From positions 1,364,001-1,428,000 of the forward strand of contig NZ_CP021361.1 in the NCBI RefSeq assembly GCF_002157145.1: a stretch of 64,000 bases of DNA, in the 5' to 3' direction. Shown here in pieces: positions 1 through 64,000 of the stretch (its first letter is position 1; each line of letters opens with the position of its first letter). The notes beneath the pieces are model-generated. The model saw only the letters and a program-made list of their open reading frames with translations. It searched no databases and was not told where the DNA came from. The stretch comes from Acidovorax carolinensis. GTDB lineage: Bacteria > Pseudomonadota > Gammaproteobacteria > Burkholderiales > Burkholderiaceae_C. A program made the position numbers and the translations under genes.

Positions 1-364
1 CTTGGGCCGACGGCGCTGTGTGGTTCAGGAAGCCGTTGTCGGCCACGTTGATGAAGAACTGCGCGGTGGCCGAGTGCGGGTCGCTGGTGCGGGCCATGGC
101 CACGGTGTAGTTGGCGTTCTTGAGGCCATTGTTGGCTTCGTTCTGGATGGGCGCATCCGAGTTCTTTTGCTTCATGCCGGGCTCAAAGCCGCCGCCTTGC
201 ACCATGAAACCGGGGATCACACGATGAAAGATCGTGTTGTTGTAGTGGCCCTTGTTCACATAGGACAGGAAGTTCTCGACCGACTTGGGCGCCTTGTCGG
301 CGTCGAGCTCGAGGGTGATGACGCCGTAGTTGGCGATGTGCAGTTCGACTTGGGGGTTGCTCAT
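1..364 (-). CDS. ppiB: Cyclophilin-type peptidyl-prolyl cis-trans isomerase, 3' part missing
   Basis: Catalyses cis-trans isomerisation of peptidyl-proline bonds and assists protein folding. The start codon is at 364 on the minus strand and the gene runs out of the window at position 1. The visible part begins [20 protein letters not shown] and has no signal peptide, so this is the cytoplasmic type. It has the cyclophilin signature in order: the [13 protein letters not shown] block, then [15 protein letters not shown] with the active-site phenylalanines. It lies 24 bp downstream of the exported paralogue at 389-973 and both are probably co-transcribed. Truncated only by the window edge. The family is certain; the symbol is by analogy with the E. 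coli cytoplasmic enzyme. Confidence 0.93.
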
Positions 365-388
365 GGCAAGGCCTTTCAAAAAAATGGG

Positions 389-973
389 TTACTTCACCAA
401 TGTGGCGGAGGTGATGGTGACTGGGGTGGTGGGCACGTTCTGGTGGCCGCCCTTGTTGCCGGTGGGCACGGTCTTGATCTTGTCCACCACCTCGGTGCCG
501 CTCACCACCTTGCCGAACACGGCGTAGCCATGGCCGTCAGGCTGGGGGGCGTTGAGCATGGCGTTGTCCTTCACGTTGATGAAGAACTGCGCGGTGGCCG
601 AATTGGGGTTGCCAGTGCGCGCCATGGCGATGGTGTAGGTGTCGTTCTTGAGACCATTGCTGGCTTCGAGCGGAATCGGGGTCTTGGTGGGCTTTTGCAC
701 CATGTCGGCCGTGAAGCCGCCGCCCTGGATCATGAAGCCGTCGATCACGCGGTGGAACACGGTGCCGTCGTAGTGCTTGTCTTTTACATAGGTCAGAAAG
801 TTTTCGACCGTCTTGGGCGCCTTGGCGGGATCGAGCTGCACCACGATGTCACCCATCGAGGTGGCCAGTTTGACCTTGGGGGCGTCCTGCGCCTGGACTG
901 GCGATGCTATTGAAAACATAGCTGCCAGCGCAATGCCAGCAATCGCAATAGTCGATTTTCTTTTGGAAATCAT
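389..973 (-). CDS. ppiA: Exported cyclophilin-type peptidyl-prolyl cis-trans isomerase
   Basis: Periplasmic proline isomerase of about 194 aa. I chose the ATG at 973 and not the longer upstream frame, because it gives a classic signal peptide ([19 protein letters not shown], ending around VQAQ-DA) directly before the catalytic domain. Cyclophilin motifs follow: [15 protein letters not shown] and [17 protein letters not shown]. An AAGGAGTT-like ribosome site precedes the ATG. It sits upstream of the cytoplasmic paralogue and downstream of a TPR protein on the same strand. The DNA of the signal peptide (about 893-940) faintly resembles the AGCTGCCAGCGC interspersed repeat seen elsewhere in the window, which may be chance. 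Confidence 0.92.
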
Positions 974-1109
974 GCAGAACTCCTTGAATGAATCGGGGCC
1001 GCGAACTAGGGGGTACCGGTGCGGGAATGGGCAAAGTGGCGCCGAAGTTACCACCGGTCCGCCAGCGGTGCAGGCGGCATTGCCGCAAAACCCCTGCCGC
1101 AGGCGGTGG

Positions 1110-1673
1110 TCAGGGGCGTGAGGCTGCGGGCTTGGCCGCGGCACGGGCAGGCGCGGGCTGGAACAGCTCGCGCAGCTGGGTCTGCTTCATTTTGACGGCG
1201 GGGTTGTTGGCCTCCAGCTGCTGCGCCTTGGCGTAGGACTGGTAAGCCAGCCGGGCGTAGATGTCGCCCAGGTTTTCGTGGGCCGCCGCGTAGGCGGGGT
1301 TGTTGCGCACTGCCATCTCCAGCGCTGTGCGGGCCTTGTCCAGCTGGTTCTGGCTGGCGTAGATCACCGCCAGGTTGTTGTAGGGCTCGGGCAGCTCGGG
1401 GTATTCCTGGATGAGCTGGGTGAAGGTGGCGATGGCCGCGTCGGTCTGGCCGATGTCGGTTTGCGCCACGCCGCGCAGAAAGCGCAACTGCGGGTCGCGC
1501 GGGGCGGCCGTCAGGCGCTGGTCTGCCTTGCCCAGAGCTTCGGCGGCCTTGCCGGTTTTGAGCAACTGGGTGATTTCGACATAGTCGCTGGCGTGGGCCA
1601 TGCCAGCGCCCAGCCATGCGGTCAGGGCCAACAGGCGCAAAAGTCGTGGGAGGGTGCTGCAGACTTGCTTCAT
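1110..1673 (-). CDS. Exported tetratricopeptide-repeat protein
   Basis: A 187-aa protein with an N-terminal signal peptide ([20 protein letters not shown], cleavage near AHAS-DY) followed by several TPR units, for example [20 protein letters not shown] and [20 protein letters not shown]. It ends in an Ala/Pro-rich tail. TPR domains mediate protein-protein contacts, so a periplasmic scaffolding or assembly role is possible, but no specific function can be assigned. The frame is open further upstream to 1808; the ATG at 1673 is preferred because it starts the signal peptide. Divergent from cysS and probably co-oriented with the two cyclophilin genes. Confidence 0.82.
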
Positions 1674-1891
1674 GGCGGGTAGGGAGGAGGTGCGCGCCGT
1701 CCGGGGCCGGGCGGGGCTTATACTTCGGCGGATTGTAGCTGAGGGGGTTGTCATGACGGTGCGCTGTTGCCGCTGGTGATTTCGCTGGGCGCCCAAGGCT
1801 GGGCGCATCCCCTCGCAGGGCCCAACCCTTTCGCTGCAGGGTGAGCTGGCTTCACCCGTCCCCCCATCAAGTCTCTCGTTACAGAAATCCC

Positions 1892-3268
1892 ATGAGTTTG
1901 CGCATCTACAACACGCTGTCGCGTGCCTTGGAAGATTTTTCCCCGCTCGAACCTGGTCATGTGCGCATGTATGTGTGCGGCATGACCATCTATGACCTGT
2001 GCCACATTGGCCACGCCCGCATGATGATGGCGTTTGACGTGGTGCAGCGCTGGCTCAAAAGCAGCGGCTACCGCGTGACCTATGTGCGCAACATCACCGA
2101 CATTGATGACAAGATCATCAAGCGGGCACTGGAGCGGGGCATCACCATCCGCCAGCTCACCGACGAAATGATCGCCGCCATGCACCAGGACATCGGCCTG
2201 CTGGGCATCGAGCCACCATCGGTCGAGCCCCGCGCCACCGAATACGTGCCGCAGATGCTGTCGCTGATCGGCCAGCTCGAAGGCAAGGGCCTGGCCTATC
2301 GCTCGCCCCATGGCGACGTGAACTACTCGGTGCGCAAGTTTGCGGGCTACGGCAAGCTCTCGGGTAAATCGCTGGATGAGCTGCGCGCCGGTGAACGCGT
2401 TGCGGTGCAGGACGGCAAGGAAGATCCGCTCGACTTTGTGCTGTGGAAATCCGCCAAAGAGGGCGAGCCGCCCGAAGCCAAGTGGGACAGCCCCTTTGGC
2501 GCGGGCCGCCCGGGCTGGCACATCGAATGCTCGGCCATGAGCTGCGCCACGCTGGGCGAAACTTTTGACATCCACGGTGGCGGTGCTGACCTGCAGTTTC
2601 CGCACCATGAAAACGAAATCGCCCAGAGCGAAGGCGCCACGGGCAAGCCGCTGGCGCGCTTTTGGGTGCACAACGGTTTCGTGCGCGTGGACAACGAGAA
2701 GATGAGCAAGTCGCTTGGCAACTTCTTCACCATCCGCGATGTGCTGAAGCAATACGACGCCGAGACGGTGCGCTTTTTCATCGTGCGGGCCCATTACCGC
2801 AGCGCGCTGAACTACAGCGATGCCCACCTCGACGACGCGCGCCAGGCGCTCAAGCGGCTGTACACGGCGCTCAGCCTGGTGGCACCGGCCAAGGTGGCCA
2901 TCGACTGGGCCGAGCCCCATGCCGCCCGCTTCAAGGCGGCCATGGATGAGGACTTTGGCACACCCGAGGCGATTGCCGTGCTGTTCGACCTGGCCAGCGA
3001 GGTCAACAAGACCCGCTCGCCGGAGCTGGCAGGCCTGCTCAAGGCGCTGGCCGGCTGCCTGGGGCTACTTCAGGGCGATCCGCAGGCCTTCTTGCAGGCC
3101 GGTGCGGGTTTTGACGAGGCCGCCATCCAGGCGCAGATTGCGGCCCGCGCTGCCGCCAAGGCGGGCAAGGATTTTGCAGAGGCTGACCGCATCCGCAATG
3201 CCCTGCTGGCCCAGGGCATCGTGCTCAAGGATTCGGCCGCTGGAACGACTTGGGAAGCCGCGCAGTGA
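1892..3268 (+). CDS. cysS: Cysteinyl-tRNA synthetase
   Basis: Charges tRNA-Cys with cysteine in the cytoplasm. 458 aa, normal family length. Class I synthetase signatures are present: HIGH at residues 38-41 and KMSKS at 270-274. Zinc ligands are visible in the MYVCGMT segment and in [10 protein letters not shown] plus the [10 protein letters not shown] region. The open frame reaches upstream to 1841, but the conserved N-terminus [11 protein letters not shown] fixes the start at 1892. It precedes the DNA glycosylase with a 33-bp gap. Confidence 0.97.
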
Positions 3269-3301
3269 CAATTTGCAACATGAAATACGCCTCCAGGGCA
3301 G

Positions 3302-3988
3302 ATGGGGCGAGCAGTGGCAGCTTCTAAAAATGTAGCGGCCGAGGTCCTCGTTTCGTCCAGCCCGGCGCTGGCTACCCCCGACTACTGGGCCGAGGCCTGC
3401 AAGCACCTGATGAAGAAGGACCGGGTGATGAAGCGCCTGATTCCCCAGTTTGGTGACGCGGCCTTGCAAACGCGCGGCGATGCGTTCACCACGCTGGCGC
3501 GCAGCATTGTCGGGCAGCAGATTTCGGTGAAGGCTGCGCAAACCGTGTGGGAGCGCTTTGCCGCACTGCCGCGCAGCATAAAGCCGGGCAATGTGCTCAA
3601 GCTCAAGATCGACGACATGCGCGCGGCGGGGCTGTCTGCCCGCAAGGTGGACTACCTGGTGGACCTGGCGCTGCACTTCGATGCGGGCAAGCTGCATGTG
3701 AAGGACTGGACGTCGATGGACGATGAGGCCATCATTGCCGAACTGGTGGCCATCCGCGGCATCGGCCGCTGGACGGCCGAGATGTTCCTGATCTTCTATC
3801 TGATGCGGCCCAATGTCTTGCCCCTGGACGATGTGGGCCTGATCAACGGCATCAGCAAGAACTATTTTTCGGGCGATCCGGTCAGCCGCAGCGATGCCCG
3901 CGAGGTGGCCGAGGCCTGGAAACCCTGGTGCAGTGTGGCGACTTGGTATATTTGGAGATCGCTCGATCCGTTGCCTGTGGCCTATTGA
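3302..3988 (+). CDS. DNA-3-methyladenine glycosylase II family (HhH-GPD)
   Basis: Base-excision repair enzyme that removes alkylated purines. 228 aa. The core shows the AlkA/HhH-GPD layout: LARSIVGQQISVKAA, then the helix-hairpin-helix VAIRGIGRWTAEMF, then the catalytic aspartate in LPLDDVGL. There is no 4Fe-4S cysteine loop at the C-terminus, which separates it from Nth/MutY. The first 20 residues are not family-conserved, so a later start is possible. It is placed between cysS and accA, an arrangement I recall from related betaproteobacteria. Confidence 0.88.
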   Translation: MGRAVAASKNVAAEVLVSSSPALATPDYWAEACKHLMKKDRVMKRLIPQFGDAALQTRGDAFTTLARSIVGQQISVKAAQTVWERFAALPRSIKPGNVLKLKIDDMRAAGLSARKVDYLVDLALHFDAGKLHVKDWTSMDDEAIIAELVAIRGIGRWTAEMFLIFYLMRPNVLPLDDVGLINGISKNYFSGDPVSRSDAREVAEAWKPWCSVATWYIWRSLDPLPVAY

Positions 3989-4070
3989 GGCCCGTTTCAT
4001 CAGTCATGAATCGGTTGCAACACAGGCCTCGCACCAGAGGCCCTGAGGGCGCGACCCAAGGAGAAATACG

Positions 4071-5048
4071 TTGGCGAAAAAGACCTTTCTGGATTTCGAG
4101 CAGCCCATTGCCGAACTCGAATCCAAAATCGAAGAACTGCGCTACGTGCAGACCGAGAGCGCGGTGGATATCTCGGAAGAAATCGACCAGCTCAGCAAGA
4201 AGAGCCAGCAGCTCACCAAGGACATCTACAGCGAGCTGAGCCCCTGGCAGATCACCAAGATTGCCCGCCACCCCGAGCGCCCCTACACGCTCGACTACGT
4301 GCGCGACATCTTCACCGACTTTGTCGAGCTGCACGGTGACCGCCACTACGCGGACGACCTGTCGATCGTGGGCGGGCTGGCGCGCTTCAACGGCCACGCC
4401 TGCATGGTGCTGGGCCAGCAAAAAGGCCGCGACACCAAGGAGCGCGCCATGCGCAACTTCGGCATGAGCAAGCCCGAGGGCTACCGCAAGGCACTGCGCC
4501 TCATGAAAACGGCCGAAAAGTTCAAGCTCCCCGTGTTCACTTTTGTGGACACACCGGGTGCCTATCCGGGCATCGACGCCGAGGAGCGCGGCCAGTCAGA
4601 AGCCATTGGCCGCAACATCTTCGAGATGGCGCAGCTTGAAGTGCCCATCATCACCACGATCATTGGCGAAGGCGGCTCCGGTGGTGCGCTGGCCATCAGC
4701 GTGGGCGACCAGGTGGTGATGTTGCAGTACGCCATCTACTCGGTCATCAGCCCCGAAGGCTGCGCTTCCATCCTCTGGAAGACCAGTGACAAGGCCCAGG
4801 AAGCGGCCGACGCCCTGGGCATCACGGCGCACCGCCTCAAGGCCCTGGGCCTGGTGGACAAGATCGTCAGCGAGCCCGTCGGCGGCGCGCACCGCGATCC
4901 CAAGCAGATGGCTGCATTCCTCAAGCGCGCCCTGGGCGACGCGTTCCGCCAGGTGGCCGACCTCAAGACCAAAGACCTGCTGGATCGCCGCTACGACCGC
5001 CTCCAAAGCTATGGCCGATTCACTGACACCAAGGCCGAAAGCCGCTGA
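4071..5048 (+). CDS. accA: Acetyl-CoA carboxylase, carboxyltransferase subunit alpha
   Basis: With AccD this forms the carboxyltransferase that makes malonyl-CoA for fatty-acid synthesis. 325 aa, standard length. The start is TTG at 4071, set by a good AAGGAG site 8 bases upstream and by the conserved N-terminus [16 protein letters not shown]. The crotonase-fold glycine motif [12 protein letters not shown] and the [12 protein letters not shown] segment are characteristic of AccA. Confidence 0.97.
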
Positions 5049-5158
5049 ACCCGTTGTGGCGAAGGCTGCAGCCTTCTGCCTGCCCCGTGCCATGGCCCCG
5101 CAAGGGGCCTTTGCATTGGTGCGGTCGCATCGGGGCCACGGATGGATGAGGGCGCGCA

Positions 5159-6121
5159 ATGACGCAGTCGTTTGACGCTGCCATCGCCGCCTTTTCGCCT
5201 GCATTGCCGTTGGCAGTGGGGCTGAGTGGTGGTGCCGACTCGACGGCGCTGCTGCTGGCCTGCGTACAAAAATGGCCGGGGCAGGTGCATGCCATCCATG
5301 TGCACCATGGCCTGCAAGCCGCCGCCGACGATTTTGAGCGCCATTGCCAAGCGTTGTGCGAACGCCTGCAGGTGCCACTTACCGTGCGGCGCGTCGACGG
5401 ACGCCACGCCCCGGGCGAGAGCCCCGAAGATGCCGCGCGCCAGGCCAGATACAAGGCTTTTGACGATGTAGCCCAATCCAGTCAAGCGCTAGATGCTATT
5501 CATTCAATAGCGCTTGCGCAGCATGCGGATGACCAGGTCGAGACGCTGTTGCTGGCCTTGTCGCGCGGCGCCGGCGTGGCGGGCCTGGCTGCCATGCCCG
5601 CCTATTGGGAGCGGGACGGTATCCGCTGGCACCGGCCCTTGCTGCGCGTGGCGGGGGCGCAGGTGCGCGACTGGCTGCGCGCCCAAGGGCAGAACTGGGT
5701 GGAGGACCCCACCAACACCGACGAGCGCTTCACGCGCAACCGCATCCGGGCGCAACTGCTGCCGGCGCTGGAGGCCGCATTTCCGTCCTTCCGGGATACG
5801 TTTGCGCGGTCGGCCGGCCACGCTGCCCAGGCCAGCGCGTTGTTGCTGGAGCTGGCGCAGCAAGACCTGCTGCAGGTGGGCAGCCCCCCGCAACTTGCGC
5901 CCCTGCGCGCGCTGAGCCGTGCACGCCAGGCCAACCTGCTGCGCCACTGGCTGCGTATGGCGCATGCCACCACGCCCACCACCGCGCAGCTGCAGGAGTT
6001 GCTGGACCAGCTGGCCGCCTGCAGCACGCGCGGCCATCGCATTCACATCAAGGTAGGACGGGGATTCGTGGTGCGATCGGGGGCGCAGCTCGATTGGTAC
6101 AATCCCAAGGTTTTGGTCTAA
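5159..6121 (+). CDS. tilS: tRNA(Ile)-lysidine synthetase, short form
   Basis: Modifies C34 of tRNA-Ile(CAU) to lysidine, which is essential for reading AUA codons. 320 aa. The N-type PP-loop SGGADST is at about residues 22-28, and HADDQVETLLLALSRG and DPTNTDERFTRNRIR are TilS landmarks. It lacks much of the C-terminal domain of the longer E. coli enzyme. The stretch AQSSQALDAIHSIALAQH is encoded by DNA that closely resembles the family's AAGCGCT interspersed repeat (5475-5520), apparently taken into the reading frame. Confidence 0.93.
   Translation: MTQSFDAAIAAFSPALPLAVGLSGGADSTALLLACVQKWPGQVHAIHVHHGLQAAADDFERHCQALCERLQVPLTVRRVDGRHAPGESPEDAARQARYKAFDDVAQSSQALDAIHSIALAQHADDQVETLLLALSRGAGVAGLAAMPAYWERDGIRWHRPLLRVAGAQVRDWLRAQGQNWVEDPTNTDERFTRNRIRAQLLPALEAAFPSFRDTFARSAGHAAQASALLLELAQQDLLQVGSPPQLAPLRALSRARQANLLRHWLRMAHATTPTTAQLQELLDQLAACSTRGHRIHIKVGRGFVVRSGAQLDWYNPKVLV
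5475..5520 (+). repeat. Interspersed repeat within tilS
   Basis: TCAAGCGCTAGATGCTATTC and ATTCAATAGCGCTTGCGCAG form arms of the AAGCGCT repeat class, here translated as part of TilS. Confidence 0.5.
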
Positions 6122-6201
6122 CAACGGCACGAAAAACGGCGGCGCACCAAAACAGTGTCCAACCCGCGCTGCGGCTCCAGTTTCGTCACCCCCAATATCC
6201 C

Positions 6202-7470
6202 ATGGCATTGATCGTTCATAAATACGGCGGCACCTCGATGGGCTCTCCCGAGCGCATTCGCAATGTTGCCAAGCGCGTGGCCAAATGGGCGCGGGCCGGC
6301 CACCAGATGGTGGTGGTTCCCAGCGCCATGAGCGGCGAAACCAACCGCCTGCTCGGTCTGGCCAAGGAGCTGGCGCCCGAGCGCGCCATGCAGTCTTACC
6401 ACCGCGAGCTGGACATGCTGGCCGCCACTGGCGAGCAGGCCTCGTCAGCGTTGCTGGCGATTGCGCTGCAGTCCGAAGGCATGCAGGCGGTCAGCTACGC
6501 GGGCTGGCAGGTTCCCATCCGCACCGACAGCAGCTACACCAAGGCGCGCATCGAGTCGATTGACGACCAGCGTGTACGTGCCGACCTGAACGCCGGCAAG
6601 GTGGTCATCGTCACGGGCTTTCAGGGCATCGACAGCGAAGGCAACATCACCACGCTGGGTCGCGGTGGCTCCGACACATCTGCCGTGGCCGTGGCAGCCG
6701 CCATGAAAGCCGCCGAATGCCTGATCTACACCGATGTGGATGGCGTCTACACCACCGACCCACGCGTGGTGCCCGAGGCACGTCGCCTGCAAACGGTGAG
6801 CTTCGAGGAAATGCTGGAAATGGCCAGCCTCGGCAGCAAGGTGCTGCAGATCCGCTCGGTCGAGTTTGCGGGCAAATACAAGGTGCCCATGCGTGTGCTC
6901 TCGAGCTTCACGCCCTGGGACATCGATATCAACGAAGAAGCCAAGTCCGGCACGCTGATCACTTTTGAGGAAGACGAAAAAATGGAACAAGCCGTCGTAT
7001 CCGGCATCGCTTTCAACCGCGACGAAGCCAAGATCTCGGTGCTGGGCGTGCCCGACAAGCCAGGCATCGCCTACCAGATCCTGGGCGCGGTGGCTGACGC
7101 CAACATTGAAGTCGACGTGATCATCCAGAACGTCAGCAAGGACGGCAAGACCGACTTCAGCTTCACCGTGAATCGCAACGACTATGCGCGTACGGTCGAA
7201 CTGCTCAAGGAAAAAGTGCTGCCCGAACTGGGCGCGCAAGAAGTGGCAGGCGACACCAAGATCTGCAAGGTGAGCATTGTCGGTATCGGCATGCGCAGCC
7301 ATGTGGGCGTGGCCAGCAAGATGTTCCGCACCTTGAGCGAAGAGGGCATCAACATTCAGATGATTTCCACTTCCGAAATCAAGACCTCGGTGGTCATCGA
7401 CGAAAAATACATGGAACTGGCTGTTCGCAGCCTGCACAAGGCCTTCGAACTCGACCAGCCTGCCGCCTGA
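6202..7470 (+). CDS. lysC: Aspartate kinase
   Basis: First step of the aspartate pathway to lysine, threonine and methionine. 422 aa. The N-terminal kinase domain has KYGGTSMGS and the [15 protein letters not shown] substrate loop. Two C-terminal ACT domains (from about residue 270) would carry feedback regulation. The frame is open upstream to 5605 inside tilS, but the conserved start [12 protein letters not shown] fixes 6202. Next downstream is tRNA-Ser. Confidence 0.97.
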
Positions 7471-7513
7471 GAGAGCCTGAATTGCCTCGAAAATGAGGCA
7501 TAATAGCTGGATT

Positions 7514-7606
7514 GGAAACGTGACCGAGTGGCCGAAGGTGCTCCCCTGCTAAGGGAGTATGGGGTGTAGAGCCTCATCGAGGGTTCGAATCCCTCCGTTT
7601 CCGCCA
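7514..7606 (+). tRNA. tRNA-Ser (anticodon GCT), island attachment site
   Basis: Class II tRNA with an acceptor stem GGAAACG (7514-7520) pairing with CGTTTCC (7596-7602), discriminator G and encoded CCA. The anticodon stem CTCCC/GGGAG encloses loop CTGCTAA, giving anticodon GCT at 7548-7550. A long variable arm typical of tRNA-Ser follows, then the T-loop GGTTCGAATCC. Its 3' end is the left attachment site of the island that starts immediately downstream. Confidence 0.97.
7592..7606 (+). repeat. attL core (tRNA-Ser 3' end)
   Basis: The 15 bases CCTCCGTTTCCGCCA are identical to 35770-35784. Upstream the similarity continues through TTCGA at 7584-7588. The tRNA gene stays intact at this end, as expected for integration into a tRNA 3' end. 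Confidence 0.92.
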
Positions 7607-7659
7607 GATACCGCTATAAGTTGTTGATTTTAAACGGCTTTTTAGCAAGTCATCAAATC

Positions 7660-7683
7660 GTTATACGGCTGGTTATACGGTTG
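7660..7683 (+). repeat. Tandem 12-bp repeat, candidate integrase arm sites (left)
   Basis: GTTATACGGCTG and GTTATACGGTTG lie head to tail, 54 bp inside attL. The same TATACGG core occurs twice in the same orientation at the right end (35618-35638). Their position near both ends suggests arm-type integrase or excisionase binding sites. Confidence 0.55.
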
Positions 7684-7729
7684 CTTTCAGCCAATTCAAG
7701 GCATAGAAAGTGGCATTACCAGCATGAAG

Positions 7730-7763
7730 AAGTTCTAGAGCCCCCGGTCCTAGAACTTTTTTT
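7730..7763 (+). terminator. Hairpin with T-run between tRNA-Ser and the left module
   Basis: Stem AAGTTCTAG (7730-7738) pairs with CTAGAACTT (7750-7758), followed by a run of seven T. It would stop transcription entering the island from lysC or the tRNA. The stop codon of the minus-strand gene ending at 7750 lies inside the stem, so it may also act on that transcript, though no T-run lies on that side. Confidence 0.65.
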
Positions 7764-9018
7764 CATTGGTGGCTTCCCTTTTTACATCACCAGCCACCAG
7801 CTCGGCAGCAGGTTCCAGCGGCTTTCCCGCCAGCGCCACCATGCCGCGCATCAGCAACCAGTGCTCGGCAGCGTTCAGCGCCGTATCTTGCGCCCAGCGC
7901 CTGACATCGGTCACCGCCATGTCGCGGGACATCCACACGGTTTCTTCCCAGTACCATGTCGCCAGCCATGTGGCGCGTTCGCCGCTGACAGCATTCACGT
8001 ACCGCAGCTGCGGCGCCTGGTGCCCTGCCGCCTCAAACCGCTCGGCAATCGCCGCTTGGTGCGCAGCCGACAGCCGCCCTTCGCCCTCAATCTTCAGCCA
8101 AAGCCTCAATCCCTGCGCCCAGCTGTTTTGGCCCAGTCGCATCGCCGTGGCCATTGGCACATCGGCTCGCAGCGCCCGTGCCGTCGGCTCCAGCACCACG
8201 CCCGCTTCGGCATAGCGCAAAGCCGCAGTTGGTGACAGCTCGACGCGCCATTCATCGCTGTTGCCCTGCTCCTGGGCGATATGCGCTTGCAATGCTTCAG
8301 CCACACACTGCCACCACAACACGTGCAGGCCCGGGGCATCGTCAATGCCCATCGTTGCCCGTTCCAACTGAGCTACCTGCCGCGCCAGCACCAGTTGCGG
8401 CACTCCCATCGCCTCGGCCGCATCCCGAAACGCTAGCATGGCGTGGCCCTCGCTGACCGAGCGCCCCAGCGCCCTCCGGGCAAACCTCAGCACCCAAGCA
8501 TGGTCTGTTCGCCCCGACTTGGCTTGCCACAACAGCACCACAGCCACAGCGCCCAGCGTATCGAGCGACTCGCGCAAGGCCTCCTCAAACCCTGCGGTGC
8601 CCATCCACGCATGCCACTGCACCAGCTCGGTGATGCCGTACGCCGCCATGAACCACACCAACACGCGCAGCGCACGCACAGGCTCCCGGGCTTCTACGTT
8701 CCAAAGCAGGCGAGCCAGCTCGGCATCGCCTTCGTCGCTTTGCAGGTACTGCTCCAGCAAGGCCTGCAGATCCCGCAAGGAATCCAAGCCCAGGCGGGGT
8801 CGGGCATGTTTGCAGAAGTACCTCACCGCTGCCATGCGCTGCGGCCACGCCGGTGGTGTGTGCAGCGCCGTGTCGATCAGCTCCAAAAGCAGCTGCGCTG
8901 CGCCATCCCCGGTTTCATGATTCGACATTTGCGAACGGTGTGACTGCTGCGCTGGAAACTCCAACAGTGCGGTCAACAACCGCTCAAACGGCTCGGGCGT
9001 CAAGGAATCGTCGAGCAT
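7750..9018 (-). CDS. Hypothetical protein, third gene of the left module
   Basis: 422 aa, family not recognised. The start at 9018 (MLDDSLTPEPFERLLTALL) is supported by GGAGG seven bases upstream on the coding strand. The protein is rich in Ala, Leu, Trp and Arg and looks largely alpha-helical, with no clear signal peptide, Walker motif or metal-binding cluster. Blocks such as WQRMAAVRYF-like and RALRVLVWFMAAYGITELVQ suggest helical repeats. It follows the cysteine protease gene by 167 bp on the same strand and probably belongs to the same transcript. It is nearest to attL, a usual position for cargo genes. No function can be stated. Confidence 0.75.
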   Translation of the reverse strand: MLDDSLTPEPFERLLTALLEFPAQQSHRSQMSNHETGDGAAQLLLELIDTALHTPPAWPQRMAAVRYFCKHARPRLGLDSLRDLQALLEQYLQSDEGDAELARLLWNVEAREPVRALRVLVWFMAAYGITELVQWHAWMGTAGFEEALRESLDTLGAVAVVLLWQAKSGRTDHAWVLRFARRALGRSVSEGHAMLAFRDAAEAMGVPQLVLARQVAQLERATMGIDDAPGLHVLWWQCVAEALQAHIAQEQGNSDEWRVELSPTAALRYAEAGVVLEPTARALRADVPMATAMRLGQNSWAQGLRLWLKIEGEGRLSAAHQAAIAERFEAAGHQAPQLRYVNAVSGERATWLATWYWEETVWMSRDMAVTDVRRWAQDTALNAAEHWLLMRGMVALAGKPLEPAAELVAGDVKREATNEKKF

Positions 9019-9185
9019 GAGGAATACCCTCCAAGGAAAGAAGCGAAAACGAAAATAAACGCCATATAGAAAGCTCCCGCCCATGCAGCAGCGGCACCTT
9101 GCACAAAGCTCGGCGCGACCAAAAGCGGAAGTTGAGAAAAGAAAAGGAGAGAGAAAAACCGAAAGGAGGAACGAGCCGAACGGGG

Positions 9186-9797
9186 CTACTCGTCCTCTTG
9201 CGGCTGCGCCACAGGTGACAGCACCAGCACGGCGTCGATGTTCACGCGCTCACTGAACGTGGCCACCACACGCCGTGGCTGCTTGCTCGCCCAGCCGGTC
9301 AGCATGGCATTCCACGGCACCAGCGGTATCGGTGCCATGGCCGGGTCCAGCACCAGCAAATCGCTGCGCTCCCCCGCCTCGCAGCGCACCCCCACTGCCA
9401 ACACCCAGTGCATGTAGCGCTCGGTAGAAAAGCACACCAAACACAGGTGACCTTCTTCCAGGGCATCCAAGGTGCGTTCGATCACGCGTGAGCGCACTTC
9501 CTTGCAGTGCACGCGCTCGGCATAGGGGGCCAGTTGCTGCTGGAGTTCTTCGACCTCGCAGCCATCAAAGTAGTACCGCTGCGCCACTTTGCGCAACGCC
9601 ACCAGCCTCGCATCCTTGGTGTCCCAGATCAGCGCATTGCGCCGTACTTGGCCAAACACCATCAAAGCCATCAAAACGCAGTGGTAGCCACACGTGGCGT
9701 CAACCTCCCCCTGGCGCACATGCAGCCGTTGGTTGCCCACCATGGGACCGTGCATGCCAGCGCCCAGCCGGGGGTGGCAATGGTAGGAATGCTGCAT
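9186..9797 (-). CDS. Papain-like/C39-like cysteine protease fold protein
   Basis: 203 aa. A cysteine-protease triad can be traced: Cys36 (or Cys40) in VDATCGYHCVLMAL with Gln29 upstream as possible oxyanion residue, His130 in RYMHWVLAVGV, and Asp151 in LLVLDPAM. This order and spacing match C39/papain-like peptidases. There is no ABC-transporter or membrane domain and no signal peptide, so it would act in the cytoplasm. It starts 3 bp after the stop of the 108-aa gene. In mobile islands such stand-alone proteases can be effectors or processing enzymes; which applies here is not known. The family assignment is from motifs only. Confidence 0.6.
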   Translation of the reverse strand: MQHSYHCHPRLGAGMHGPMVGNQRLHVRQGEVDATCGYHCVLMALMVFGQVRRNALIWDTKDARLVALRKVAQRYYFDGCEVEELQQQLAPYAERVHCKEVRSRVIERTLDALEEGHLCLVCFSTERYMHWVLAVGVRCEAGERSDLLVLDPAMAPIPLVPWNAMLTGWASKQPRRVVATFSERVNIDAVLVLSPVAQPQEDE

Positions 9798-9800
9798 GGC

Positions 9801-10127
9801 TCAGTATTCCTCCGGCAGCAGCAAGGTGGTCGAGCGCCGGTCGGCCTCGGTGATGATCCACAGCCGGTGGTTTGGCGGGATGTCGTAGGCGGACAGGACA
9901 CGGCTGCCATACGTGAGAGCTGCAGCATTCGCTTGCTTGTCCTCATTGCACAGGTCACCCCAATCCCCAGCGACGTGACGCAGCACAAACGGCAGCGGTG
10001 CCAGCTGCAGTGCTTCGAGCATGTCGAGCGCACCGGGCGTGATCAGCACTTGGCCCAAGGGAAATAAGGGGCGGCGTTGTTGTTCATAGCGCGCCAATGC
10101 AGCGGCCTGACCAGGCGAAGAGGTCAT
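9801..10127 (-). CDS. Small conserved mobile-element protein
   Basis: 108 aa, starting at MTSSPGQAAAL with an AGGAG site upstream. The pattern LFPLGQVLITPGALDMLE, then RHVAGDWGDL, then LSAYDIP and WIITEADRRSTTLLLPEEY, is one I recognise from small proteins common on plasmids and integrative elements, often misnamed as restriction-related. No biochemical role is known to me. First gene of the left three-gene module (10127 to 7750). Confidence 0.75.
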   Translation of the reverse strand: MTSSPGQAAALARYEQQRRPLFPLGQVLITPGALDMLEALQLAPLPFVLRHVAGDWGDLCNEDKQANAAALTYGSRVLSAYDIPPNHRLWIITEADRRSTTLLLPEEY

Positions 10128-10727
10128 GGAAATGCTCCTGAAAAGAAAAACAGAAAAGGAAGGGACGGGCGCTGCGCCCAGTGCGAAGCACCGAACCACG
10201 CAAAGCGCGACGGTGCACTCGCGCCTTCCCGCTACAGACCCTGACGCGATACATCGCCATCCCGCCACGACCACAGCGATGACCACGGCCACGGCTGCGC
10301 CAAGCGTGCTGTCATGGCGACAGCGGCGCGCAAGCGAGCCACCGTGGTGGCACGGCGTTCGGTGGAATCAAATGGGGGAAATAGGCCCGGGCATGCAGGC
10401 AGGAAGAAAGTTGATATTGCTTTTTCGACAGCTTGCCAAATCAAACCAAGCCATCAAAAACCAATATTAACTCAGTGGCATTATATCACAATGCCGGCAT
10501 TATAGATTTTGGTCGTCAATATCAGCGATATTGCGAAAATATTTCCATTTGGTTTTCAATTTGTAAAATCAGGAAAATTACCAGAAATGAAAAGCGCGCA
10601 GAAAAGCAATTCATATCAGAATGACGGAGCCCGTCGCTTTGCCAATCTAATTCACGGATATTTATTGGTTATATGTGTGAATAAAATTGAGAAGGCGCAT
10701 TTTAATTGACAGGCGCAACTTAATAAA
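10128..10727. promoter_or_regulatory. 600-bp AT-rich spacer with promoter/operator-like half-sites
   Basis: No convincing gene. It lies upstream of the left module. Three half-sites occur in a row: GGCATT (10477), AATGCC (10490) and GGCATT (10496), the last two forming the perfect palindrome AATGCCGGCATT at 10490-10501. Each GGCATT runs into ATTATA, which reads TATAAT on the minus strand and could serve as a -10 box for the 10127 operon. No well-spaced -35 element is evident. Confidence 0.4.
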
Positions 10728-11522
10728 TTATTTCGCCTTTGTTTCAACAAACTCCGACACCCCTCTTGTGAAAATGCTTTCTTTGGTTTTTAACCCATAT
10801 TTTTTTACCAGTTCTCGATAAAGATCGGCTCTATTTCCACTGTACTTATGTCGAGCATTTTTTCTTGTGGATTTTCTAAGTCCCGCAATTTTTCCTGAAT
10901 TGATTGCCTTATCTATAGCTAGTTTAATTTCTCCGAGATTTTTTCTGCCTATTACTTCGATGATGCCCTTCTTGGTTGTTTTCTTGATTGGTTGATGTGA
11001 AATTAGGGGAGCGATCAATTCAATTTGGGTATCCATTTCTTCTTTTGATGGAATGCCGCGCAGCAGAAAAATATCCATGGGAGTTGACTTTTGGTTAGTT
11101 GCTTCATTTTTGGTGATGCATAAAACTTCAAAATACTTCGATCCCTTTGATTCTCTCCAGCCGGTGTAGTGCTCAGTGAAATAATCTTTATTCAGTACGC
11201 CGCGAAGAACAAGATAAAGCCATATTCTGTACCAAACTATTTTATGAAGATTTGTTTCGGGCTTAATTGCTGGAGCTTCGTTCGCTAGTGCATTTTGAAC
11301 TATTTCTCTTGTTTTGGGCTCGCCTTTTGATTTAATCGAAGTGGATCTAATTTTCTGCAGGCCCAAAAGTCCCGCTATATTATTGGGTGCTTTTTTATTT
11401 TTTGGTTCAATATCAGGATTCGCAGAGTTGCCCCTGGGTTTTTCATATTTTGAAACTAATTCAATAAAGAAATCGCAAGTCCAATTTGTGTGCAATTTTG
11501 ATAATATTTCATGCTTTCTCAT
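10728..11522 (-). CDS. AT-rich hypothetical protein
   Basis: 264 aa, lysine-rich, family not recognised. Its codon use is strongly AT-biased compared with the GC-rich neighbours, which points to a recent foreign source. It opens MRKHEILSKLHTNWTCDFFI. A basic C-terminal stretch (RKSTRKNARHKYSGNRADLY) may bind nucleic acid. No signal peptide or transmembrane segment is evident. It stands alone between the left module and the AlpA-like gene. No function can be given. Confidence 0.6.
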   Translation of the reverse strand: MRKHEILSKLHTNWTCDFFIELVSKYEKPRGNSANPDIEPKNKKAPNNIAGLLGLQKIRSTSIKSKGEPKTREIVQNALANEAPAIKPETNLHKIVWYRIWLYLVLRGVLNKDYFTEHYTGWRESKGSKYFEVLCITKNEATNQKSTPMDIFLLRGIPSKEEMDTQIELIAPLISHQPIKKTTKKGIIEVIGRKNLGEIKLAIDKAINSGKIAGLRKSTRKNARHKYSGNRADLYRELVKKYGLKTKESIFTRGVSEFVETKAK

Positions 11523-11995
11523 GGGTATGACGATTGGTTGATTTATTTGGTATTAGATAAGCTGAGCTTTTACCCGTCTGATAGCCGCCATAGGCTTCGC
11601 CTTTGAAAGGGCTCGCCAAGAGTGAGTGCCGCCACTTTCCTCGTGCCGCTTGCGTCATCAGTGGCGCCTCGTTCCTCTCCTTGTTTGTACACCAGCACGG
11701 CACCGGGTGCACCTCTTTCCTCCGAACTGGTGTCGCGTCTTCGCTTCCATTTTCCTCTTTCCTCTCGGTTTAGTCACGGCGCAAGCTGCCGTTTACCTTC
11801 TTCCTCTCGACTGCGCGCGCTGCATTGCGCACCGTCAGATCAGACGCAGCTCGGCGCACATCGCATAGTCTGCAAAGCCAGCATTGGCGCGGCTTTGCGG
11901 GGAGTTGATCACATTCCAAAAAAAGAAATGTAAAGACTTTCAGCTGGGCATGCGCATGTTGCGTTCTGCCCGTAGCACTTTGATGGAGTTCGTCC
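11523..11995. other. Gene-poor spacer upstream of the AlpA-like gene
   Basis: Short open frames occur on both strands here but none has family resemblance or a credible start. One hairpin is visible: GCAAAGCC (11872-11879) with GGCTTTGC (11891-11898), about 100 bp upstream of the AlpA-like start. I see nothing else. Confidence 0.4.
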
Positions 11996-12301
11996 ATGAA
12001 CGAAAAGATGCTGGCTGTAGTGACTGATCAAGCGGCGCCGTCGCGGGGATGCATGAGGTCTGTTCCTGCCCTTCCCGATCCCCTGCGCAACTTCAGCGGC
12101 CTTCCCGATGAGGCTTTTGTTCGCCTCCCCGTGGTGCTGATGCTGCTGGGAGTATCCCGCGCGACCGTCTGGCGGCTGTGCAAATCTGGCGCTTTACCTG
12201 CTCCTAAAAAGCTGGGCAGCCGAATTTCGGTCTGGAATGTGGGCGCGTTGCGCAATGTTCTGAATTCAGGTTCGCTTTGGAAGGGTTCTGCCCCGGCATA
12301 A
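11996..12301 (+). CDS. AlpA-like helix-turn-helix regulator
   Basis: 101 aa. The C-terminal half is a MerR/AlpA-type DNA-binding domain: FVRLPVVLMLLGVSRATVWRL is the HTH, followed by KSGALPAPKKLGSRISVWNV, typical of AlpA and excisionase-like proteins. GGAG precedes the ATG. AlpA proteins of phage satellites and islands activate integrase or excision genes, so it probably controls the island's integration-excision or replication genes. It lies 310 bp upstream of the replication-protein candidate. Confidence 0.8.
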   Translation: MNEKMLAVVTDQAAPSRGCMRSVPALPDPLRNFSGLPDEAFVRLPVVLMLLGVSRATVWRLCKSGALPAPKKLGSRISVWNVGALRNVLNSGSLWKGSAPA

Positions 12302-12611
12302 AACGAGGATTTATCAACTGAGCATGACGTCAATAAAAACCACATTGACGTCAAAAAAGCGCTTGTTTTTGAGCATTTATAGGGTCGGTTGACGAGATCG
12401 AGCACCACGCAAATGCACTGTTTTGTAGTAATTGAGTAGCTATGACCAACCAATAGTTGAGCAGCTAAACCTAACCAATCCTGTAAACAAATCAAGTGAC
12501 CAAATGGCAAAGCAATGGAGTGTCGAGCATATGAGTAGGGCAACACTGCACTTTTCATCATGGACATCCATGGGAAGCCAAATGGTCAACGTCAACACTT
12601 ACTAAATAATT
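12302..12611. promoter_or_regulatory. Spacer with iteron-like and TGACGTCAA repeats
   Basis: Between the AlpA-like gene and the replication candidate. TGACGTCAA occurs near 12325 and 12344, and a further ACGTCAA near 12590. An imperfect direct repeat of about 24 bp begins TTGAGTAGCTATGACC at 12432 and TTGAGCAGCTAAACCT at 12457, both ending in AACCAAT. Such repeats next to a Rep gene could be an origin or autoregulatory site. Confidence 0.4.
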
Positions 12612-13976
12612 ATGTCTGATTCCCAAAAACTGATCATCCGCCTTCCAGAAGTTCTTCCAGAACATGGGCCCATCCTGTTTCCCGCAAAGCACTTACTCAT
12701 CATTGATGAAAAGCGTGCTCTTACCCTTAAGTCCGTGGAGGGTGACATTTGTGGACTGACCACTGCCAAAAACAAGATTACAGCGATTACCAACGCGGTG
12801 CATGAGGTGTGTGCCTATGGTTTTTCGCAAAATCACCCAGCAATGCTTGTTGGGAGTAATGTGGTTATGCACAACCTCGTATATTATTCGGCGCCTACCT
12901 GTCTCTATACGCTGCAACGCTTATTGATTAAGAAGGGGGTAAGCCCGAGCTATGTGAAGACCATCCGGGTGGAGCACTGCAGCTTTCAGGAGATCACGCT
13001 AACCTTTTGTTTGCAGTTTGAGTCTGCAAAACAGGCTAGAACTCTTTTGAAGCGGCTCAAGCGCTACGCAGGCATTGTTTTGAAGTCGCCACGCAGCCAA
13101 TCCGAAAAGGCATCGAAGAAGATCGGCTTTGCAGGATCTGGGGATAGCGAGTCTTGGTATATCAACAAGACGGATCATCGCTCGACGCTGTTTTATATCA
13201 AGGATCGAAATCAGGCCGGAAAATACTCTTCCTTCGAGTCTCCTGAGGTGGCGAAGAAAATCTATACGCTGGGTCAGAGCCTGCTCCGCATTGAAATCAC
13301 GTTGAACTCCAACTACCTGGTTGCCAACGGTCTCGATGACCCTCAGGCCTGGCGGGGCACCAAGGGTAAGGAGATCTGCGAGCGCGAGTTCAACTGGCTG
13401 CGCAAGTTGCTGAAGGTGGATGTGGACTATCGGGTCAACAAGCCTCAAAAGCGCCATATGGAGGGGCTGGGTGAGCGCGAGCAGTCTGTCCTCGACTGGT
13501 ATCTGAAGGGAAAGCCCGTAAATCGGCACCCGAAATTCCAGTCAGGCGAGTGGAAGAAGTCGCCGATCAAGCGCCGCATTCAGGACCGCCTGCGCATTGA
13601 CATTGACATTCCTTGGAAGGAGCACTGCCGCATGGCGATCCCTGGGCTGAGCGACTTGTTGTCGCTTGATCGGCTGGTTGTGCCCCCGGCGGAGTTGCTC
13701 GATCACTGCCATGTGTTATCGACAGTCAAGCGCAAGAATCGTGAGCTGAAAGAACTGGCGAAAGCGGAAATCGCTGCGGCCGAAGCAAAGCTTGCGATGC
13801 AAGCACGCGCCAAGGGCAAGCGTGGTATTGCCCGCCGCGCCGCGGCATCTGCCGATTCGTCTGTGCTGGAGGTGATTCTTGCAGCACTGCGGGAGAAGGG
13901 GGTGGAGCTGTGTTTTTCCATGGGAGCGGGTAACGGGGACGGCACGACGGCCGATATTTCTGACTTGATGGGGTAG
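12612..13976 (+). CDS. Putative replication initiation protein, phage II/X (CRI)-like
   Basis: 454 aa. Segments such as STLFYIKDRNQAGKY followed by LLRIEITLNSNYLVANGL resemble the core of phage/plasmid replication proteins of the gene II/X or CRI type, which nick DNA for rolling-circle replication. This is recognition by eye and is moderate. The C-terminal third is Lys/Ala-rich and coiled (AKAEIAAAEAKLAMQARAKG). It is preceded by an AlpA-like regulator and possible iterons, and followed by a strong hairpin. The set int-alpA-rep is common in tRNA-borne islands and phage satellites. Confidence 0.6.
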   Translation: MSDSQKLIIRLPEVLPEHGPILFPAKHLLIIDEKRALTLKSVEGDICGLTTAKNKITAITNAVHEVCAYGFSQNHPAMLVGSNVVMHNLVYYSAPTCLYTLQRLLIKKGVSPSYVKTIRVEHCSFQEITLTFCLQFESAKQARTLLKRLKRYAGIVLKSPRSQSEKASKKIGFAGSGDSESWYINKTDHRSTLFYIKDRNQAGKYSSFESPEVAKKIYTLGQSLLRIEITLNSNYLVANGLDDPQAWRGTKGKEICEREFNWLRKLLKVDVDYRVNKPQKRHMEGLGEREQSVLDWYLKGKPVNRHPKFQSGEWKKSPIKRRIQDRLRIDIDIPWKEHCRMAIPGLSDLLSLDRLVVPPAELLDHCHVLSTVKRKNRELKELAKAEIAAAEAKLAMQARAKGKRGIARRAAASADSSVLEVILAALREKGVELCFSMGAGNGDGTTADISDLMG

Positions 13977-13984
13977 TGTTTGTG

Positions 13985-14017
13985 GCCCCGTGGCTCTGTC
14001 TTTCCGAGCCACGGGGC
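13985..14017 (+). terminator. 12-bp perfect hairpin after the replication gene
   Basis: GCCCCGTGGCTC (13985-13996) pairs perfectly with GAGCCACGGGGC (14006-14017) across a 9-base loop, 9 bp after the stop. The following bases are TCTCGCTT, only weakly T-rich. It separates the replication gene from the BREX operon. Confidence 0.65.
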
Positions 14018-14183
14018 TCTCGCTTCGAACTCTAAAAGACAGATCTGGGCGCACCGTCCGGGCAAGCCGTTCTCCGCAGCAAGCCCCTTCATACTGTGAC
14101 GCCTCCCAGAAAATGAGCGTCATGGCGCCCATCTGAACACTACGGCACTCTCACAATAGCGCTTTTTCAATCACCGATTCTTT

Positions 14184-14777
14184 GTGCCCATCTACAACGC
14201 AGAAATCTCCGCTGGATCGCTCATGCCGCTCGAAAGCAAGCGCATCGCTGCGCTGTTGCTCACGCAGCCAGACGAGGCCGCGTGGCGACATGCCATCGAG
14301 ATCGACAACATTCTGCAAAAGAAGACCCCCGCCACGGCACGGCGCCAGGCCACGCTGATCCGCAAGCGCTTGACGACGCTGGATGCGCAGGGCTGGAAGT
14401 TGATCGCCGAGCGCGAGAGCGAAGTGCAAATTCAGTTGCTGCTCGCTGCCACCATCAAGCACAGCCCGTTGCTTGGCGACTTCATACGCACTGTCTACGC
14501 CCTGCGACAGCGACGGCTCGAACCTGCTCTGGCGCCGCAAGACTGGCCAGACTTCTTGGCCGAATGCGCCCACTACGACCCTGCAGTTGCACAGTGGACA
14601 GATTCCACGCGGGCCAAGCTGTTCCAGGTCATTGTTCGCGTGCTTGCAGAGGCCAAATACCTGGACAATGCCCGCAGCATGCGACTCACCCCCCGATCGC
14701 TGCACCCCGATGTGCGGCGCTACCTCGGTGAACGCCATGAAACCTATGTCCTCGAATGCCTGGAGCGCGCGCAATGA
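14184..14777 (+). CDS. brxA: BREX protein BrxA (DUF1819)
   Basis: First gene of the type I BREX phage-defence locus. 197 aa, normal length. N-terminus YNAEISAGSLMPLESKRIAA with GTG start at 14184; an internal ATG at 14223 would lose the conserved start, so the GTG is preferred although no strong ribosome site is visible. BrxA is a small mainly helical protein reported to bind DNA. The stop overlaps the brxB start (ATGA at 14774-14777), showing translational coupling. Confidence 0.9.
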   Translation: MPIYNAEISAGSLMPLESKRIAALLLTQPDEAAWRHAIEIDNILQKKTPATARRQATLIRKRLTTLDAQGWKLIAERESEVQIQLLLAATIKHSPLLGDFIRTVYALRQRRLEPALAPQDWPDFLAECAHYDPAVAQWTDSTRAKLFQVIVRVLAEAKYLDNARSMRLTPRSLHPDVRRYLGERHETYVLECLERAQ

Positions 14778-15361
14778 CGCTGAGCCTTGAAGAACGCCTG
14801 AATCAGATCCTGCCGCGTATCACCTCGCGAGATTTCCTCGACAGCAAGGGGCTGGGCAACGAAATTGGCTTCTGGATCTTCGACTACCCGCCTGACCGTG
14901 AAATGGATGTGCGGGATTTCCTCTCAGGCACCGTAGTTCCCACCCTGGGCAAGCAGTCACCAGCCATTCGCTGCGCTTTAGTCGATCTGTTGACTCTGGT
15001 GACGGAGTTATTGGAAGAGCGCAAGTTGCTCGACAAAGCCATCGCCATGCAGCAAACCAAAGGCAACGATGGTGCCCTGGCCGCTCTGCGCTCGGTGCTC
15101 AAAGAAGACAAGCTGGCCCAAAAAATTGCATATCTGCATGACATCGCTGCACTGGATTTGCTCGTATTAACTGGCGTGGGCGCCGTCTACCCCATGCTGC
15201 GCACCCACACGCTGCTTTCTGCACTGCACCCGATCATGGGTAACACGCCACTGCTCATGTTCTTTCCGGGCCGGTACGATGGCCACTCGCTGCGCCTGTT
15301 CAACACGCTGGCCGAAGACCACTACTACCGGGCCTTCCGCCTGGTTCCCGAAACCACTTGA
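14774..15361 (+). CDS. brxB: BREX protein BrxB (DUF1788)
   Basis: 195 aa, starting MTLSLEERLNQILPRITSRD at the ATG that overlaps the brxA stop. The central FWIFDYPPDREMDVRDFL and the C-terminal TPLLMFFPGRYDGHSLRLF are typical of DUF1788 proteins, which always accompany BrxA and BrxC in type I BREX. Its biochemical role is not established; it is needed for defence in studied systems. brxC follows after 52 bp. Confidence 0.92.
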   Translation: MTLSLEERLNQILPRITSRDFLDSKGLGNEIGFWIFDYPPDREMDVRDFLSGTVVPTLGKQSPAIRCALVDLLTLVTELLEERKLLDKAIAMQQTKGNDGALAALRSVLKEDKLAQKIAYLHDIAALDLLVLTGVGAVYPMLRTHTLLSALHPIMGNTPLLMFFPGRYDGHSLRLFNTLAEDHYYRAFRLVPETT

Positions 15362-15413
15362 GTTCGCGCCTCCGTCTTCGCTCACCCGCTGCACCCCATC
15401 CCATCACAGTCCC

Positions 15414-18400
15414 ATGATCATTCGCGACCTGTTCCAAAAGCCCATCGACCGCCCCATCAACGGCGTCATCAAAGCCGACCAGATGGACGCAGCCAGCGTG
15501 TGGCAAGAGCTGGAGGAATACGTCGTCACCAAGCAGATCAGCGAATACCTGCGCAGATTCTTTGACGCTTATTTGGCCGCCATCGACCGTCCGCATGACG
15601 CGGCCATCACTGACCGCATGGGCGTCTGGGTCAGCGGGTTCTTTGGCTCGGGCAAATCGCACTTCATCAAGATACTGTCGTACCTGCTGGAAAACCTGCA
15701 GGCGCAAAACCCCGAAACGGGAGAAAAGCGCAGCGCCGCCCAGTTCTTCGATCACCACAAGATCAAAGACGCCATGCTGCAGGCCGACATTCAACGCGCC
15801 GTGCAGGGCACCGCTGATGTGATCCTGTTCAACATCGACGCCAAGGCCGACAGCAAAACAGACCGCGACGCCATCCTGCAAGTGTTCCTGCGCGTCTTCA
15901 ACGAAAAGTTAGGCTACTCGGGCGACGCTCCGCACATCGCCGACATGGAGCGCCACCTGGTCTCCAAGGGCGCTCTCGATGTCTTCAAGGCCGCCTTTGC
16001 AGCATCCAACGGCAGCACCTGGGAGCAAGAGCGCGACGCCGTGGATTTCTTGCGTGACGACATCGTGGTGGCGCTTGCCCAAGCTCTCAAGATGACGTCC
16101 GAGTCTGCTGGCCAGTGGTTTGACCGTGCCCGCGATGACTTTCGCATCAACATCGAAAGCTTTGCCAAGGTCGTCAACGACTACCTTGCTACCAAACCTG
16201 CCAACCACAAGGTGATCTTTCTGGTGGATGAGGTGGGTCAGTTTATCGGTGCCAATTCGCAGCTCATGCTCAGCCTGCAAACCATCACCGAGCAGTTGGG
16301 CACGCAGTGCAAGGGCCGTGCCTGGGTTATCGTCACTAGCCAAGAAGACATCGACGCCGCCATTGGCGAGGCGAACAAGGCCAAGTCGCAAGACTTCTCC
16401 AAGATTCAGGGGCGTTTTCATACGCGGCTGTCTCTGGCAAGCAGCAACACCGACGAAGTGATTGGCGAACGCTTGCTCTCCAAGACCGAGGCGGCCCATG
16501 TATTGCTGCGCGATGCCTTTGCTGGCAAGGGCGATGTCATCAACAACCAGCTCAGCTTTGTCGGCAATGCCGTCAGCCTGCGCGGCTACAAAGACGCTGC
16601 CGAGTTTGTCGCCTGCTACCCCTTTGCGCCGTACCAGTTCACGCTGCTGCAAAAGATCTTTGAGACCATCCGCAAAGTGGGCGCCACCGGCAAGCACCTC
16701 TCGCGCGGCGAACGCTCATTGCTCGACGCCTTCCAGTCGGCTGCCGTGCGCAACGCCCCCAAAGGCATCGACGTGCTGGTGCCGCTGTACGACTTCTATC
16801 CGTCCATCGAAAGTTTCATCGACGGCATGGCCAAGCGCTCCATCGACGAGGCCCCCCTCAACCCGGCCCTGCAGCCGTACGACAGCCAGCTGCTCAAGGC
16901 GATGTTTCTGATTCGCTACATCCCCGACATCGTCAAACCCAACATCGACAACCTTGCCACGCTGTGCATTGACCAGATCGACGCCGACAAGCTCGCACTC
17001 AAGCGCCAGATTCAAGAGAGCCTGGCACGGCTTGAACAGCAACGGCTGGTCAGCCGCAACGGCGACCAGTGGTTCTTTCTGACCAATGAAGAGCGCGACG
17101 TGGCCCGCGAGATTGGCCATGTGGACGTATCCACCGCAGAAAAATCCCGCCTGCTGGCCGAAATCGTGTTCGATGAAATCCTGGGCAGCCAGACCAAGGT
17201 ACGCCACCGCGATACCAAGTCAGACTACGAATTCAACCGCCTGCTCGACGGCGCGCCCTGGCGCCAGGCCAGCCATGCCCTCAGCTTTGAAGTGCTCACC
17301 CCGCTGGGCGACGACTACGACAAACTGCACAGCGCCAAATGCATCCTGCGCAGCAGCGAAGGCGCCGGGCGCGCCCTCGTGCGCTTGGCTGAGGGCGACC
17401 GCCTCGACATCGAACTGGCCACCTACCAGCAAATCGAAAAATACATCGTCAGCCCCAAGGCCGACCAGGCCACGCCATCGCTCAAACGCATCTTGGCCGA
17501 CCGCAAGGATGAAAACCGCGAACGCCGCCAGCGCCTGGTGCACCAGCTGTCTGAACTCATCACCGCTGGCGACTTCTACGCCCTGGGCCAGCCGGTGCAA
17601 ATCAAGGCCAGCAGCCCGGCCACCGTGCTCGATGAGCTGCTCAACTACCTCATCACCAACACTTACAGCAAGCTGCCCTACCTGAAGGTGCGCCAGGCCG
17701 ACCCCATTGCAGAAATCAAAGCCGTGCTCAGCGCAGGCGACTTGGCGCAGCACGCCCTGGCACTGAACGGCGAAGCGGGCAACCCCCTGGCGGTGCAAGA
17801 GCTGCGCGACTACCTGCAACTGGCCGCCAGCCAGTCCCGCGTGCTGCTGTCCGACGTGGTGGACCGCTTTGCTGGCATCCCCTGGGGCTGGAAGCCTGAG
17901 TGGGAAACGGTGCTGCTCGTCGCCCGCTTGTTCATGGCGGGCGAGATCAAGCTCATGCTCGAAGGCAGTGACCTCGACCCCGCCAGCGCCGCCGACCCGC
18001 TCACCAAATCCGCCCGCTTCAAGCAAGTCTCCATCTTGAAGCGCAAAACCGCCGACGCCACCACCCTGCGCCGCGCGCGCGAGCTATACAAAGACCTGTT
18101 CAGCCAACTGGGCCGTGAAGATGAAGACAGCCTGGTGGCCGAATACCGCACCCGTTTGGGCGACTGGCAGTCAGACCTCAAAAGCTACGCCCTCACCGCC
18201 GCCACCCCCCACCATCCGGGCAAGCCCACCATTGATGCAGCACTGGCCCGCATCGGCCAGCAGCTCGCCATCCGCGACAGCTTTGCCTTCATCGAGGCGC
18301 TGCTCTCCGCCAAGGACGACTGGCAAGACGCTGCCGACGACATCCACGACCTCGTCAACTTCTACAAAACCCAGATCACCGCCTGGCGCAAGCTGCTGGC

Positions 18401-19058
18401 CGCTCTCAGCCAGTTTGCAGACAACCGCGAAGCCCTGAACAAGGTGCCCCAGGCGGCAACGGCACTGGCAGAGCTGACTCAGATCCGCGACAACCCCCAG
18501 CCCTACGCCTTGGTCAACCGCATCGAGCCGTTGGTGGCTACGGTCGCCTCCGTCAACGAGCAACTGGCGCAGGAAAAGCGAGAAAAAGCCCTGCTTTCCA
18601 TCGACGAAAAGCTGGCCGTCGTTCAAAAGCAGCTCAATGCCACTGCCGCCGCCACCCCAGAGCTGTCCAACAAGGCCCTCAAACCCTTGCAAGACCTCAA
18701 GGCACGCATTGCAGGCCTCACCGGCATTGCGCAAATCCTGTACCTGCAAAGCCAAGGCGGCGACGCCATGGACGAGGCCATCACCCTCATCGAAGCCGCC
18801 GTGGCCGCTGCTGCCGCCAAGCCCACCACCCCCAGGGTGGCCAGCCCCGGCGATACCACCCAGCCCCTGCAAACCGGCCAGCCCAACGCTTTGGTAAGTC
18901 CAGCACCGGCCCCCAAAACAACCCGCGTGGTGCGCGCTGCCGAGTTCTCCAATCAGCCATATTTGGAAACCGAGGCTGAGGTGGATGCCTACCTCACCCG
19001 GCTCAAGTCCGAACTCTTGGCCGTGGTGCGTGCCGGGCAAAAAGCGCGCGTGCAGTAA
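15414..19058 (+). CDS. brxC: BREX P-loop ATPase BrxC
   Basis: Large ATPase of BREX, 1214 aa, usual size. The start at 15414 gives the conserved MIIRDLFQKPIDRPINGVIK; the open frame further upstream overlaps brxB and is not coding. Walker A GFFGSGKS is at residues 75-82. The KVIFLVDEVGQFIG segment is a plausible Walker B. The C-terminal part is coiled and Ala-rich (residues about 1080-1160). BrxC is thought to act with PglX and PglZ in self/non-self recognition and blocking of phage replication. Confidence 0.95.
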   Translation: MIIRDLFQKPIDRPINGVIKADQMDAASVWQELEEYVVTKQISEYLRRFFDAYLAAIDRPHDAAITDRMGVWVSGFFGSGKSHFIKILSYLLENLQAQNPETGEKRSAAQFFDHHKIKDAMLQADIQRAVQGTADVILFNIDAKADSKTDRDAILQVFLRVFNEKLGYSGDAPHIADMERHLVSKGALDVFKAAFAASNGSTWEQERDAVDFLRDDIVVALAQALKMTSESAGQWFDRARDDFRINIESFAKVVNDYLATKPANHKVIFLVDEVGQFIGANSQLMLSLQTITEQLGTQCKGRAWVIVTSQEDIDAAIGEANKAKSQDFSKIQGRFHTRLSLASSNTDEVIGERLLSKTEAAHVLLRDAFAGKGDVINNQLSFVGNAVSLRGYKDAAEFVACYPFAPYQFTLLQKIFETIRKVGATGKHLSRGERSLLDAFQSAAVRNAPKGIDVLVPLYDFYPSIESFIDGMAKRSIDEAPLNPALQPYDSQLLKAMFLIRYIPDIVKPNIDNLATLCIDQIDADKLALKRQIQESLARLEQQRLVSRNGDQWFFLTNEERDVAREIGHVDVSTAEKSRLLAEIVFDEILGSQTKVRHRDTKSDYEFNRLLDGAPWRQASHALSFEVLTPLGDDYDKLHSAKCILRSSEGAGRALVRLAEGDRLDIELATYQQIEKYIVSPKADQATPSLKRILADRKDENRERRQRLVHQLSELITAGDFYALGQPVQIKASSPATVLDELLNYLITNTYSKLPYLKVRQADPIAEIKAVLSAGDLAQHALALNGEAGNPLAVQELRDYLQLAASQSRVLLSDVVDRFAGIPWGWKPEWETVLLVARLFMAGEIKLMLEGSDLDPASAADPLTKSARFKQVSILKRKTADATTLRRARELYKDLFSQLGREDEDSLVAEYRTRLGDWQSDLKSYALTAATPHHPGKPTIDAALARIGQQLAIRDSFAFIEALLSAKDDWQDAADDIHDLVNFYKTQITAWRKLLAALSQFADNREALNKVPQAATALAELTQIRDNPQPYALVNRIEPLVATVASVNEQLAQEKREKALLSIDEKLAVVQKQLNATAAATPELSNKALKPLQDLKARIAGLTGIAQILYLQSQGGDAMDEAITLIEAAVAAAAAKPTTPRVASPGDTTQPLQTGQPNALVSPAPAPKTTRVVRAAEFSNQPYLETEAEVDAYLTRLKSELLAVVRAGQKARVQ

Positions 19059-19108
19059 ACGGCGACAACGCTGAGACAGGAATTTTTAACTGATGTGGAG
19101 AGCGTCGA

Positions 19109-19429
19109 ATGTTCAAAATCACTGGCCTCGACGAGGCAATGAAAAAGCTCAACGACTTGCAGAGGAAGGCCGAGGCGATAAACAAACAGTCAGTACCCGT
19201 CGGTGAAGTCCTCACGCCTGCTTTCCTGCTGCGTCATACACCGTTTGGTTCCGCTGACGAGATGTACCAGGCAAGCGGTTTCAAGATCGAAACCCCAGAA
19301 GATTTTGCAGCCATCCCCGACGAAGAGTGGGACGCGTTCATTCGTTCCATATCCAGCTTTACGGACTGGAAGTCCATGCTGAACGAAGCCGGAAAAGAGT
19401 GGGCAGCTCAAAAGCTAGGCCTGAAATGA
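19109..19429 (+). CDS. Small hypothetical protein in the BREX operon
   Basis: 106 aa. Pattern MFKITGLDEAMKKLNDLQRK followed by PSF-like TPAFLLRHTPFGSADEMYQA and IPDEEWDAFIRSISSFTDWK. I recognise this as a conserved family of uncharacterised small proteins in defence and mobile regions, with no assigned function. It starts 50 bp after brxC and its stop overlaps the start of the 314-aa gene (ATGA at 19426-19429), so the two are translationally coupled and probably work together. Confidence 0.72.
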   Translation: MFKITGLDEAMKKLNDLQRKAEAINKQSVPVGEVLTPAFLLRHTPFGSADEMYQASGFKIETPEDFAAIPDEEWDAFIRSISSFTDWKSMLNEAGKEWAAQKLGLK

Positions 19430-20370
19430 CGCAAACCGAATTGGCCGCGAGCTCGGCTCTCACCGTCGCTTTTCAAGATATGGAAGACGCAAAGGCCGAC
19501 TTCCAACAAGCAGAGTTCAAAGAGGCGGCGCACGTACTGAATCGGCTGGTGGCGGTTTTCGACCGCGAGCCATTGGCAAGCTTTTTGTCTGAGGCTCTCC
19601 CAACAGTCGATTTCGACGATTGGTTGCAGCGTGCTGAAGCCACAGCAGGTTCGCATGTTGGCTCAGCGCATCTGAACTGGCCCCACGACCGCGCAGAGCG
19701 GGTGTCGATGCAGATAGCACTCTGCCGATACATTGCAGCCAAGAAAGTCGATTTTCTGAATTTTGTGCACAGCCACTTCCATGTTGGAAGTTCTCTGTCA
19801 GCACACGTATTCGTTTTCCACGCCAAGATTCTGGAGCCGCTTCTCAGAGACATACGCAGGCTCAGTGAGCTTCGCCAAGTTCCATCCATCTTGACCCAGG
19901 CCATTGGTCGCATCCCCCAGAGCGGTGACGTCACCCTTGATAACTTGTTGCAACTGGCATGCGAACGCTTCCGAGATCCCGCACCATCCGCGCGTAACGA
20001 TGCCATCGAAAAGCTGTGGGACGGGTGGGAACGCCTAAAAACCCTTGCGGGCGGCAACAAGGGAGAGTCCGCCCAAGCCATGCTGGATGCCGTCGCTTTG
20101 CCAGGCAGCAGGTTCAGAGAGCTTGTGGAAACAGAGGCCCGGGCGCTGACAAAAATCGGGAACGAGTTTCACATACGGCACTTCGAGACAGACAAAACCC
20201 CCCTGCAGCCTGCCGAGGTGGACTACCTGTTTCATCGCATGTTTGCGCTCATCAACCTGATCCTGAACGCCCGTGCGCGCGCTGCATCGGAGGAGTCCTT
20301 CAACATGCCTGCCGACTTCATGCAAACAGGCCGCGCCGATACGCCCCCTCAAGAGCGCGAGGCCTTCTGA
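19426..20370 (+). CDS. Hypothetical protein with AbiJ/HEPN-like C-terminus
   Basis: 314 aa, starting MTQTELAASSALTVAFQDME at the ATG overlapping the 106-aa gene. The C-terminal block NEFHIRHFETDKTPLQPAEVD then YLFHRMFALINLILN resembles the C-terminal region of some abortive-infection and HEPN-type proteins with an IRHxE-like motif. This is suggestive only. It is mainly helical with no membrane segment. Located between brxC and pglX, where accessory anti-phage genes are often inserted. Confidence 0.65.
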   Translation: MTQTELAASSALTVAFQDMEDAKADFQQAEFKEAAHVLNRLVAVFDREPLASFLSEALPTVDFDDWLQRAEATAGSHVGSAHLNWPHDRAERVSMQIALCRYIAAKKVDFLNFVHSHFHVGSSLSAHVFVFHAKILEPLLRDIRRLSELRQVPSILTQAIGRIPQSGDVTLDNLLQLACERFRDPAPSARNDAIEKLWDGWERLKTLAGGNKGESAQAMLDAVALPGSRFRELVETEARALTKIGNEFHIRHFETDKTPLQPAEVDYLFHRMFALINLILNARARAASEESFNMPADFMQTGRADTPPQEREAF

Positions 20371-20372
20371 AC

Positions 20373-20466
20373 CCCGCCCACGCGCGTGCCGAAGGCTGGG
20401 TGCTGGTGACCAACAACGCGCGCGAGTTTTGCCGTGTGGAAGGGCTGGCGGTAGAAAACTGGGTTA
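20373..20466 (+). pseudogene. vapC: Remnant of a VapC-type PIN toxin (C-terminal end)
   Basis: The frame reads AHARAEGWVLVTNNAREFCR and then VEGLAVENWV, which is the C-terminal PIN-domain signature of VapC ribonucleases (LVTNNxREFxRVxGLxxENW). The rest of the toxin and its antitoxin are missing. It abuts the 314-aa gene and runs directly into an AAGCGCT repeat copy. A scar of an older toxin-antitoxin locus. Confidence 0.75.
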
Positions 20467-20480
20467 CCCCAAAGCAAAAA

Positions 20481-20543
20481 CACTATCAAACCAATAGCTG
20501 CTTGCGCTTGCTGAATAAGCGCTAGAGCCACTTTTGACCATAA
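20481..20543 (+). repeat. Comamonadaceae-type AAGCGCT interspersed repeat
   Basis: Contains AATAGCTGCTTGCGCTTG and AATAAGCGCTAGAGCCACTT, forming an imperfect palindrome around the GCGCTT/AAGCGC arms. A near-identical copy is at 21458-21510. The last third, AGAGCCACTTTTGACC, is identical in both. Confidence 0.75.
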
Positions 20544-20621
20544 CTTCAGGTTGCCCCTTTTTACGGCGCCCCCGCAATATGGCAACAGGCCGTTGCCAAA
20601 TCTCTGGCACCCCATGGCAAT

Positions 20622-20652
20622 TTAACGTATAAAGAAGAACAACTAACGTTAA
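20622..20652. promoter_or_regulatory. Inverted repeat upstream of the toxin-antitoxin genes
   Basis: TTAACGT (20622-20628) and ACGTTAA (20646-20652) form perfect inverted arms with a 17-bp spacer, 18 bp upstream of the antitoxin ATG. Toxin-antitoxin operons usually repress themselves through such palindromes. Confidence 0.5.
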
Positions 20653-20670
20653 TAAAGCGCACGCCACGCC

Positions 20671-21120
20671 ATGCAAACCCTCACTCAAACCCAATTTCAA
20701 GCAGCCTTTGCCCATGGCGCTGTGCAATCGGTGGCGCTGGAGCCCGTGGGCTCGCAGTTTGCCGTGAAGGTGACCACCCTCACCGGCGAGGCTTCACTGG
20801 TGCAGGCGCGGGGCACGCAGGCACGGCTGTTTGGCACCACCGACGCTGCCTTGAAGCTGCTGCACAAGCTGGGTGTGCGCCGCATCGTGCTCGAAGGTTT
20901 GGAAAATTGGCAGCCGGATCAGGCACCCGAGCACAAACGCAGCCGCCCCGACCGCGCCCAGGCACTCACCCACGCCGCCGAATACGACCGCTGGGTGCGG
21001 GCCAAGGTGCAGGCCAGCCGCGGCAGCACGCAGCACGCTATTCCGCCCGACGAATGGCAAAGCATCCGCGCTGAAAAACTAGCCCAACAAAAAGCATTGC
21101 AGGCCCGGCAGCCGCAATGA
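20671..21120 (+). CDS. Putative antitoxin of a RelE/ParE-type module
   Basis: 149 aa. It lies directly upstream of, and overlaps (ATGA at 21117-21120), a RelE/ParE-like toxin gene, which is the typical antitoxin-first order. The N-terminal half (VKVTTLTGEASLVQARGTQA and ALKLLHKLGVRRIVLEGLEN) matches no DNA-binding family I can name; the C-terminal half is charged and helical. The assignment rests on context. It would neutralise the toxin and may repress the operon through the palindrome at 20622-20652. Confidence 0.65.
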   Translation: MQTLTQTQFQAAFAHGAVQSVALEPVGSQFAVKVTTLTGEASLVQARGTQARLFGTTDAALKLLHKLGVRRIVLEGLENWQPDQAPEHKRSRPDRAQALTHAAEYDRWVRAKVQASRGSTQHAIPPDEWQSIRAEKLAQQKALQARQPQ

Positions 21121-21428
21121 CGTGCGCCGCCTACCGCGTGGACCGTCGGCCTGAATACCGCCAAGACCTCAACGCCATTGAAGCCTGGATTGCACAAGAC
21201 AACGCCAGCGCAGCCATCGACATGTGGCTGTGGATCGACGGGCAGGTGGACCACCTGGCCGACCCCAACTTTCCCCGCCGTACCAGCACGCGGGTCAACG
21301 GGGCGCATGAACTCGTCGCGCACGAAAACTACATCGTCTACTTCGACCAGAACGAAGACCAGTGCGTCGTCACAGTGCATGCCGTCGTGCATGTGGCCCG
21401 CATCACCCCGCCTCCATTCCATCGGTGA
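21117..21428 (+). CDS. RelE/ParE-family toxin
   Basis: 103 aa. The sequence YRVDRRPEYRQDLNAIEAWI, then DHLADPNFPRRTSTRVNGAH and ELVAHENYIVYFDQNEDQC, matches the RelE/ParE fold, including the late VTVHAVVHVAR strand. Members either cleave ribosome-bound mRNA or inhibit gyrase; which one cannot be told here. Overlaps the antitoxin gene. Its presence inside the BREX operon may stabilise the island or guard the defence locus. Confidence 0.8.
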   Translation: MTCAAYRVDRRPEYRQDLNAIEAWIAQDNASAAIDMWLWIDGQVDHLADPNFPRRTSTRVNGAHELVAHENYIVYFDQNEDQCVVTVHAVVHVARITPPPFHR

Positions 21429-21457
21429 TGCACATCCCTGCCTCGAAAATATTAAAA

Positions 21458-21510
21458 AACAATAGCTGCCAGCGCTTGATAGATAAGCGCTAGAGCCACT
21501 TTTGACCGTA
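21458..21510 (+). repeat. Comamonadaceae-type AAGCGCT interspersed repeat
   Basis: Contains AATAGCTGCCAGCGCTTGAT and AGATAAGCGCTAGAGCCACT. Second copy of the element at 20481-20543; the two flank the toxin-antitoxin pair as direct repeats and end a few bases before pglX. Confidence 0.75.
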
Positions 21511-21515
21511 AAAAC

Positions 21516-24500
21516 ATGAACAAGTCCAACCTCAAGTCCTACGCCCCCCAGGCCCGCAAAGACTTCATCGCCGCCGTCACCGCCCGCGCCAACCTGCTGG
21601 GCCTGTCGGATAAGGCTGGCACGCTGGAAGTAGCCCCCGCCCAAACTCAGGGTGACGTCACCGTCATCGCCGGTCAAGCCTGGACCGCCAAGGTCAGCGG
21701 CCAGCGCGACAAGCTCATCGAGCGCATCCGCAAAGACGGCTTTGCCCACACCATGGAAGCCGTGGCCTACACCTGGTTCAACCGCTTTGCCGCGCTGCGC
21801 TACATGGAGCTGCACGACTACCTGGGCCACGGCCACCGGGCGCTGTCCAGCACCTCGGGTGGGCTGCCAGACATCCTCACCCACGCCACAGATCTGACCA
21901 GCGAACTCCCAGGCCTGAACGCCGCCAAGGTCACCGAACTCAAACTCGCAGGCAACCGCGATGGCGAGTTGTACCGCATGCTGCTGGTGGCCCAGTGCAA
22001 CGCCTTGTCCCGCGCCATGCCCTTTTTGTTTGAGCGCATTGACGACGACTCCGAGCTGCTGCTGCCCGACAACCTATTGCGCAGCGACTCCGTCATTGCC
22101 AAGCTGGTGGCAGAGATCCCCGAAGAAGACTGGGAAGACGAGGTCGAAATCATCGGCTGGCTGTACCAGTTCTATATCAGTGAGAAGAAGGACCAGGTCA
22201 TTGGCAAGGTGGTCAAAAGCGAGGACATCCCCGCCGCCACCCAGCTCTTCACGCCCAACTGGATCGTGCAATACCTGGTGCAAAACAGCGTGGGCCGCCT
22301 GTGGCTCATGGCCAACCCGCAAAGCACCTTGGCGAAGGAGTGGCCGTACTACATCACCCCCGCCGAGCAAACGCCCGAGGTGCAAGCCCAGCTCGATGCC
22401 CTTATTCAGACCCGCGTGCGGGAAGATGGCGACACCCTCAACCCCGAGTCCATCACCGTGCTGGACCCGGCTTGCGGCAGCGGCCACATTCTGGTGGTGG
22501 CCTATGACGTGCTCAAGGCCATTTACCTGGAGCGCGGCTACAGAGTCAGAGACATACCGCGCCTGATACTGGAAAAGAACCTGTTTGGCCTGGACATTGA
22601 CGACCGCGCTGCCCAAATGGCCGGCTTTGCACTGCTGATGAAAGCCCGCGCGGACGACCGCCGCCTGTTCAGCGACGAAAGCAACCCGCCCCGCCTCAAC
22701 GTGCTCAGCCTGCAGGAAAGCACGGGGCTGGACGCCGACGCCCTGTGCGCCGCGCTGACCCCCGTAGGTCGGGTTAGCCCGCAGGGCGTAACCCGACACC
22801 CCGAGGCCGCATGGGCCAACCCCGACCTGTTCCCCGCCACCCAGCCGCAAATGACCCTGGGCGAACCGGATTCACTCCCTCTCCCCCTGGGAGAGGGCGG
22901 GGGTGAGGGCTGCCTCCGCGCCACCATCGCCGAACTGATCGCCACCTTTGCCCACGCCAAAACCTTTGGTTCTTTGATACAAATCGGCCTCAAGCGCTTA
23001 CCCAGCTTGCGCGAGCAGCTATCAATTTTGAAGAACGCCGAAGCCTCGGGCGACCTCTACGCCCAAGCCGCCGCCAAAGACCTGCTGCCGCTGGTGCGCC
23101 AGGCGCTGGTGTTGGGGATGCAGTTTGATGCGGTGGTGGCCAATCCGCCGTATATGGGCGGTAAGGGCATGACCCCGGCGCTGAAGGACTACGCCCGAGC
23201 CACCTTCCCCGACAGCAAAGCCGACTTGTTCGCCATGTTCATGGAGCGCGGCTTTGGCTGGTGCAAGCCCAGCGGCTTCAACAGCATGGTGACGATGCAG
23301 AGTTGGATGTTTTTGTCGTCGTATGAGGCCATGCGGGAGAAGTTGCTGACCCAGCGCACGATTCAGACCATGGCGCACTTGGGCGCGCGGGCGTTTGGCG
23401 AGATTTCGGGCGAAGTGGTGCAAACCACGGCCTTTGTGCTGCAAGGCCAGCATTTCTCGGGATTCAAGCCGGTGTTTTTCCGCTTGGTGGACGGGCAGGA
23501 GGCGGAGAAAGAAGCCGCATTGCGGAGCAATCAAAACCGCTTCGATGCCACGGTGCAGGATGATTTCAAGAAAATTCCGGGGAGTCCGGTGGCGTATTGG
23601 GTAAGTAAAAACACCATTGACGCATTCAGTAATCGGAAAATATCTGATATAGCTGAAACCAGACTCGGAATGGCTACGGCTGACAACAATAAATTTCTTA
23701 GACTTTGGCACGAGGTCAACATCGATAAGCTTGGCTTGAAAGTTTTATCCAGAGAAATTGCGGCTAAAACTAAGAAGAAATGGTTCCAATATCAGAAAGG
23801 GGGTGACTTCCGGAAATGGTATGGAAATTTAGAATATGTTGTTAATTGGGAGTCTGACGGTTACGAAATTCAGAATTTTTCTGATGAGGCAACAGGTCGA
23901 ATAAGATCGCATAACTACAATCTGGATTACATTTTTAAGGAGGGAGTTACTTGGAATGCTCTCTCATCTTCAAATACTTCAGCAAGAATTTCGATAGGAT
24001 CACTTTTTGATAATGCGGGCTCATCAATGTTTGCAGTCAAAACAGAAGATAGTTTAGCCTTGCTTTCTCTCATGAATAGCTATGTTGTTAGTAATTTGGT
24101 AAAAATCATATCCCCTACACTTAACTATCAGCCAGGCGATATATCAAAAATTCCTGTGGCTTACTCTGCCATTCAGGGGATTGAGCTTGCAATTAATGCA
24201 AAAAATGCAATTGAAATTGCAAAAACCGATTGGGACTCATTTGAGACATCGTTCGATTTTTTGGGTGTTGATTTAGTTGCAAAATTCAAAGATGAGTCAC
24301 TGCTCGTCAATACTTGGAATAAATATTCGGTTGGCGTTGCAGATGCTCATGCAGCACTAAAAAACATCGAATTTGAAAACAACCGATTGCTGATTGATGC
24401 CTACGGCCTCCAAGACGAACTTTCTCCCGAAGTCCCCGAAGACCAAATCACCCTGACTCACGCCGACCGTGAAAAAGACTGCCAGCGCCTGATCTCCTAC

Positions 24501-25223
24501 GCCATCGGCTGCATGATGGGCCGCTACAGCCTCGACGAACCCGGCCTGATCTATGCCCACGCGGGCAACGTCGGCTTCGAGCCTGGCCGCTATGCCACCT
24601 TCCCCGCAGATGCCGACGGAATCGTCCCCATTACCGACGAACTCTGGTTTTCCGACGATGCACCAAGCCGCATCCGCGAATTCCTGCGCGCCGTCTGGGG
24701 GCCAGACACCCTGGAAGAAAACATGGCCTGGTTGGCTGAGAGCCTGGGTACCAAAGCTTCTGAGACTCCAGACGAGACCATCCGCCGCTACATCGCCGAC
24801 AAGTTCTTCAAAGACCACCTGCAAACCTACAAAAAGCGCCCCATCTACTGGCTCTTCAGCAGCGGCAAACAAGGCGCCTTCCAAGCTCTGGTCTATCTGC
24901 ACCGCTACCACGAGGGCACACTCGCCCGCCTGCGCGCCGAATACGTCGTGCCCCTCACCGGCAAAATCCAGAACCGCATCGAGATGCTGCAAAAAGACGC
25001 TTCAGCCGCCAACAGTACCGCCGCCCGCAACAAGTTAGCCAAAGAAGTGGAAAAGCTCAAGAAGAAGCACGTAGAGCTTCTGGCCTACGACGAACAACTC
25101 CGCCACTACGCCGACATGCGCATCACCCTGGATCTGGATGATGGGGTGAAGGTGAACTATGGGAAGTTTGGGGATTTGCTGGAGGGGGTGAAACTGGTCA
25201 CGGGTGGGGCGGGGGATGACTAA
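21516..25223 (+). CDS. pglX: BREX adenine-specific DNA methyltransferase PglX
   Basis: N6-adenine methyltransferase that marks host DNA and is needed for BREX exclusion. 1235 aa. SAM motif DPACGSG is at residues 317-323 and the catalytic NPPY at about 543-546. Residues about 418-465, between these motifs, are encoded by two palindromic interspersed repeats that keep the frame, giving odd peptides such as SLPLPLGEGGGEG. Residues about 696-946 (23600-24350) have AT-rich codon use, unlike the GC-rich flanks, and coincide with the expected target-recognition region. The C-terminus contains a coiled Lys/Glu segment (KLAKEVEKLKKKHVELL). The frame is intact, so it is probably functional. Confidence 0.95.
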   Translation: MNKSNLKSYAPQARKDFIAAVTARANLLGLSDKAGTLEVAPAQTQGDVTVIAGQAWTAKVSGQRDKLIERIRKDGFAHTMEAVAYTWFNRFAALRYMELHDYLGHGHRALSSTSGGLPDILTHATDLTSELPGLNAAKVTELKLAGNRDGELYRMLLVAQCNALSRAMPFLFERIDDDSELLLPDNLLRSDSVIAKLVAEIPEEDWEDEVEIIGWLYQFYISEKKDQVIGKVVKSEDIPAATQLFTPNWIVQYLVQNSVGRLWLMANPQSTLAKEWPYYITPAEQTPEVQAQLDALIQTRVREDGDTLNPESITVLDPACGSGHILVVAYDVLKAIYLERGYRVRDIPRLILEKNLFGLDIDDRAAQMAGFALLMKARADDRRLFSDESNPPRLNVLSLQESTGLDADALCAALTPVGRVSPQGVTRHPEAAWANPDLFPATQPQMTLGEPDSLPLPLGEGGGEGCLRATIAELIATFAHAKTFGSLIQIGLKRLPSLREQLSILKNAEASGDLYAQAAAKDLLPLVRQALVLGMQFDAVVANPPYMGGKGMTPALKDYARATFPDSKADLFAMFMERGFGWCKPSGFNSMVTMQSWMFLSSYEAMREKLLTQRTIQTMAHLGARAFGEISGEVVQTTAFVLQGQHFSGFKPVFFRLVDGQEAEKEAALRSNQNRFDATVQDDFKKIPGSPVAYWVSKNTIDAFSNRKISDIAETRLGMATADNNKFLRLWHEVNIDKLGLKVLSREIAAKTKKKWFQYQKGGDFRKWYGNLEYVVNWESDGYEIQNFSDEATGRIRSHNYNLDYIFKEGVTWNALSSSNTSARISIGSLFDNAGSSMFAVKTEDSLALLSLMNSYVVSNLVKIISPTLNYQPGDISKIPVAYSAIQGIELAINAKNAIEIAKTDWDSFETSFDFLGVDLVAKFKDESLLVNTWNKYSVGVADAHAALKNIEFENNRLLIDAYGLQDELSPEVPEDQITLTHADREKDCQRLISYAIGCMMGRYSLDEPGLIYAHAGNVGFEPGRYATFPADADGIVPITDELWFSDDAPSRIREFLRAVWGPDTLEENMAWLAESLGTKASETPDETIRRYIADKFFKDHLQTYKKRPIYWLFSSGKQGAFQALVYLHRYHEGTLARLRAEYVVPLTGKIQNRIEMLQKDASAANSTAARNKLAKEVEKLKKKHVELLAYDEQLRHYADMRITLDLDDGVKVNYGKFGDLLEGVKLVTGGAGDD
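22768..22797. repeat. Palindromic repeat inside pglX (GTCGGGTTA type)
   Basis: GTCGGGTTAGCCC (22768-22780) pairs with GGGCGTAACCCGAC across GCA with a single bulge. This matches a dispersed palindrome known from many proteobacterial intergenic regions, here in frame within a gene. Confidence 0.75.
22872..22910. repeat. Palindromic repeat inside pglX (CCCTCTCCC type)
   Basis: CCCTCTCCC (22877-22885) pairs with GGGAGAGGG (22889-22897) over a 3-base loop; outer arms TCAC/GTGA extend it. This is a widespread REP-like sequence normally found between genes. Confidence 0.78.
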
Positions 25224-25249
25224 GATCGACGGTTACAGGAGCACACCAC

Positions 25250-26401
25250 ATGCTTGACTCTTTATTGATCAAAAATTTTCGTTCGCTGGAGCACTTGGAG
25301 GTGCCCGCGCTGGGGCGCGTCAACTTGATGGTGGGCAAGAACAACTCGGGCAAGAGCACGGTGCTGGAGGCGCTGCGCCTGTATGCGGGCAACGCACAGC
25401 GGCCATTGCTTGAAGCCATTGCGCAAGAGCACGACGAACGCTATCGAGTGCGAGAGTCGGAGGCCTTGGATGCTGAATCATTGCTGCCTTTTCAGGACTT
25501 CTTCCCGGGGCGGTCCTTTCCTATGGACGACACGGCCATCGAAATTGGCAGTGGCACGTCAGAGGATGATCGCTTGCAAATCTCTCATGCCATGATGGAA
25601 GAGAGCATCGGCGAGCCCGAGTTGCTTGAAGGCGAATTGATCAACAGGATTCGCCGTCGATACATCCAAAAGTTTGAAGCAGATTTGTTTCCTGGTGAAT
25701 TGCAGCAGGTCATCCTGGTGCGCAAGGGGGAGCGGTTATTTCCTCCCGTCAAGTTGCTGAACGGTGCACGTCGATCATCTGCGTACGACGCGACTTCAGT
25801 GCCTTGTAGTTTTATCCCCACCCAATTCATTTCAATGGATGAATTGGCGGACGAGTGGGACCGGATCGTTTTCACCGAGCAGGAAGCAGTTGTCAAAAAG
25901 GCGCTTCTAGTCATCGAGCCCGACTTTGACAACCTCACTTTTGTGCGTGCTGATGGCTACTCGCCATCCGGCGTGAGGACAAGGCCTTCTCGTACTGCCA
26001 TGGTGAAGCTGAAAGGGGTTGATCGACCTGTTCCGCTCAACAGCATGGGGGACGGCATGCTGCGTGTGCTGCAACTGGCATTGAAGCTCTTCGCTGCCAA
26101 GGGTGGTTTCTTGCTGATCGACGAGTTTGAAAACGGTTTGCACTACTCGGTGCAAGAGAAGGTGTGGGGTCTGTTGTTTGAAGTGGCAGAGCGGCACAAC
26201 ATTCAAATCTTCGCCACCACGCACAGTTGGGATTGCATTGAGAGCTTCACCAAAGTGGCCGTTGCGCGCACAGAGACCGATGGTGTGCTGTTCCGTTTGG
26301 GCCGCAGCGTGCGCACCAGTGATCAAGGCCGGGTGATTGCCACGGTGTTTGATGAGGCTGCATTGCAGAACATTACTCAGCAGGATGTGGAAGTGCGATG
26401 A
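25250..26401 (+). CDS. AAA/ABC-type ATPase (OLD-like, AAA_15/21)
   Basis: 383 aa. Starts MLDSLLIKNFRSLEHLEVPA, the typical opening of SMC/OLD-like ATPases, then Walker A GKNNSGKST at residues 29-37. Later blocks NSMGDGMLRVLQLALKLFAA (signature-like) and GGFLLIDEFENGLHY (Walker B), then IFATTHSWDCIESF (H-loop). Its stop overlaps the next gene (ATGA at 26398-26401), which encodes a TOPRIM-like partner. This resembles OLD nucleases or PARIS split in two: an ATPase sensor with a separate nuclease. Probably an extra anti-phage module nested in BREX. Confidence 0.85.
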   Translation: MLDSLLIKNFRSLEHLEVPALGRVNLMVGKNNSGKSTVLEALRLYAGNAQRPLLEAIAQEHDERYRVRESEALDAESLLPFQDFFPGRSFPMDDTAIEIGSGTSEDDRLQISHAMMEESIGEPELLEGELINRIRRRYIQKFEADLFPGELQQVILVRKGERLFPPVKLLNGARRSSAYDATSVPCSFIPTQFISMDELADEWDRIVFTEQEAVVKKALLVIEPDFDNLTFVRADGYSPSGVRTRPSRTAMVKLKGVDRPVPLNSMGDGMLRVLQLALKLFAAKGGFLLIDEFENGLHYSVQEKVWGLLFEVAERHNIQIFATTHSWDCIESFTKVAVARTETDGVLFRLGRSVRTSDQGRVIATVFDEAALQNITQQDVEVR

Positions 26402-27069
26402 GCGCCAAAAATGTTCTTTTGGTTGAGGGCGAGTCCGATCGTGGTTTTTTTGAAGATCTGTGCAAACTTTGGGGAGTGTCTGTCCAACCGATTGCAGTTC
26501 GCACGCCTCGCGACGCCGGGCACGCAAAGGACACGAAGCAAGCCGCGTTTGATGTTCTGGAAAAAACGTATTTGCCCCAATTGGCGGATGGCCAGATTGA
26601 GCGGCTGGCTATCGCTGTTGATGCAGACCAACACGCTAACGGCGGAGGCTTTGCACGCACGCGGGACCATCTGACTCAGCGCCTCACTCTTGCGGGTTAT
26701 CACCTGCGGGCTGGCTCTGGAGCTGGGGGTTTTCTTTTTGGCCACAGCGATGGACTAAACGACCTTGGCGCTTGGTTGATGCCCAACAACGCCGACGATG
26801 GCATGCTGGAAGACTGGATTCAGTTGAACCTTCATCCTGGTGAAGCAGCGTTGATGCAGCACGCCAAGAGTTCGATTGATCAAATTCCGGGCGGCCCCAA
26901 GTTCAAACCGTTGCGGCGTTCAAAGGCCGAAGTGGCCACATGGCTGGCATGGCAGTCCGAACCTGACCATGGGCTGTGGCAAGCAGCCAAACCCGGCCTG
27001 CTGGATAACGCGGCGCCGCAGCTGCAAGCGTTGAAGACTTGGCTGATGAGAGTGTTTCCCGCAAATTGA
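26398..27069 (+). CDS. DUF3226/TOPRIM-like protein, partner of the ATPase
   Basis: 223 aa. The N-terminus KNVLLVEGESDRGFFEDLCK carries the TOPRIM glutamate, and RLAIAVDADQHANGG carries the DxD metal-binding pair, consistent with a TOPRIM-type nuclease or primase-like fold (DUF3226). Translationally coupled to the upstream ATPase. By analogy with OLD and PARIS systems the ATPase may sense an infection signal and release or activate this putative nuclease. The target is unknown. Confidence 0.78.
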   Translation: MSAKNVLLVEGESDRGFFEDLCKLWGVSVQPIAVRTPRDAGHAKDTKQAAFDVLEKTYLPQLADGQIERLAIAVDADQHANGGGFARTRDHLTQRLTLAGYHLRAGSGAGGFLFGHSDGLNDLGAWLMPNNADDGMLEDWIQLNLHPGEAALMQHAKSSIDQIPGGPKFKPLRRSKAEVATWLAWQSEPDHGLWQAAKPGLLDNAAPQLQALKTWLMRVFPAN

Positions 27070-27246
27070 TCTGTCAAGTTGCTGCTATTCCAATTGGTTA
27101 ACTGGCTGTTGACCAATTCGTGGGGTGAGCATGAGGTTGCCCAAATTAAAGCGGCAACGTCGTTTCTTTTCACCCTTCGGCAGCACTGCTCTGAAGACCT
27201 GCAGTAGCTCAATTTACCTTGCGTCCATCATTTAAAGGGGCTTTGA

Positions 27247-28143
27247 ATGGCTTGGCTTGATTCGCTTTTTGCAGGTGCAAAGGCCTTTTTAAAAGGCGCC
27301 GTGGTCGCGGTCAGGGAGACCGTGAAGGCCGTGCTGGAGGAGATTGATAACTCGTCATTTGGTAAGGCTGCCACGCAACTGGTGCGCGGGGTTGCCGAAC
27401 GCCATTTCAACGTAGCGAAGGATCTTGCCGATGAAGAGCAAGAGTTGGCTGAAAAGAGACGACGTGATGGGCGCCTCACGGAGAACGATCTCGATCGCTT
27501 GCGTGAGATTGAGGCTGAGCGTGACCGTTTGCGGCGCGAACTGGATGAAGCCAAAGCGGCGCGTTCTGCCCAGGAGCTGCGAGAGGCGCAGGGCGATGTC
27601 ATTGCAGCGGCAGTGACAGGCGACGAGGCAGCGGCTTCAATTGGCATCCTGTCAACAAAGGTATGCCCTGAGTGTGGAGGCGCCATGCGTATCCAACTAG
27701 GTGGCTTCAATACCAAGACGGATCGGCAGACCTTTTATTGGCAATGCACTTCGCCCAACCCGCTTCCATGCCCAACGCTGAAGCTCGACCCTGAAGCTGA
27801 GCGCACATCTGTGTTGCGCCGACCCGATGCCGACTTGGATGGATCTCGCAAGCAGCGCGAGGAGATCTGGACTCGCCCGGATGTGCTGAACAAGGCGCAT
27901 GGCCGATTGCGTGCGAGTCTTGATGAAGAAGACGAAGAGATCGTTTGCCCTGCCCACATGCTCCCCATGAAGCTCATGCCCAAGCCTTCTGCTGGGGGCC
28001 GCATGCTGGACAGCTACGAGTACATCTGCCTGGGCATTACGCCCGACGGCCGTGCTTGTGGCCATAAAGTGCCGGTCAAGAGCTTTCCACAAGTGTCAGC
28101 GGCGCTCAGGCGGCGTGAGGGGCGCGGCATTATTGATGGCTAA
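27247..28143 (+). CDS. Coiled-coil protein with zinc-ribbon motifs
   Basis: 298 aa, family not recognised. Residues 1-30 are hydrophobic/amphipathic (MAWLDSLFAGAKAFLKGAVV), then a long charged coiled coil at about 58-115 (EEQELAEKRRRDGRLTENDL, EAERDRLRRELDEAKAARSA). Next comes a zinc-ribbon-like CPECGGAMRIQLGG with the later pair C-x(9)-C (QCTSPNPLPCP). A second Cys-containing segment (EIVCPAHMLPMKL, YICLGITPDGRACGH) follows. Possible nucleic-acid binding. It sits alone between the ATPase/TOPRIM pair and pglZ, 177 bp after the former. Confidence 0.72.
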   Translation: MAWLDSLFAGAKAFLKGAVVAVRETVKAVLEEIDNSSFGKAATQLVRGVAERHFNVAKDLADEEQELAEKRRRDGRLTENDLDRLREIEAERDRLRRELDEAKAARSAQELREAQGDVIAAAVTGDEAAASIGILSTKVCPECGGAMRIQLGGFNTKTDRQTFYWQCTSPNPLPCPTLKLDPEAERTSVLRRPDADLDGSRKQREEIWTRPDVLNKAHGRLRASLDEEDEEIVCPAHMLPMKLMPKPSAGGRMLDSYEYICLGITPDGRACGHKVPVKSFPQVSAALRRREGRGIIDG

Positions 28144-28311
28144 ATTGCGCAAAGGGCTGTTGCACTATTGCCTCGGTTGATATCGGCTAATGCCCGCCGC
28201 TGCAGCCCCCTCGAAGAGCGCCAGTGCTCGCCAAGGCCACCGAGCGCGGCTGCCTGACCAAATAAGTGGGCCCGGATTGATCAGCATCCAGGAGCCAGAC
28301 AACGGAAATTT

Positions 28312-30918
28312 ATGAGCCAGCAACGCCTGATTGAAAGTTTAACCAGCCTGTTTAGCACACGTCCGGTGGTGTTCTGGCACGACGTGGAGGCGGAGTTCGC
28401 CTTGGTCGTGGACGGCCTGCAACTAGACGGCGTACGACTCGTACGCCTGGATGACACGCCCACGCTGCAGTTGAAGATTGACATCGAGCGCTCGCCCGGC
28501 CAGCGCTGGTTGATTTACAGCACCCAGCCCGAGCCGGAACCTGCACAAGACTGGCTGCTGGACGTGCGCCTGCGCAGCAAGTCGTTTCGGGCAGATACCA
28601 CGTCCATCCTGCTGGAAGACCTGGGCCTGACCACGCAGGCACTGCGCCATCACCTGAAAGAGCGGGCCAAGTTTTTGCGCGCCAAGGATCGGGTAGAGCG
28701 CCTCAAGCGCCTGGTGCTGCCGGGCGACGGTGCGCCAGATCTGGACCGCAAAATGCTGGCCGTGCTTACTCGTGCCGACCAGCCAGAGCTGTTTGCCATG
28801 CTGCAGCGCTTGTTTGCCTCGCTGGTGGTGGATGGCGAGGCCGACCTGGCTGCACAGCCCAAGGCCTGGCAAGACATTGCGGCCAACGATTTGGCGCCTG
28901 AGTTCTGGGGTTTGGTGCGCTCGCAACTGGGCTATGCCGACGCAGAGCCCAACCTGCGTGACTTGCTAGTGCGTGTGTTGGTGACCGACCTGTGCCGGTG
29001 CCTGGACGGCGCACCGCCGCGCCAGTTGGCGCATTTTGTGTTGCCCGACCGCGCGCTGGCGGCCAATGCCTCGGTGTTTGCGGCGCGGTGGCGGTCAGAC
29101 CTGGCCTTTTTCAGCAGTTACAACGTGCTGGCCCGTGCTGTGGCCCAGGAGCTGAACTTGGCGCAATTACTGGCCAGCTACACGGCAGAGCAACTGGCCG
29201 AATGCATGGCCTTTGAGGAATTGGAGCTGCGGGTGGTGCAGGACCTCAAGCAACGCATCGTGGCGGGGGCAGGGGCCAACATGGACGTGGTGCATGGTTT
29301 GATTGCGCGGCGGCGTGACGGGCATTGGGCCAACCCCTTGTTGGCCAGTGCCAGCGAGCGCACCCGCGCGCTGGCGGCTTGCTACGACGCGCTCAAGGCA
29401 GCGGCAGACTTTTTCAGCCTCAAGGCCAGCCATGCGGCGGGCTTTAGCTTTGCTGATGCAGCAACGGCCTTTGGCCAATACCGCGAGCACCTGTACCGCT
29501 TTGACCAGCTGTACCGGCACTTTCACACGGCAGCGGATGCCGTGGAGCCTTCAGGCTGGGCAGTGCTGCATGAGCTGCGCACATCCATCGAAAATCTGTA
29601 TTCAGGCTGGTTTGTGCCGCAGCTGGGTGCCGCGTGGGCGAAAGTGGTGGAAGGCGACCAAGGCTTGCTGCAGCACTGGTCCCTGCCCGATGTAACGCCG
29701 CAGCAGGCGTTTTATGAGCGTGAGGTGCAGCCTTTGTACAGCGGCGGTGCCAAGCGGGTGTTTGTGGTGATTTCAGACGCTTTGCGCTATGAGGTGGCAC
29801 AGGAACTGGTGCAGTTCACCAACGGTAAAAACCGTTTTAAAGCGTCCCTGGGCACTATGCTGGGAGTGCTGCCCAGCTACACGGCGTTGGGCATGGCAGC
29901 CTTGCTACCGCACCAAACACTCGCATACAAGGAAAGCGCCAACCTCGATGTGCTGGCTGATGGCCACCTTGTTGCTACTTTGGAGCAGCGCAATGAGCAC
30001 CTGAAGGGCGTCGGCGGCATGGCCATCAAGGCCGAAGACCTGATAGCCCTGGGCAAGGAAAAAGGCCGCGAGCTGGTTCGTGATCGCCAGCTCATCTACA
30101 TCTACCACGACCGCATCGACATGACGGGCGACAAGCAGGCGTCAGAGTCCAAGACCTTTGAGGCGGCGGCGCAGACGGTGCAGGAGTTGTCGCAGTTGCT
30201 GGGCTTCATCATCAACTCGCTCAACGGATCGACCGTGCTGGTGACGGCGGACCATGGTTTCATCTACCAGGAGTCGCCCCTGGATGGCGCTGATAAATCG
30301 ACGCTGGAAGACAAACCCGCAGGGACGCTGAAAGCCAAGAAGCGCTATCTGATCGGCCGCAACCTGGGCACGACCGCCAAGGCCTGGGCGGGCAATACGG
30401 CGGTGACGGCGGGCACCACGCCTGAAGGTAGCCTGGATTTTTGGGTGCCCAAAGGGGCCAGTCGCTTTCACTTCGCCGGTGGCGCACGCTTTGTGCATGG
30501 CAGTGCCATGCCGCAAGAGGTGGTGATCCCGGTGATCACGGTGCGCGAGAGCGAGGCCGACCACGCCAAGACCCGGCCCGTGAATATCAGCGTGCTGGGC
30601 AATGTGGGCAAGATGGTGACCAGTTCGCAGCGTTTCGAGTTCATACAGACCGATGCGGTGTCCGAGCGGGTGCTGGCGCGTACGGTGGTGGTCTCGCTGC
30701 GCGAGGGCGACGCGCCGATCAGCGACGAGCAGACGCTGACGTTTGACAGCACTTCCCAGCTGCTGGATGAGCGCAAGCGTTCGGTATTTTTGACGGTGCT
30801 CGCCGGTGCGCATGACCCGCACCGCCGCTATGACCTGGTGATGCGTGATGCCATCACCAAGGTGGAAGTGCTGCGCCTGCCCATCAAGGTGGACTTGGCG
30901 TTTGGCAGTGACTTTTAA
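28312..30918 (+). CDS. pglZ: BREX PglZ (alkaline-phosphatase superfamily)
   Basis: Core BREX protein, 868 aa. The C-terminal half is the PglZ domain: VFVVISDALRYEVAQEL with the metal-binding Asp at about residue 489, and VTADHGFIYQ with Asp647/His648. The N-terminal half is helical (VFWHDVEAEFALVVDGLQLD onward). PglZ defines all BREX types and some related proteins act as nucleases. The 5' neighbour gap is 168 bp; brxL follows after 27 bp. Confidence 0.95.
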   Translation: MSQQRLIESLTSLFSTRPVVFWHDVEAEFALVVDGLQLDGVRLVRLDDTPTLQLKIDIERSPGQRWLIYSTQPEPEPAQDWLLDVRLRSKSFRADTTSILLEDLGLTTQALRHHLKERAKFLRAKDRVERLKRLVLPGDGAPDLDRKMLAVLTRADQPELFAMLQRLFASLVVDGEADLAAQPKAWQDIAANDLAPEFWGLVRSQLGYADAEPNLRDLLVRVLVTDLCRCLDGAPPRQLAHFVLPDRALAANASVFAARWRSDLAFFSSYNVLARAVAQELNLAQLLASYTAEQLAECMAFEELELRVVQDLKQRIVAGAGANMDVVHGLIARRRDGHWANPLLASASERTRALAACYDALKAAADFFSLKASHAAGFSFADAATAFGQYREHLYRFDQLYRHFHTAADAVEPSGWAVLHELRTSIENLYSGWFVPQLGAAWAKVVEGDQGLLQHWSLPDVTPQQAFYEREVQPLYSGGAKRVFVVISDALRYEVAQELVQFTNGKNRFKASLGTMLGVLPSYTALGMAALLPHQTLAYKESANLDVLADGHLVATLEQRNEHLKGVGGMAIKAEDLIALGKEKGRELVRDRQLIYIYHDRIDMTGDKQASESKTFEAAAQTVQELSQLLGFIINSLNGSTVLVTADHGFIYQESPLDGADKSTLEDKPAGTLKAKKRYLIGRNLGTTAKAWAGNTAVTAGTTPEGSLDFWVPKGASRFHFAGGARFVHGSAMPQEVVIPVITVRESEADHAKTRPVNISVLGNVGKMVTSSQRFEFIQTDAVSERVLARTVVVSLREGDAPISDEQTLTFDSTSQLLDERKRSVFLTVLAGAHDPHRRYDLVMRDAITKVEVLRLPIKVDLAFGSDF

Positions 30919-30945
30919 TGCAATGCGGTTTTTTTTAGAACGCGA

Positions 30946-33021
30946 ATGACACAAGAACTGAACACCCCCACCGCCGCGCCACCATCCGAAGCATTGGAGT
31001 CCGCTGCAGGCGCGAGCCTGGACGATCTGCTCAACACGCACTTCGCTGGAAAGGTAGTCCGCAAGGATCTGACCAAGCTCATCAAGGAAGGTGCCAATGT
31101 GCCGGTGTACGTGCTGGAGTACCTGCTGGGCATGTACTGCGCGAGCAACGACGAGGCCACCATTCAGAATGGTCTGCAGATGGTCAAGCGCGTGCTGGCT
31201 GAAAACTATGTGCGCGCGGACGAGGCAGAAAAGGTCAAATCGAAGGTGCGCGAGAGCGGCACGTACAAAGTGATCGACAAGATCACTGTCAAGCTCAATG
31301 AAAAGCGCGACCTGTACGAGGCGCTGCTATCCAACCTGGGTGTGAAGAACGCCGAGATCTCGGACTCGTATGTGCGCCAGTTCGAGAAGCTGCTGGTGGG
31401 CGGCATCTGGTGCATCGTCACGCTGAAGTACCACTTTGAGGAAGACCAGCGCGGATCGCCTTTCACCGTGACCGAACTCAAGCCCATTCAGATGCCCAAC
31501 ATGGACATGCAGGCACTGTTTGAGGCGCGCAAGGCGTTCACCGATGCGCAGTGGATCGACGCGTTGATCCGCTCCACGGGCATGGAGCCGACCTGCTTCA
31601 AGGAGCGCGAAAAATGGCACCTGCTGGCGCGCATGGTGCCGCTGGTGGAAAACAACTACAACTTCTGCGAGCTGGGCCCGCGTGGCACCGGCAAGAGCCA
31701 CATCTACAAGGAAATCAGCCCTAACAGCATTCTGGTGTCGGGCGGGCAGACCACGGTGGCCAATCTGTTCTACAACATGAGCGCTCGCAAGGTGGGGCTG
31801 GTGGGCTTGTGGGACGTGGTGGCTTTTGATGAAGTTGCGGGGATTAACTTCAAGGACCACGATGGTGTGCAGATCATGAAGGACTACATGGCCTCGGGCT
31901 CGTTCAGCCGGGGCCGCGAGTCCATCAACGCCAGCGCTGCCATGGTGTTTGTGGGCAACATCAACCAGAGCGTGGAGTCTCTGGTCAAGACCTCGCACCT
32001 GCTGGCCCCGTTCCCGGAAGCCATGATCGACTCGGCCTTTTTTGACCGTTTTCATGCCTATGTGCCAGGCTGGGAAATTCCGAAAATGCGGCCCGAGTTC
32101 TTTACCAACCAGTACGGCCTGATCGTGGACTACTTGGCGGAGTACCTGCGTGAAATGCGCAAGTACAGCTTTGCCGATGCCATCGACAAGTGGTTCAAGC
32201 TGGGCAACAACCTGAACCAGCGCGACACCATTGCCGTGCGCCGCACCACGTCAGGCCTGCTCAAGCTGGTGTGTCCGAACGGCGAGTACACCAAGGATGC
32301 GGTGCGCAAGTGCCTGGAATATGCCCTGGAAACCCGGCGCCGCGTGAAGGAGCAGCTCAAGAAAATTGGCGGTATGGAGTTTTACGACGTGCATTTCAGC
32401 TACATCGACTTGGAAGACGGTGTGGAGCGCTTCGTAACCGTGCCGGAACAGTCGGGCGGCGCATTGGTGCCGGAGGGGCGCCTGCAACCAGGCACCTTGC
32501 ACACCATCAGCATGGGTGCCTCAGAAATGCCGGGTATCTACCGGCTGGAGATCCAGTCGATTCCAGGCGGCGGCAAGGTCAACGTGTCCGGGGCAGCGCC
32601 ACGAGAAGCCGTCAAGGTGGCCTTTGACTACTTCAAAGCCAACTCCTCGCGAGTGAGCGCGTCTATCAAACCAGGCGAGCGGGATTTTCATACCCACTTG
32701 GTGGAACTGCAAAACAGCGGTGCCCCCCAAGCACTGACACTGGCCAGCTTCATTGCGCTGTGCTCAGCAGCCCTGGCCAAGCCTGTGCAGTCGCAATTGG
32801 CTGTGTTGGGAGACATGAGCCTGGGCGGCACCATTGTTCAGGTGCGCAATCTGGCGGAGAGCATGCAGGTGGCCTTTGATGCAGGCGCCAAACGCATCTT
32901 GCTGCCGATGTCGAGCGTGACGGACATCCCCTCCGTGCCGGGCGAGTTGTTCGCCAAGTTTCAGACCAGCTTTTACTCAGATCCGGTGGATGCTGCGTTC
33001 AAGGCCTTGGGGGTTGAATAA
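30946..33021 (+). CDS. brxL: BREX Lon-like AAA+ protein BrxL
   Basis: 691 aa, the last core gene of type I BREX. AAA+ Walker A GPRGTGKS is at residues 244-251 and GLWDVVAFDEVAGINFKDHD carries the Walker B. The C-terminal region resembles a Lon protease domain (VNVSGAAPREAVKVAFDYFK; LGGTIVQVRNLAESMQVAFD). Its presence with brxA, brxB, brxC, pglX and pglZ completes a type I set. Known relatives bind DNA as multimers. Confidence 0.95.
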   Translation: MTQELNTPTAAPPSEALESAAGASLDDLLNTHFAGKVVRKDLTKLIKEGANVPVYVLEYLLGMYCASNDEATIQNGLQMVKRVLAENYVRADEAEKVKSKVRESGTYKVIDKITVKLNEKRDLYEALLSNLGVKNAEISDSYVRQFEKLLVGGIWCIVTLKYHFEEDQRGSPFTVTELKPIQMPNMDMQALFEARKAFTDAQWIDALIRSTGMEPTCFKEREKWHLLARMVPLVENNYNFCELGPRGTGKSHIYKEISPNSILVSGGQTTVANLFYNMSARKVGLVGLWDVVAFDEVAGINFKDHDGVQIMKDYMASGSFSRGRESINASAAMVFVGNINQSVESLVKTSHLLAPFPEAMIDSAFFDRFHAYVPGWEIPKMRPEFFTNQYGLIVDYLAEYLREMRKYSFADAIDKWFKLGNNLNQRDTIAVRRTTSGLLKLVCPNGEYTKDAVRKCLEYALETRRRVKEQLKKIGGMEFYDVHFSYIDLEDGVERFVTVPEQSGGALVPEGRLQPGTLHTISMGASEMPGIYRLEIQSIPGGGKVNVSGAAPREAVKVAFDYFKANSSRVSASIKPGERDFHTHLVELQNSGAPQALTLASFIALCSAALAKPVQSQLAVLGDMSLGGTIVQVRNLAESMQVAFDAGAKRILLPMSSVTDIPSVPGELFAKFQTSFYSDPVDAAFKALGVE

Positions 33022-33098
33022 GCGCTCTGTATCGCCTTGTCTTTCAGCCAGTTCGTCGTGACCGCTCCTGAAAGAAGCTGTTGCGCCCAGCCTCATTT

Positions 33099-33126
33099 TC
33101 AATTCCCTCGAATTCGAGGGAATTGA
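33099..33126. repeat. 28-bp perfect palindrome between brxL and the integrase
   Basis: TCAATTCCCTCGAA is followed directly by its reverse complement, with no spacer. It lies 78 bp after brxL and 54 bp after the end of the convergent integrase fragment. No T-run follows on either side. Either a bidirectional terminator with GAATTC loop or a dimeric protein site. Confidence 0.7.
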
Positions 33127-33179
33127 TCCAGGGTTTACTTACCGCCGTATATCCAGCGATTCGGCTAGGCAACTATGGG

Positions 33180-34226
33180 CTATTGATGTGGAACGGGTGT
33201 CGCGTTTGGGCCGAGCTGCGTCGGTTCGGCGTGTACCGCCCAAGCCTCCATCATCGCACGCCGCTTTTCCAACATATCACCGCGTCGATACGCCGCCTCC
33301 ACCTTGTTGCCAACGGTGTGTGCCAGTGCCATTTCGGCCATTTCCTGTGGGTAGTCCGTGGTTTCCGCCGTCCAATCCCGGAAGGTAGAACGGAAGCCAT
33401 GAACGGTTAGATCGTCACGTTTCATGCGTCGCAGTACAGCAGTGAGCGTCATGTCGGAGAGGGGTTTGTGGTCACGCACGCCGGGGAATACGACATCTAC
33501 GTCATCGAGCCTCAGTGCTTTCATTCCCTGCAGGATGGTCATCGCGGCGTCTGACAAAGGTACGCGGTGTTCGCGGTGCGCTTTCATGCGCTCGGCTGGG
33601 ACGATCCAAAGGCGGTTGTCCAAGTCCAGTTCGTCCCATGTCATGCCGCGCACTTCGCCCGAACGAGCAGCCGTCAGGATGGTGAATTGCACGGCCAGTG
33701 CCCCGATACCAGCTTGAGCACGTAACTCGGCCATGAATGGCTTCATTTCCTGCCAGGGCAGTGCCGGGTGGTGTTTGACCTTGGCCACCTTGGAACGGGC
33801 AGGTAAGAGGGAGTCAAGGTGGCCTTTCCAGCGAGCGGGGTTCTCCCCATTGCGATACTTGTGCACAGTGGCCCAGTCGAGGATAGATTCGACGCGGCCC
33901 CGCAGGCGAGAAGCGGTTTCTGATTTGATGTGCCAAATAGGCTCAAGCAAGCGCATGACATGCGCCGTCTCAATCATGCCTACATCCATCTTTCCGATGA
34001 CGGGACTGGCATAGGTATTCAGGGTGCTGGTCCACTGCTCTGCATGTTTGGCACTTTTCCACCCTGAGCGATGAGATTCGACGTACTGCGTGGCGCACCA
34101 GTCAAACGTGACCGCCTTAGCATCTGCCACACGTGCTGCCGCCACGGCTTCTTGCTTGACTTTCATTGGGTCAATGCCCTCGCGCACTTGCTTGCGCCAT
34201 GCACTGGCTTTTTCACGGGCTTCGAC
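33180..34226 (-). pseudogene. int: Tyrosine integrase, C-terminal part (split by IS)
   Basis: Catalytic half of a P4-type site-specific integrase. Active-site regions are present: the first Arg in AARSGEVRGMTWDEL, HGFRSTFRDW (HxxR), AHTVGNKVEAAYRR with the Tyr nucleophile in AAYRRGD. Removing the IS and one TA joins the two halves in frame as [15 protein letters not shown], the normal sequence of this family. It reads inward from attR. As it stands no full-length integrase can be made, unless the IS excises. Confidence 0.92.
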
Positions 34227-35311
34227 TAGTGTCCTGAGTTAGAAATTCGCAGACAAAATCTTTCGATGCTTGCAAGGATGTCGTCGGCGGACTTGGCCCA
34301 GACGAATGGTTTTGGATCCGCGTTGTTGAGTTCGAGGTATTCGCGGATTGCTTGTTCGAGCTGTCTTGTTGATCTGTGCGTGCCGCGACGGATGCACTTC
34401 TCGGTCAGGGTGGCGAACCAGCGCTCGACCTGGTTCAGCCAGGATGCAGAGGTGGGCGTGAAGTGCACGTGAAACCTGGGATGTCTGCCGAACCATGCCC
34501 TGATTGAGGGGGTCTTGTGCGTGCCGTAGTTGTCCATCACCAGATGCACGTCCAAGCCAGCAGGCACGTTGGCTTCGATGGTTCGCAGAAATTGCAGGAA
34601 CTCCGTGCTGCGATGGCGCCGATGCAACTCCCCGATCACTTCGCCCGTGGCAATGTCCAGCGCCGCAAACAGCGTCGTCGTGCCATGGCGCATGTAGTCG
34701 TGGGTTCGCCGCTCGGGGATGCCCGGTGCCAGCGGCAGGATCGGCTGTGTACGGTCCAGCGCCTGGATCTGGCTCTTCTCATCCACGCACAACACCATCG
34801 CCTTGAGCGGCGGATCCATGTACAGGCCGACAATGTCGCGCACCTTCTCGACGAACAGCGGATCACTGGAGAGTTTGAAGGTTTCATGGCGGTGCGGCTG
34901 CAAGCCGAAAGCCCGCCAGATTCGACTCACAGCCGTCTGTGACACATCCATGGCGCGCGCCATACTGCGCGTGCTCCAGTGCGTGGCACCAGCGGGCACG
35001 GACTCCAGCGTCTTGGCGATGACGGCATCGACTCGGGCATCGTCGATCGTACGCGGTGCACCCGGGCGCGGTGCGTCAAGCAGACCGTCCAGCCGCAGCT
35101 GGACAAACCGACCGCGCCACTTCGATACCGTCTGCTGCGTGACCCGCTGGCGCGCTGCCACCACTTTGTTATCCGAACCTTCGGCACAGGCCAGCACGAT
35201 GCGCGCTCGCAACGCCAGAGCCTGCGCCGTCTTGCGACGCTTGGTCAGCGCGATCAGCTGTTCGCGCTCCGTCACGCTCAACACCAATGGAGTCTTTGGT
35301 CTTCCGCTCAT
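34226..35311 (-). CDS. IS630-family transposase
   Basis: DDE transposase of about 361 aa (start taken at [20 protein letters not shown]; an upstream ATG at 35338 is possible). N-terminal helix-turn-helix ([20 protein letters not shown]), then catalytic Asp in [15 protein letters not shown], second Asp in [10 protein letters not shown] and Glu in [12 protein letters not shown]. The stop codon TAG is made from the TA target duplication plus the next flanking base, so the gene's end depends on the insertion site. It appears intact. Confidence 0.93.
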
Positions 35312-35391
35312 GGCCACCTCATCGTGCAATGACACCACACGACTGATTGCATTGGCAGAAAATAATTCAATGAATTTTTAACTCAGGACAC
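34229..35391 (-). mobile_element. IS630-family insertion sequence in the integrase gene
   Basis: 1163 bp between TA duplications at 34227-34228 and 35392-35393. Terminal inverted repeats GTGTCCTGAGTTAGAAATTC (left) and GTGTCCTGAGTTAAAAATTC (right, reversed) match at 19 of 20. The TA target duplication is the hallmark of IS630/Tc1-mariner elements. It carries one transposase gene. Confidence 0.95.
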
Positions 35392-35393
35392 TA

Positions 35394-35577
35394 GGGAGAC
35401 ATCGGGGTATGGCCCCAGCCCAGTCCAGCGCTCACGGCCATTGAATGCATAGCGCAGAATCCACGACTTGGAACCCCCTTCGGTGACCTTGAGCCACAGG
35501 CCTGCACCGTCGCCATGCATACCGGCTTCCTTGAGCTTGGTAGCTTGCAGTTGAGTGAGTTTGTTGGCTTTGACCAT
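35394..35577 (-). pseudogene. int: Tyrosine integrase, N-terminal part (split by IS)
   Basis: Begins MVKANKLTQLQATKLKEAGM and contains GLWLKVTEGGSKSWILRYAF and RWTGLGPYPDVSL, the DUF4102 arm-binding domain of P4-type integrases. The frame breaks at the IS right end. It starts 192 bp inside attR, so its promoter is in the attR-proximal region with the TATACGG repeats. Confidence 0.92.
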
Positions 35578-35617
35578 GGGCAGAGTTCGACGGAGGTGAG
35601 ACCCGAATTTTGGTCTC

Positions 35618-35638
35618 GTTATACGGAAAAGTATACGG
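35618..35638 (+). repeat. TATACGG repeats, candidate integrase arm sites (right)
   Basis: GTTATACGG (35618-35626) and GTATACGG (35631-35638), same orientation as the pair at 7660-7683 at the other end. They lie between attR and the integrase start, so they may also serve as an integrase operator. Confidence 0.55.
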
Positions 35639-35769
35639 AAAAAACGCGAGATTGAGGGAAGTCATTGGAAACAACGTGAGACGATAAAACATCATAAGTT
35701 ATTGTTTTTATTGGTTTTTTCGTTGATTAATGCGATTTCATGATGTGATGTGAAACGCAGATTCGACTT

Positions 35770-35784
35770 CCTCCGTTTCCGCCA
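35770..35784 (+). repeat. attR core
   Basis: Copy of the tRNA-Ser 3' end, CCTCCGTTTCCGCCA, identical to 7592-7606. TTCGA at 35762-35766 continues the alignment at the same offset. Immediately followed by the displaced tRNA terminator. Confidence 0.92.
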
Positions 35785-35790
35785 AACAAC

Positions 35791-35816
35791 AAAGCCCCGC
35801 ATGTCGGGGCTTTTTT
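35791..35816 (+). terminator. Rho-independent terminator, originally of tRNA-Ser
   Basis: AAAGCCCCG (35791-35799) pairs with CGGGGCTTT (35805-35813), loop CATGT, then a T-run. It lies 7 bases after the attR core, where the terminator of the uninterrupted tRNA gene would be. It faces the convergent hslR gene. Confidence 0.88.
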
Positions 35817-35887
35817 GTTTTTGGCGATTGGCGCGGTGGTGTCCGTCGGCCAATAAGCACCTTCAGAGACACAACAGTGCCAGCGCG

Positions 35888-36307
35888 TTACTCATCGATA
35901 GATGCGCTCCAGCGGTCGCCCCAGTTCTGGGCGCGGTCGATGTTGCGCCGGTCCCGTTTTGTGGGGCGTCCTTCCTGCAAGGCGGCGGCGGGTTCGGGGG
36001 CCAGTCGGCGCTGTTCGGCGGCTTTTTCACGGGCGGCGATGCTGTCGGGTGTTTCTTCGTACAGCCGTTGTGCCACCGGGGCCGGGCCGCGTGCGCCGCT
36101 CAATCCCCGCACGATCACTGTGCGTGCGATGACGCCCTGGCGCAAGGCCACGGTGTCGCCACAGCGCAGGTCGCGGGCCGGTTTGGCTTGCTGGCCATTG
36201 ACGGTGACACGGCCCTTGCCGATTTCTTCGGTGGCCAGGCTGCGGGTTTTGTAGAACCGCGCGCACCACAGCCATTTGTCCAGTCGCATCGTTTCGGGGG
36301 AATTCAT
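35888..36307 (-). CDS. hslR: S4-domain RNA-binding protein, Hsp15-like
   Basis: 139 aa. N-terminal S4 domain MRLDKWLWCARFYKTRSLAT, then GRVTVNGQQAKPARDLRCGD. Hsp15 binds free 50S ribosomal subunits carrying nascent chains and helps recycle stalled ribosomes after heat stress. The C-terminus is Arg/Lys-rich (RPTKRDRRNIDRAQNWGDRW). Its start overlaps the stop of the sensor kinase gene (36304-36307), so it is the last gene of a three-gene transcript. Confidence 0.88.
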   Translation of the reverse strand: MNSPETMRLDKWLWCARFYKTRSLATEEIGKGRVTVNGQQAKPARDLRCGDTVALRQGVIARTVIVRGLSGARGPAPVAQRLYEETPDSIAAREKAAEQRRLAPEPAAALQEGRPTKRDRRNIDRAQNWGDRWSASIDE

Positions 36308-37767
36308 GGGGAGGATTGTGCCGTGGCGGCGGTGTTGAGGGAGCCGTCTGTGGGCGGGGGCAGTGGCAGGTGAACGACGGCGTCCAGCCCCGCCACACGG
36401 CCTGATTCCACGCGGTTGGTCAGCGCAATGCGGCCACCGAGCGCCTGAACGATCTCGTGGCAGATGGCCAGGCCCAGGCCGCTGCCGGTGCGTACGTCAC
36501 CTGCAGAGAAGGGCTGGAAGAGGCGTGCGGCCAGTTCATCGTCGACGCCGCTGCCATGGTCGCTTATGCAAAGCACTGCCTGGTGATCGGCGCAGCGCAG
36601 GTCGACCGCCAGATCGCTGCCTTGCGGGGCATGGCGGATTGCGTTGTGCAGAAGATTGCGGGCCAGCTCGCGCAGCATCCATTCGTGGGCCGCTACCGTT
36701 GTCGGTTCGGTGTGGATGCCAAAGTCGAGGTCGCGCTGCGCGATCAGGGGTGACAGGTCCAGTGCCACGGTGCGCAGAATGTCATCGAACCGGTTTGGCG
36801 GCGGCGCGCTTTGCTGGCGCAGCTGCTCGACCTTGGCCAGCGCCAGCATCTGGTTGGCCAGTTGTGTGGCGCGGTCGACCGTGTCGCTGATCTCCTGCAG
36901 TGCTTGCAGAGCCGGCACATCGCCGCGGAGGGCCGACTGCACCTGCGTCTTGAGCACGGCCAGCGGCGTGCGCAACTGGTGCGATGTGTCGCGCACAAAC
37001 CGCTTTTGGTGGCGCAGCAGGTGCTGCAGCCGTTGCATGACCTGGTTGGTGCTGTCGATCAGGGGTTGCAGCTCACGGGGGGCAGAGTTGGCGGCGATCG
37101 GGCTCAGGTCGCCATCGGGCCGTGCCTGCAGCTGTTGACTGAGCTGGCGCACCGGGCGCGTGGCCCGTTGCACCACGATGACCACGGTGAGCGCAATCAC
37201 GCCGATCAGCAGCGCCTGCCGGGCCAGTGTGTTCCACAGGATTTGCAGCGCCAGGGTTTCGCGCACTTCCAGGGTTTCCGCCACCTGGATGACCGCCATG
37301 CCGCGGCCATTGGCACTGGCCACGGGTTGCAGCAACACGGCCACGCGCACGTGCTCGCCGCGGAACTGGTCGTCATAGAAATCCACCAGCGCGGCATAGG
37401 GGGGGCGATCCGGAATGCGCCCGCGCCATGCCGCAAGTTCGGCAAATCCCGAGACCATTTCGCCCTGCAGGGTGGAGACGCGATAGAACATGTGGCTCTG
37501 GTTGTCGGCCTCGAAGGCCTCGAGCGCGGCGTAGGGCACGATGGCCCGCAGTTGCGCCGCGTCGTCGTACCCCGACACATCCAGCTGTTCGCTGATGGTT
37601 TTGGCCGATGCCAGCAAGGTGCGGTCGTAGGCGGTGTTCAGCGATGCCAGGGCCTGGCGGTACAGGCTGAACGTGTTGAAGGCGATGAACGCCACCACCG
37701 GCAGCAAGATGCCCATCAGCAGCCGCCGCCGCAGTGACGGGGCGCGCAACGCAGCGGGCCTTGTCAC
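36304..37767 (-). CDS. tctE: Sensor histidine kinase, TctE-like
   Basis: 487 aa membrane sensor. First transmembrane helix near residues 15-33 (LLMGILLPVVAFIAFNTFSL), periplasmic domain, second helix near 182-201 (ALLIGVIALTVVIVV), HAMP, then the H-box DTSHQLRTPLAVLK, N-box LARNLLHNAIRHAP and G-box GSGLGLAICHEIV. It pairs with the response regulator ending at 37764; start and stop overlap. The pair is divergent from tctCBA, which it very likely controls in response to tricarboxylates or a similar substrate. Confidence 0.9.
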   Translation of the reverse strand: MTRPAALRAPSLRRRLLMGILLPVVAFIAFNTFSLYRQALASLNTAYDRTLLASAKTISEQLDVSGYDDAAQLRAIVPYAALEAFEADNQSHMFYRVSTLQGEMVSGFAELAAWRGRIPDRPPYAALVDFYDDQFRGEHVRVAVLLQPVASANGRGMAVIQVAETLEVRETLALQILWNTLARQALLIGVIALTVVIVVQRATRPVRQLSQQLQARPDGDLSPIAANSAPRELQPLIDSTNQVMQRLQHLLRHQKRFVRDTSHQLRTPLAVLKTQVQSALRGDVPALQALQEISDTVDRATQLANQMLALAKVEQLRQQSAPPPNRFDDILRTVALDLSPLIAQRDLDFGIHTEPTTVAAHEWMLRELARNLLHNAIRHAPQGSDLAVDLRCADHQAVLCISDHGSGVDDELAARLFQPFSAGDVRTGSGLGLAICHEIVQALGGRIALTNRVESGRVAGLDAVVHLPLPPPTDGSLNTAATAQSSP

Positions 37768-38441
37768 GTATCGGCCCTGAGCAGATAGCCCAGCCCGCGC
37801 AGCGTCATGAGGGTCAGGCCCGTGCCGGCCAGCTTTTTGCGCAGGCGGTACACCACCACCTCGATGGCTTCGTACTGCACGTCCAGCTGGCCGGGGAACA
37901 CCAGTTCATAGAGGCGCTCTTTGGTGACCGCATGGCCCGGCTGCACCAGCAGGGCATGCATCAGCGCCAGTTCGCGGGGCGTGAGTTCCATCACCTCGCT
38001 GTTGCGGTACAGCGCGCCACTGTCCTTGTCGTAGCGGATGGCCCCGATCTGAACCGAGTGGCCTGCCGCTGGCGTGGGGTCTGCGCTGCGCCGGAGCAGG
38101 GCGCGCAGCCGTGCTTCCAGTTCGTCCAGATCGAACGGCTTGGGCAGGTAGTCATCGGCACCGGCATTGAGGCCTAGCACCCGGTCGCCCACGGTGCCGC
38201 GTGCGGTGAGGATCAGCACCGGCGTGCGCAGTCCGCGGGTGCGGGCCTGTTGCAGCACTTGCAGGCCATCGAGGCCGGGCAGGGTGAGGTCGAGCACCAC
38301 GGCATCGGGCAGACGTGCGGCCCACTGGCGGAGCGCCGCCGCGCCGTCGCCCACGGCGGTGACCTCCATGCCCCGGCGCGCCAATGCGCGCTGCAGCGTG
38401 AGCTGCATGGTGGGGTCGTCTTCGACGAGAAGCAATTGCAT
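37764..38441 (-). CDS. tctD: OmpR-family response regulator, TctD-like
   Basis: 225 aa. Start at MQLLLVEDDPTMQLTL; an ATG 12 bp upstream (MVPR) is also possible, and the far longer upstream frame is not coding. Receiver domain with phospho-acceptor Asp in AVVLDLTLPGLDG and switch Lys in YLPKPFDLDE. The C-terminal winged helix contains LTPRELALMHALLVQPGHAV and VYRLRKKLAG. Probable activator of the divergent tctCBA operon. Confidence 0.9.
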   Translation of the reverse strand: MQLLLVEDDPTMQLTLQRALARRGMEVTAVGDGAAALRQWAARLPDAVVLDLTLPGLDGLQVLQQARTRGLRTPVLILTARGTVGDRVLGLNAGADDYLPKPFDLDELEARLRALLRRSADPTPAAGHSVQIGAIRYDKDSGALYRNSEVMELTPRELALMHALLVQPGHAVTKERLYELVFPGQLDVQYEAIEVVVYRLRKKLAGTGLTLMTLRGLGYLLRADT

Positions 38442-38567
38442 GCGCGGCACCATAGCACCGACCTCGCCAGGCCGCGGCATCAGTGTTTTCCCTGAGCGTG
38501 CGGACAGCCGTTTGACAGGCTGTGCGCGCATCATCGGGCGGTTCGCCAACCTTATAAGGAGACATCG

Positions 38568-39527
38568 ATGCGTCGCGATACCTTTCTCAAATCCCTGGCC
38601 GCGCTGGCTGCGGCCGGGGCCTTGCCCCTGTCGGCCCATGCCGCCAGCGCCGTCAAGATGATGCTGCCCGCCAACCCGGGCGGCGGGTGGGACTCCACGG
38701 GCCGTGCGCTGGGCAAGGCCTTGCTTGAATCGGGGGCCGCATCGTCGGTCACCTACGACAACAAGGGTGGCGCCGCCGGTGCGATCGGCCTGGCGCAGTT
38801 CGTCAACTCCAGCAAGGGCGACCCGAACGCCCTGATGGTGATGGGCGCAGTAATGCTGGGCGGCATCATCACGGGCAAGCCGCCGGTGAGCCTGTCGCAG
38901 GCGACGCCGATTGCGCGACTGACCAGCGAATACAACGTGTTCGTGCTGCCCGCCAATTCGCCCTTCAAGAGCATGGCCGAAGTCATTGCCCAGCTCAAGA
39001 AAGACCCCGGCAGCGTGAAGTGGGGTGGCGGCTCGCGCGGCTCTACCGAGCACATTGCCGCTGCGATGATCGCCCGCGAAGTGGGCGTGGACCCGGCCAG
39101 GATCAACTACGTGGCGTTCCGGGGAGGTGGCGAGGCGATTGCAGCCATCCTGGGCGGCAACGTGACGATTGGCGGTGGCGGCTATAGCGAGATGGCCGAG
39201 TACATCGCCACCAAGAAGATGACGCCCATTGCCGTGACCTCAGGCCAGCGTCTCAAAAACTCCACGGTGCCGACGCTTAAGGAGCAGGGCATCAACGTGG
39301 AGATTGGCAACTGGCGCGGCGTGTATGCCGGCCCCGGCATCACGGCCGAGCAGCGCAAGGCGCTGACGGAGATGGTCGCCAAGGCCGTCAAAAGCAAGAG
39401 CTGGGCCGAATCGCTGCAGAAGAACGACTGGACCCCGGCCTGGATGGCGGGCGACGAGTTTGCGAATTTTGTGGACAGCGAATTTGCCAGCCTGCGCGCC
39501 ACCATGGTCAAGGCGGGCATGGTCTGA
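38568..39527 (+). CDS. tctC: Tripartite tricarboxylate transporter, periplasmic binding protein
   Basis: 319 aa. Signal peptide MRRDTFLKSLAALAAAGALP ending near AHAA. Then the TctC/Bug-type fold: MMLPANPGGGWDSTGRALGK and DNKGGAAGAIGLAQFV near the substrate site. AAGGAG precedes the ATG. It delivers citrate or a related acid to the TctAB membrane complex encoded downstream. Divergent from tctD. Confidence 0.93.
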   Translation: MRRDTFLKSLAALAAAGALPLSAHAASAVKMMLPANPGGGWDSTGRALGKALLESGAASSVTYDNKGGAAGAIGLAQFVNSSKGDPNALMVMGAVMLGGIITGKPPVSLSQATPIARLTSEYNVFVLPANSPFKSMAEVIAQLKKDPGSVKWGGGSRGSTEHIAAAMIAREVGVDPARINYVAFRGGGEAIAAILGGNVTIGGGGYSEMAEYIATKKMTPIAVTSGQRLKNSTVPTLKEQGINVEIGNWRGVYAGPGITAEQRKALTEMVAKAVKSKSWAESLQKNDWTPAWMAGDEFANFVDSEFASLRATMVKAGMV

Positions 39528-39665
39528 ACCGTGCCCCTGCGCCGTGCGACAGCCCCGGCGAGCGCACGGCGGTTCTGTGCGCCGCCACTGTGGTGCGCGC
39601 CGTATTACGCACACCGTATTGCACACCTTTTGCCCTGTGCCCAAGGGCTTGAGAAAGACCCCCGC

Positions 39666-40232
39666 ATGTCTGATCCCACAACCCCTCCTTCATCGTCCGA
39701 TCCGGCCACGGTGCCCGGCGTTGCCGGCAACCGGCCAGCCCTGCGCATGCAGACCGTGGTGGGCGCCGGCGTGCTGCTGACCGCAGCGGCGCTGGCGCTG
39801 GGCGCCCTGGATATTCCATCGAACGCGGGTTATGGCGGCGTGGGCCCCAATTTTCTGCCCTGGCTGGTGGCGGGCGTGCTGGCGCTGTGCGGCGGCGTGC
39901 TGCTGTGGGAGGCCCGATCGGGCGGATTTCGCGCCATGGAAGAGCCCAATGGCTCCGCGCGTGCGCACAAGCCGGCCTTTGTGTGGGTGTCGGCCGGCCT
40001 GTTGCTCAACGCGGCCCTCATCACCACGGTGGGCTTCATCCTGAGCTGCACGCTGTGCTATGTGCTGGCCGTGCAGGGGCTGCGCCGGGCTGCAGGGCAG
40101 GACGCAGGCACCGCGAGCACCTGGGCGGTGGATGGGTTGACGGGCGTGCTGATCTCGGCGCCCGTCTATTGGACTTTCACGCAGTTCCTGGCGATCAACC
40201 TGCCAGGGCTTACGCAAACCGGGTGGTTGTGA
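39666..40232 (+). CDS. tctB: Tripartite tricarboxylate transporter, small membrane subunit
   Basis: 188 aa with about four hydrophobic segments (VVGAGVLLTAAALALGALDI; FLPWLVAGVLALCGGVLLW; VSAGLLLNAALITTVGFILS; VLISAPVYWTFTQFLAINLP). The ATG at 39666 is used; an upstream open frame has no TctB features. The stop overlaps the tctA start (TGATG at 40230-40234). Confidence 0.88.
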   Translation: MSDPTTPPSSSDPATVPGVAGNRPALRMQTVVGAGVLLTAAALALGALDIPSNAGYGGVGPNFLPWLVAGVLALCGGVLLWEARSGGFRAMEEPNGSARAHKPAFVWVSAGLLLNAALITTVGFILSCTLCYVLAVQGLRRAAGQDAGTASTWAVDGLTGVLISAPVYWTFTQFLAINLPGLTQTGWL

Positions 40233-41752
40233 TGGAAATTTTTGATGCACTGATGGCGGGCTTTGCGACCGCCGCCACGCCCGCCAACCTGCTGTGGGCC
40301 CTGGTGGGCTGCGCGCTGGGCACGGCCGTGGGCGTGCTGCCGGGCATTGGCCCTGCGGTGGCAGTGGCCATGCTGCTGCCCATTACGGCCAAGGTCGAGG
40401 TCACGGCCTCGATGATCTTTTTTGCCGGCATCTACTACGGTGCCATGTATGGCGGCTCCACCACCTCCATCCTGCTCAACACGCCGGGCGAAACCGCCAG
40501 CATGGTCACGGCCATGGAGGGCAACAAGATGGCCAAGAGCGGCCGGGCCGGAGCGGCGCTGGCCACATCGGCTATCGGTTCGTTCGTGGCGGGCACCGTT
40601 GCCACCGTGGTCGTGACCCTGTTTGCCCCCTATGTGGCCGACTTTGCCGTGAAGCTGGGCCCACCCGAATATTTCATGCTGATGGTGTTGGCTTTCACCA
40701 CCGTGAGCGCGGTGCTGGGCAAGAGCACGGTGCGCGGCATCACGGCGCTGTTCGTGGGGCTGGCGGCCGGTTGCATCGGCATGGACCAGATTTCGGGCGC
40801 GGCGCGCTACACCGGCGGCAAGCCTGAGTTGCTCGATGGCATCGACATCGTGCTGGTCGCCGTGGGTCTGTTTGCCGTGGCCGAGGTGCTGTATGCGGCA
40901 ATGTACGAGGGCCGCGTGGTCGAGTCGCGCAACAGCATGAGCCGCGTGCACATGACCGCGCGCGACTGGAAACGCTCCATTCCCGCGTGGCTGCGCGGCA
41001 CGCTGATCGGCACGCCGTTCGGCTGCATTCCGGCGGGCGGCACCGAGATTCCGACCTTTCTGAGCTACGCCACCGAAAAGAAGCTGGCCAAGGACACCGA
41101 CAAGGCCGAGTTCGGCACCATGGGTGCGATCGAAGGCGTGGCCGGCCCCGAGGCCGCCAACAATGCTACCGTGACCGCAGCCATGATTCCGCTGCTCACG
41201 CTGGGCATTCCCACCTCCAACACCACGGCGGTGCTGCTGGGCGCGTTCCAGAACTACGGCATCAACCCCGGGCCACAGCTGTTCACCACCTCGGCTACGC
41301 TGGTGTGGGCGCTGATTGCGTCGCTGTACATCGGCAACGTAATGCTGCTGGTGCTGAACCTGCCCATGGTGGGCCTGTGGGTGAAGCTGCTGAAAATTCC
41401 CAAGCCGCAGCTGTATGCGGGCATCCTGATTTTTGCCACGGTGGGGGCCTACGGCATGCGCCAGAGCACCTTCGATCTGTTCCTGTTGTATGGCATTGGC
41501 ATGCTCGGCGTGCTGATGCGGCGCTTTGACTTTCCTACGGCACCCGTGGTGGTGGGCATGATCCTGGGGCCGCTGGCCGAGGCGCAGATGCGCAATGCGG
41601 TGTCGATTGGCGAGGGCAGCTGGCTCATCTTTGTGCAGCGCCCGATGTCGCTCACGCTGCTCATCATCGTGCTGGCCGTGCTGATCCTGCCGCGTCTCTT
41701 CCAGCACATCGCGCAGCGCAAGCTGGCGCGCCTGCAGCAGCTCGATGCATGA
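40232..41752 (+). CDS. tctA: Tripartite tricarboxylate transporter, large membrane subunit
   Basis: 506 aa integral membrane protein with about twelve hydrophobic helices. Conserved TctA blocks are clear: [39 protein letters not shown] and [20 protein letters not shown]. Start is ATG at 40232 overlapping tctB. It forms the permease that takes up the acid bound by TctC using the ion gradient. Confidence 0.95.
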
Positions 41753-41784
41753 GCCGCGTGGGTGCTTGAGCGGCCACGTTACAT

Positions 41785-41850
41785 CATTTTTCAAGCCAAA
41801 TAGGCTTTAAGCCCTTGATTTATAAGCGCGAATAGCTATTAATATAGTAG
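41785..41850 (+). repeat. Comamonadaceae-type interspersed repeat
   Basis: Contains CAAGCCAAATAGGCTTTAAG, then TTGATTTATAAGCGCGAATA and AGCTATTAATATAGTAGC. Imperfect palindrome of the same class as 20481-20543, between tctA and the sigma-54 activator. Confidence 0.6.
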
Positions 41851-41908
41851 CTAATCTGCGTGCAGGCGCAGGAGTGTCGTCTGGCCAGAGCGCGCTACCA
41901 TCGCGGCC

Positions 41909-43417
<1,509 letters not shown>

Positions 43418-43429
43418 AAAACAGTCAAA

Positions 43430-43469
43430 TGTCTGAATTTCAGACGCTTTGCATGTCTGAAATTCAGGC
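43430..43469 (+). promoter_or_regulatory. Two palindromic upstream activator sites
   Basis: GTCTGAATTTCAGAC (43431-43445) is a perfect 7-1-7 palindrome and GTCTGAAATTCAGGC (43455-43469) is the same site with one mismatch; centres are 24 bp apart. They lie about 75 bp upstream of the sigma-54 promoter, the normal place for activator binding. Confidence 0.75.
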
Positions 43470-43519
43470 ATTGTCATTCGATTTGAATAATTTAGCCATA
43501 TAAATCAATGGTTTGAAGA

Positions 43520-43536
43520 CTGGCACGAACTGTGCG
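43520..43536 (+). promoter_or_regulatory. Sigma-54 (-24/-12) promoter
   Basis: CTGGCACGAACTGTGCG matches the consensus TGGCACG-N4-TTGCW with the invariant GG and GC in correct spacing (TGGCACG 43521-43527, TGC 43533-43535). The binding-protein gene starts 32 bp downstream, after a CAGGAGA ribosome site. Confidence 0.82.
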
Positions 43537-43567
43537 ATGTTCAGTCAAAACAACAGGAGACAACCCC

Positions 43568-44752
43568 ATGCAACGCCGCACCCTGGTCGCACTGGCCACC
43601 CTGGCCGCCACACTGTCTGCCCCCGTATTCAGTCAGTCGGGTGAAATCCGCATCGCCCATGTCTACAGCAAGACCGGCCCGCTCGAAGCCTATGGCAAGC
43701 AGACGCAGACTGGCCTGATGATGGGGCTCGAATACGCCACGGGCGGCACCATGGCCGTCAACGGCAAGAAGATCGTGGTGATCGAGAAGGACGACCAGGG
43801 CAAGCCCGACCTGGGCAAGAGCCTGCTGGCCTCGGCCTATTCGGACGACAAGGCCGACATCGCCGTGGGGCCCACCTCGTCGGGCGTGGCGCTGGCGCTG
43901 CTGCCCGTGGCCGAGGAATACAAAAAAATCCTGCTGGTCGAGCCCGCCGTGGCGGATGCCATCACGGGCGACAAGTGGAACAAATACATCTTTCGCACCG
44001 GCCGCAACAGCAGCCAGGACGCCATCGGCAACGCCGTGGCCATCGACAAGCCGGGTGTGACCATCGCCACGCTGGCGCAGGACTATGCCTTCGGCCGCGA
44101 TGGTGTGAAAGCCTTCAAGGACGCCATCAAGAGCGCCAAGCTGGTGCACGAGGAATACCTGCCCACCACCACCACCGACTTCACCGCCGGTGCGCAGCGG
44201 CTGATCGACAAGCTCAAGGACCAGCCGGGCCGCAAGATCATCTGGATCTTGTGGGCCGGTGCGGGCAACCCGTTCAAGATTGCCGACATGGACTTGAAAC
44301 GCTACGGCATCGAGATCGCCACCGGCGGCAACATCCTGCCCGCCATGGCCAGCTTCAAGAACTTCCCGGGCATGGAAGGCGCCACCTACTACTACTTTGG
44401 CATCCCCAAGAACCCGGTGAATGAAGCCCTGGTGTCAGCCCACTACAAGCAGTTCAAGGCACCGCCCGATTTCTTTACGGCCGGCGGCTTCAGCTCGGCG
44501 ATGGCGCTGGTCACCGCGCTCAAGGCCACGGGCGGCGATGTCAATACCAACAAGCTCATCAAGACCATGGAAGGCATGAGCTTTGACACCCCCAAGGGCA
44601 AGATGACTTTCCGCAAGGAAGACCACCAGGCCCTGCAGAGCATGTACCACTTCAAGATCAAGGTGGACCCGGCCTTTGCCTGGGGCGTGCCCGAGCTGGT
44701 GCGCGAGATCAAGCCCGAAGAAATGAACGTGCCGGTCCGCAACAAGCGCTGA
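43568..44752 (+). CDS. ABC transporter substrate-binding protein, Liv type
   Basis: 394 aa periplasmic protein. Signal peptide MQRRTLVALATLAATLSAPV ending near VFSQ. Then EIRIAHVYSKTGPLEAYGKQ, the type I periplasmic-binding fold of LivJ-like proteins, with GPTSSGVALALLPVAEEYKK. The liv-type importer follows immediately, with a 144-bp gap holding a repeat. Expression is set by the sigma-54 promoter at 43520. Ligand unknown; the downstream 3HB-oligomer hydrolase suggests a hydroxyacid and not an amino acid. Confidence 0.9.
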   Translation: MQRRTLVALATLAATLSAPVFSQSGEIRIAHVYSKTGPLEAYGKQTQTGLMMGLEYATGGTMAVNGKKIVVIEKDDQGKPDLGKSLLASAYSDDKADIAVGPTSSGVALALLPVAEEYKKILLVEPAVADAITGDKWNKYIFRTGRNSSQDAIGNAVAIDKPGVTIATLAQDYAFGRDGVKAFKDAIKSAKLVHEEYLPTTTTDFTAGAQRLIDKLKDQPGRKIIWILWAGAGNPFKIADMDLKRYGIEIATGGNILPAMASFKNFPGMEGATYYYFGIPKNPVNEALVSAHYKQFKAPPDFFTAGGFSSAMALVTALKATGGDVNTNKLIKTMEGMSFDTPKGKMTFRKEDHQALQSMYHFKIKVDPAFAWGVPELVREIKPEEMNVPVRNKR

Positions 44753-44790
44753 CCGGGTCCGGGTGGCCCTGCGGGGCTGCTTAATGCTCA

Positions 44791-44840
44791 CTTTTCAATA
44801 GCTGCATGCGCTTGAAGGACAAGCGCTCAGGGGTTGTTTT
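44791..44840 (+). repeat. Comamonadaceae-type interspersed repeat
   Basis: CAATAGCTGCATGCGCTTGA then GGACAAGCGCTCAGGGGTTG. Same class as 20481-20543. In an operon, it could affect message stability between the binding-protein and ATPase genes. Confidence 0.65.
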
Positions 44841-44896
44841 GTCAAAAAAACAGGGGAGTGGGCTGCCGATGGCTTTTGGCGGCGCACTCACCACAC

Positions 44897-45673
44897 ATGC
44901 TTGAAACCAGAGACCTGACCATCCGTTTTGGCGGCCATGTGGCGGTGAACGCCGTGAGCTGCGCGTTCGCGCCGGGCACGCTGACTGCCATCGTGGGTCC
45001 CAATGGCGCGGGCAAGACCACGTATTTCAATCTGATCTCGGGGCAGCTGCGGGCCAGTGCCGGCACAGTCACGCTGGGCGGACGGGACCTGACGGGCCAG
45101 GCGCCATCGGCGCGCACGCGGGCCGGGCTGGGGCGGGCGTTTCAGCTCACCAACCTGTTCCCGGGCCTCACGGTGCTGGAGAACGTGCGCCTGGCCGTGC
45201 AGGCCACGCGCGCCGGCGCACACCGCCGCGGGCTGAACCTGTGGAGCATCTGGAGCGACCACCGCGCACTCACCGAGCGGGCCGAAGCCATCCTGCACAC
45301 CGTGTCGATGCTGGAGCGCCGCGACACCCCCGTGGCCCGCCTGCCGCACGGCGACCAGCGCAAGCTCGAAGTGGCGCTGCTGATGGCGCTGGAGCCGCAG
45401 GTCTACATGTTCGACGAGCCCACCGCCGGCATGGGCCACGACGAGGCCCCCGTGATCCTGAACCTGATCCGCGAACTCAAGCAAGACAAGACCAAGATCA
45501 TCCTGCTGGTCGAGCACAAGATGGACGTGGTGCGCGAGCTGGCCGACCGCATCATCGTGCTGACCAACGGTACGCTGGTGGCCGATGGCGCACCCGCCGA
45601 GGTGATTGCCTCGCCCGTGGTGCAAGAGGCCTACCTGGGCGTGGCAAAAGACGCAGACAGGGAGGCCGCATGA
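44897..45673 (+). CDS. livG: ABC transporter ATP-binding protein, LivG type
   Basis: 258 aa. Walker A GPNGAGKTTYF, Q-loop in FQLTNLFPGLTVLENV, and the Walker B VYMFDEPTAGMGHDE. The signature motif reads LPHGDQRKLEVAL and lacks the canonical LSGGQ, an LPHGDQ form frequent in LivG relatives. A long loop between Walker A and signature is typical of LivG. It overlaps livF (ATGA at 45670-45673). Confidence 0.9.
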   Translation: MLETRDLTIRFGGHVAVNAVSCAFAPGTLTAIVGPNGAGKTTYFNLISGQLRASAGTVTLGGRDLTGQAPSARTRAGLGRAFQLTNLFPGLTVLENVRLAVQATRAGAHRRGLNLWSIWSDHRALTERAEAILHTVSMLERRDTPVARLPHGDQRKLEVALLMALEPQVYMFDEPTAGMGHDEAPVILNLIRELKQDKTKIILLVEHKMDVVRELADRIIVLTNGTLVADGAPAEVIASPVVQEAYLGVAKDADREAA

Positions 45674-46395
45674 GCGACAACCTGCTGGAATTGAAGGGCG
45701 TGCACACGCACATCGGCGCGTACCACATCCTGCATGGCGTCGATCTGGTCGTGCCCAGGGGCCAGCTCACCATGCTGCTGGGCCGCAACGGCGCGGGCAA
45801 GACGACCACGCTGCGCACCATCATGGGCCTGTGGCACGCCTCCAGAGGCACGGTGCGCTTTGCCGGCAACGACATCACGGCGCTGCACACGCCGCAGATC
45901 GCCGGCATGAACATCGCCTACGTGCCCGAAAACATGGGCATATTTGCCGACCTCACGGTGAAGGAAAACATGCTGCTGGCCGCCCGCAAGGCGCGCAACG
46001 CGGCGCAGATGGATACCACACGCCTCGAATGGATCTTTCGGCTTTTTCCGGCGGTCGAGAAGTTCTGGAACCACCCCGCAGGCAAGCTCAGCGGCGGGCA
46101 AAAGCAGATGGTGGCCGTGGCGCGCGCCATCATCGAGCCGCGTGATCTGCTCATCGTGGACGAGCCCAGCAAGGGCTTGGCCCCGGCCATCATCAACAAC
46201 ATGATCGAGGCGTTCGACCAGCTCAAGAAGAGCGGCGTAACCATTCTGTTGGTCGAGCAGAACATCCACTTCGCCAAGCGCCTGGGCGACACCGTGGCCG
46301 TGATGGACAACGGCCAGGTGGTGCACGCCGGCAGCATGGCCGCGCTGGCCGAGGACGAGGCGCTGCAGCGCTCGCTGCTGGGGTTGGCGTTATGA
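45670..46395 (+). CDS. livF: ABC transporter ATP-binding protein, LivF type
   Basis: 241 aa, starting MSDNLLELKGVHTHIGAYHI. Walker A GRNGAGKTT, signature KLSGGQKQMVAVARAI, Walker B DLLIVDEPSKGLAP and H-loop ILLVEQNIHFA. Forms the ATPase heterodimer with LivG and powers substrate import. Confidence 0.93.
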   Translation: MSDNLLELKGVHTHIGAYHILHGVDLVVPRGQLTMLLGRNGAGKTTTLRTIMGLWHASRGTVRFAGNDITALHTPQIAGMNIAYVPENMGIFADLTVKENMLLAARKARNAAQMDTTRLEWIFRLFPAVEKFWNHPAGKLSGGQKQMVAVARAIIEPRDLLIVDEPSKGLAPAIINNMIEAFDQLKKSGVTILLVEQNIHFAKRLGDTVAVMDNGQVVHAGSMAALAEDEALQRSLLGLAL

Positions 46396-46462
46396 ATTTC
46401 AAATCGTTTTGGCCTCTGGCGCTTATTCTTAAAGCGCCATCAGCTATAAAATTAATAGCGTT
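46396..46462 (+). repeat. Comamonadaceae-type interspersed repeat
   Basis: Contains GGCGCTTATTCTTAAAGCGCC, a near-perfect palindrome, followed by AGCTATAAAATTAATAGCG. Fills the livF-livH gap. Confidence 0.6.
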
Positions 46463-46486
46463 ATGGGCGCAAGCCGGGAGACCCGC

Positions 46487-47473
46487 ATGAGCGCCGCCCG
46501 CGACCTCGACTGGAAGCCCCTGGCCCTGGTGCCCGCACTGGCGCTGCTGGTGCTGCCGTTCATCGGCTCGCCCAGCACCTGGCTCACGCTCACGGTGGCG
46601 GGGCTGGCCATGGGCATGATCATCTTCATCATTGCTTCGGGCCTGACGCTGGTGTTCGGTCTGATGGACGTGCTCAACTTCGGCCACGGCGTGTTCATCG
46701 CGCTCGGTGCCTTCGTCGCCACCAGCGTGCTGGGCGCCATGGGCGACTGGACGGGGTCTGACCAGCTGTGGCGCAACCTGGTGGCTGTGTTGCCCGCCAT
46801 GCTGGTGGCCATGGCGGTAGCTGGCGCCGTGGGCCTGGCGTTCGAGCGCTTCATCGTGCGGCCCGTGTATGGCCAGCATTTGAAGCAGATCCTCATCACC
46901 ATGGGCGGCATGATCATTGGTGAAGAGCTCATCAAGGTCATCTGGGGCCCGGCGCAGATTCCGCTGCCGCTGCCCGAGGCCATGCGCGGCTCGCTGCTGA
47001 TTGGCGATGCGGCCATCGAGAAATACCGCCTGGTGGCGGTGGCCGTGGGCCTGGTGGTTTTCGGCGTGCTGGCCTGGACACTGTCGCGCACCAAGGTCGG
47101 CCTGCTGATCCGTGCCGGTGTGCAAGACCGCGAGATGGTGGAGAGCCTGGGCTACCGCATCCGCCGCCTGTTTGTGGGCGTGTTCGTGGTGGGCTCGGCC
47201 CTGGCGGGGCTGGGCGGCGTGATGTGGGGCCTGTACCAGCAGAACGTGGTGCCGCAGATGGGCGCGCAGGTCAATGTGCTGATCTTCATCGTGATCATCA
47301 TTGGCGGCTTGGGCAGCACGGGCGGGGCGCTCATCGGCGCGCTGCTGGTGGGGCTGATGGCCAACTACACCGGCTTTCTGGCCCCCAAGGTGGCGCTGTT
47401 CTCGAACATCGCGTTGATGGTCGCCATCCTGCTGTGGCGGCCGCAGGGCGTCTATCCCGTGGCCAACCGCTGA
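46487..47473 (+). CDS. livH: ABC transporter permease, LivH type
   Basis: 328 aa, about eight hydrophobic helices. Start at ATG 46487 because GGGAG lies six bases upstream; an ATG at 46463 is in frame but overlaps the repeat. The conserved GLTLVFGLMDVLNFGHGVFI and the C-terminal IIIGGLGSTGGALIGALLVG (EAA-like) blocks are clear. One of two permeases of the importer. Confidence 0.9.
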   Translation: MSAARDLDWKPLALVPALALLVLPFIGSPSTWLTLTVAGLAMGMIIFIIASGLTLVFGLMDVLNFGHGVFIALGAFVATSVLGAMGDWTGSDQLWRNLVAVLPAMLVAMAVAGAVGLAFERFIVRPVYGQHLKQILITMGGMIIGEELIKVIWGPAQIPLPLPEAMRGSLLIGDAAIEKYRLVAVAVGLVVFGVLAWTLSRTKVGLLIRAGVQDREMVESLGYRIRRLFVGVFVVGSALAGLGGVMWGLYQQNVVPQMGAQVNVLIFIVIIIGGLGSTGGALIGALLVGLMANYTGFLAPKVALFSNIALMVAILLWRPQGVYPVANR

Positions 47474-47489
47474 TGGGGAGCCGACTGAC

Positions 47490-48557
47490 ATGCTGAATCG
47501 ACTTCTCTCCGACGACTACCCGCGCAGCAAGGTGCTGGCGGCCATTCTTCTGGCCGTGCTTCTGGGCCTGGCGTTTGCACCCTTTTTGTTCCCCGGCGTC
47601 AAGGCACTGTCGGTGGCGGCCAAGGTGCTGATCTTTGTGGTGCTGGTGGCCAGCTTCGATTTGCTGCTCGGCTACACCGGCATCGTGAGCTTTGCGCACA
47701 CCATGTTCTTTGGCATCGGGGCCTATGGCGTTGCCGTGGCTACCACGCGCATGGGGCCGACTTGGACCGCGCTGGCCGTGGGCATTGGCGGCGCTCTGGT
47801 GCTCTCGCTGCTGCTGTCGCTGGCCGTGGGGCTGTTCTCGCTGCGCGTGCGGGCCATCTTCTTCGCCATGATCACGCTGGCCGTGGCGGCCGCGTTCCAG
47901 ACGCTGGCCTCACAGCTGTCGGACATCACGGGCGGCGAGGACGGGCTGACCTTCAAGGTGCCCGAGATGCTGTCGCCCAGCTTCGAGCCGTTCGAAGAGC
48001 CGTTCCTGGGCGTCACACTGGACGGTCGGCTGATCTGCTACTACCTGCTGTTCGTCACCGCCTTGGTGCTGGTGCTGGCGCTGCTGCGCATCGTCAACTC
48101 GCCGTTCGGTCGCGTGCTGCAGGCCATTCGCGAAAACGAGTTTCGTGCCGAGGCCATTGGCTACCGGGTGGTGGTGTACCGCACCACATCCAGCGTGCTG
48201 TCGGCCCTGTTCGCCACCATGGCGGGCGCGATGCTCGCGCTCTGGCTGCGCTACAACGGGCCGGACACATCGCTCAGCTTCGAAATCATGATGGACTGCC
48301 TGCTCATCGTGGTGATCGGTGGCATGGGCACCATCTACGGCTCGGCCATCGGGGCCGTGCTTTTCCTGGTGGCGCAAAGCTACCTGCAAGACCTGCTGCG
48401 CCTGGGCCACGAGGCCACCGCGGGCGTGCCGTGGCTATCGGCGCTGCTTTCACCCGACCGCTGGCTGTTGTGGCTGGGCGTGTTGTTTGTTCTTTCTGTC
48501 TATTACTTTCCCGCTGGCGTTGTTGGACGCCTGCGATCGCGGCGCGCCCAAGCCTGA
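47490..48557 (+). CDS. livM: ABC transporter permease, LivM type
   Basis: 355 aa with eight to ten hydrophobic helices. The LivM pattern LLLGYTGIVSFAHTMFFGIG and IRENEFRAEAIGYRV and VIGGMGTIYGSAIGA are present. It follows livH by 16 bp. The 3HB-oligomer hydrolase follows 35 bp later and is thus probably on the same transcript. Confidence 0.92.
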   Translation: MLNRLLSDDYPRSKVLAAILLAVLLGLAFAPFLFPGVKALSVAAKVLIFVVLVASFDLLLGYTGIVSFAHTMFFGIGAYGVAVATTRMGPTWTALAVGIGGALVLSLLLSLAVGLFSLRVRAIFFAMITLAVAAAFQTLASQLSDITGGEDGLTFKVPEMLSPSFEPFEEPFLGVTLDGRLICYYLLFVTALVLVLALLRIVNSPFGRVLQAIRENEFRAEAIGYRVVVYRTTSSVLSALFATMAGAMLALWLRYNGPDTSLSFEIMMDCLLIVVIGGMGTIYGSAIGAVLFLVAQSYLQDLLRLGHEATAGVPWLSALLSPDRWLLWLGVLFVLSVYYFPAGVVGRLRSRRAQA

Positions 48558-48592
48558 GTGCGCATTTTTGTGTCAGTAAAAAAGGAGACAAC

Positions 48593-50779
48593 ATGAAAGT
48601 GAATCTGAAGGAAAAACGCGCCCTCAAAGTGGCCATGACCGCGTTGGCGGGGGCTGTACTGGCTGCCTGTGGTGGAGGCTCATCCACCCCGACCAACAAC
48701 CTTCCCACGGGCGTAACGCAGGTGAGTGCCACCGTTTATCCCGCCACCACAGTGGGCAAGGGGGACAGTGCCGCTACGCAGGATTTGTTGACGGGTGGTA
48801 TCGGCAAGACTGGGCTAGGCGGCGCCACGCCGGCTTATGCGGATCCCGCCAACCCCACGGCGGCAGAGCTGCGCCGCAATGCCTTGTATTCCAACTACCG
48901 CGGCATTCTGGATTACTCGGCCAACGGCGGCTACGGCAGCCTGTATGGCCCCAATGTCACGGCGGCAGGCGCAGTGACTGCCAGCGAGGGGCTGATTCCC
49001 GGCCGCGAATATGTGGCGGTGCTGGACGACGGATCGGGCCGCAAGCGGACAGTGATTGCCGTGCAGGTGCCCGACAGCTTCAACCAGGCCAACCCCTGCG
49101 TGGTGCTGGGTGCGTCGTCGGGTTCGCGCGGCGTCTACGGCGCCATCGGCACGGCCGGCGAGTGGGGCCTGAAAAAGGGCTGCGCCGTAGCGCTGACCGA
49201 TGCCGGCAAGGGCGTGGGTCTGTACAACATGATGGACGATACCGTGCACAAAGTGGATGGCACGCGCGCCACCCGCTCGGCGGCAGGGCCCCTGAATTTC
49301 TTTGCTGCCAACATCACCGATGCGGCCCGGGCTGCCTACAACGCACTGTTTCCGAACCGCCTGGCCCTCAAGCAGGTGCACTCGCAGCAAAACCCTGAAA
49401 AGGACTGGGGCAACGACACGCTGGCGGCCGGCCGCTATGCGCTGTTTGTGCTGAACGACCGCTATGGCACAGCCGCCAATCCGGTGCCTTTCACACCCGA
49501 GAACACGATTGTGATTGCCGGCTCGGCATCCAACGGCGGTGCGGCCTCGCTGGGCGCGGCCGAGAAAGACAGCGGGGGGCTGATCGACGGCGTGGTGGCT
49601 TCCGAGCCCGTAACCGAGATGCCCACATCCAGCGGCTATGGCATCCAGTTCGGCGGTGCGGCCGTCACCGGTTATGGCAAGACGCTGGCCGATTACACGA
49701 CCTACGGCAACCTCTACCAGCCCTGCGCGGCGCTGGCGGCGGGTGCGGCGTTCGTTGAACCGTCAACGTATAACGTAATGAGTTCAGCATTCATGACAGC
49801 CCGAGCCACGGCGCGCTGCGATGGCCTGGCGGCCAAGGGGCTGGTGAGCGGTGTCGATACGGCGGCCCGCTCGCTCGATGCACTGAACAAGCTGCGCGCC
49901 TATGGCTGGACAACCGACAACGACACCATGCACAACGCCCACTACGGTCTGGGCAACGGCCCCATCCTGTCGGCCATGTACCCGGTGAGCTACGGGCGTT
50001 TCCCGGTTGAAGCCAATGTCTGCAACACCAGTTTCGCGGCGGTGAATGGCGCTGGCGACCCGGTGGCCGTAGGTCCCGCAGCGCTGGCGCAGAGTTTTGC
50101 CACGGCCAATGGCACGGCCAACGGCACTCCTGCCACGGTGGTTTACAACGACTCGGTGGGCGGTGCCAAGGCCTGGCAATTCGCCATTTCGCCCTCGACC
50201 GGCGTGGCCGATTTTGGCCTCGATAACGCCCTGTGCCAGCGCGCGCTGGTCACCGGCACCGACCCGGTCAGCGGCGCGGCGCTCACGGCCACCACTACGC
50301 CAAGCAAGGCGCAGAGCGATGCGGTGCGTGCAGGCATCGCCGAGGTGGTGCTGAATGGCAACCTGCGTGGCAAGCCCACCATCATCGTCAGCGGCCGCAG
50401 CGACGCCTTGATCCCGGTGAACAACAACTCGCGCGCCTATGCCGCCTACAACAAAGTGGTGGAAGGGGCCGCCAGCAAGCTGCGCTATATCGAGGTGACG
50501 AACGGCCAGCATTTCGACGCCTTCCTGCCGCTCAGCGGGTTTGACACGCGCTTCGTGCCGCTGCATCCGTACTTCAACCAGGCCATGGACGCGATGTATG
50601 CGCACCTGAAGTCGGGCGCCGCCTTGCCCGCCAGCCAGGTGGTGCGCACCACGCCGCGCGGCGGGTTGTACGGCGCTGCGCCGGCCATCACGGCTGCCAA
50701 TGTGCCGCCGTTTGTGGCGGCGCCTGCCGCTGCGGACCAGATCGGCTTTGCCGGCACGTCACTGAGCGTTCCCAACTGA
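48593..50779 (+). CDS. D-(-)-3-hydroxybutyrate oligomer hydrolase, lipoprotein
   Basis: 728 aa, family 3HBOH (secreted/periplasmic poly-3-hydroxybutyrate oligomer hydrolase). Signal peptide with lipobox LAAC, acylated Cys26, so membrane anchored. Landmarks are CVVLGASSGSRGVYGAIG, IVIAGSASNGGAASLGA (probable nucleophile Ser), TIIVSGRSDALIPVNNN and TNGQHFDAFLPL (probable catalytic His). It cleaves 3HB oligomers released from PHB to monomers. AAAAAGGAG precedes the ATG. A frame open far upstream into livM is not coding. Position directly after livM suggests the importer takes up the product. Confidence 0.9.
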   Translation: MKVNLKEKRALKVAMTALAGAVLAACGGGSSTPTNNLPTGVTQVSATVYPATTVGKGDSAATQDLLTGGIGKTGLGGATPAYADPANPTAAELRRNALYSNYRGILDYSANGGYGSLYGPNVTAAGAVTASEGLIPGREYVAVLDDGSGRKRTVIAVQVPDSFNQANPCVVLGASSGSRGVYGAIGTAGEWGLKKGCAVALTDAGKGVGLYNMMDDTVHKVDGTRATRSAAGPLNFFAANITDAARAAYNALFPNRLALKQVHSQQNPEKDWGNDTLAAGRYALFVLNDRYGTAANPVPFTPENTIVIAGSASNGGAASLGAAEKDSGGLIDGVVASEPVTEMPTSSGYGIQFGGAAVTGYGKTLADYTTYGNLYQPCAALAAGAAFVEPSTYNVMSSAFMTARATARCDGLAAKGLVSGVDTAARSLDALNKLRAYGWTTDNDTMHNAHYGLGNGPILSAMYPVSYGRFPVEANVCNTSFAAVNGAGDPVAVGPAALAQSFATANGTANGTPATVVYNDSVGGAKAWQFAISPSTGVADFGLDNALCQRALVTGTDPVSGAALTATTTPSKAQSDAVRAGIAEVVLNGNLRGKPTIIVSGRSDALIPVNNNSRAYAAYNKVVEGAASKLRYIEVTNGQHFDAFLPLSGFDTRFVPLHPYFNQAMDAMYAHLKSGAALPASQVVRTTPRGGLYGAAPAITAANVPPFVAAPAAADQIGFAGTSLSVPN

Positions 50780-50848
50780 GCGCTTAACCAAGCGCACACC
50801 TGAGCGCCCATTGATCCGGCCCTTTGTCGTTTCCAGCGCCGTTCGGTT

Positions 50849-50878
50849 TGAGCGGGTTGATGTACTTCGACCCGCTCA
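50849..50878. repeat. REP-like hairpin after the hydrolase
   Basis: TGAGCGGGT (50849-50857) and ACCCGCTCA (50870-50878) form a 9-bp stem with a 12-base loop containing TACTTCG. Its form is like the dispersed CTGAGCxxGTCGAAG repeats of proteobacteria. May attenuate transcription between the hydrolase and the next binding protein. Confidence 0.6.
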
Positions 50879-50946
50879 GGGCGGATGGCTCACGCTTCAT
50901 CGGGCCGGAGCATGAGGCCTTGTATTTCGCACCGGAGTTTCGATTC

Positions 50947-52098
50947 ATGAAAAAGTTATGGAAATCATGCGCGGCAAGCTGGCTGGCCGCCATGGCCCTT
51001 TGTGCTGGTGCAGGGCTTGCGCCGCCCGCCGGGGCGAACGAGATCGTCATCGGCCAGGTGGCCCCGCTGTCGGGCGTGCTGGCCAGCACCGGCGCACAGA
51101 TGGTGCTGGGCGGCAAGATCTACTTTGACTGGGTCAACGCACAGGGTGGCGTGCATGGCGCCACCATCCGTCAGGCGGTGGTGGACGACGGCTACAAGGT
51201 GGCCGATACCGTGCGCCTCACGCGCGAGCTTCTGGCCAAACCCGAGGTGGTGGCACTGTATGGCTTTGCCGGCACGGCCAACATCACGCAGTTGCTGGCC
51301 GACGGCGTGCTGGCGCAGGGCGGGGCGGCACTGGTGGCGCCCTATACCGGAGGGGAATCGCTGCGCAACCCGTTCAACCCATGGATCTTTCACGTGCGTG
51401 CTGGCTACGTGGATGAGACGGAGCACATGGTGCAGCAGCTCACCACGCTGGGCATGAGTCGCGTGGCCGTGATGTACCAGGATGACGGCTTTGGCAAGGC
51501 GGGCCTGGCCGGTGTGGAGGCTGCCCTGTCCAAGCGCCAACTCAAGCTGGCGGCTTCTGCCGGTTATGAGCGCAACACCGACAAGGTGGACGATGCCGTG
51601 AAAGCGATCAAGGCATCCGATGCCCAGGCCGTGATCATGATTGCAGTGAACAAGCCGGCTGCGGCCTTCATCCAGCGCTACCGCGAGCAGGGGGGCGGAG
51701 CGCAGCTGTACAACATCTCGGTGGTGGACCCGAACGAGCTGGTCAAACTGGCGGGCCTGAAGAACGCGCACGGACTGGGCATCAGCCAGGTGGTGCCTTA
51801 TCCCTATCGCCCCTCGTTGTCGGTGGTGCGTGAATACCAGGCATTGCTCAAGAAATTCGCGCCGGACGCAGAGGTCAACTACACCAGCTTCGAGCAGTTC
51901 CTGGGCGCCAAGGTGCTGGTCGAGGCCCTGCGCCGTGCCGGGCCTGCGCCCACACGCGCCAAGGTGGTGAAGGCGCTGGAGTCGTTGCAAAACTACGATC
52001 TGGGCGGCATCACGCTGGGCTACTCGCCTACCAACCGCGTGGGCTCGCGCTATGTCGAGGTCACGGTGATTGGCGCCAACGGCCGCCTGATGAAATAA
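50947..52098 (+). CDS. ABC transporter substrate-binding protein, Liv type (second)
   Basis: 383 aa with signal peptide MKKLWKSCAASWLAAMALCA ending near GANE. Then IVIGQVAPLSGVLASTGAQM, the usual start of Liv-type binding proteins. Contains YGFAGTANITQLLADGVLAQ and VNYTSFEQFLGAKVLVEALR. Only distantly similar to the first binding protein at 43568. It may give the same importer a second specificity. No further permease genes follow. Confidence 0.9.
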   Translation: MKKLWKSCAASWLAAMALCAGAGLAPPAGANEIVIGQVAPLSGVLASTGAQMVLGGKIYFDWVNAQGGVHGATIRQAVVDDGYKVADTVRLTRELLAKPEVVALYGFAGTANITQLLADGVLAQGGAALVAPYTGGESLRNPFNPWIFHVRAGYVDETEHMVQQLTTLGMSRVAVMYQDDGFGKAGLAGVEAALSKRQLKLAASAGYERNTDKVDDAVKAIKASDAQAVIMIAVNKPAAAFIQRYREQGGGAQLYNISVVDPNELVKLAGLKNAHGLGISQVVPYPYRPSLSVVREYQALLKKFAPDAEVNYTSFEQFLGAKVLVEALRRAGPAPTRAKVVKALESLQNYDLGGITLGYSPTNRVGSRYVEVTVIGANGRLMK

Positions 52099-52142
52099 GC
52101 GCACGTTGACGCCCCTGTACCTGTTTCTCAAGGCTGACCACC

Positions 52143-53005
52143 ATGCTGCCGTCTTCGCGTTACATCCGCTGTGCTGGTTACGAGATTCACGCCACCGAAT
52201 GGGGTGCGCCCGATGCGCCCGTGGTGATCGCGTGGCATGGCCTGGCGCGCACCGGGCGTGACATGGACGAGCTGGCGCGGCACCTGGCCCCGCGCTACCG
52301 GGTGATCTGCCCCGACACCATCGGCCGGGGATTGAGCCAGTGGGCGCGGGCGCCGCAGGACGAATACCGCCTGTCGTTTTATGCGCGCATTGCTGCGGAT
52401 CTGTTCGACCAGTTGGGAATAGCCCAGGCGCACTGGATAGGCACCTCCATGGGCGGCGCCATCGGTACGGTGTGCGCGTCGGGTCTGTTCGAGCCGCAAC
52501 TCAAGGGCCGCATCGCCAGCCTGCTGCTCAACGACAACGCGCCGCGTCTGGCCGATGCGGCGCTGGAGCGCATCAGGGCCTACGCGGGCCAACCGCCCGC
52601 TTTTGACACGGTGATGGAGCTGGAGGCATTTTTTCGGCAGGTGTACCAGCCTTACGGCTGGCTCAGCGATGCCCAATGGCGCCACCTCACCGAAACCTCC
52701 ACCCGGCGCCTGCCCGATGGTCGCGTGACGCCGCATTACGACCCGGCCATGGTGCAGCAGTTCACGCACCATGCTAACGACTACCTGATTTGGGCGCACT
52801 ACGACGCGCTCGACATCCCGGTGCTTTGCCTGCGTGGTGCACATTCCGATCTGGTGTTGCCCGAAACCACCGCCGAGATGCTCACCCGCGGCCCTGGCGC
52901 GCGGGCCTGGCGCAGGTGATCGAGGTGCCGGAGTGCGGCCATGCGCCTGCGCTCAATGTGCCCGCGCACTATGCGCTGGTGGATGGTTTTCTGGCAGGTG
53001 TTTGA
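52143..53005 (+). pseudogene. Alpha/beta hydrolase with apparent frameshift near its 3' end
   Basis: The first frame (52143-52919, 258 aa) shows an alpha/beta hydrolase: oxyanion region AWHGLARTGRDMDEL, nucleophile elbow IGTSMGGAIG and acid residue region LRGAHSDLVL. It ends in the non-family RGPGARAWRR and stop. In the frame one base away, the missing end AQVIEVPECGHAPALNVPAH and DGFLAGV continues to 53005 and carries the expected catalytic His. So a one-base change lies at about 52890-52910, a GC-rich run. Either a true inactivating mutation or a sequencing error. Could be the last gene of the sigma-54 unit. Confidence 0.8.
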
Positions 53006-53150
53006 GCCCGGTCGCTGTCTGATCCGTAAGGCCAGAGGCCGGCCCTGTAGCGACGGACTGCACTAGTGCATGGGAGAGCCTGCACAGGCGCCTTGCTTGC
53101 CATCCCTGGACGCAGCGTGGCCCTGCACAGCGCTCCATCCAGGGTTGGTA

Positions 53151-53182
53151 TACCATTCGGTTTTGTTTGTGACCGATTGGTA
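53151..53182. promoter_or_regulatory. Inverted repeat operator upstream of the lipocalin cluster
   Basis: TACCATTCGGT and ACCGATTGGTA are 11-base arms with one mismatch and a 10-base spacer, ending just before the lipocalin ATG at 53187. Possible regulator-binding site overlapping the promoter or start. Confidence 0.5.
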
Positions 53183-53186
53183 ATCA

Positions 53187-53752
53187 ATGTCTACGCTGAC
53201 TTCCTGGCTGCGCGGGTTCGCGCTGCTTGTCATTGCGGCCGTCGTGCTGGCCGTCTCCGGCTGCGGCTCCATGCGTCCGCCGGAGGGCATCTCCCCCGTC
53301 ACTCCGTTTGACCTGGCCCGCTACGAGGGGCGCTGGTACGAGTTGGCACGGCTCGACCATTCGTTCGAGCGCGGCATGACGGACGTAAGCGCCACCTACC
53401 AGCGCCAGGCTGACGGCAGCGTGCGGGTGGTCAACAGGGTTTTGTCACGGACAAGAACGAGTGGCGCCAGGCCGTGGGCAAGGCACTGTTCACTGGCGAT
53501 GCGCAAACTGCCTCGCTCAAGGTGTCGTTTTTCGGGCCGTTTTACGGCGGCTACCATGTCGCCGCGCTCGATGCGGATTACCAATGGGCCCTGGTGGTGG
53601 GGCCAGACCGCAGCTACTGCTGGATCCTGTCGCGCAGCAAGCAACTGGCACCCGCCGTGCGTGGGCAACTCATCGCCCGCGCCAGCGCGTTGGGTATCGG
53701 TACCCAGGCGCTGATCTGGGTGACCCACGAGCGAACCGATCCGCAGTCATGA
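53187..53752 (+). pseudogene. blc: Outer-membrane lipocalin (Blc-like) with one-base frameshift
   Basis: N-terminal lipoprotein signal with lipobox VSGC, Cys26, then FDLARYEGRWYELARLDHSF, the lipocalin GxW motif. After VVNR at about 53438 the frame breaks; continuing one frame over gives GFVTDKNEWRQAVGKALF and then FFGPFYGGYHVAALD and YCWILSRSKQLAP to 53752. The conserved joint would need AGGGG where the sequence has AGGG, so one G appears lost. Lipocalins of this type carry lipids in the outer membrane and repair stress damage. First gene of the photolyase cluster. Confidence 0.85.
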
Positions 53753-53865
53753 ACTTCGCGGCCCCCCAGGCTGTTGCTGGCATCGGCCCGGGCCCGTCGG
53801 GTGTGCCGGTGCTGCTTTCCGCTTGCGACGCCGATTCATCCTCACCCTGGCCAAATTTCTGATCC

Positions 53866-54051
53866 ATGCGCATGCGCAAAAAGCACGACCTGCCGCACAA
53901 AACCTGCCTGCATTGCGGTCTGCCGTTCACATGGCGCAAGAAATGGGAGAAGGTGTGGGACGAGGTGAAATACTGCTCTTACCGTTGCCGCAGCGAGCGC
54001 AAGCGCAGGGGTAATGCAACGGATGCCACAACCTCAGAGGGTGCTGCATGA
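53866..54051 (+). CDS. DUF2256 small zinc-finger-like protein
   Basis: 61 aa. The whole pattern HDLPHKTCLHCGLPFTWRKK followed by WEKVWDEVKYCSYRCRSER is the DUF2256 signature, with four Cys that could bind zinc. Function unknown; it is widely found beside photolyase/cryptochrome genes. Its stop overlaps the start of the cryptochrome gene (ATGA at 54048-54051). Confidence 0.92.
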   Translation: MRMRKKHDLPHKTCLHCGLPFTWRKKWEKVWDEVKYCSYRCRSERKRRGNATDATTSEGAA

Positions 54052-55367
54052 GCACCGTGCTCATGTGGTTTCGCAACGACCTGCGCCTGCACGATCAGCC
54101 GGCGCTGCACGCGGCTCTGACCAGTGGCGCCACCCACCTGATGCCCTTGGTGTGCCAGCCACCGGTGGATCAGGTCACGCGCTGGGGCTTTGCCCGCGTG
54201 GGCCCGCACCGCCGCGCCTTTGTGGCCGCCGCGCTGCGCGACCTGGGCGCACGCATGGCCGCGCAAGGCAACCCGCTGCAGGTGTGCCACGCCGCGCCCG
54301 CTACCGCTTTGCCCGCGCTGGCACGCGCCGTGGGCGCCACCACTGTGGTGTGCGAAGACATTGCTGCCCCCTACGAACAGGCCGAGGTGGCCGCCCTGCG
54401 CGCTGCGGGGCTGCAGGTGCGCACTGTGTGGCACAGCAGCCTGCTGCAGCCTGCCGACATGCCGTGGCCTGCATCCGACTTGCCCGGCGTGTTCACCACC
54501 TTCCGCCAGATGGTGGAGCGCGCAGGCATCACCCCACCCGCGCCGCTGCCCGCGCCGGGGGCGCTACTCCCGCCGCCGGCTGTATCTGCCGATGTAGTGC
54601 AAACCCTGGGCGCAGGGCAGGGCGCCGTCACCGCTGGGGCCGATGTCGACAATGCCGCCGGGCAAGACCCGCGCTCCTCTTTCCCCTACGGCACCCCGGC
54701 CTGCGATGGTGGTGAAACCGCTGCCCTGGCCCATCTGGCGCAGTACCTGGCCCGCAAGCTGCCCCACAGCTACAAGGCCACGCGCAATGGGCTCAAGGGG
54801 TTTCAATACTCCAGCAAGTTCTCGCCCTGGCTGGCAACGGGCGCTCTCTCGGCCCGGCAGGTGTTTGCCGATCTGACAACCTTTGAGCGCGAGCACGGTG
54901 CCAACGATGGCACCTATTGGCTGTGGTTTGAACTGCTGTGGCGCGACTACTTTCGCCTGCTGCATCGGCAGCACGGCGCGGCGCTGTACCGTGCGCAGGG
55001 CCTGTCGGCACTGCCCCTGGCCCCGCACAACACGCCGGGGTTCGAACGCTGGTGCCAGGGCCGCACGGGCGAGCCGCTCGTTGATGCCGCGATGCGCGAG
55101 CTGGCCGCCACCGGGTACCTGAGCAACCGCCTGCGTCAGGTGGCGGCCAGCTACCTCATCCATGTGCTGCACGGCGACTGGCGCGCGGGTGCCGCATGGT
55201 TCGAATCACAACTGGTGGACTACGACCTGTACGGTAACCAGGGCAACTGGCTCTACATTGCCGGGCGCGGCACTGACCCGCGCGGTGGCCGCCGCTTCAA
55301 CCCGGTGAAGCAAGCGCAAGATCACGACGCCGACGGCAGTTACCGCCGCCTGTGGGGCACGTTGTGA
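54048..55367 (+). CDS. DASH-family cryptochrome/photolyase
   Basis: 439 aa. N-terminal antenna domain MSTVLMWFRNDLRLHDQPAL; C-terminal FAD domain with YKATRNGLKGFQYSSKFSPW, then LLWRDYFRLLHRQHG and the GNQGNWLYIAGRGTDPRGGR segment diagnostic of the DASH group. DASH proteins repair cyclobutane dimers in single-stranded DNA and may sense blue light. It overlaps DUF2256 upstream and the FeS photolyase downstream (GTGA). Confidence 0.93.
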   Translation: MSTVLMWFRNDLRLHDQPALHAALTSGATHLMPLVCQPPVDQVTRWGFARVGPHRRAFVAAALRDLGARMAAQGNPLQVCHAAPATALPALARAVGATTVVCEDIAAPYEQAEVAALRAAGLQVRTVWHSSLLQPADMPWPASDLPGVFTTFRQMVERAGITPPAPLPAPGALLPPPAVSADVVQTLGAGQGAVTAGADVDNAAGQDPRSSFPYGTPACDGGETAALAHLAQYLARKLPHSYKATRNGLKGFQYSSKFSPWLATGALSARQVFADLTTFEREHGANDGTYWLWFELLWRDYFRLLHRQHGAALYRAQGLSALPLAPHNTPGFERWCQGRTGEPLVDAAMRELAATGYLSNRLRQVAASYLIHVLHGDWRAGAAWFESQLVDYDLYGNQGNWLYIAGRGTDPRGGRRFNPVKQAQDHDADGSYRRLWGTL

Positions 55368-56923
55368 GCACAACGCCGCCTCGTGCCCACACCCTGCGCC
55401 TGCTGCTGGGCGATCAGCTCAACCCCGGGCACAGCTGGTTTGCCACGCGCGACGAAGGCGTGGTCTACGTGCTGATGGAAGTGCGGCAAGAGACCGACTA
55501 CGTGCTGCACCATGCGCAAAAAATCCTGGCCATTTTTGCCGCCATGCGCGACCTGGCCCGCCACCTGCGCGAGGCCGGGCACCGCGTGCGCTATGTGGCC
55601 ATTGACGACGCGAGCAACCGCCAGTCCATCCCCGACAACCTGGCCGCCCTCATGGCCCACTACGGCGCGCAGCAGCTGCACTACCAGGACCCCGACGAAT
55701 GGCGGCTGGATGCGCAACTGCGCGAGTGGGGTGCTACCCAACCCTTTGCGGTGCAGGCCTTCAGCAGCGAACACTTCTACACCACCCGCACCGAAATGAC
55801 CGAGGTGTTCCAGGGCCGCAAACAGTGGCTCATGGAGCACTTCTACCGCCGAATGCGCCAGCGTCACCAGGTGCTGATTGACGCAGCCGGCGAGCCCGAG
55901 GGCGGCCAGTGGAACTACGACCACGACAACCGCAAGCCCTGGCCGGATACCACGGACGCGCCAGCACTGCCGCCCGATGCCCGCCCCACGCACGACCACC
56001 GTGCCCTGTGGGTCGCCATCGAGGCCGCAGGCGTGCAAAGCTTTGGCAACCCCCAGGCGGCTGCATTGCGCTGGCCGCTCAACCGGGCCGAGGCCTTGGC
56101 GTGGCTCGAGCACTTCATCTCCACCACGCTGCCGCACTTTGGTGCATACGAAGACGCCATGAGCACGCAGAGCAACCGGCTGTTCCACTCGCTGCTGTCC
56201 TTCGCTCTCAACACCAAGATGCTGCACCCGCACGAGGTGGTGCAACGCGCCGAGGCCGCGTACCACGCAGGCGCCGCGCCCCTGCCGGCGGTGGAAGGCT
56301 TCGTTCGCCAGATATTGGGCTGGCGCGAATACGTGCGCGGCATTTACTGGGCCCACATGCCCGGCTACGACGAGCGCAATGCCCTGGGCCACCGCACGCC
56401 GCTGCCGCAGTGGTTCTGGTCCGGCAACACCCGTATGCGCTGCCTGGAACATGCCGTGGGCCAGTCGCTGCAGGATGCCTACGCCCACCACATCCAGCGC
56501 CTTATGGTCATCGGCAACTTTGCGTTGCTGGCGGGGCTCGACCCGGCCGCCGTGCACCGCTGGTACCTGGGCGTGTATATCGACGCCTTTGAATGGGTGG
56601 AATTGCCCAACACCGTGGGCATGAGCCAGTTTGCCGACGGCGGCCTGCTGGCCACCAAACCTTATGTGAGCAGCGCCGCCTACATCGATCGCATGAGTGA
56701 CTACTGCAATGGCTGCCACTACGACAAGAAGCTCAAGGTCGGCGACCGCGCCTGCCCGTACAACGCGCTGTACTGGGACTTTTTCGCCCGTAATGAGTCC
56801 ACGCTCGGGCAGAACTTCCGGCTGGGCATGGTGTACCGCCAGTTGCAAAAGATGCAGGGCCCGCAGCTGGAGGCGCTGCGCGGGCACGCCGCCCACCTGC
56901 GCACGCGGCTGGACATCCTGTAG
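55364..56923 (+). CDS. phrB: FeS-type bacterial cryptochrome/(6-4) photolyase
   Basis: 519 aa with GTG start at 55364 overlapping the upstream stop; an upstream ATG at 55352 is in frame but inside the previous gene. The four cluster-binding cysteines are at 360, 448, 451 and 464 (MRCLEH; YCNGCHYD; ACPYN). The spacing 88-3-13 equals that of Agrobacterium PhrB, which binds a 4Fe-4S cluster. WREYVRGIYW is the conserved FAD region. Predicted to repair (6-4) photoproducts or act as photoreceptor. Confidence 0.93.
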   Translation: MSTTPPRAHTLRLLLGDQLNPGHSWFATRDEGVVYVLMEVRQETDYVLHHAQKILAIFAAMRDLARHLREAGHRVRYVAIDDASNRQSIPDNLAALMAHYGAQQLHYQDPDEWRLDAQLREWGATQPFAVQAFSSEHFYTTRTEMTEVFQGRKQWLMEHFYRRMRQRHQVLIDAAGEPEGGQWNYDHDNRKPWPDTTDAPALPPDARPTHDHRALWVAIEAAGVQSFGNPQAAALRWPLNRAEALAWLEHFISTTLPHFGAYEDAMSTQSNRLFHSLLSFALNTKMLHPHEVVQRAEAAYHAGAAPLPAVEGFVRQILGWREYVRGIYWAHMPGYDERNALGHRTPLPQWFWSGNTRMRCLEHAVGQSLQDAYAHHIQRLMVIGNFALLAGLDPAAVHRWYLGVYIDAFEWVELPNTVGMSQFADGGLLATKPYVSSAAYIDRMSDYCNGCHYDKKLKVGDRACPYNALYWDFFARNESTLGQNFRLGMVYRQLQKMQGPQLEALRGHAAHLRTRLDIL

Positions 56924-56968
56924 TCACCTGGCACTCTGTGCCCCCCACCTCCATACCGGAGCCCACCC

Positions 56969-57682
56969 ATGACCATGCCAACCCTCCCATCCCTGCCGCA
57001 GGGCTACCGCGCCATCGTCATCGGCGCCACCGGCGCCATCGGAAGCGCCTTGCTGGCCCAACTGCAGGCCGACCCACGCTGCGCCCAAGCCGTGGGCCTG
57101 GGCCGCCACACCACGCCCGCGGTGGACCTGGACGACGAAGCCACCATTGCTCAAGCCGCCGAGCAACTCAAAGCCCATGGGCCATGGCACTGCATCATCC
57201 ACGCCGCAGGCATGCTGCACGGCCCCCGTGGCCTGCCCGAAAAACGCCTGAGCCAACTGAATTACGCACAGATGGAAGCCACCTTTCGCACCAACACCTT
57301 CGGCCCCGCCCTGGTGCTGGCCCACTTTGCCCCGCTGCTGGCCAAGCGGGAGCGCAGCCTGCTGGCCGTGCTCTCCGCCAAGGTGGGCAGCATTGGCGAT
57401 AACCAGTTGGGCGGTTGGTACAGCTATCGGGCATCGAAAGCGGCCCTCAACATGTTGCTCAAAACCGCGTCGATCGAAATGGCCCGCACCCACCCGCAGG
57501 CGGTGCTGGTGGCGCTGCACCCGGGCACGGTGAACTCGGCGCTGTCGGCGCCGTTCAATGGGGCAGAGATTGGGCGGCCGGCTGCAGAGGCTGCCGCCGA
57601 TTTGCTGCGGGTGCTCGATAGGCTGGGGCCGGAGAAGACGGGCGGCTTTCACGCCTACAGCGGGCAGGAACTGCCGTGGTGA
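56969..57682 (+). CDS. Short-chain dehydrogenase/reductase, CsgA-like
   Basis: 237 aa SDR. Cofactor glycine motif GATGAIG at about residues 19-25, IIHAAGMLHG (NNAG equivalent), Ser in LAVLSAKVGSIG and catalytic YSYRASKAAL with Tyr and Lys. SDRs of this type often lie next to cry/phr genes in light-responsive clusters. Substrate unknown. It follows phrB by 45 bp. Confidence 0.88.
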   Translation: MTMPTLPSLPQGYRAIVIGATGAIGSALLAQLQADPRCAQAVGLGRHTTPAVDLDDEATIAQAAEQLKAHGPWHCIIHAAGMLHGPRGLPEKRLSQLNYAQMEATFRTNTFGPALVLAHFAPLLAKRERSLLAVLSAKVGSIGDNQLGGWYSYRASKAALNMLLKTASIEMARTHPQAVLVALHPGTVNSALSAPFNGAEIGRPAAEAAADLLRVLDRLGPEKTGGFHAYSGQELPW

Positions 57683-57806
57683 GTTCAGCTTGATGGGTGG
57701 CCTCAGGTGACTTGTCAGCAGCGATTGCGTGTGCAGTCAAATACTGCGGGTACGAAGTGGTTTCAAGCGCGCGAAACACCTTCCAACAAAGAAGGGACAC
57801 AACCCA

Positions 57807-57844
57807 CCGCGCAGCCGTGCGTGAAAAGGGCACGCGCTGCGCGG
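57807..57844 (-). terminator. Hairpin downstream of the Gly-rich gene at 57870
   Basis: CCGCGCAG (57807-57814) pairs with CTGCGCGG (57837-57844), inner GTGC/GCAC. Nearly the same hairpin follows the paralogous gene at 61401-61437, so it travelled with the duplicated unit. Confidence 0.6.
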
Positions 57845-57869
57845 TTGCAGGTGAAGGGTGTGTTTCCCT

Positions 57870-59159
57870 TTACCGTGTCGTGGCCGCGGTGGAGGTGCTT
57901 GCGCCGACCGCCAGGTTGGCCTGCACGTTCACGCTTTGCTGCACCAGCGAAGCAATGCCGCTGTTCTGGCTGGCGATCATGATGCCCGCAGCCGACTGAC
58001 CCACGCTGCTCATGGTGTTGGACATGTCGAACGTACCGGCGCTCACGGTATTCGTTCCGCCCGCGCCGCCGATACCGCCCTGGCCGGCTCCGCCCGTGCC
58101 CGCGCCCGCAGTGTTTACGCCACCGTTGCCTGTGCCGCCGTTACCCCCGGTGCCGTTACCTCCAGCGGCGCCGTTGCCGGCGGTATTGGAGCCGTTGCCG
58201 GCGTCGCCGTTGGTGGCGCTGCCATTGGTACTTGCGCCACCAGCGCCACCGGTGCCCACACCTCCAGTGCGGGCGCCGCCGCCGCTGGTATTGCTTGCTG
58301 TACCGCCTGTACCTGTGCTGTTGGAGGCGCCGCCGGCACCGGTGTTGCCGCCGTTTCCACCTGAGCCGCCCAAGGCGCTCGCTGCAATGGCGGGGGTTTC
58401 GCCGTCAGTAGGTATGCCTTGGTTGCCGCCGCCGTTGGCCGAGCCACTGCCGCCGCCATTGCCACTACCTTTGCCATTGGCAGAGGCCATGCTGCTGCTG
58501 TCGCCGCCGTTGGCGCGCCCGCCATAACCCTTGCCGCCGTTACCGGCGTTGGCGTCGCCGTTGCGGGCGTCGCCGTTGCTGACGTTGCCATTGGAAGCGT
58601 AGCCACCCGAACCGCCCATGCCACCGTCGCCGTAGCCGCCCGATCCACCCTGGCCCGAACCCTTGGCATCGCCACCATAGCCCTTGCCCCCATCGGCGCC
58701 ATACGCTTTGCCACCGTTGGCATTGCCGTAGTTGGTGACGTTGTTGCCAATGTCACGCACCTTGTTGCCTGTGACCATGCCATGGAGGCTGCTGGTGGCT
58801 GTGGCCTTGGACACGTTGAAAGCGTCGGTGAAGCTGCCCGTTGAGCCATTGCTTATCACAGCAGAACGTTCCGCGCCGGCTGTGGCAGCGCCCGACCGCT
58901 TGTTGACGCTGTTGTCCGTACGGTCCGCGTTGCGCGTAAGGGTGATGTTGTCGTTGCTGTTTCGCGTGCTGGTTTTGGAGCTGTTGTCGGTATACGAGCG
59001 ACTGTTGTTGTCGTTGCTGTTGATGGTGCTTTCGCTGGTGTTGCTGTTGTCCCCAGTTACGGTGACCTGGTCGGTGGTCTGGTTCGTAGTGCTGGCGAAA
59101 GCCACGCCACTGATGCCAAATGCAACTGCCATGGCCGAAGCCACAAGTGTCTTCTTCAT
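57870..59159 (-). CDS. Secreted Gly/Asn-rich protein, FapC-like, paralogue 2
   Basis: 429 aa. The start at 59159 gives a signal peptide (MKKTLVASAMAVAFGISGVA, cleavage near FAS-TT). Then an Asn/Ser/Thr-rich segment, a conserved block SLHGMVTGNKVRDIGNN, a long Gly/Asn/Ala-rich low-complexity middle and the conserved C-terminus VGQSAAGIMIASQNSGIASL with VQQSVNVQANL. A paralogue at 61455-62675 shares all these blocks. The composition, signal peptide and nearby FapD-like peptidase and FapF-like porin suggest a functional-amyloid or matrix subunit. Low-complexity frames on the opposite strand are shadows. Confidence 0.82.
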   Translation of the reverse strand: MKKTLVASAMAVAFGISGVAFASTTNQTTDQVTVTGDNSNTSESTINSNDNNSRSYTDNSSKTSTRNSNDNITLTRNADRTDNSVNKRSGAATAGAERSAVISNGSTGSFTDAFNVSKATATSSLHGMVTGNKVRDIGNNVTNYGNANGGKAYGADGGKGYGGDAKGSGQGGSGGYGDGGMGGSGGYASNGNVSNGDARNGDANAGNGGKGYGGRANGGDSSSMASANGKGSGNGGGSGSANGGGNQGIPTDGETPAIAASALGGSGGNGGNTGAGGASNSTGTGGTASNTSGGGARTGGVGTGGAGGASTNGSATNGDAGNGSNTAGNGAAGGNGTGGNGGTGNGGVNTAGAGTGGAGQGGIGGAGGTNTVSAGTFDMSNTMSSVGQSAAGIMIASQNSGIASLVQQSVNVQANLAVGASTSTAATTR

Positions 59160-59692
59160 AACGCCTCCTGAGTGGATTGAAACAAGGTCAAGGGTTGAGT
59201 TGCGCGCACGCAATTCGGGGGGCTTTTAGCAACTTCAGTGCCAATCACATGAGTGCCGATTGCAACGGTGCGGTCCTTGCATGGGACACAGCGATTCGAG
59301 GGAGCAGAAGAGACATGTCCAACGTGAAGCAGTTGCAATGCTTGCGCGCGAACTGTCACAACAGCTTGACGGCAATACAGCCGTGCAAAGCGGTTTCGGC
59401 GGATTTGGTTCGGCCCTTGCAGTCCTGCCTGTTGGTCCATGCCGAATGCACTACGCAACTGCAGTAGCACTGATGTCGCAGCAGTGTGACGATGTGGGTG
59501 CAGGGCGCGCATTGCCGCATGATCAATCGCACGCAACAAGGGCCGAGCGACACATTGCAGTGGCTTTGCCCAGTGCACGCAAAGGCAGCCAGGGGTGGCT
59601 TCAGAAGATGCTGACAGGACGTACATGATGCTATTAGATGTATAGCTGTATGCGCTTTTCTATCAATCGGTTGAGCTTGATTTTTCGCATGG
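59160..59692. promoter_or_regulatory. Upstream region of Gly-rich gene 2
   Basis: No gene seen. The first ~90 bp (59175-59260) repeat the region upstream of the paralogue (62690-62780): GGTTGAGTTGCGCG, ACGCAATTCGG and AGCAACTTCAGTGCCA recur in the same order. This probably holds a shared promoter and 5' leader. Near 59630-59690 a further AGCTGTATGCGCTTTT segment recalls the interspersed repeat. Confidence 0.5.
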
Positions 59693-60280
59693 TCAACGCT
59701 GTCCAATGCTCTGCTGAACCGCCTCGGTCAGCGTGTTGTGCAGGTTCATGGACCGCACCATGCCCAATCCGTTGCTGCTGGCATTGATGATGGTTTGGTA
59801 GCGGATCTGCTGGTTGTTCAGGGAGTTCTGTATCAGCGTGCCTGTGCTGCTGCCGGCGATGGCGGTGACTGTGGGTCCAGCTGCATCGGGGTTGCTGATG
59901 GTGGTGGTCGAGGGGCTCGATGCAAAGGTGTTTCCCGGGCCGTTTTGCACCAAGCTGAGGGTTGCCAGCTTCTGGCTCAGCTGGGTTGCCTGCGCCGGCG
60001 TGATGTCTGCCATGCGGCCGACGTTGATCGTGGTTTCGGTGATCAGTGCGCCGTTGATGTACACCGCGCGGGAGATACCGAACGACACCATCAGCCCATC
60101 ACCCAGGCTGAAGCCGCCACGCAGCGAGTCCAACTTCTGGTCGCCCACGGCCATCCAGAACCGGTCTTGCACCGGTGGCGCAGCATGGGCACTGTTCGCC
60201 AGTGTCCCCAGCAGGCTCAGTTGCGCTGCAGTCCGGATGATGGCTAAGGCCGTTTTCACACGGAAATGCAGGTTGCGCAT
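59693..60280 (-). CDS. Exported protein with LDSLRGG motif, Fap-cluster accessory
   Basis: 195 aa. Signal-like N-terminus MRNLHFRVKTALAIIRTAAQ ending near AHAA. Contains QKLDSLRGGFSLGDG, a double-glycine motif shared with the small protein at 60975-61361, then NGALITETTINVG. The C-terminal half is Asn/Ser-rich (LIQNSLNNQQIRYQTIINAS). Start overlaps the stop of the C39 peptidase gene (ATGA), so the two are coupled. Family unnamed; may be comparable in role to FapE/FapA. Confidence 0.72.
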   Translation of the reverse strand: MRNLHFRVKTALAIIRTAAQLSLLGTLANSAHAAPPVQDRFWMAVGDQKLDSLRGGFSLGDGLMVSFGISRAVYINGALITETTINVGRMADITPAQATQLSQKLATLSLVQNGPGNTFASSPSTTTISNPDAAGPTVTAIAGSSTGTLIQNSLNNQQIRYQTIINASSNGLGMVRSMNLHNTLTEAVQQSIGQR

Positions 60281-60960
60281 CAGAAGTCTCCCGGCCCCTG
60301 CTTTTGCAGGGTAAAGCCGCTAATCCCGGCCCGCGCTACGTCACTGCCGATGGGTGCGCGAGGCGCCACACGCCATTCGGCGGCAAGGTTGAAGCGTGCG
60401 GAATCCATGCGGTTATGGATGACAAACAGCAGTTTGCTTTGCCAGTGGGATTCGAAGTCCTCGCGCGAAAGAGCGCGCGTGCCTTGCGCCGGATCGCCCA
60501 CCAGAACGCGGTCGCCTTGCAGGCCCTTGACCACGACGAAATGCTGGTAACCGTTTTCGTTGATCAGCACGATGGCAGGAATACGCGCCTCCAGTAACTT
60601 GTCCAGTGGTTGCTCGAACCCGTCTGCCAGGAAGCCGAGGCTGCCCAAAAAGCGCTTCATGTCGAGCAACGAGAAGCCTTCGCGCTGGATCTTTGCCTGG
60701 TCGCCATGGATATACATCTGGGCAAACACGGTCTGTTCGTCGATCGGTGTGCCGTAGTGGTGGGTAAGCAACGTGGCGATGGCCGCCGAACCGCAGCTGA
60801 AATCGAATTTCTGGAGCAATGTGCCAGCCAGGCGCGCCTGTTTGATGCTGGTCACGGGCAAGGTCACGTCGCCGACACCCGTGGACGGGAAATAGGCCGT
60901 TTGTGCACACACACCAGTTGCCAAGCCAAGCAGCGCGATAGAAAAGAGAGCGAGTCGCAT
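60280..60960 (-). CDS. Exported C39-family peptidase, FapD-like
   Basis: 226 aa from ATG at 60960 (a GTG at 60969 is also possible). Signal peptide MRLALFSIALLGLATGVCAQ. Peptidase C39 triad: Cys56 in FDFSCGSAAIATLL with the preceding Gln, His140 in GYQHFVVVKGL and Asp156 in LVGDPAQG. C39 peptidases cut after double glycines. FapD of Pseudomonas amyloid operons is of this type. It lies between two small secreted proteins that each have an LDxxRGG motif, its likely substrates. Confidence 0.85.
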   Translation of the reverse strand: MRLALFSIALLGLATGVCAQTAYFPSTGVGDVTLPVTSIKQARLAGTLLQKFDFSCGSAAIATLLTHHYGTPIDEQTVFAQMYIHGDQAKIQREGFSLLDMKRFLGSLGFLADGFEQPLDKLLEARIPAIVLINENGYQHFVVVKGLQGDRVLVGDPAQGTRALSREDFESHWQSKLLFVIHNRMDSARFNLAAEWRVAPRAPIGSDVARAGISGFTLQKQGPGDF

Positions 60961-60974
60961 GGTGGCCACCGGGG

Positions 60975-61361
60975 TCAGTTCATCTGCACGTGCACGATGA
61001 CGGCGTTTTGGATCAGCACGTTCGCGCCCGAGTTCTGAATCACGACGGGCATTCCGTTCATGTTGGCGAAAGCACCAGCGCTGATAGCGTTGTTGCCGGT
61101 GTTGACGTTGTGCGCCGTGTTGTCGGCAGTGGTCCCTGCCAGTGTCAAATCGTTGCTTACCTGGGAGCTACCGCCACGGTATGTGTCGAGGGAGGCGTTG
61201 TCCACGGCCGAAGCTACAAAGGCGGATGGTGCGGGCGCAAAGGGCACGCGTGCGCTGTCTGTTTCCGTGATTACATGGTGCACTTGCGCTGTCGCATGGA
61301 CTGTCAGCAATGATGCAGCGATCAGGCTCAGAACTGCGTGGATGGTGCGGGTCGAGGTCAT
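60975..61361 (-). CDS. Small exported protein with LDTYRGG motif
   Basis: 128 aa from ATG at 61361 (GAGGG upstream). Signal peptide MTSTRTIHAVLSLIAASLLT ending near ATAQ. The mature part has ASLDTYRGGSSQVSND, then an Asn/Ala-rich stretch NTGNNAISAGAFANMNGMPV and the C-terminus IQNSGANVLIQNAVIV. Its tail resembles minor amyloid subunits. First gene of a three-gene unit with the peptidase and the 195-aa protein. Confidence 0.75.
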   Translation of the reverse strand: MTSTRTIHAVLSLIAASLLTVHATAQVHHVITETDSARVPFAPAPSAFVASAVDNASLDTYRGGSSQVSNDLTLAGTTADNTAHNVNTGNNAISAGAFANMNGMPVVIQNSGANVLIQNAVIVHVQMN

Positions 61362-61400
61362 GGGTGAGCCCTCTATGAACAAGGTGGACGGCAGAAAATG

Positions 61401-61437
61401 CCGCGCAGCCGTGCATGAAAAAGCACGCGCCGCGCGG
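61401..61437 (-). terminator. Hairpin downstream of the Gly-rich gene at 61455
   Basis: CCGCGC (61401-61406) pairs with GCGCGG (61432-61437), inner GTGC/GCAC; flanked by AAAA at 61395 and TTTT at 61438, so on the minus strand a T-run follows. Similar to 57807-57844. Confidence 0.65.
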
Positions 61438-61454
61438 TTTTCTGTTGGCTGCGC

Positions 61455-62675
61455 TTACTTGCCGACGGCCAAGTTGGCCTGTACGTTCACGCTTTGCTGC
61501 ACCAGCGAAGCAATGCCGCTGTTCTGACTGGCAACCATGATGCCCGCAGCCGACTGACCAACGCTGGTCATGGTGTTGGACATATTGAAGGTGCCAGCGC
61601 TCACGCTGTTCGTGCCACCCGCGCCGCCAGTGCCGCCCTGGCCTGAGCCGCCCGTGCCAGCGCCGGCGGTATTCACACCACCGTCGCCGTTGCCGCCGTT
61701 GCCACCGGTGCCATTGCCACCAGCGCCGCCATTGCCGGCGGTGTTGGTGCCGTTGGTGGCACTGCCGTTGGTGGCGCTGCCGTTGGTGCTTGCGCCGCCG
61801 GCGCCGCCGGTACCCGCACCTGCAGTGCGAGTGCCGCCGCCGCTGGTGTTGGTAGCCGTACCGCCAGAGCCGCTGGCGGTGGAGTTGCCACCGGCACCGG
61901 GGTTTCCACCGTTGCCACCGATGCCAGCCCCACCGTCGTTGTTGCCGCCATTGGCCGAGCCGCTGCTGCCGCCGTCTCCACGACCTTTGCCGTTGGCGGA
62001 GGCCGTGCTACTGCTGTCGCCGCCATTGGCGCGGCCACCGTATCCCTTGCCGCCGTCACCGGCGGTGGAGTTTCCGTTGCTGGCGCTGCCGTTGGTGACG
62101 TCGCCGTTGGAAGCGGAGCCACCCTTGCCGCCCTTGCCACCGTCGCCCGCGCCGCCATCGCCGCCCTGGCCATAGCCTTTGGCATTGCCGCCATAGCCCT
62201 TGCCGCCATCGGCGCCATAGGCTTTGCCGCCGTTGGCATTGCCTTCGTTGGTGGCGTTGTTGCCAATGTCACGCACCTTGTTGCCTGTGACCATGCCATG
62301 GAGGCTGCTGGTGGCTGTGGCTTTGGACACGTTGAACGCATTAGTGAACGTGCCGGTGGAGCCATTGCTCACCGCAGCCGAGCGCGCACCGCTGGCTGTG
62401 GCGTCGCCAGAGTCCTTGTTGACGCTGTTGTCGGTCTTGTTGGCGTTACTGGTTTTGTTGATCGTGTCGTTGTCGTTCTTTGTGTAGTTGCGCACACTGT
62501 TGTTGGTCTTGACGACGCTGTTGTTGTCTGTGCTGGTGGTGTTGCTGGTGACGTTATTGGTGTTGCTTCCTTCTTCGGTCGCCTGGGTTGTGGTTTGGTT
62601 GGTGTCGCTGGCAAATGCCGCGCCGCTGATACCGAACGCAATTGCCATGGCCGAAGCCACAAGTGTCTTCTTCAT
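61455..62675 (-). CDS. Secreted Gly/Asn-rich protein, FapC-like, paralogue 1
   Basis: 406 aa, start at 62675 with signal peptide MKKTLVASAMAIAFGISGAA. Same plan as the gene at 57870: Asn/Thr-rich N-terminal part (NNVTSNTTSTDNNSV), SLHGMVTGNKVRDIGNN, long Gly-rich middle, C-terminus VGQSAAGIMVASQNSGIASL ending AVGK. The two genes arose by duplication with their leader and terminator. Divergent from the FapF-like porin gene. Expected to be exported and to form extracellular fibres or matrix. Confidence 0.82.
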   Translation of the reverse strand: MKKTLVASAMAIAFGISGAAFASDTNQTTTQATEEGSNTNNVTSNTTSTDNNSVVKTNNSVRNYTKNDNDTINKTSNANKTDNSVNKDSGDATASGARSAAVSNGSTGTFTNAFNVSKATATSSLHGMVTGNKVRDIGNNATNEGNANGGKAYGADGGKGYGGNAKGYGQGGDGGAGDGGKGGKGGSASNGDVTNGSASNGNSTAGDGGKGYGGRANGGDSSSTASANGKGRGDGGSSGSANGGNNDGGAGIGGNGGNPGAGGNSTASGSGGTATNTSGGGTRTAGAGTGGAGGASTNGSATNGSATNGTNTAGNGGAGGNGTGGNGGNGDGGVNTAGAGTGGSGQGGTGGAGGTNSVSAGTFNMSNTMTSVGQSAAGIMVASQNSGIASLVQQSVNVQANLAVGK

Positions 62676-63266
62676 AAAGCCTCCTACGGTGGAATGAACC
62701 AAGATCAAGGGTTGAGTTGCGCGGACGCAATTCGGAGGACGTTCAGCAACTTCAGTGCCAGTCACCTGCCAGTGGGTTGTGGTTGTGCGGCCCTACAGGA
62801 GAAAAGGCAAGTCAATGTGGCGAATGGGCATTTGCAGAGTGAAGTGGACGGGATGGTTCCGCGCAAAGTGTCACAGGAGGTTGACGCCGGGACCACATGT
62901 CGCAGCGCTTTCGGTGTTTTCGCTTCTGCTGTGGCAGTTGATTCTCATGAAGAATCGCCCTGTATTTGTCCTTCCACTGGTGTCTCAGTGCTGTGACGCT
63001 GGCTGTGTCGGGGCGCGTGCGAGGGGGGTGATGCACGGATATAGCCGTCGAATCGAGCATTGCGAATCACATGCGCGGACGCTGCAGATTCCGCACCAAT
63101 CTTTGGGCCTGTCACTTGATACCAGTGTGAAGTCTTGCACCCAAAATTACTTCCTCTTGCAGAGTGTTGCTTGCCCGATGAGAGCCTCGCTCCTATTCTT
63201 GCCCGGCGTTCACCGCCACTGTTGGCAAAACAAAAACGCCGTTGCAGCGCCATGGGGAGTAGTCGC
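62676..63266. promoter_or_regulatory. Divergent promoter region of the Fap-like cluster
   Basis: 590 bp without a convincing gene between paralogue 1 and the FapF-like gene. The part next to paralogue 1 (62690-62780) is duplicated at 59175-59260. I see no clear sigma-54 or other named site here. Confidence 0.45.
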
Positions 63267-64000
63267 ATGAAAACGCACAGTTCACCCAGATCGTGGGTTC
63301 TGGTTACCGGTTCGGTCATGGCCCTTTCAAGCGCCATGGTGCAGGCACAAAGCTTGCCTGCCCGCCAGGGCATTGGCCAGCGCCTTGAGGCACTGGAGGA
63401 GCAGGTCAGCGCACAACGTCGCCAGATCGAGGCAATGCAGCGGCAGGTACTTGACCAGGAGGCCCGCTACCGGGACTTGGAGCGCTCGGTTGCCGAAGCA
63501 GCGCGCAACGCGCCGCAGCCGGTCACGGCAGAGGCGGCGCCTGCAGGCAAGGCGCCTGCGGACACCGGGGAACGCCCCGTGCAGGTGGGGGTGGCACCGG
63601 CAGTGGACAACCAGCCTCCGGCGGTGGCGCCCTTGTTCGACCAGCCCGGCATCCTCACGCAGCCGGGCCACTATGTGCTCGAACCGTCTCTGCAATACGG
63701 CTATTCGTCCAGCAACCGCGTGGCCCTTGTTGGCTACACCGTCATTCCGGCGTTGTTGATCGGGCTGATTGACGTACGGGAAGTGAAGCGCAACACACTG
63801 ACTGCGGCGCTCACAGGCCGGTGGGGACTGACCCGCCGCCTTGAAGTCGAGATGAAGGTGCCCTATGTGTACCGCTCGGACAATTCGATCAGCCGTGAGA
63901 TCTTTACGGGGTCGGCATCCGAGCAGGCGTTCAACTCCAGCGGCCGAGACATTGGCGATATCGAGTTTGCGGCGCGCTACCAGCTCAACGAGCCCAAGGG
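63267..64000 (+). CDS. FapF-like outer-membrane protein, 3' end outside the window
   Basis: 244 codons visible, starting MKTHSSPRSWVLVTGSVMAL with a signal peptide ending near VQAQ. Then a coiled coil (RLEALEEQVSAQRRQIEAMQ), a Pro/Ala-rich linker, and the barrel start PGILTQPGHYVLEPSLQYGY, IPALLIGLIDVREVKRNT and EVEMKVPYVYR. This order (coiled coil, linker, barrel) is that of FapF, the trimeric pore that exports Fap amyloid subunits. It is incomplete because the window ends. Confidence 0.8.
   Translation, partial: MKTHSSPRSWVLVTGSVMALSSAMVQAQSLPARQGIGQRLEALEEQVSAQRRQIEAMQRQVLDQEARYRDLERSVAEAARNAPQPVTAEAAPAGKAPADTGERPVQVGVAPAVDNQPPAVAPLFDQPGILTQPGHYVLEPSLQYGYSSSNRVALVGYTVIPALLIGLIDVREVKRNTLTAALTGRWGLTRRLEVEMKVPYVYRSDNSISREIFTGSASEQAFNSSGRDIGDIEFAARYQLNEPK

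Follow-up and report, generated by a model that had tools for sequence, protein, structure and literature searches.

The Fap system of Pseudomonas (fapABCDEF) includes a C39 peptidase, FapD, on whose activity Fap secretion depends (PMC5557850). What FapD cuts has been described in different ways: its substrate was called undetermined in 2018 (PMC6173800), FapE and FapF are 'thought' to be its substrates in a 2025 account (PMC12822426), and a 2017 paper described the Fap proteins as being without canonical C39 sites (PMC5557850). A 2013 survey noted that FapD and FapF are part of larger families, and that classic operons are often without fapA (PMC3792158). In the substrates of other C39 peptidases, the leader is characterized by hydrophobic residues at positions -12 and -4, Leu at -7 and a terminal Gly-Gly (PMC6363468, PMC6959990).

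The locus described here lies in a 64,000-nucleotide stretch of the Acidovorax carolinensis genome (the window). Like Pseudomonas Fap, it encodes a predicted FapD-type C39 protease with a signal-like start, a FapE-type protein downstream of the protease and a FapF-type pore. It differs from that system in that FapA, FapB and FapC are unrecognised, the cargo is Gly-rich with few Gln, an extra leader-bearing protein (B) is encoded between the cargo and protease genes, and the pore gene lies, in the window, on the opposite strand. We regard it as probably a secretion locus related to Fap that belongs to a different lineage from the fapABCDEF operon and works by the leader-cleaving mechanism set out below.

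The protease gene (60280..60969, minus strand, with a GTG start at 60969 or an ATG at 60960) matches Pfam PF03412 at 84.3 bits and the NCBIfam model C39_FapD at 137.1 bits, the latter under the curated cutoff of 330, and its catalytic residues Q53, C59, H143 and D159 are invariant among 19 aligned sequences. The product of the pore gene (63267..64000, plus strand, running on to 64568 outside the window) aligns over residues 115-432 with the PDB structure of FapF (5o67, E=1.8e-35), and matches the NCBIfam FapF model at 171.5 bits over approximately its full length, under the cutoff of 700. A sequence-only reading of this DNA had proposed a FapD-like C39 peptidase and a FapF-like pore; both proposals are borne out by these matches, and the unrelated porin which that reading had weighed against itself is not what the FapF alignment indicates. 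The FapD-type and FapF-type members of a Fap system thus both appear to be present. Models of the putative pilus system Fil of Acinetobacter also match, FilB the protease (119.7 bits) and FilC the pore (50.3 bits), but they are outscored by the FapD and FapF models, such that Fil is not the best match. In the protease tree, the FilB-like outgroup sequences (a label assigned in this analysis) form a group of their own, as do, with good support, the classic proteases. The small genes flanking the C39 gene, and the gene for a VpsR-domain regulator beside the pore gene, are absent from the earlier reading.

Those two small genes encode E (195 amino acids; 59693..60280, minus strand) and B (128 amino acids, of secreted type; 60975..61361, minus strand). 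Compared with FapE by hhalign, E scored 46.2, with 23.9 as the highest value among 24 column shuffles, the match covering its N-terminal part only, while B scored 68.1 against E (best of 24 column shuffles 19.0). On these profile comparisons, E is a distant homologue of FapE, and hence the FapE-type member of the locus, and B is a paralogue of E.

Overlooked at first, B and E bear the most informative feature of the locus: a double-glycine leader, spanning positions -12 to -1, at residues 45-56 of E (60113..60148, minus strand, ending in LDSLRGG) and 53-64 of B (61170..61205, minus strand, ending in LDTYRGG). The motif L...RGG was found in all 79 E and 64 of 80 B sequences, with near variants in the remaining 16 B, as against none of 78 Gly-rich proteins, none of 80 proteases, none of 179 neighbours with signal-like starts (signal peptides being called by a simple hydrophobicity rule) and 112 of 7793 other ORFs. 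L50, R54, G55 and G56 of E are invariant (39/39 aligned sequences). Among positions -13 to -3, those most often hydrophobic in both families are -7, -12 and -4 (L, I, V, M or F at -12, -7 and -4 in fractions of 0.81, 1.0 and 0.61 for E and 0.85, 1.0 and 0.50 for B), of which only -12 and -4 are independent evidence, since Leu -7 is part of the search pattern. Gly-Gly occupies -2/-1 in 79 of 79 E and 75 of 80 B. Both proteins thus have the hydrophobic -12, Leu -7, hydrophobic -4 and small -2/-1 residues of a C39 leader; the acidic residue at -8 of the published consensus is rare (fraction 0.05 in E, 3/80 in B). A structural model of E, of moderate confidence (pLDDT 67, with a second stretch below 50 at 142-145), predicts that positions -10 to -4 form a helix, in agreement with published C39-leader structures; the best Foldseek match obtained with this model (E 0.2) was left unused.

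The substrates of PCAT1, LahT and ComA offer a close parallel, as peptidase fold, catalytic residues and leader spacing are all alike. However, those peptidases are fused to ABC transporters, whereas the one here is stand-alone with a signal-like start; their substrates carry the leader at the N-terminus, whereas that of E and B follows a signal-like start; and in E, Arg at -3 is constant and the acidic -8 mostly lost. This arrangement would place the logic of bacteriocin leaders behind Sec, in the periplasm. Classic FapE shows the same leader spacing with Arg or Lys at -1 (14 of 14 fetched sequences) and an acidic -8 (13/13), so that the leader ends in RGR or RGK there and in RGG here. In fetched Pseudomonas-like FapE the motif ends at about residue 40, while FapE peptides have been found absent from the first ~70 residues (PMC5557850), which leaves 30 residues unexplained. 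Among the neighbours of FilB-like loci (18 scanned), we saw no convincing leader. In classic loci, an ELSDxDFxxVxSG-like stretch with leader-like spacing could be read by eye in seven listed FapA sequences, but we claim no leader there because FapA is reported to be unprocessed (PMC5557850).

While the motif resembles a protease site, it could instead be a docking or export signal for the FapF pore or another factor, or a structural part of the paralogues E and B shared by descent. The kinship of B and E runs the length of the proteins, so the two occurrences of the motif do not count as independent; in E, a conserved stretch (FD..GL.VSFGI) follows it; and Arg or Lys at -1, as in classic FapE, is unusual for C39 cleavage. 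We nonetheless think such a role improbable, as the spacing of -12, -7, -4, -2 and -1 matches C39 leaders, B keeps the motif while the residues downstream vary, and FapF, which is unrelated to B and E, carries it in 20 of 75 loci (the window's own FapF being without it); the requirement of Fap secretion for FapD activity (PMC5557850) also argues for a protease site. With the target of FapD still unsettled in the literature, a conserved leader matters: its positions give the exact residues to alter and the exact N-termini to seek, making recognition by FapD testable.

Taking the leader as a protease site, we tentatively put forward, with a little less than even confidence, a broader reading: that the locus represents a widespread second Fap-type lineage with a Gly-rich, non-FapC cargo, in which FapE-type proteins, exported by Sec, are matured at a true double-glycine leader by a lone C39 protease of the periplasm, and that this leader, present also in classic FapE (with Arg or Lys at -1) and with a like motif in some FapF, would provide one rule for FapD cleavage across Fap systems.

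The cargo candidate, GlyA (406 amino acids; 61455..62675, minus strand), has a signal-like start, and a second gene copy, GlyE (429 amino acids; 57870..59159, minus strand), is about 75-78% identical to it (75% by blastp), matches of the Gly-rich proteins being partly due to low-complexity sequence. The sequence-only reading had described two FapC-like secreted proteins far richer in Gly than FapC. Two such secreted proteins are real, and so is the enrichment (Gly makes up 25-26% of their residues, the median for 13 classic FapC being 12.3%), but kinship with FapC did not withstand the shuffling and repeat-profile controls. This bears on whether the locus is an ordinary, if divergent, Fap amyloid operon, in which the Gly-rich proteins would be fast-evolving FapC, B would be FapB or FapA, and the fibre would be amyloid. 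Homologues of FapD, FapE and FapF are present, as such an operon would have; the identity of Fap homologues is generally low (18% for FapC outside the Pseudomonadales; PMC3792158); in some further loci with the same gene set, the subunits are rich in Asn instead of Gly; and a Fap-repeat profile weakly matched 14 of 81 B sequences, none above 10 bits, as against 3 of 405 shuffled B. Yet the same profile matched none of 79 Gly-rich proteins and none of 80 E, and in profile comparisons with Fap repeats the C-terminal module of the Gly-rich proteins was equalled by two of 24 column shuffles and B by one of 24. The Pfam and NCBIfam models for FapA, FapB and FapC gave no match at the locus, B aligned with the FapA profile at a probability of 0.3%, and the classic proteases group apart. 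We thus consider a divergent amyloid operon unlikely and, as neither FapA nor a FapB or FapC with Fap repeats was recognised, do not assign the Gly-rich proteins or B to FapC, FapB or FapA. No curlin family of Pfam or NCBIfam matched GlyA, GlyE, B or E at E<=1. By eye, the end of B looks like a FapB repeat, although shuffled controls are not clearly beaten. Repeat-based models such as the present Fap-repeat profile miss the Gly-rich product.

Whether this product forms a fibre is a separate matter, as it could leave the cell by Fap-type export and serve as an adhesin or matrix filler, either soluble or loosely attached. Its sequence is Gly-rich and of low complexity, amyloid repeats were not found in it, and its length varies from 251 to 870 amino acids among 63 relatives. 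On the other hand, a conserved C-terminal module (QNSG...LVQQSVNVQANL in GlyA) is related to the C-terminal module of B, at P=4e-6 in one profile comparison lacking shuffled controls, which suggests assembly, and export of this kind is known only for fibres, so that we find a mere filler somewhat doubtful. The predicted structure of GlyA was uninformative (pLDDT 43) and was set aside. We also discarded a GGX-type (polyglycine II) periodicity, as Gly at lag 3 reached 1.16 times expectation in both copies, a value that lies inside the spread of 2000 shuffles; the values at lag 5 were larger (1.36 and 1.30 in the two copies).

From the homologies of the protease, E and the pore, the conserved gene set, the shared leader and the promoter sites described below, we infer how a leader-cleaving system could work. 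A VpsR-domain sigma-54 activator, encoded beside the pore gene (64578-65951, just past the window), would switch on the Gly-rich genes through -24/-12 promoters, and Sec would carry the gene products into the periplasm. There the FapD-like protease would read the leader of E and B (hydrophobic -12, Leu -7, hydrophobic -4, Arg -3, Gly-Gly) and cut after the Gly-Gly. Once mature, E and B may enable the FapF-like pore and serve as seeds or anchors for the Gly-rich proteins; the latter would cross the pore to form a surface fibre or matrix.

The gene set Gly-B-C39-E with FapF recurs in Burkholderiales and Xanthomonadales, where 80 named loci contain B (80), E (79), Gly-rich (78) and FapF (75) genes, hinting at a frequent Gly-rich surface product in Variovorax, Cupriavidus, Dyella, Massilia and others. 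The order B-C39-E is kept in all 79 named loci having the three genes (judged by stop codons, with seeming exceptions taken as start-site artefacts of ORF calling), and only the position of the pore varies. The rearranged gene order reported earlier thus holds for the pore alone, and a pore apart from the operon was already known from four of 16 genera with classic Fap (PMC3792158). The related suggestion of a distinct betaproteobacterial system needs widening, as the set is common in betaproteobacteria but extends to Xanthomonadales; given the kinship of protease, E and pore and the common gene set, a separate system related to Fap is a reasonable lead. Sigma-54 (-24/-12) promoter-like sites precede both GlyA (62745..62760, minus strand) and GlyE (59228..59243, minus strand), and the window contains two perfect matches (0.17 expected), the former site among them. 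Across loci, such sites with up to two mismatches precede FapF in 5 of 76 cases, about the control rate (248/4000), and with up to one mismatch they precede 38 of 64 Gly-rich genes, as against 37 of 4000 control stretches.

The window terminates within the gene cluster, in a 4.12-Mb genome that forms a single contig. Five genes lie on the minus strand, in transcription order the Gly-rich gene GlyA (62675-61455), a small gene B (61361-60975), the C39 peptidase (60969-60280), a small gene E (60280-59693) and a second Gly-rich gene, GlyE (59159-57870). The FapF-like gene runs on the plus strand (63267-64568), ending past the window, and a VpsR-domain sigma-54 regulator gene starts 9 bases beyond it, outside the window (64578-65951, or 8578-9951 of L002, the window's own locus extended). 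These positions bear out the sequence-only reading as to its four genes (pore, C39 and two Gly-rich), although it overlooked B and E. GlyA and GlyE are 75% identical, their DNA similarity extends ~210 bases upstream of each start, and a GlyA query against the whole genome returned these two sites and no third place. Between 54048 and 57682 lie two genes that we take from their sequences to be photolyase-like and cryptochrome/photolyase-like, in a row with a short-chain dehydrogenase gene identified by model search. Past the regulator are what are presumably genes for a Lon-like protease (L002:9968-12508) and a ferrochelatase-like protein (L002:12572-13681).

The C39 peptidase scored higher against C39_FapD (137.1 bits) than against FilB of the Acinetobacter Fil putative pilus system (119.7 bits), both scores being under the curators' cutoffs (330 and 475, respectively). 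Its residues Q53, C59, H143 and D159 are invariant in 19 aligned sequences, and its top solved relative by profile is 6mpz (E=1.4e-10), listed in PMC6959990 as a double-glycine protease complexed with its leader peptide. The pore matches nearly all of the FapF model (171.5 bits, cutoff 700; FilC 50.3 bits), and pore residues 115-432 align with the crystallised FapF barrel (E=1.8e-35). Profile comparison of E with FapE gave 46.2 (top of 24 column shuffles, 23.9), a comparison restricted to the N-terminus (signal, leader and FGI region), and B matched E along its length (68.1; top of 24 shuffles, 19.0). FapD, FapE and FapF are, as judged by homology, shared between the window's system and Fap.

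Relatives of the cluster are numerous. C39 matches (E<=1e-15) occur in 30 of 299 genomes from the window's family, and 19 of these matches, counting that of the window itself, are at least 52% identical; none of the three same-genus genomes listed has one at that threshold. Across the phylum, the FapD model matched in 25 of 299 genomes at E<=1e-25, and in none of 14 well-known control genomes. A scan for relatives found at least 582, and among the best 80 of these, which formed our analysis set, phmmer (E<=1e-4) detected B in 80, E in 79, a Gly-type protein in 78 and FapF in 75; 20 further loci of the same family or order gave 20, 20, 19 and 17, respectively. In these counts the cluster is cut by a contig end in some loci, and the Gly matches depend partly on low-complexity sequence. 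The origins among the rows shown are Comamonadaceae, Burkholderiaceae, Oxalobacteraceae, Sphaerotilaceae, Rhodanobacteraceae and Lysobacteraceae. Judged by stop codons, B-C39-E is the gene order in all 79 of 79 loci. Most frequent among 100 loci are two arrangements, Gly>B>C39>E>F> in 36 and F<Gly>B>C39>E> in 34. Two Gly genes upstream are listed in 2 of the 100, whereas the window's arrangement, with the second Gly gene downstream of E, is listed in none.

The earlier description of the Gly-rich subunits as 'FapC-like' was not borne out by comparison with Fap repeats. A profile made from 49 such repeats had no match among 79 Gly proteins or among 80 E, and profile comparison did no better than shuffles, 2 of 24 scoring as high for Gly and 1 of 24 for B. 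Weak matches appeared in 14 of 81 B sequences (top 9.1 bits), as against 3 of 405 shuffled ones (top 9.0 bits). The 63 Gly proteins treated as full length (250-900 aa counted from an MKK-like start) have a median length of 461, with 28.3% Gly (minimum 14.8%), 9.1% Asn and 2.3% Gln; classic FapC (n=13) has 12.3% Gly. Richness in Gly is not a mark of the lineage as a whole, as the subunits of related loci L045-L047 are Asn/Asp/Ser-rich and lack it. The Gly C-terminal end resembles that of B (P=4e-6, a single comparison without shuffle control).

E and B carry a leader pattern, L...RGG (second Gly counted as -1), located past a signal-like start: all 79 of 79 E sequences have it, and so do 64 of the 80 B. 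The remaining 16 B have SGG (10), RAG (2), HAG (2), TGG (1) or RGK (1), their Leu at -7 being given by the pattern. Elsewhere in the same loci the motif is absent from all 78 Gly proteins and all 80 proteases, and occurs in 20 of 75 FapF and 112 of 7793 other ORFs; at residues 25-110, none of 179 other ORFs whose start counts as signal-like under a simple hydrophobicity rule has it. Within -13 to -3, the top LIVMF positions are -7, -12 and -4 in both proteins, with fractions of 1.0, 0.81 and 0.61 in E (next position 0.05) and 1.0, 0.85 and 0.50 in B (next 0.14); the search pattern contained Leu -7, with -12 and -4 outside it. According to passages of PMC6363468 and PMC6959990, C39 substrates have the leader L(-12)xxxE(-8)L(-7)xxxxG(-2)G(-1), which is helical from -10 to -4 and whose residue -4 sits in a hydrophobic groove. 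In the predicted model of E (mean pLDDT 67.2), residues 47-53, which are -10 to -4, likewise form a helix, and residues 55-58, including the Gly pair, form one of its two stretches with pLDDT <50. In contrast to the published leader, the acidic -8 is mostly absent from the window's lineage. We found no account of the leader as described here in the openly licensed literature.

For classic Fap we took 14 FapD-model matches >200 bits (5 above the cutoff of 330) in 13 loci, L082-L094. In all 13 FapE measured, -12 and -7 are LIVMF, -8 is acidic, and Arg or Lys comes directly after RG or HG, and the LIVMF fraction at -4 is 0.77; the fourteenth (L088) has the same motif, and a like stretch occurs in two classic-locus FapF sequences (L093, L094). 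Classic FapE is not alone in having Arg at -1, as B ends SGR or RGR in two further loci with the window's E type. In the 80-locus set, the FapF L...RGG sits, by eye, between the N-terminal stretch and the linker. It is found in 17 of the 44 loci where FapF and the protease share a strand, as against 3 of the 31 where they lie on opposite strands; the FapF of the window lacks it. The idea of a FapD target is already in print: statements in PMC5557850 hold that canonical C39 sequences are absent from Fap proteins and the FapD target unclear, that complete N-terminal processing was seen for FapE alone, that FapF is possibly processed within its linker and that FapD C38A abolished secretion; PMC5135000 mentions a double-glycine motif in FapF, PMC6173800 a FapD substrate yet to be determined, and PMC12822426 that FapE and FapF are thought to be processed by FapD. 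Two points disfavour extending the leader rule to classic Fap. The narrow canonical cleft that PMC6959990 describes does not suit Arg or Lys at -1, and the stretch lacking FapE peptides, at ~70 residues, is longer than the ~40 that precede the site in the Pseudomonas-like FapE compared.

The window holds two perfect -24/-12 sites (0.17 expected), one ahead of GlyA and one ahead of GlyE. Among 64 usable loci, window included, 38 have a site with <=1 mismatch and 60 with <=2, compared with 37 and 248 of 4000 random 350-base stretches; most sites lie 76-132 bases ahead of the Gly start. The regulator combines a VpsR domain, the only one matched in the genome, with a sigma-54 interaction domain and a Fis-type helix-turn-helix. 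Similar regulators lie <=1.5 kb from FapF in 28 of 75 loci, the VpsR domain being established for the window's.

From these computed genes, homologies, leader and promoter sites, the account we favour as most likely has four steps. Sigma-54 and the VpsR-type activator would switch on the cargo genes, the proteins would pass through Sec, the C39 protease would trim E and B at the Gly pair, and trimmed E and B would enable the pore and assembly of the Gly-rich product. The window's system would thus work like Fap and has FapD, FapE and FapF in common with it, but comparison did not bear out FapB/FapC repeats, so we file it as a Fap-related variant, not a Fap operon.

In a protease tree of 107 rows, rooted at its midpoint, the 13 classic FapD rows form a single group (support 100/99), with a program warning that long branches meet for the classic rows and seven outgroup rows. 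The 87 rows of the window's lineage need one change (support 73/80), a fit found in 72% of bootstrap trees. Individual loci show further variation. L096, from a genome shared with L046 and L058, has two C39 matches 2.9 kb apart, where a complete subunit-B-C39-E cassette is seemingly duplicated in tandem; its subunits are Asn-rich and its B ends SGR. In L087 (L037, L057) a distance of 4.9 kb separates a pair of Fap-type C39 genes, and two more small proteins have leader-like stretches ending GRY or GRF. Finally, the E ORFs of L139 and L181 are far longer (329 and 580 aa from putative starts), with long segments preceding the RGG.
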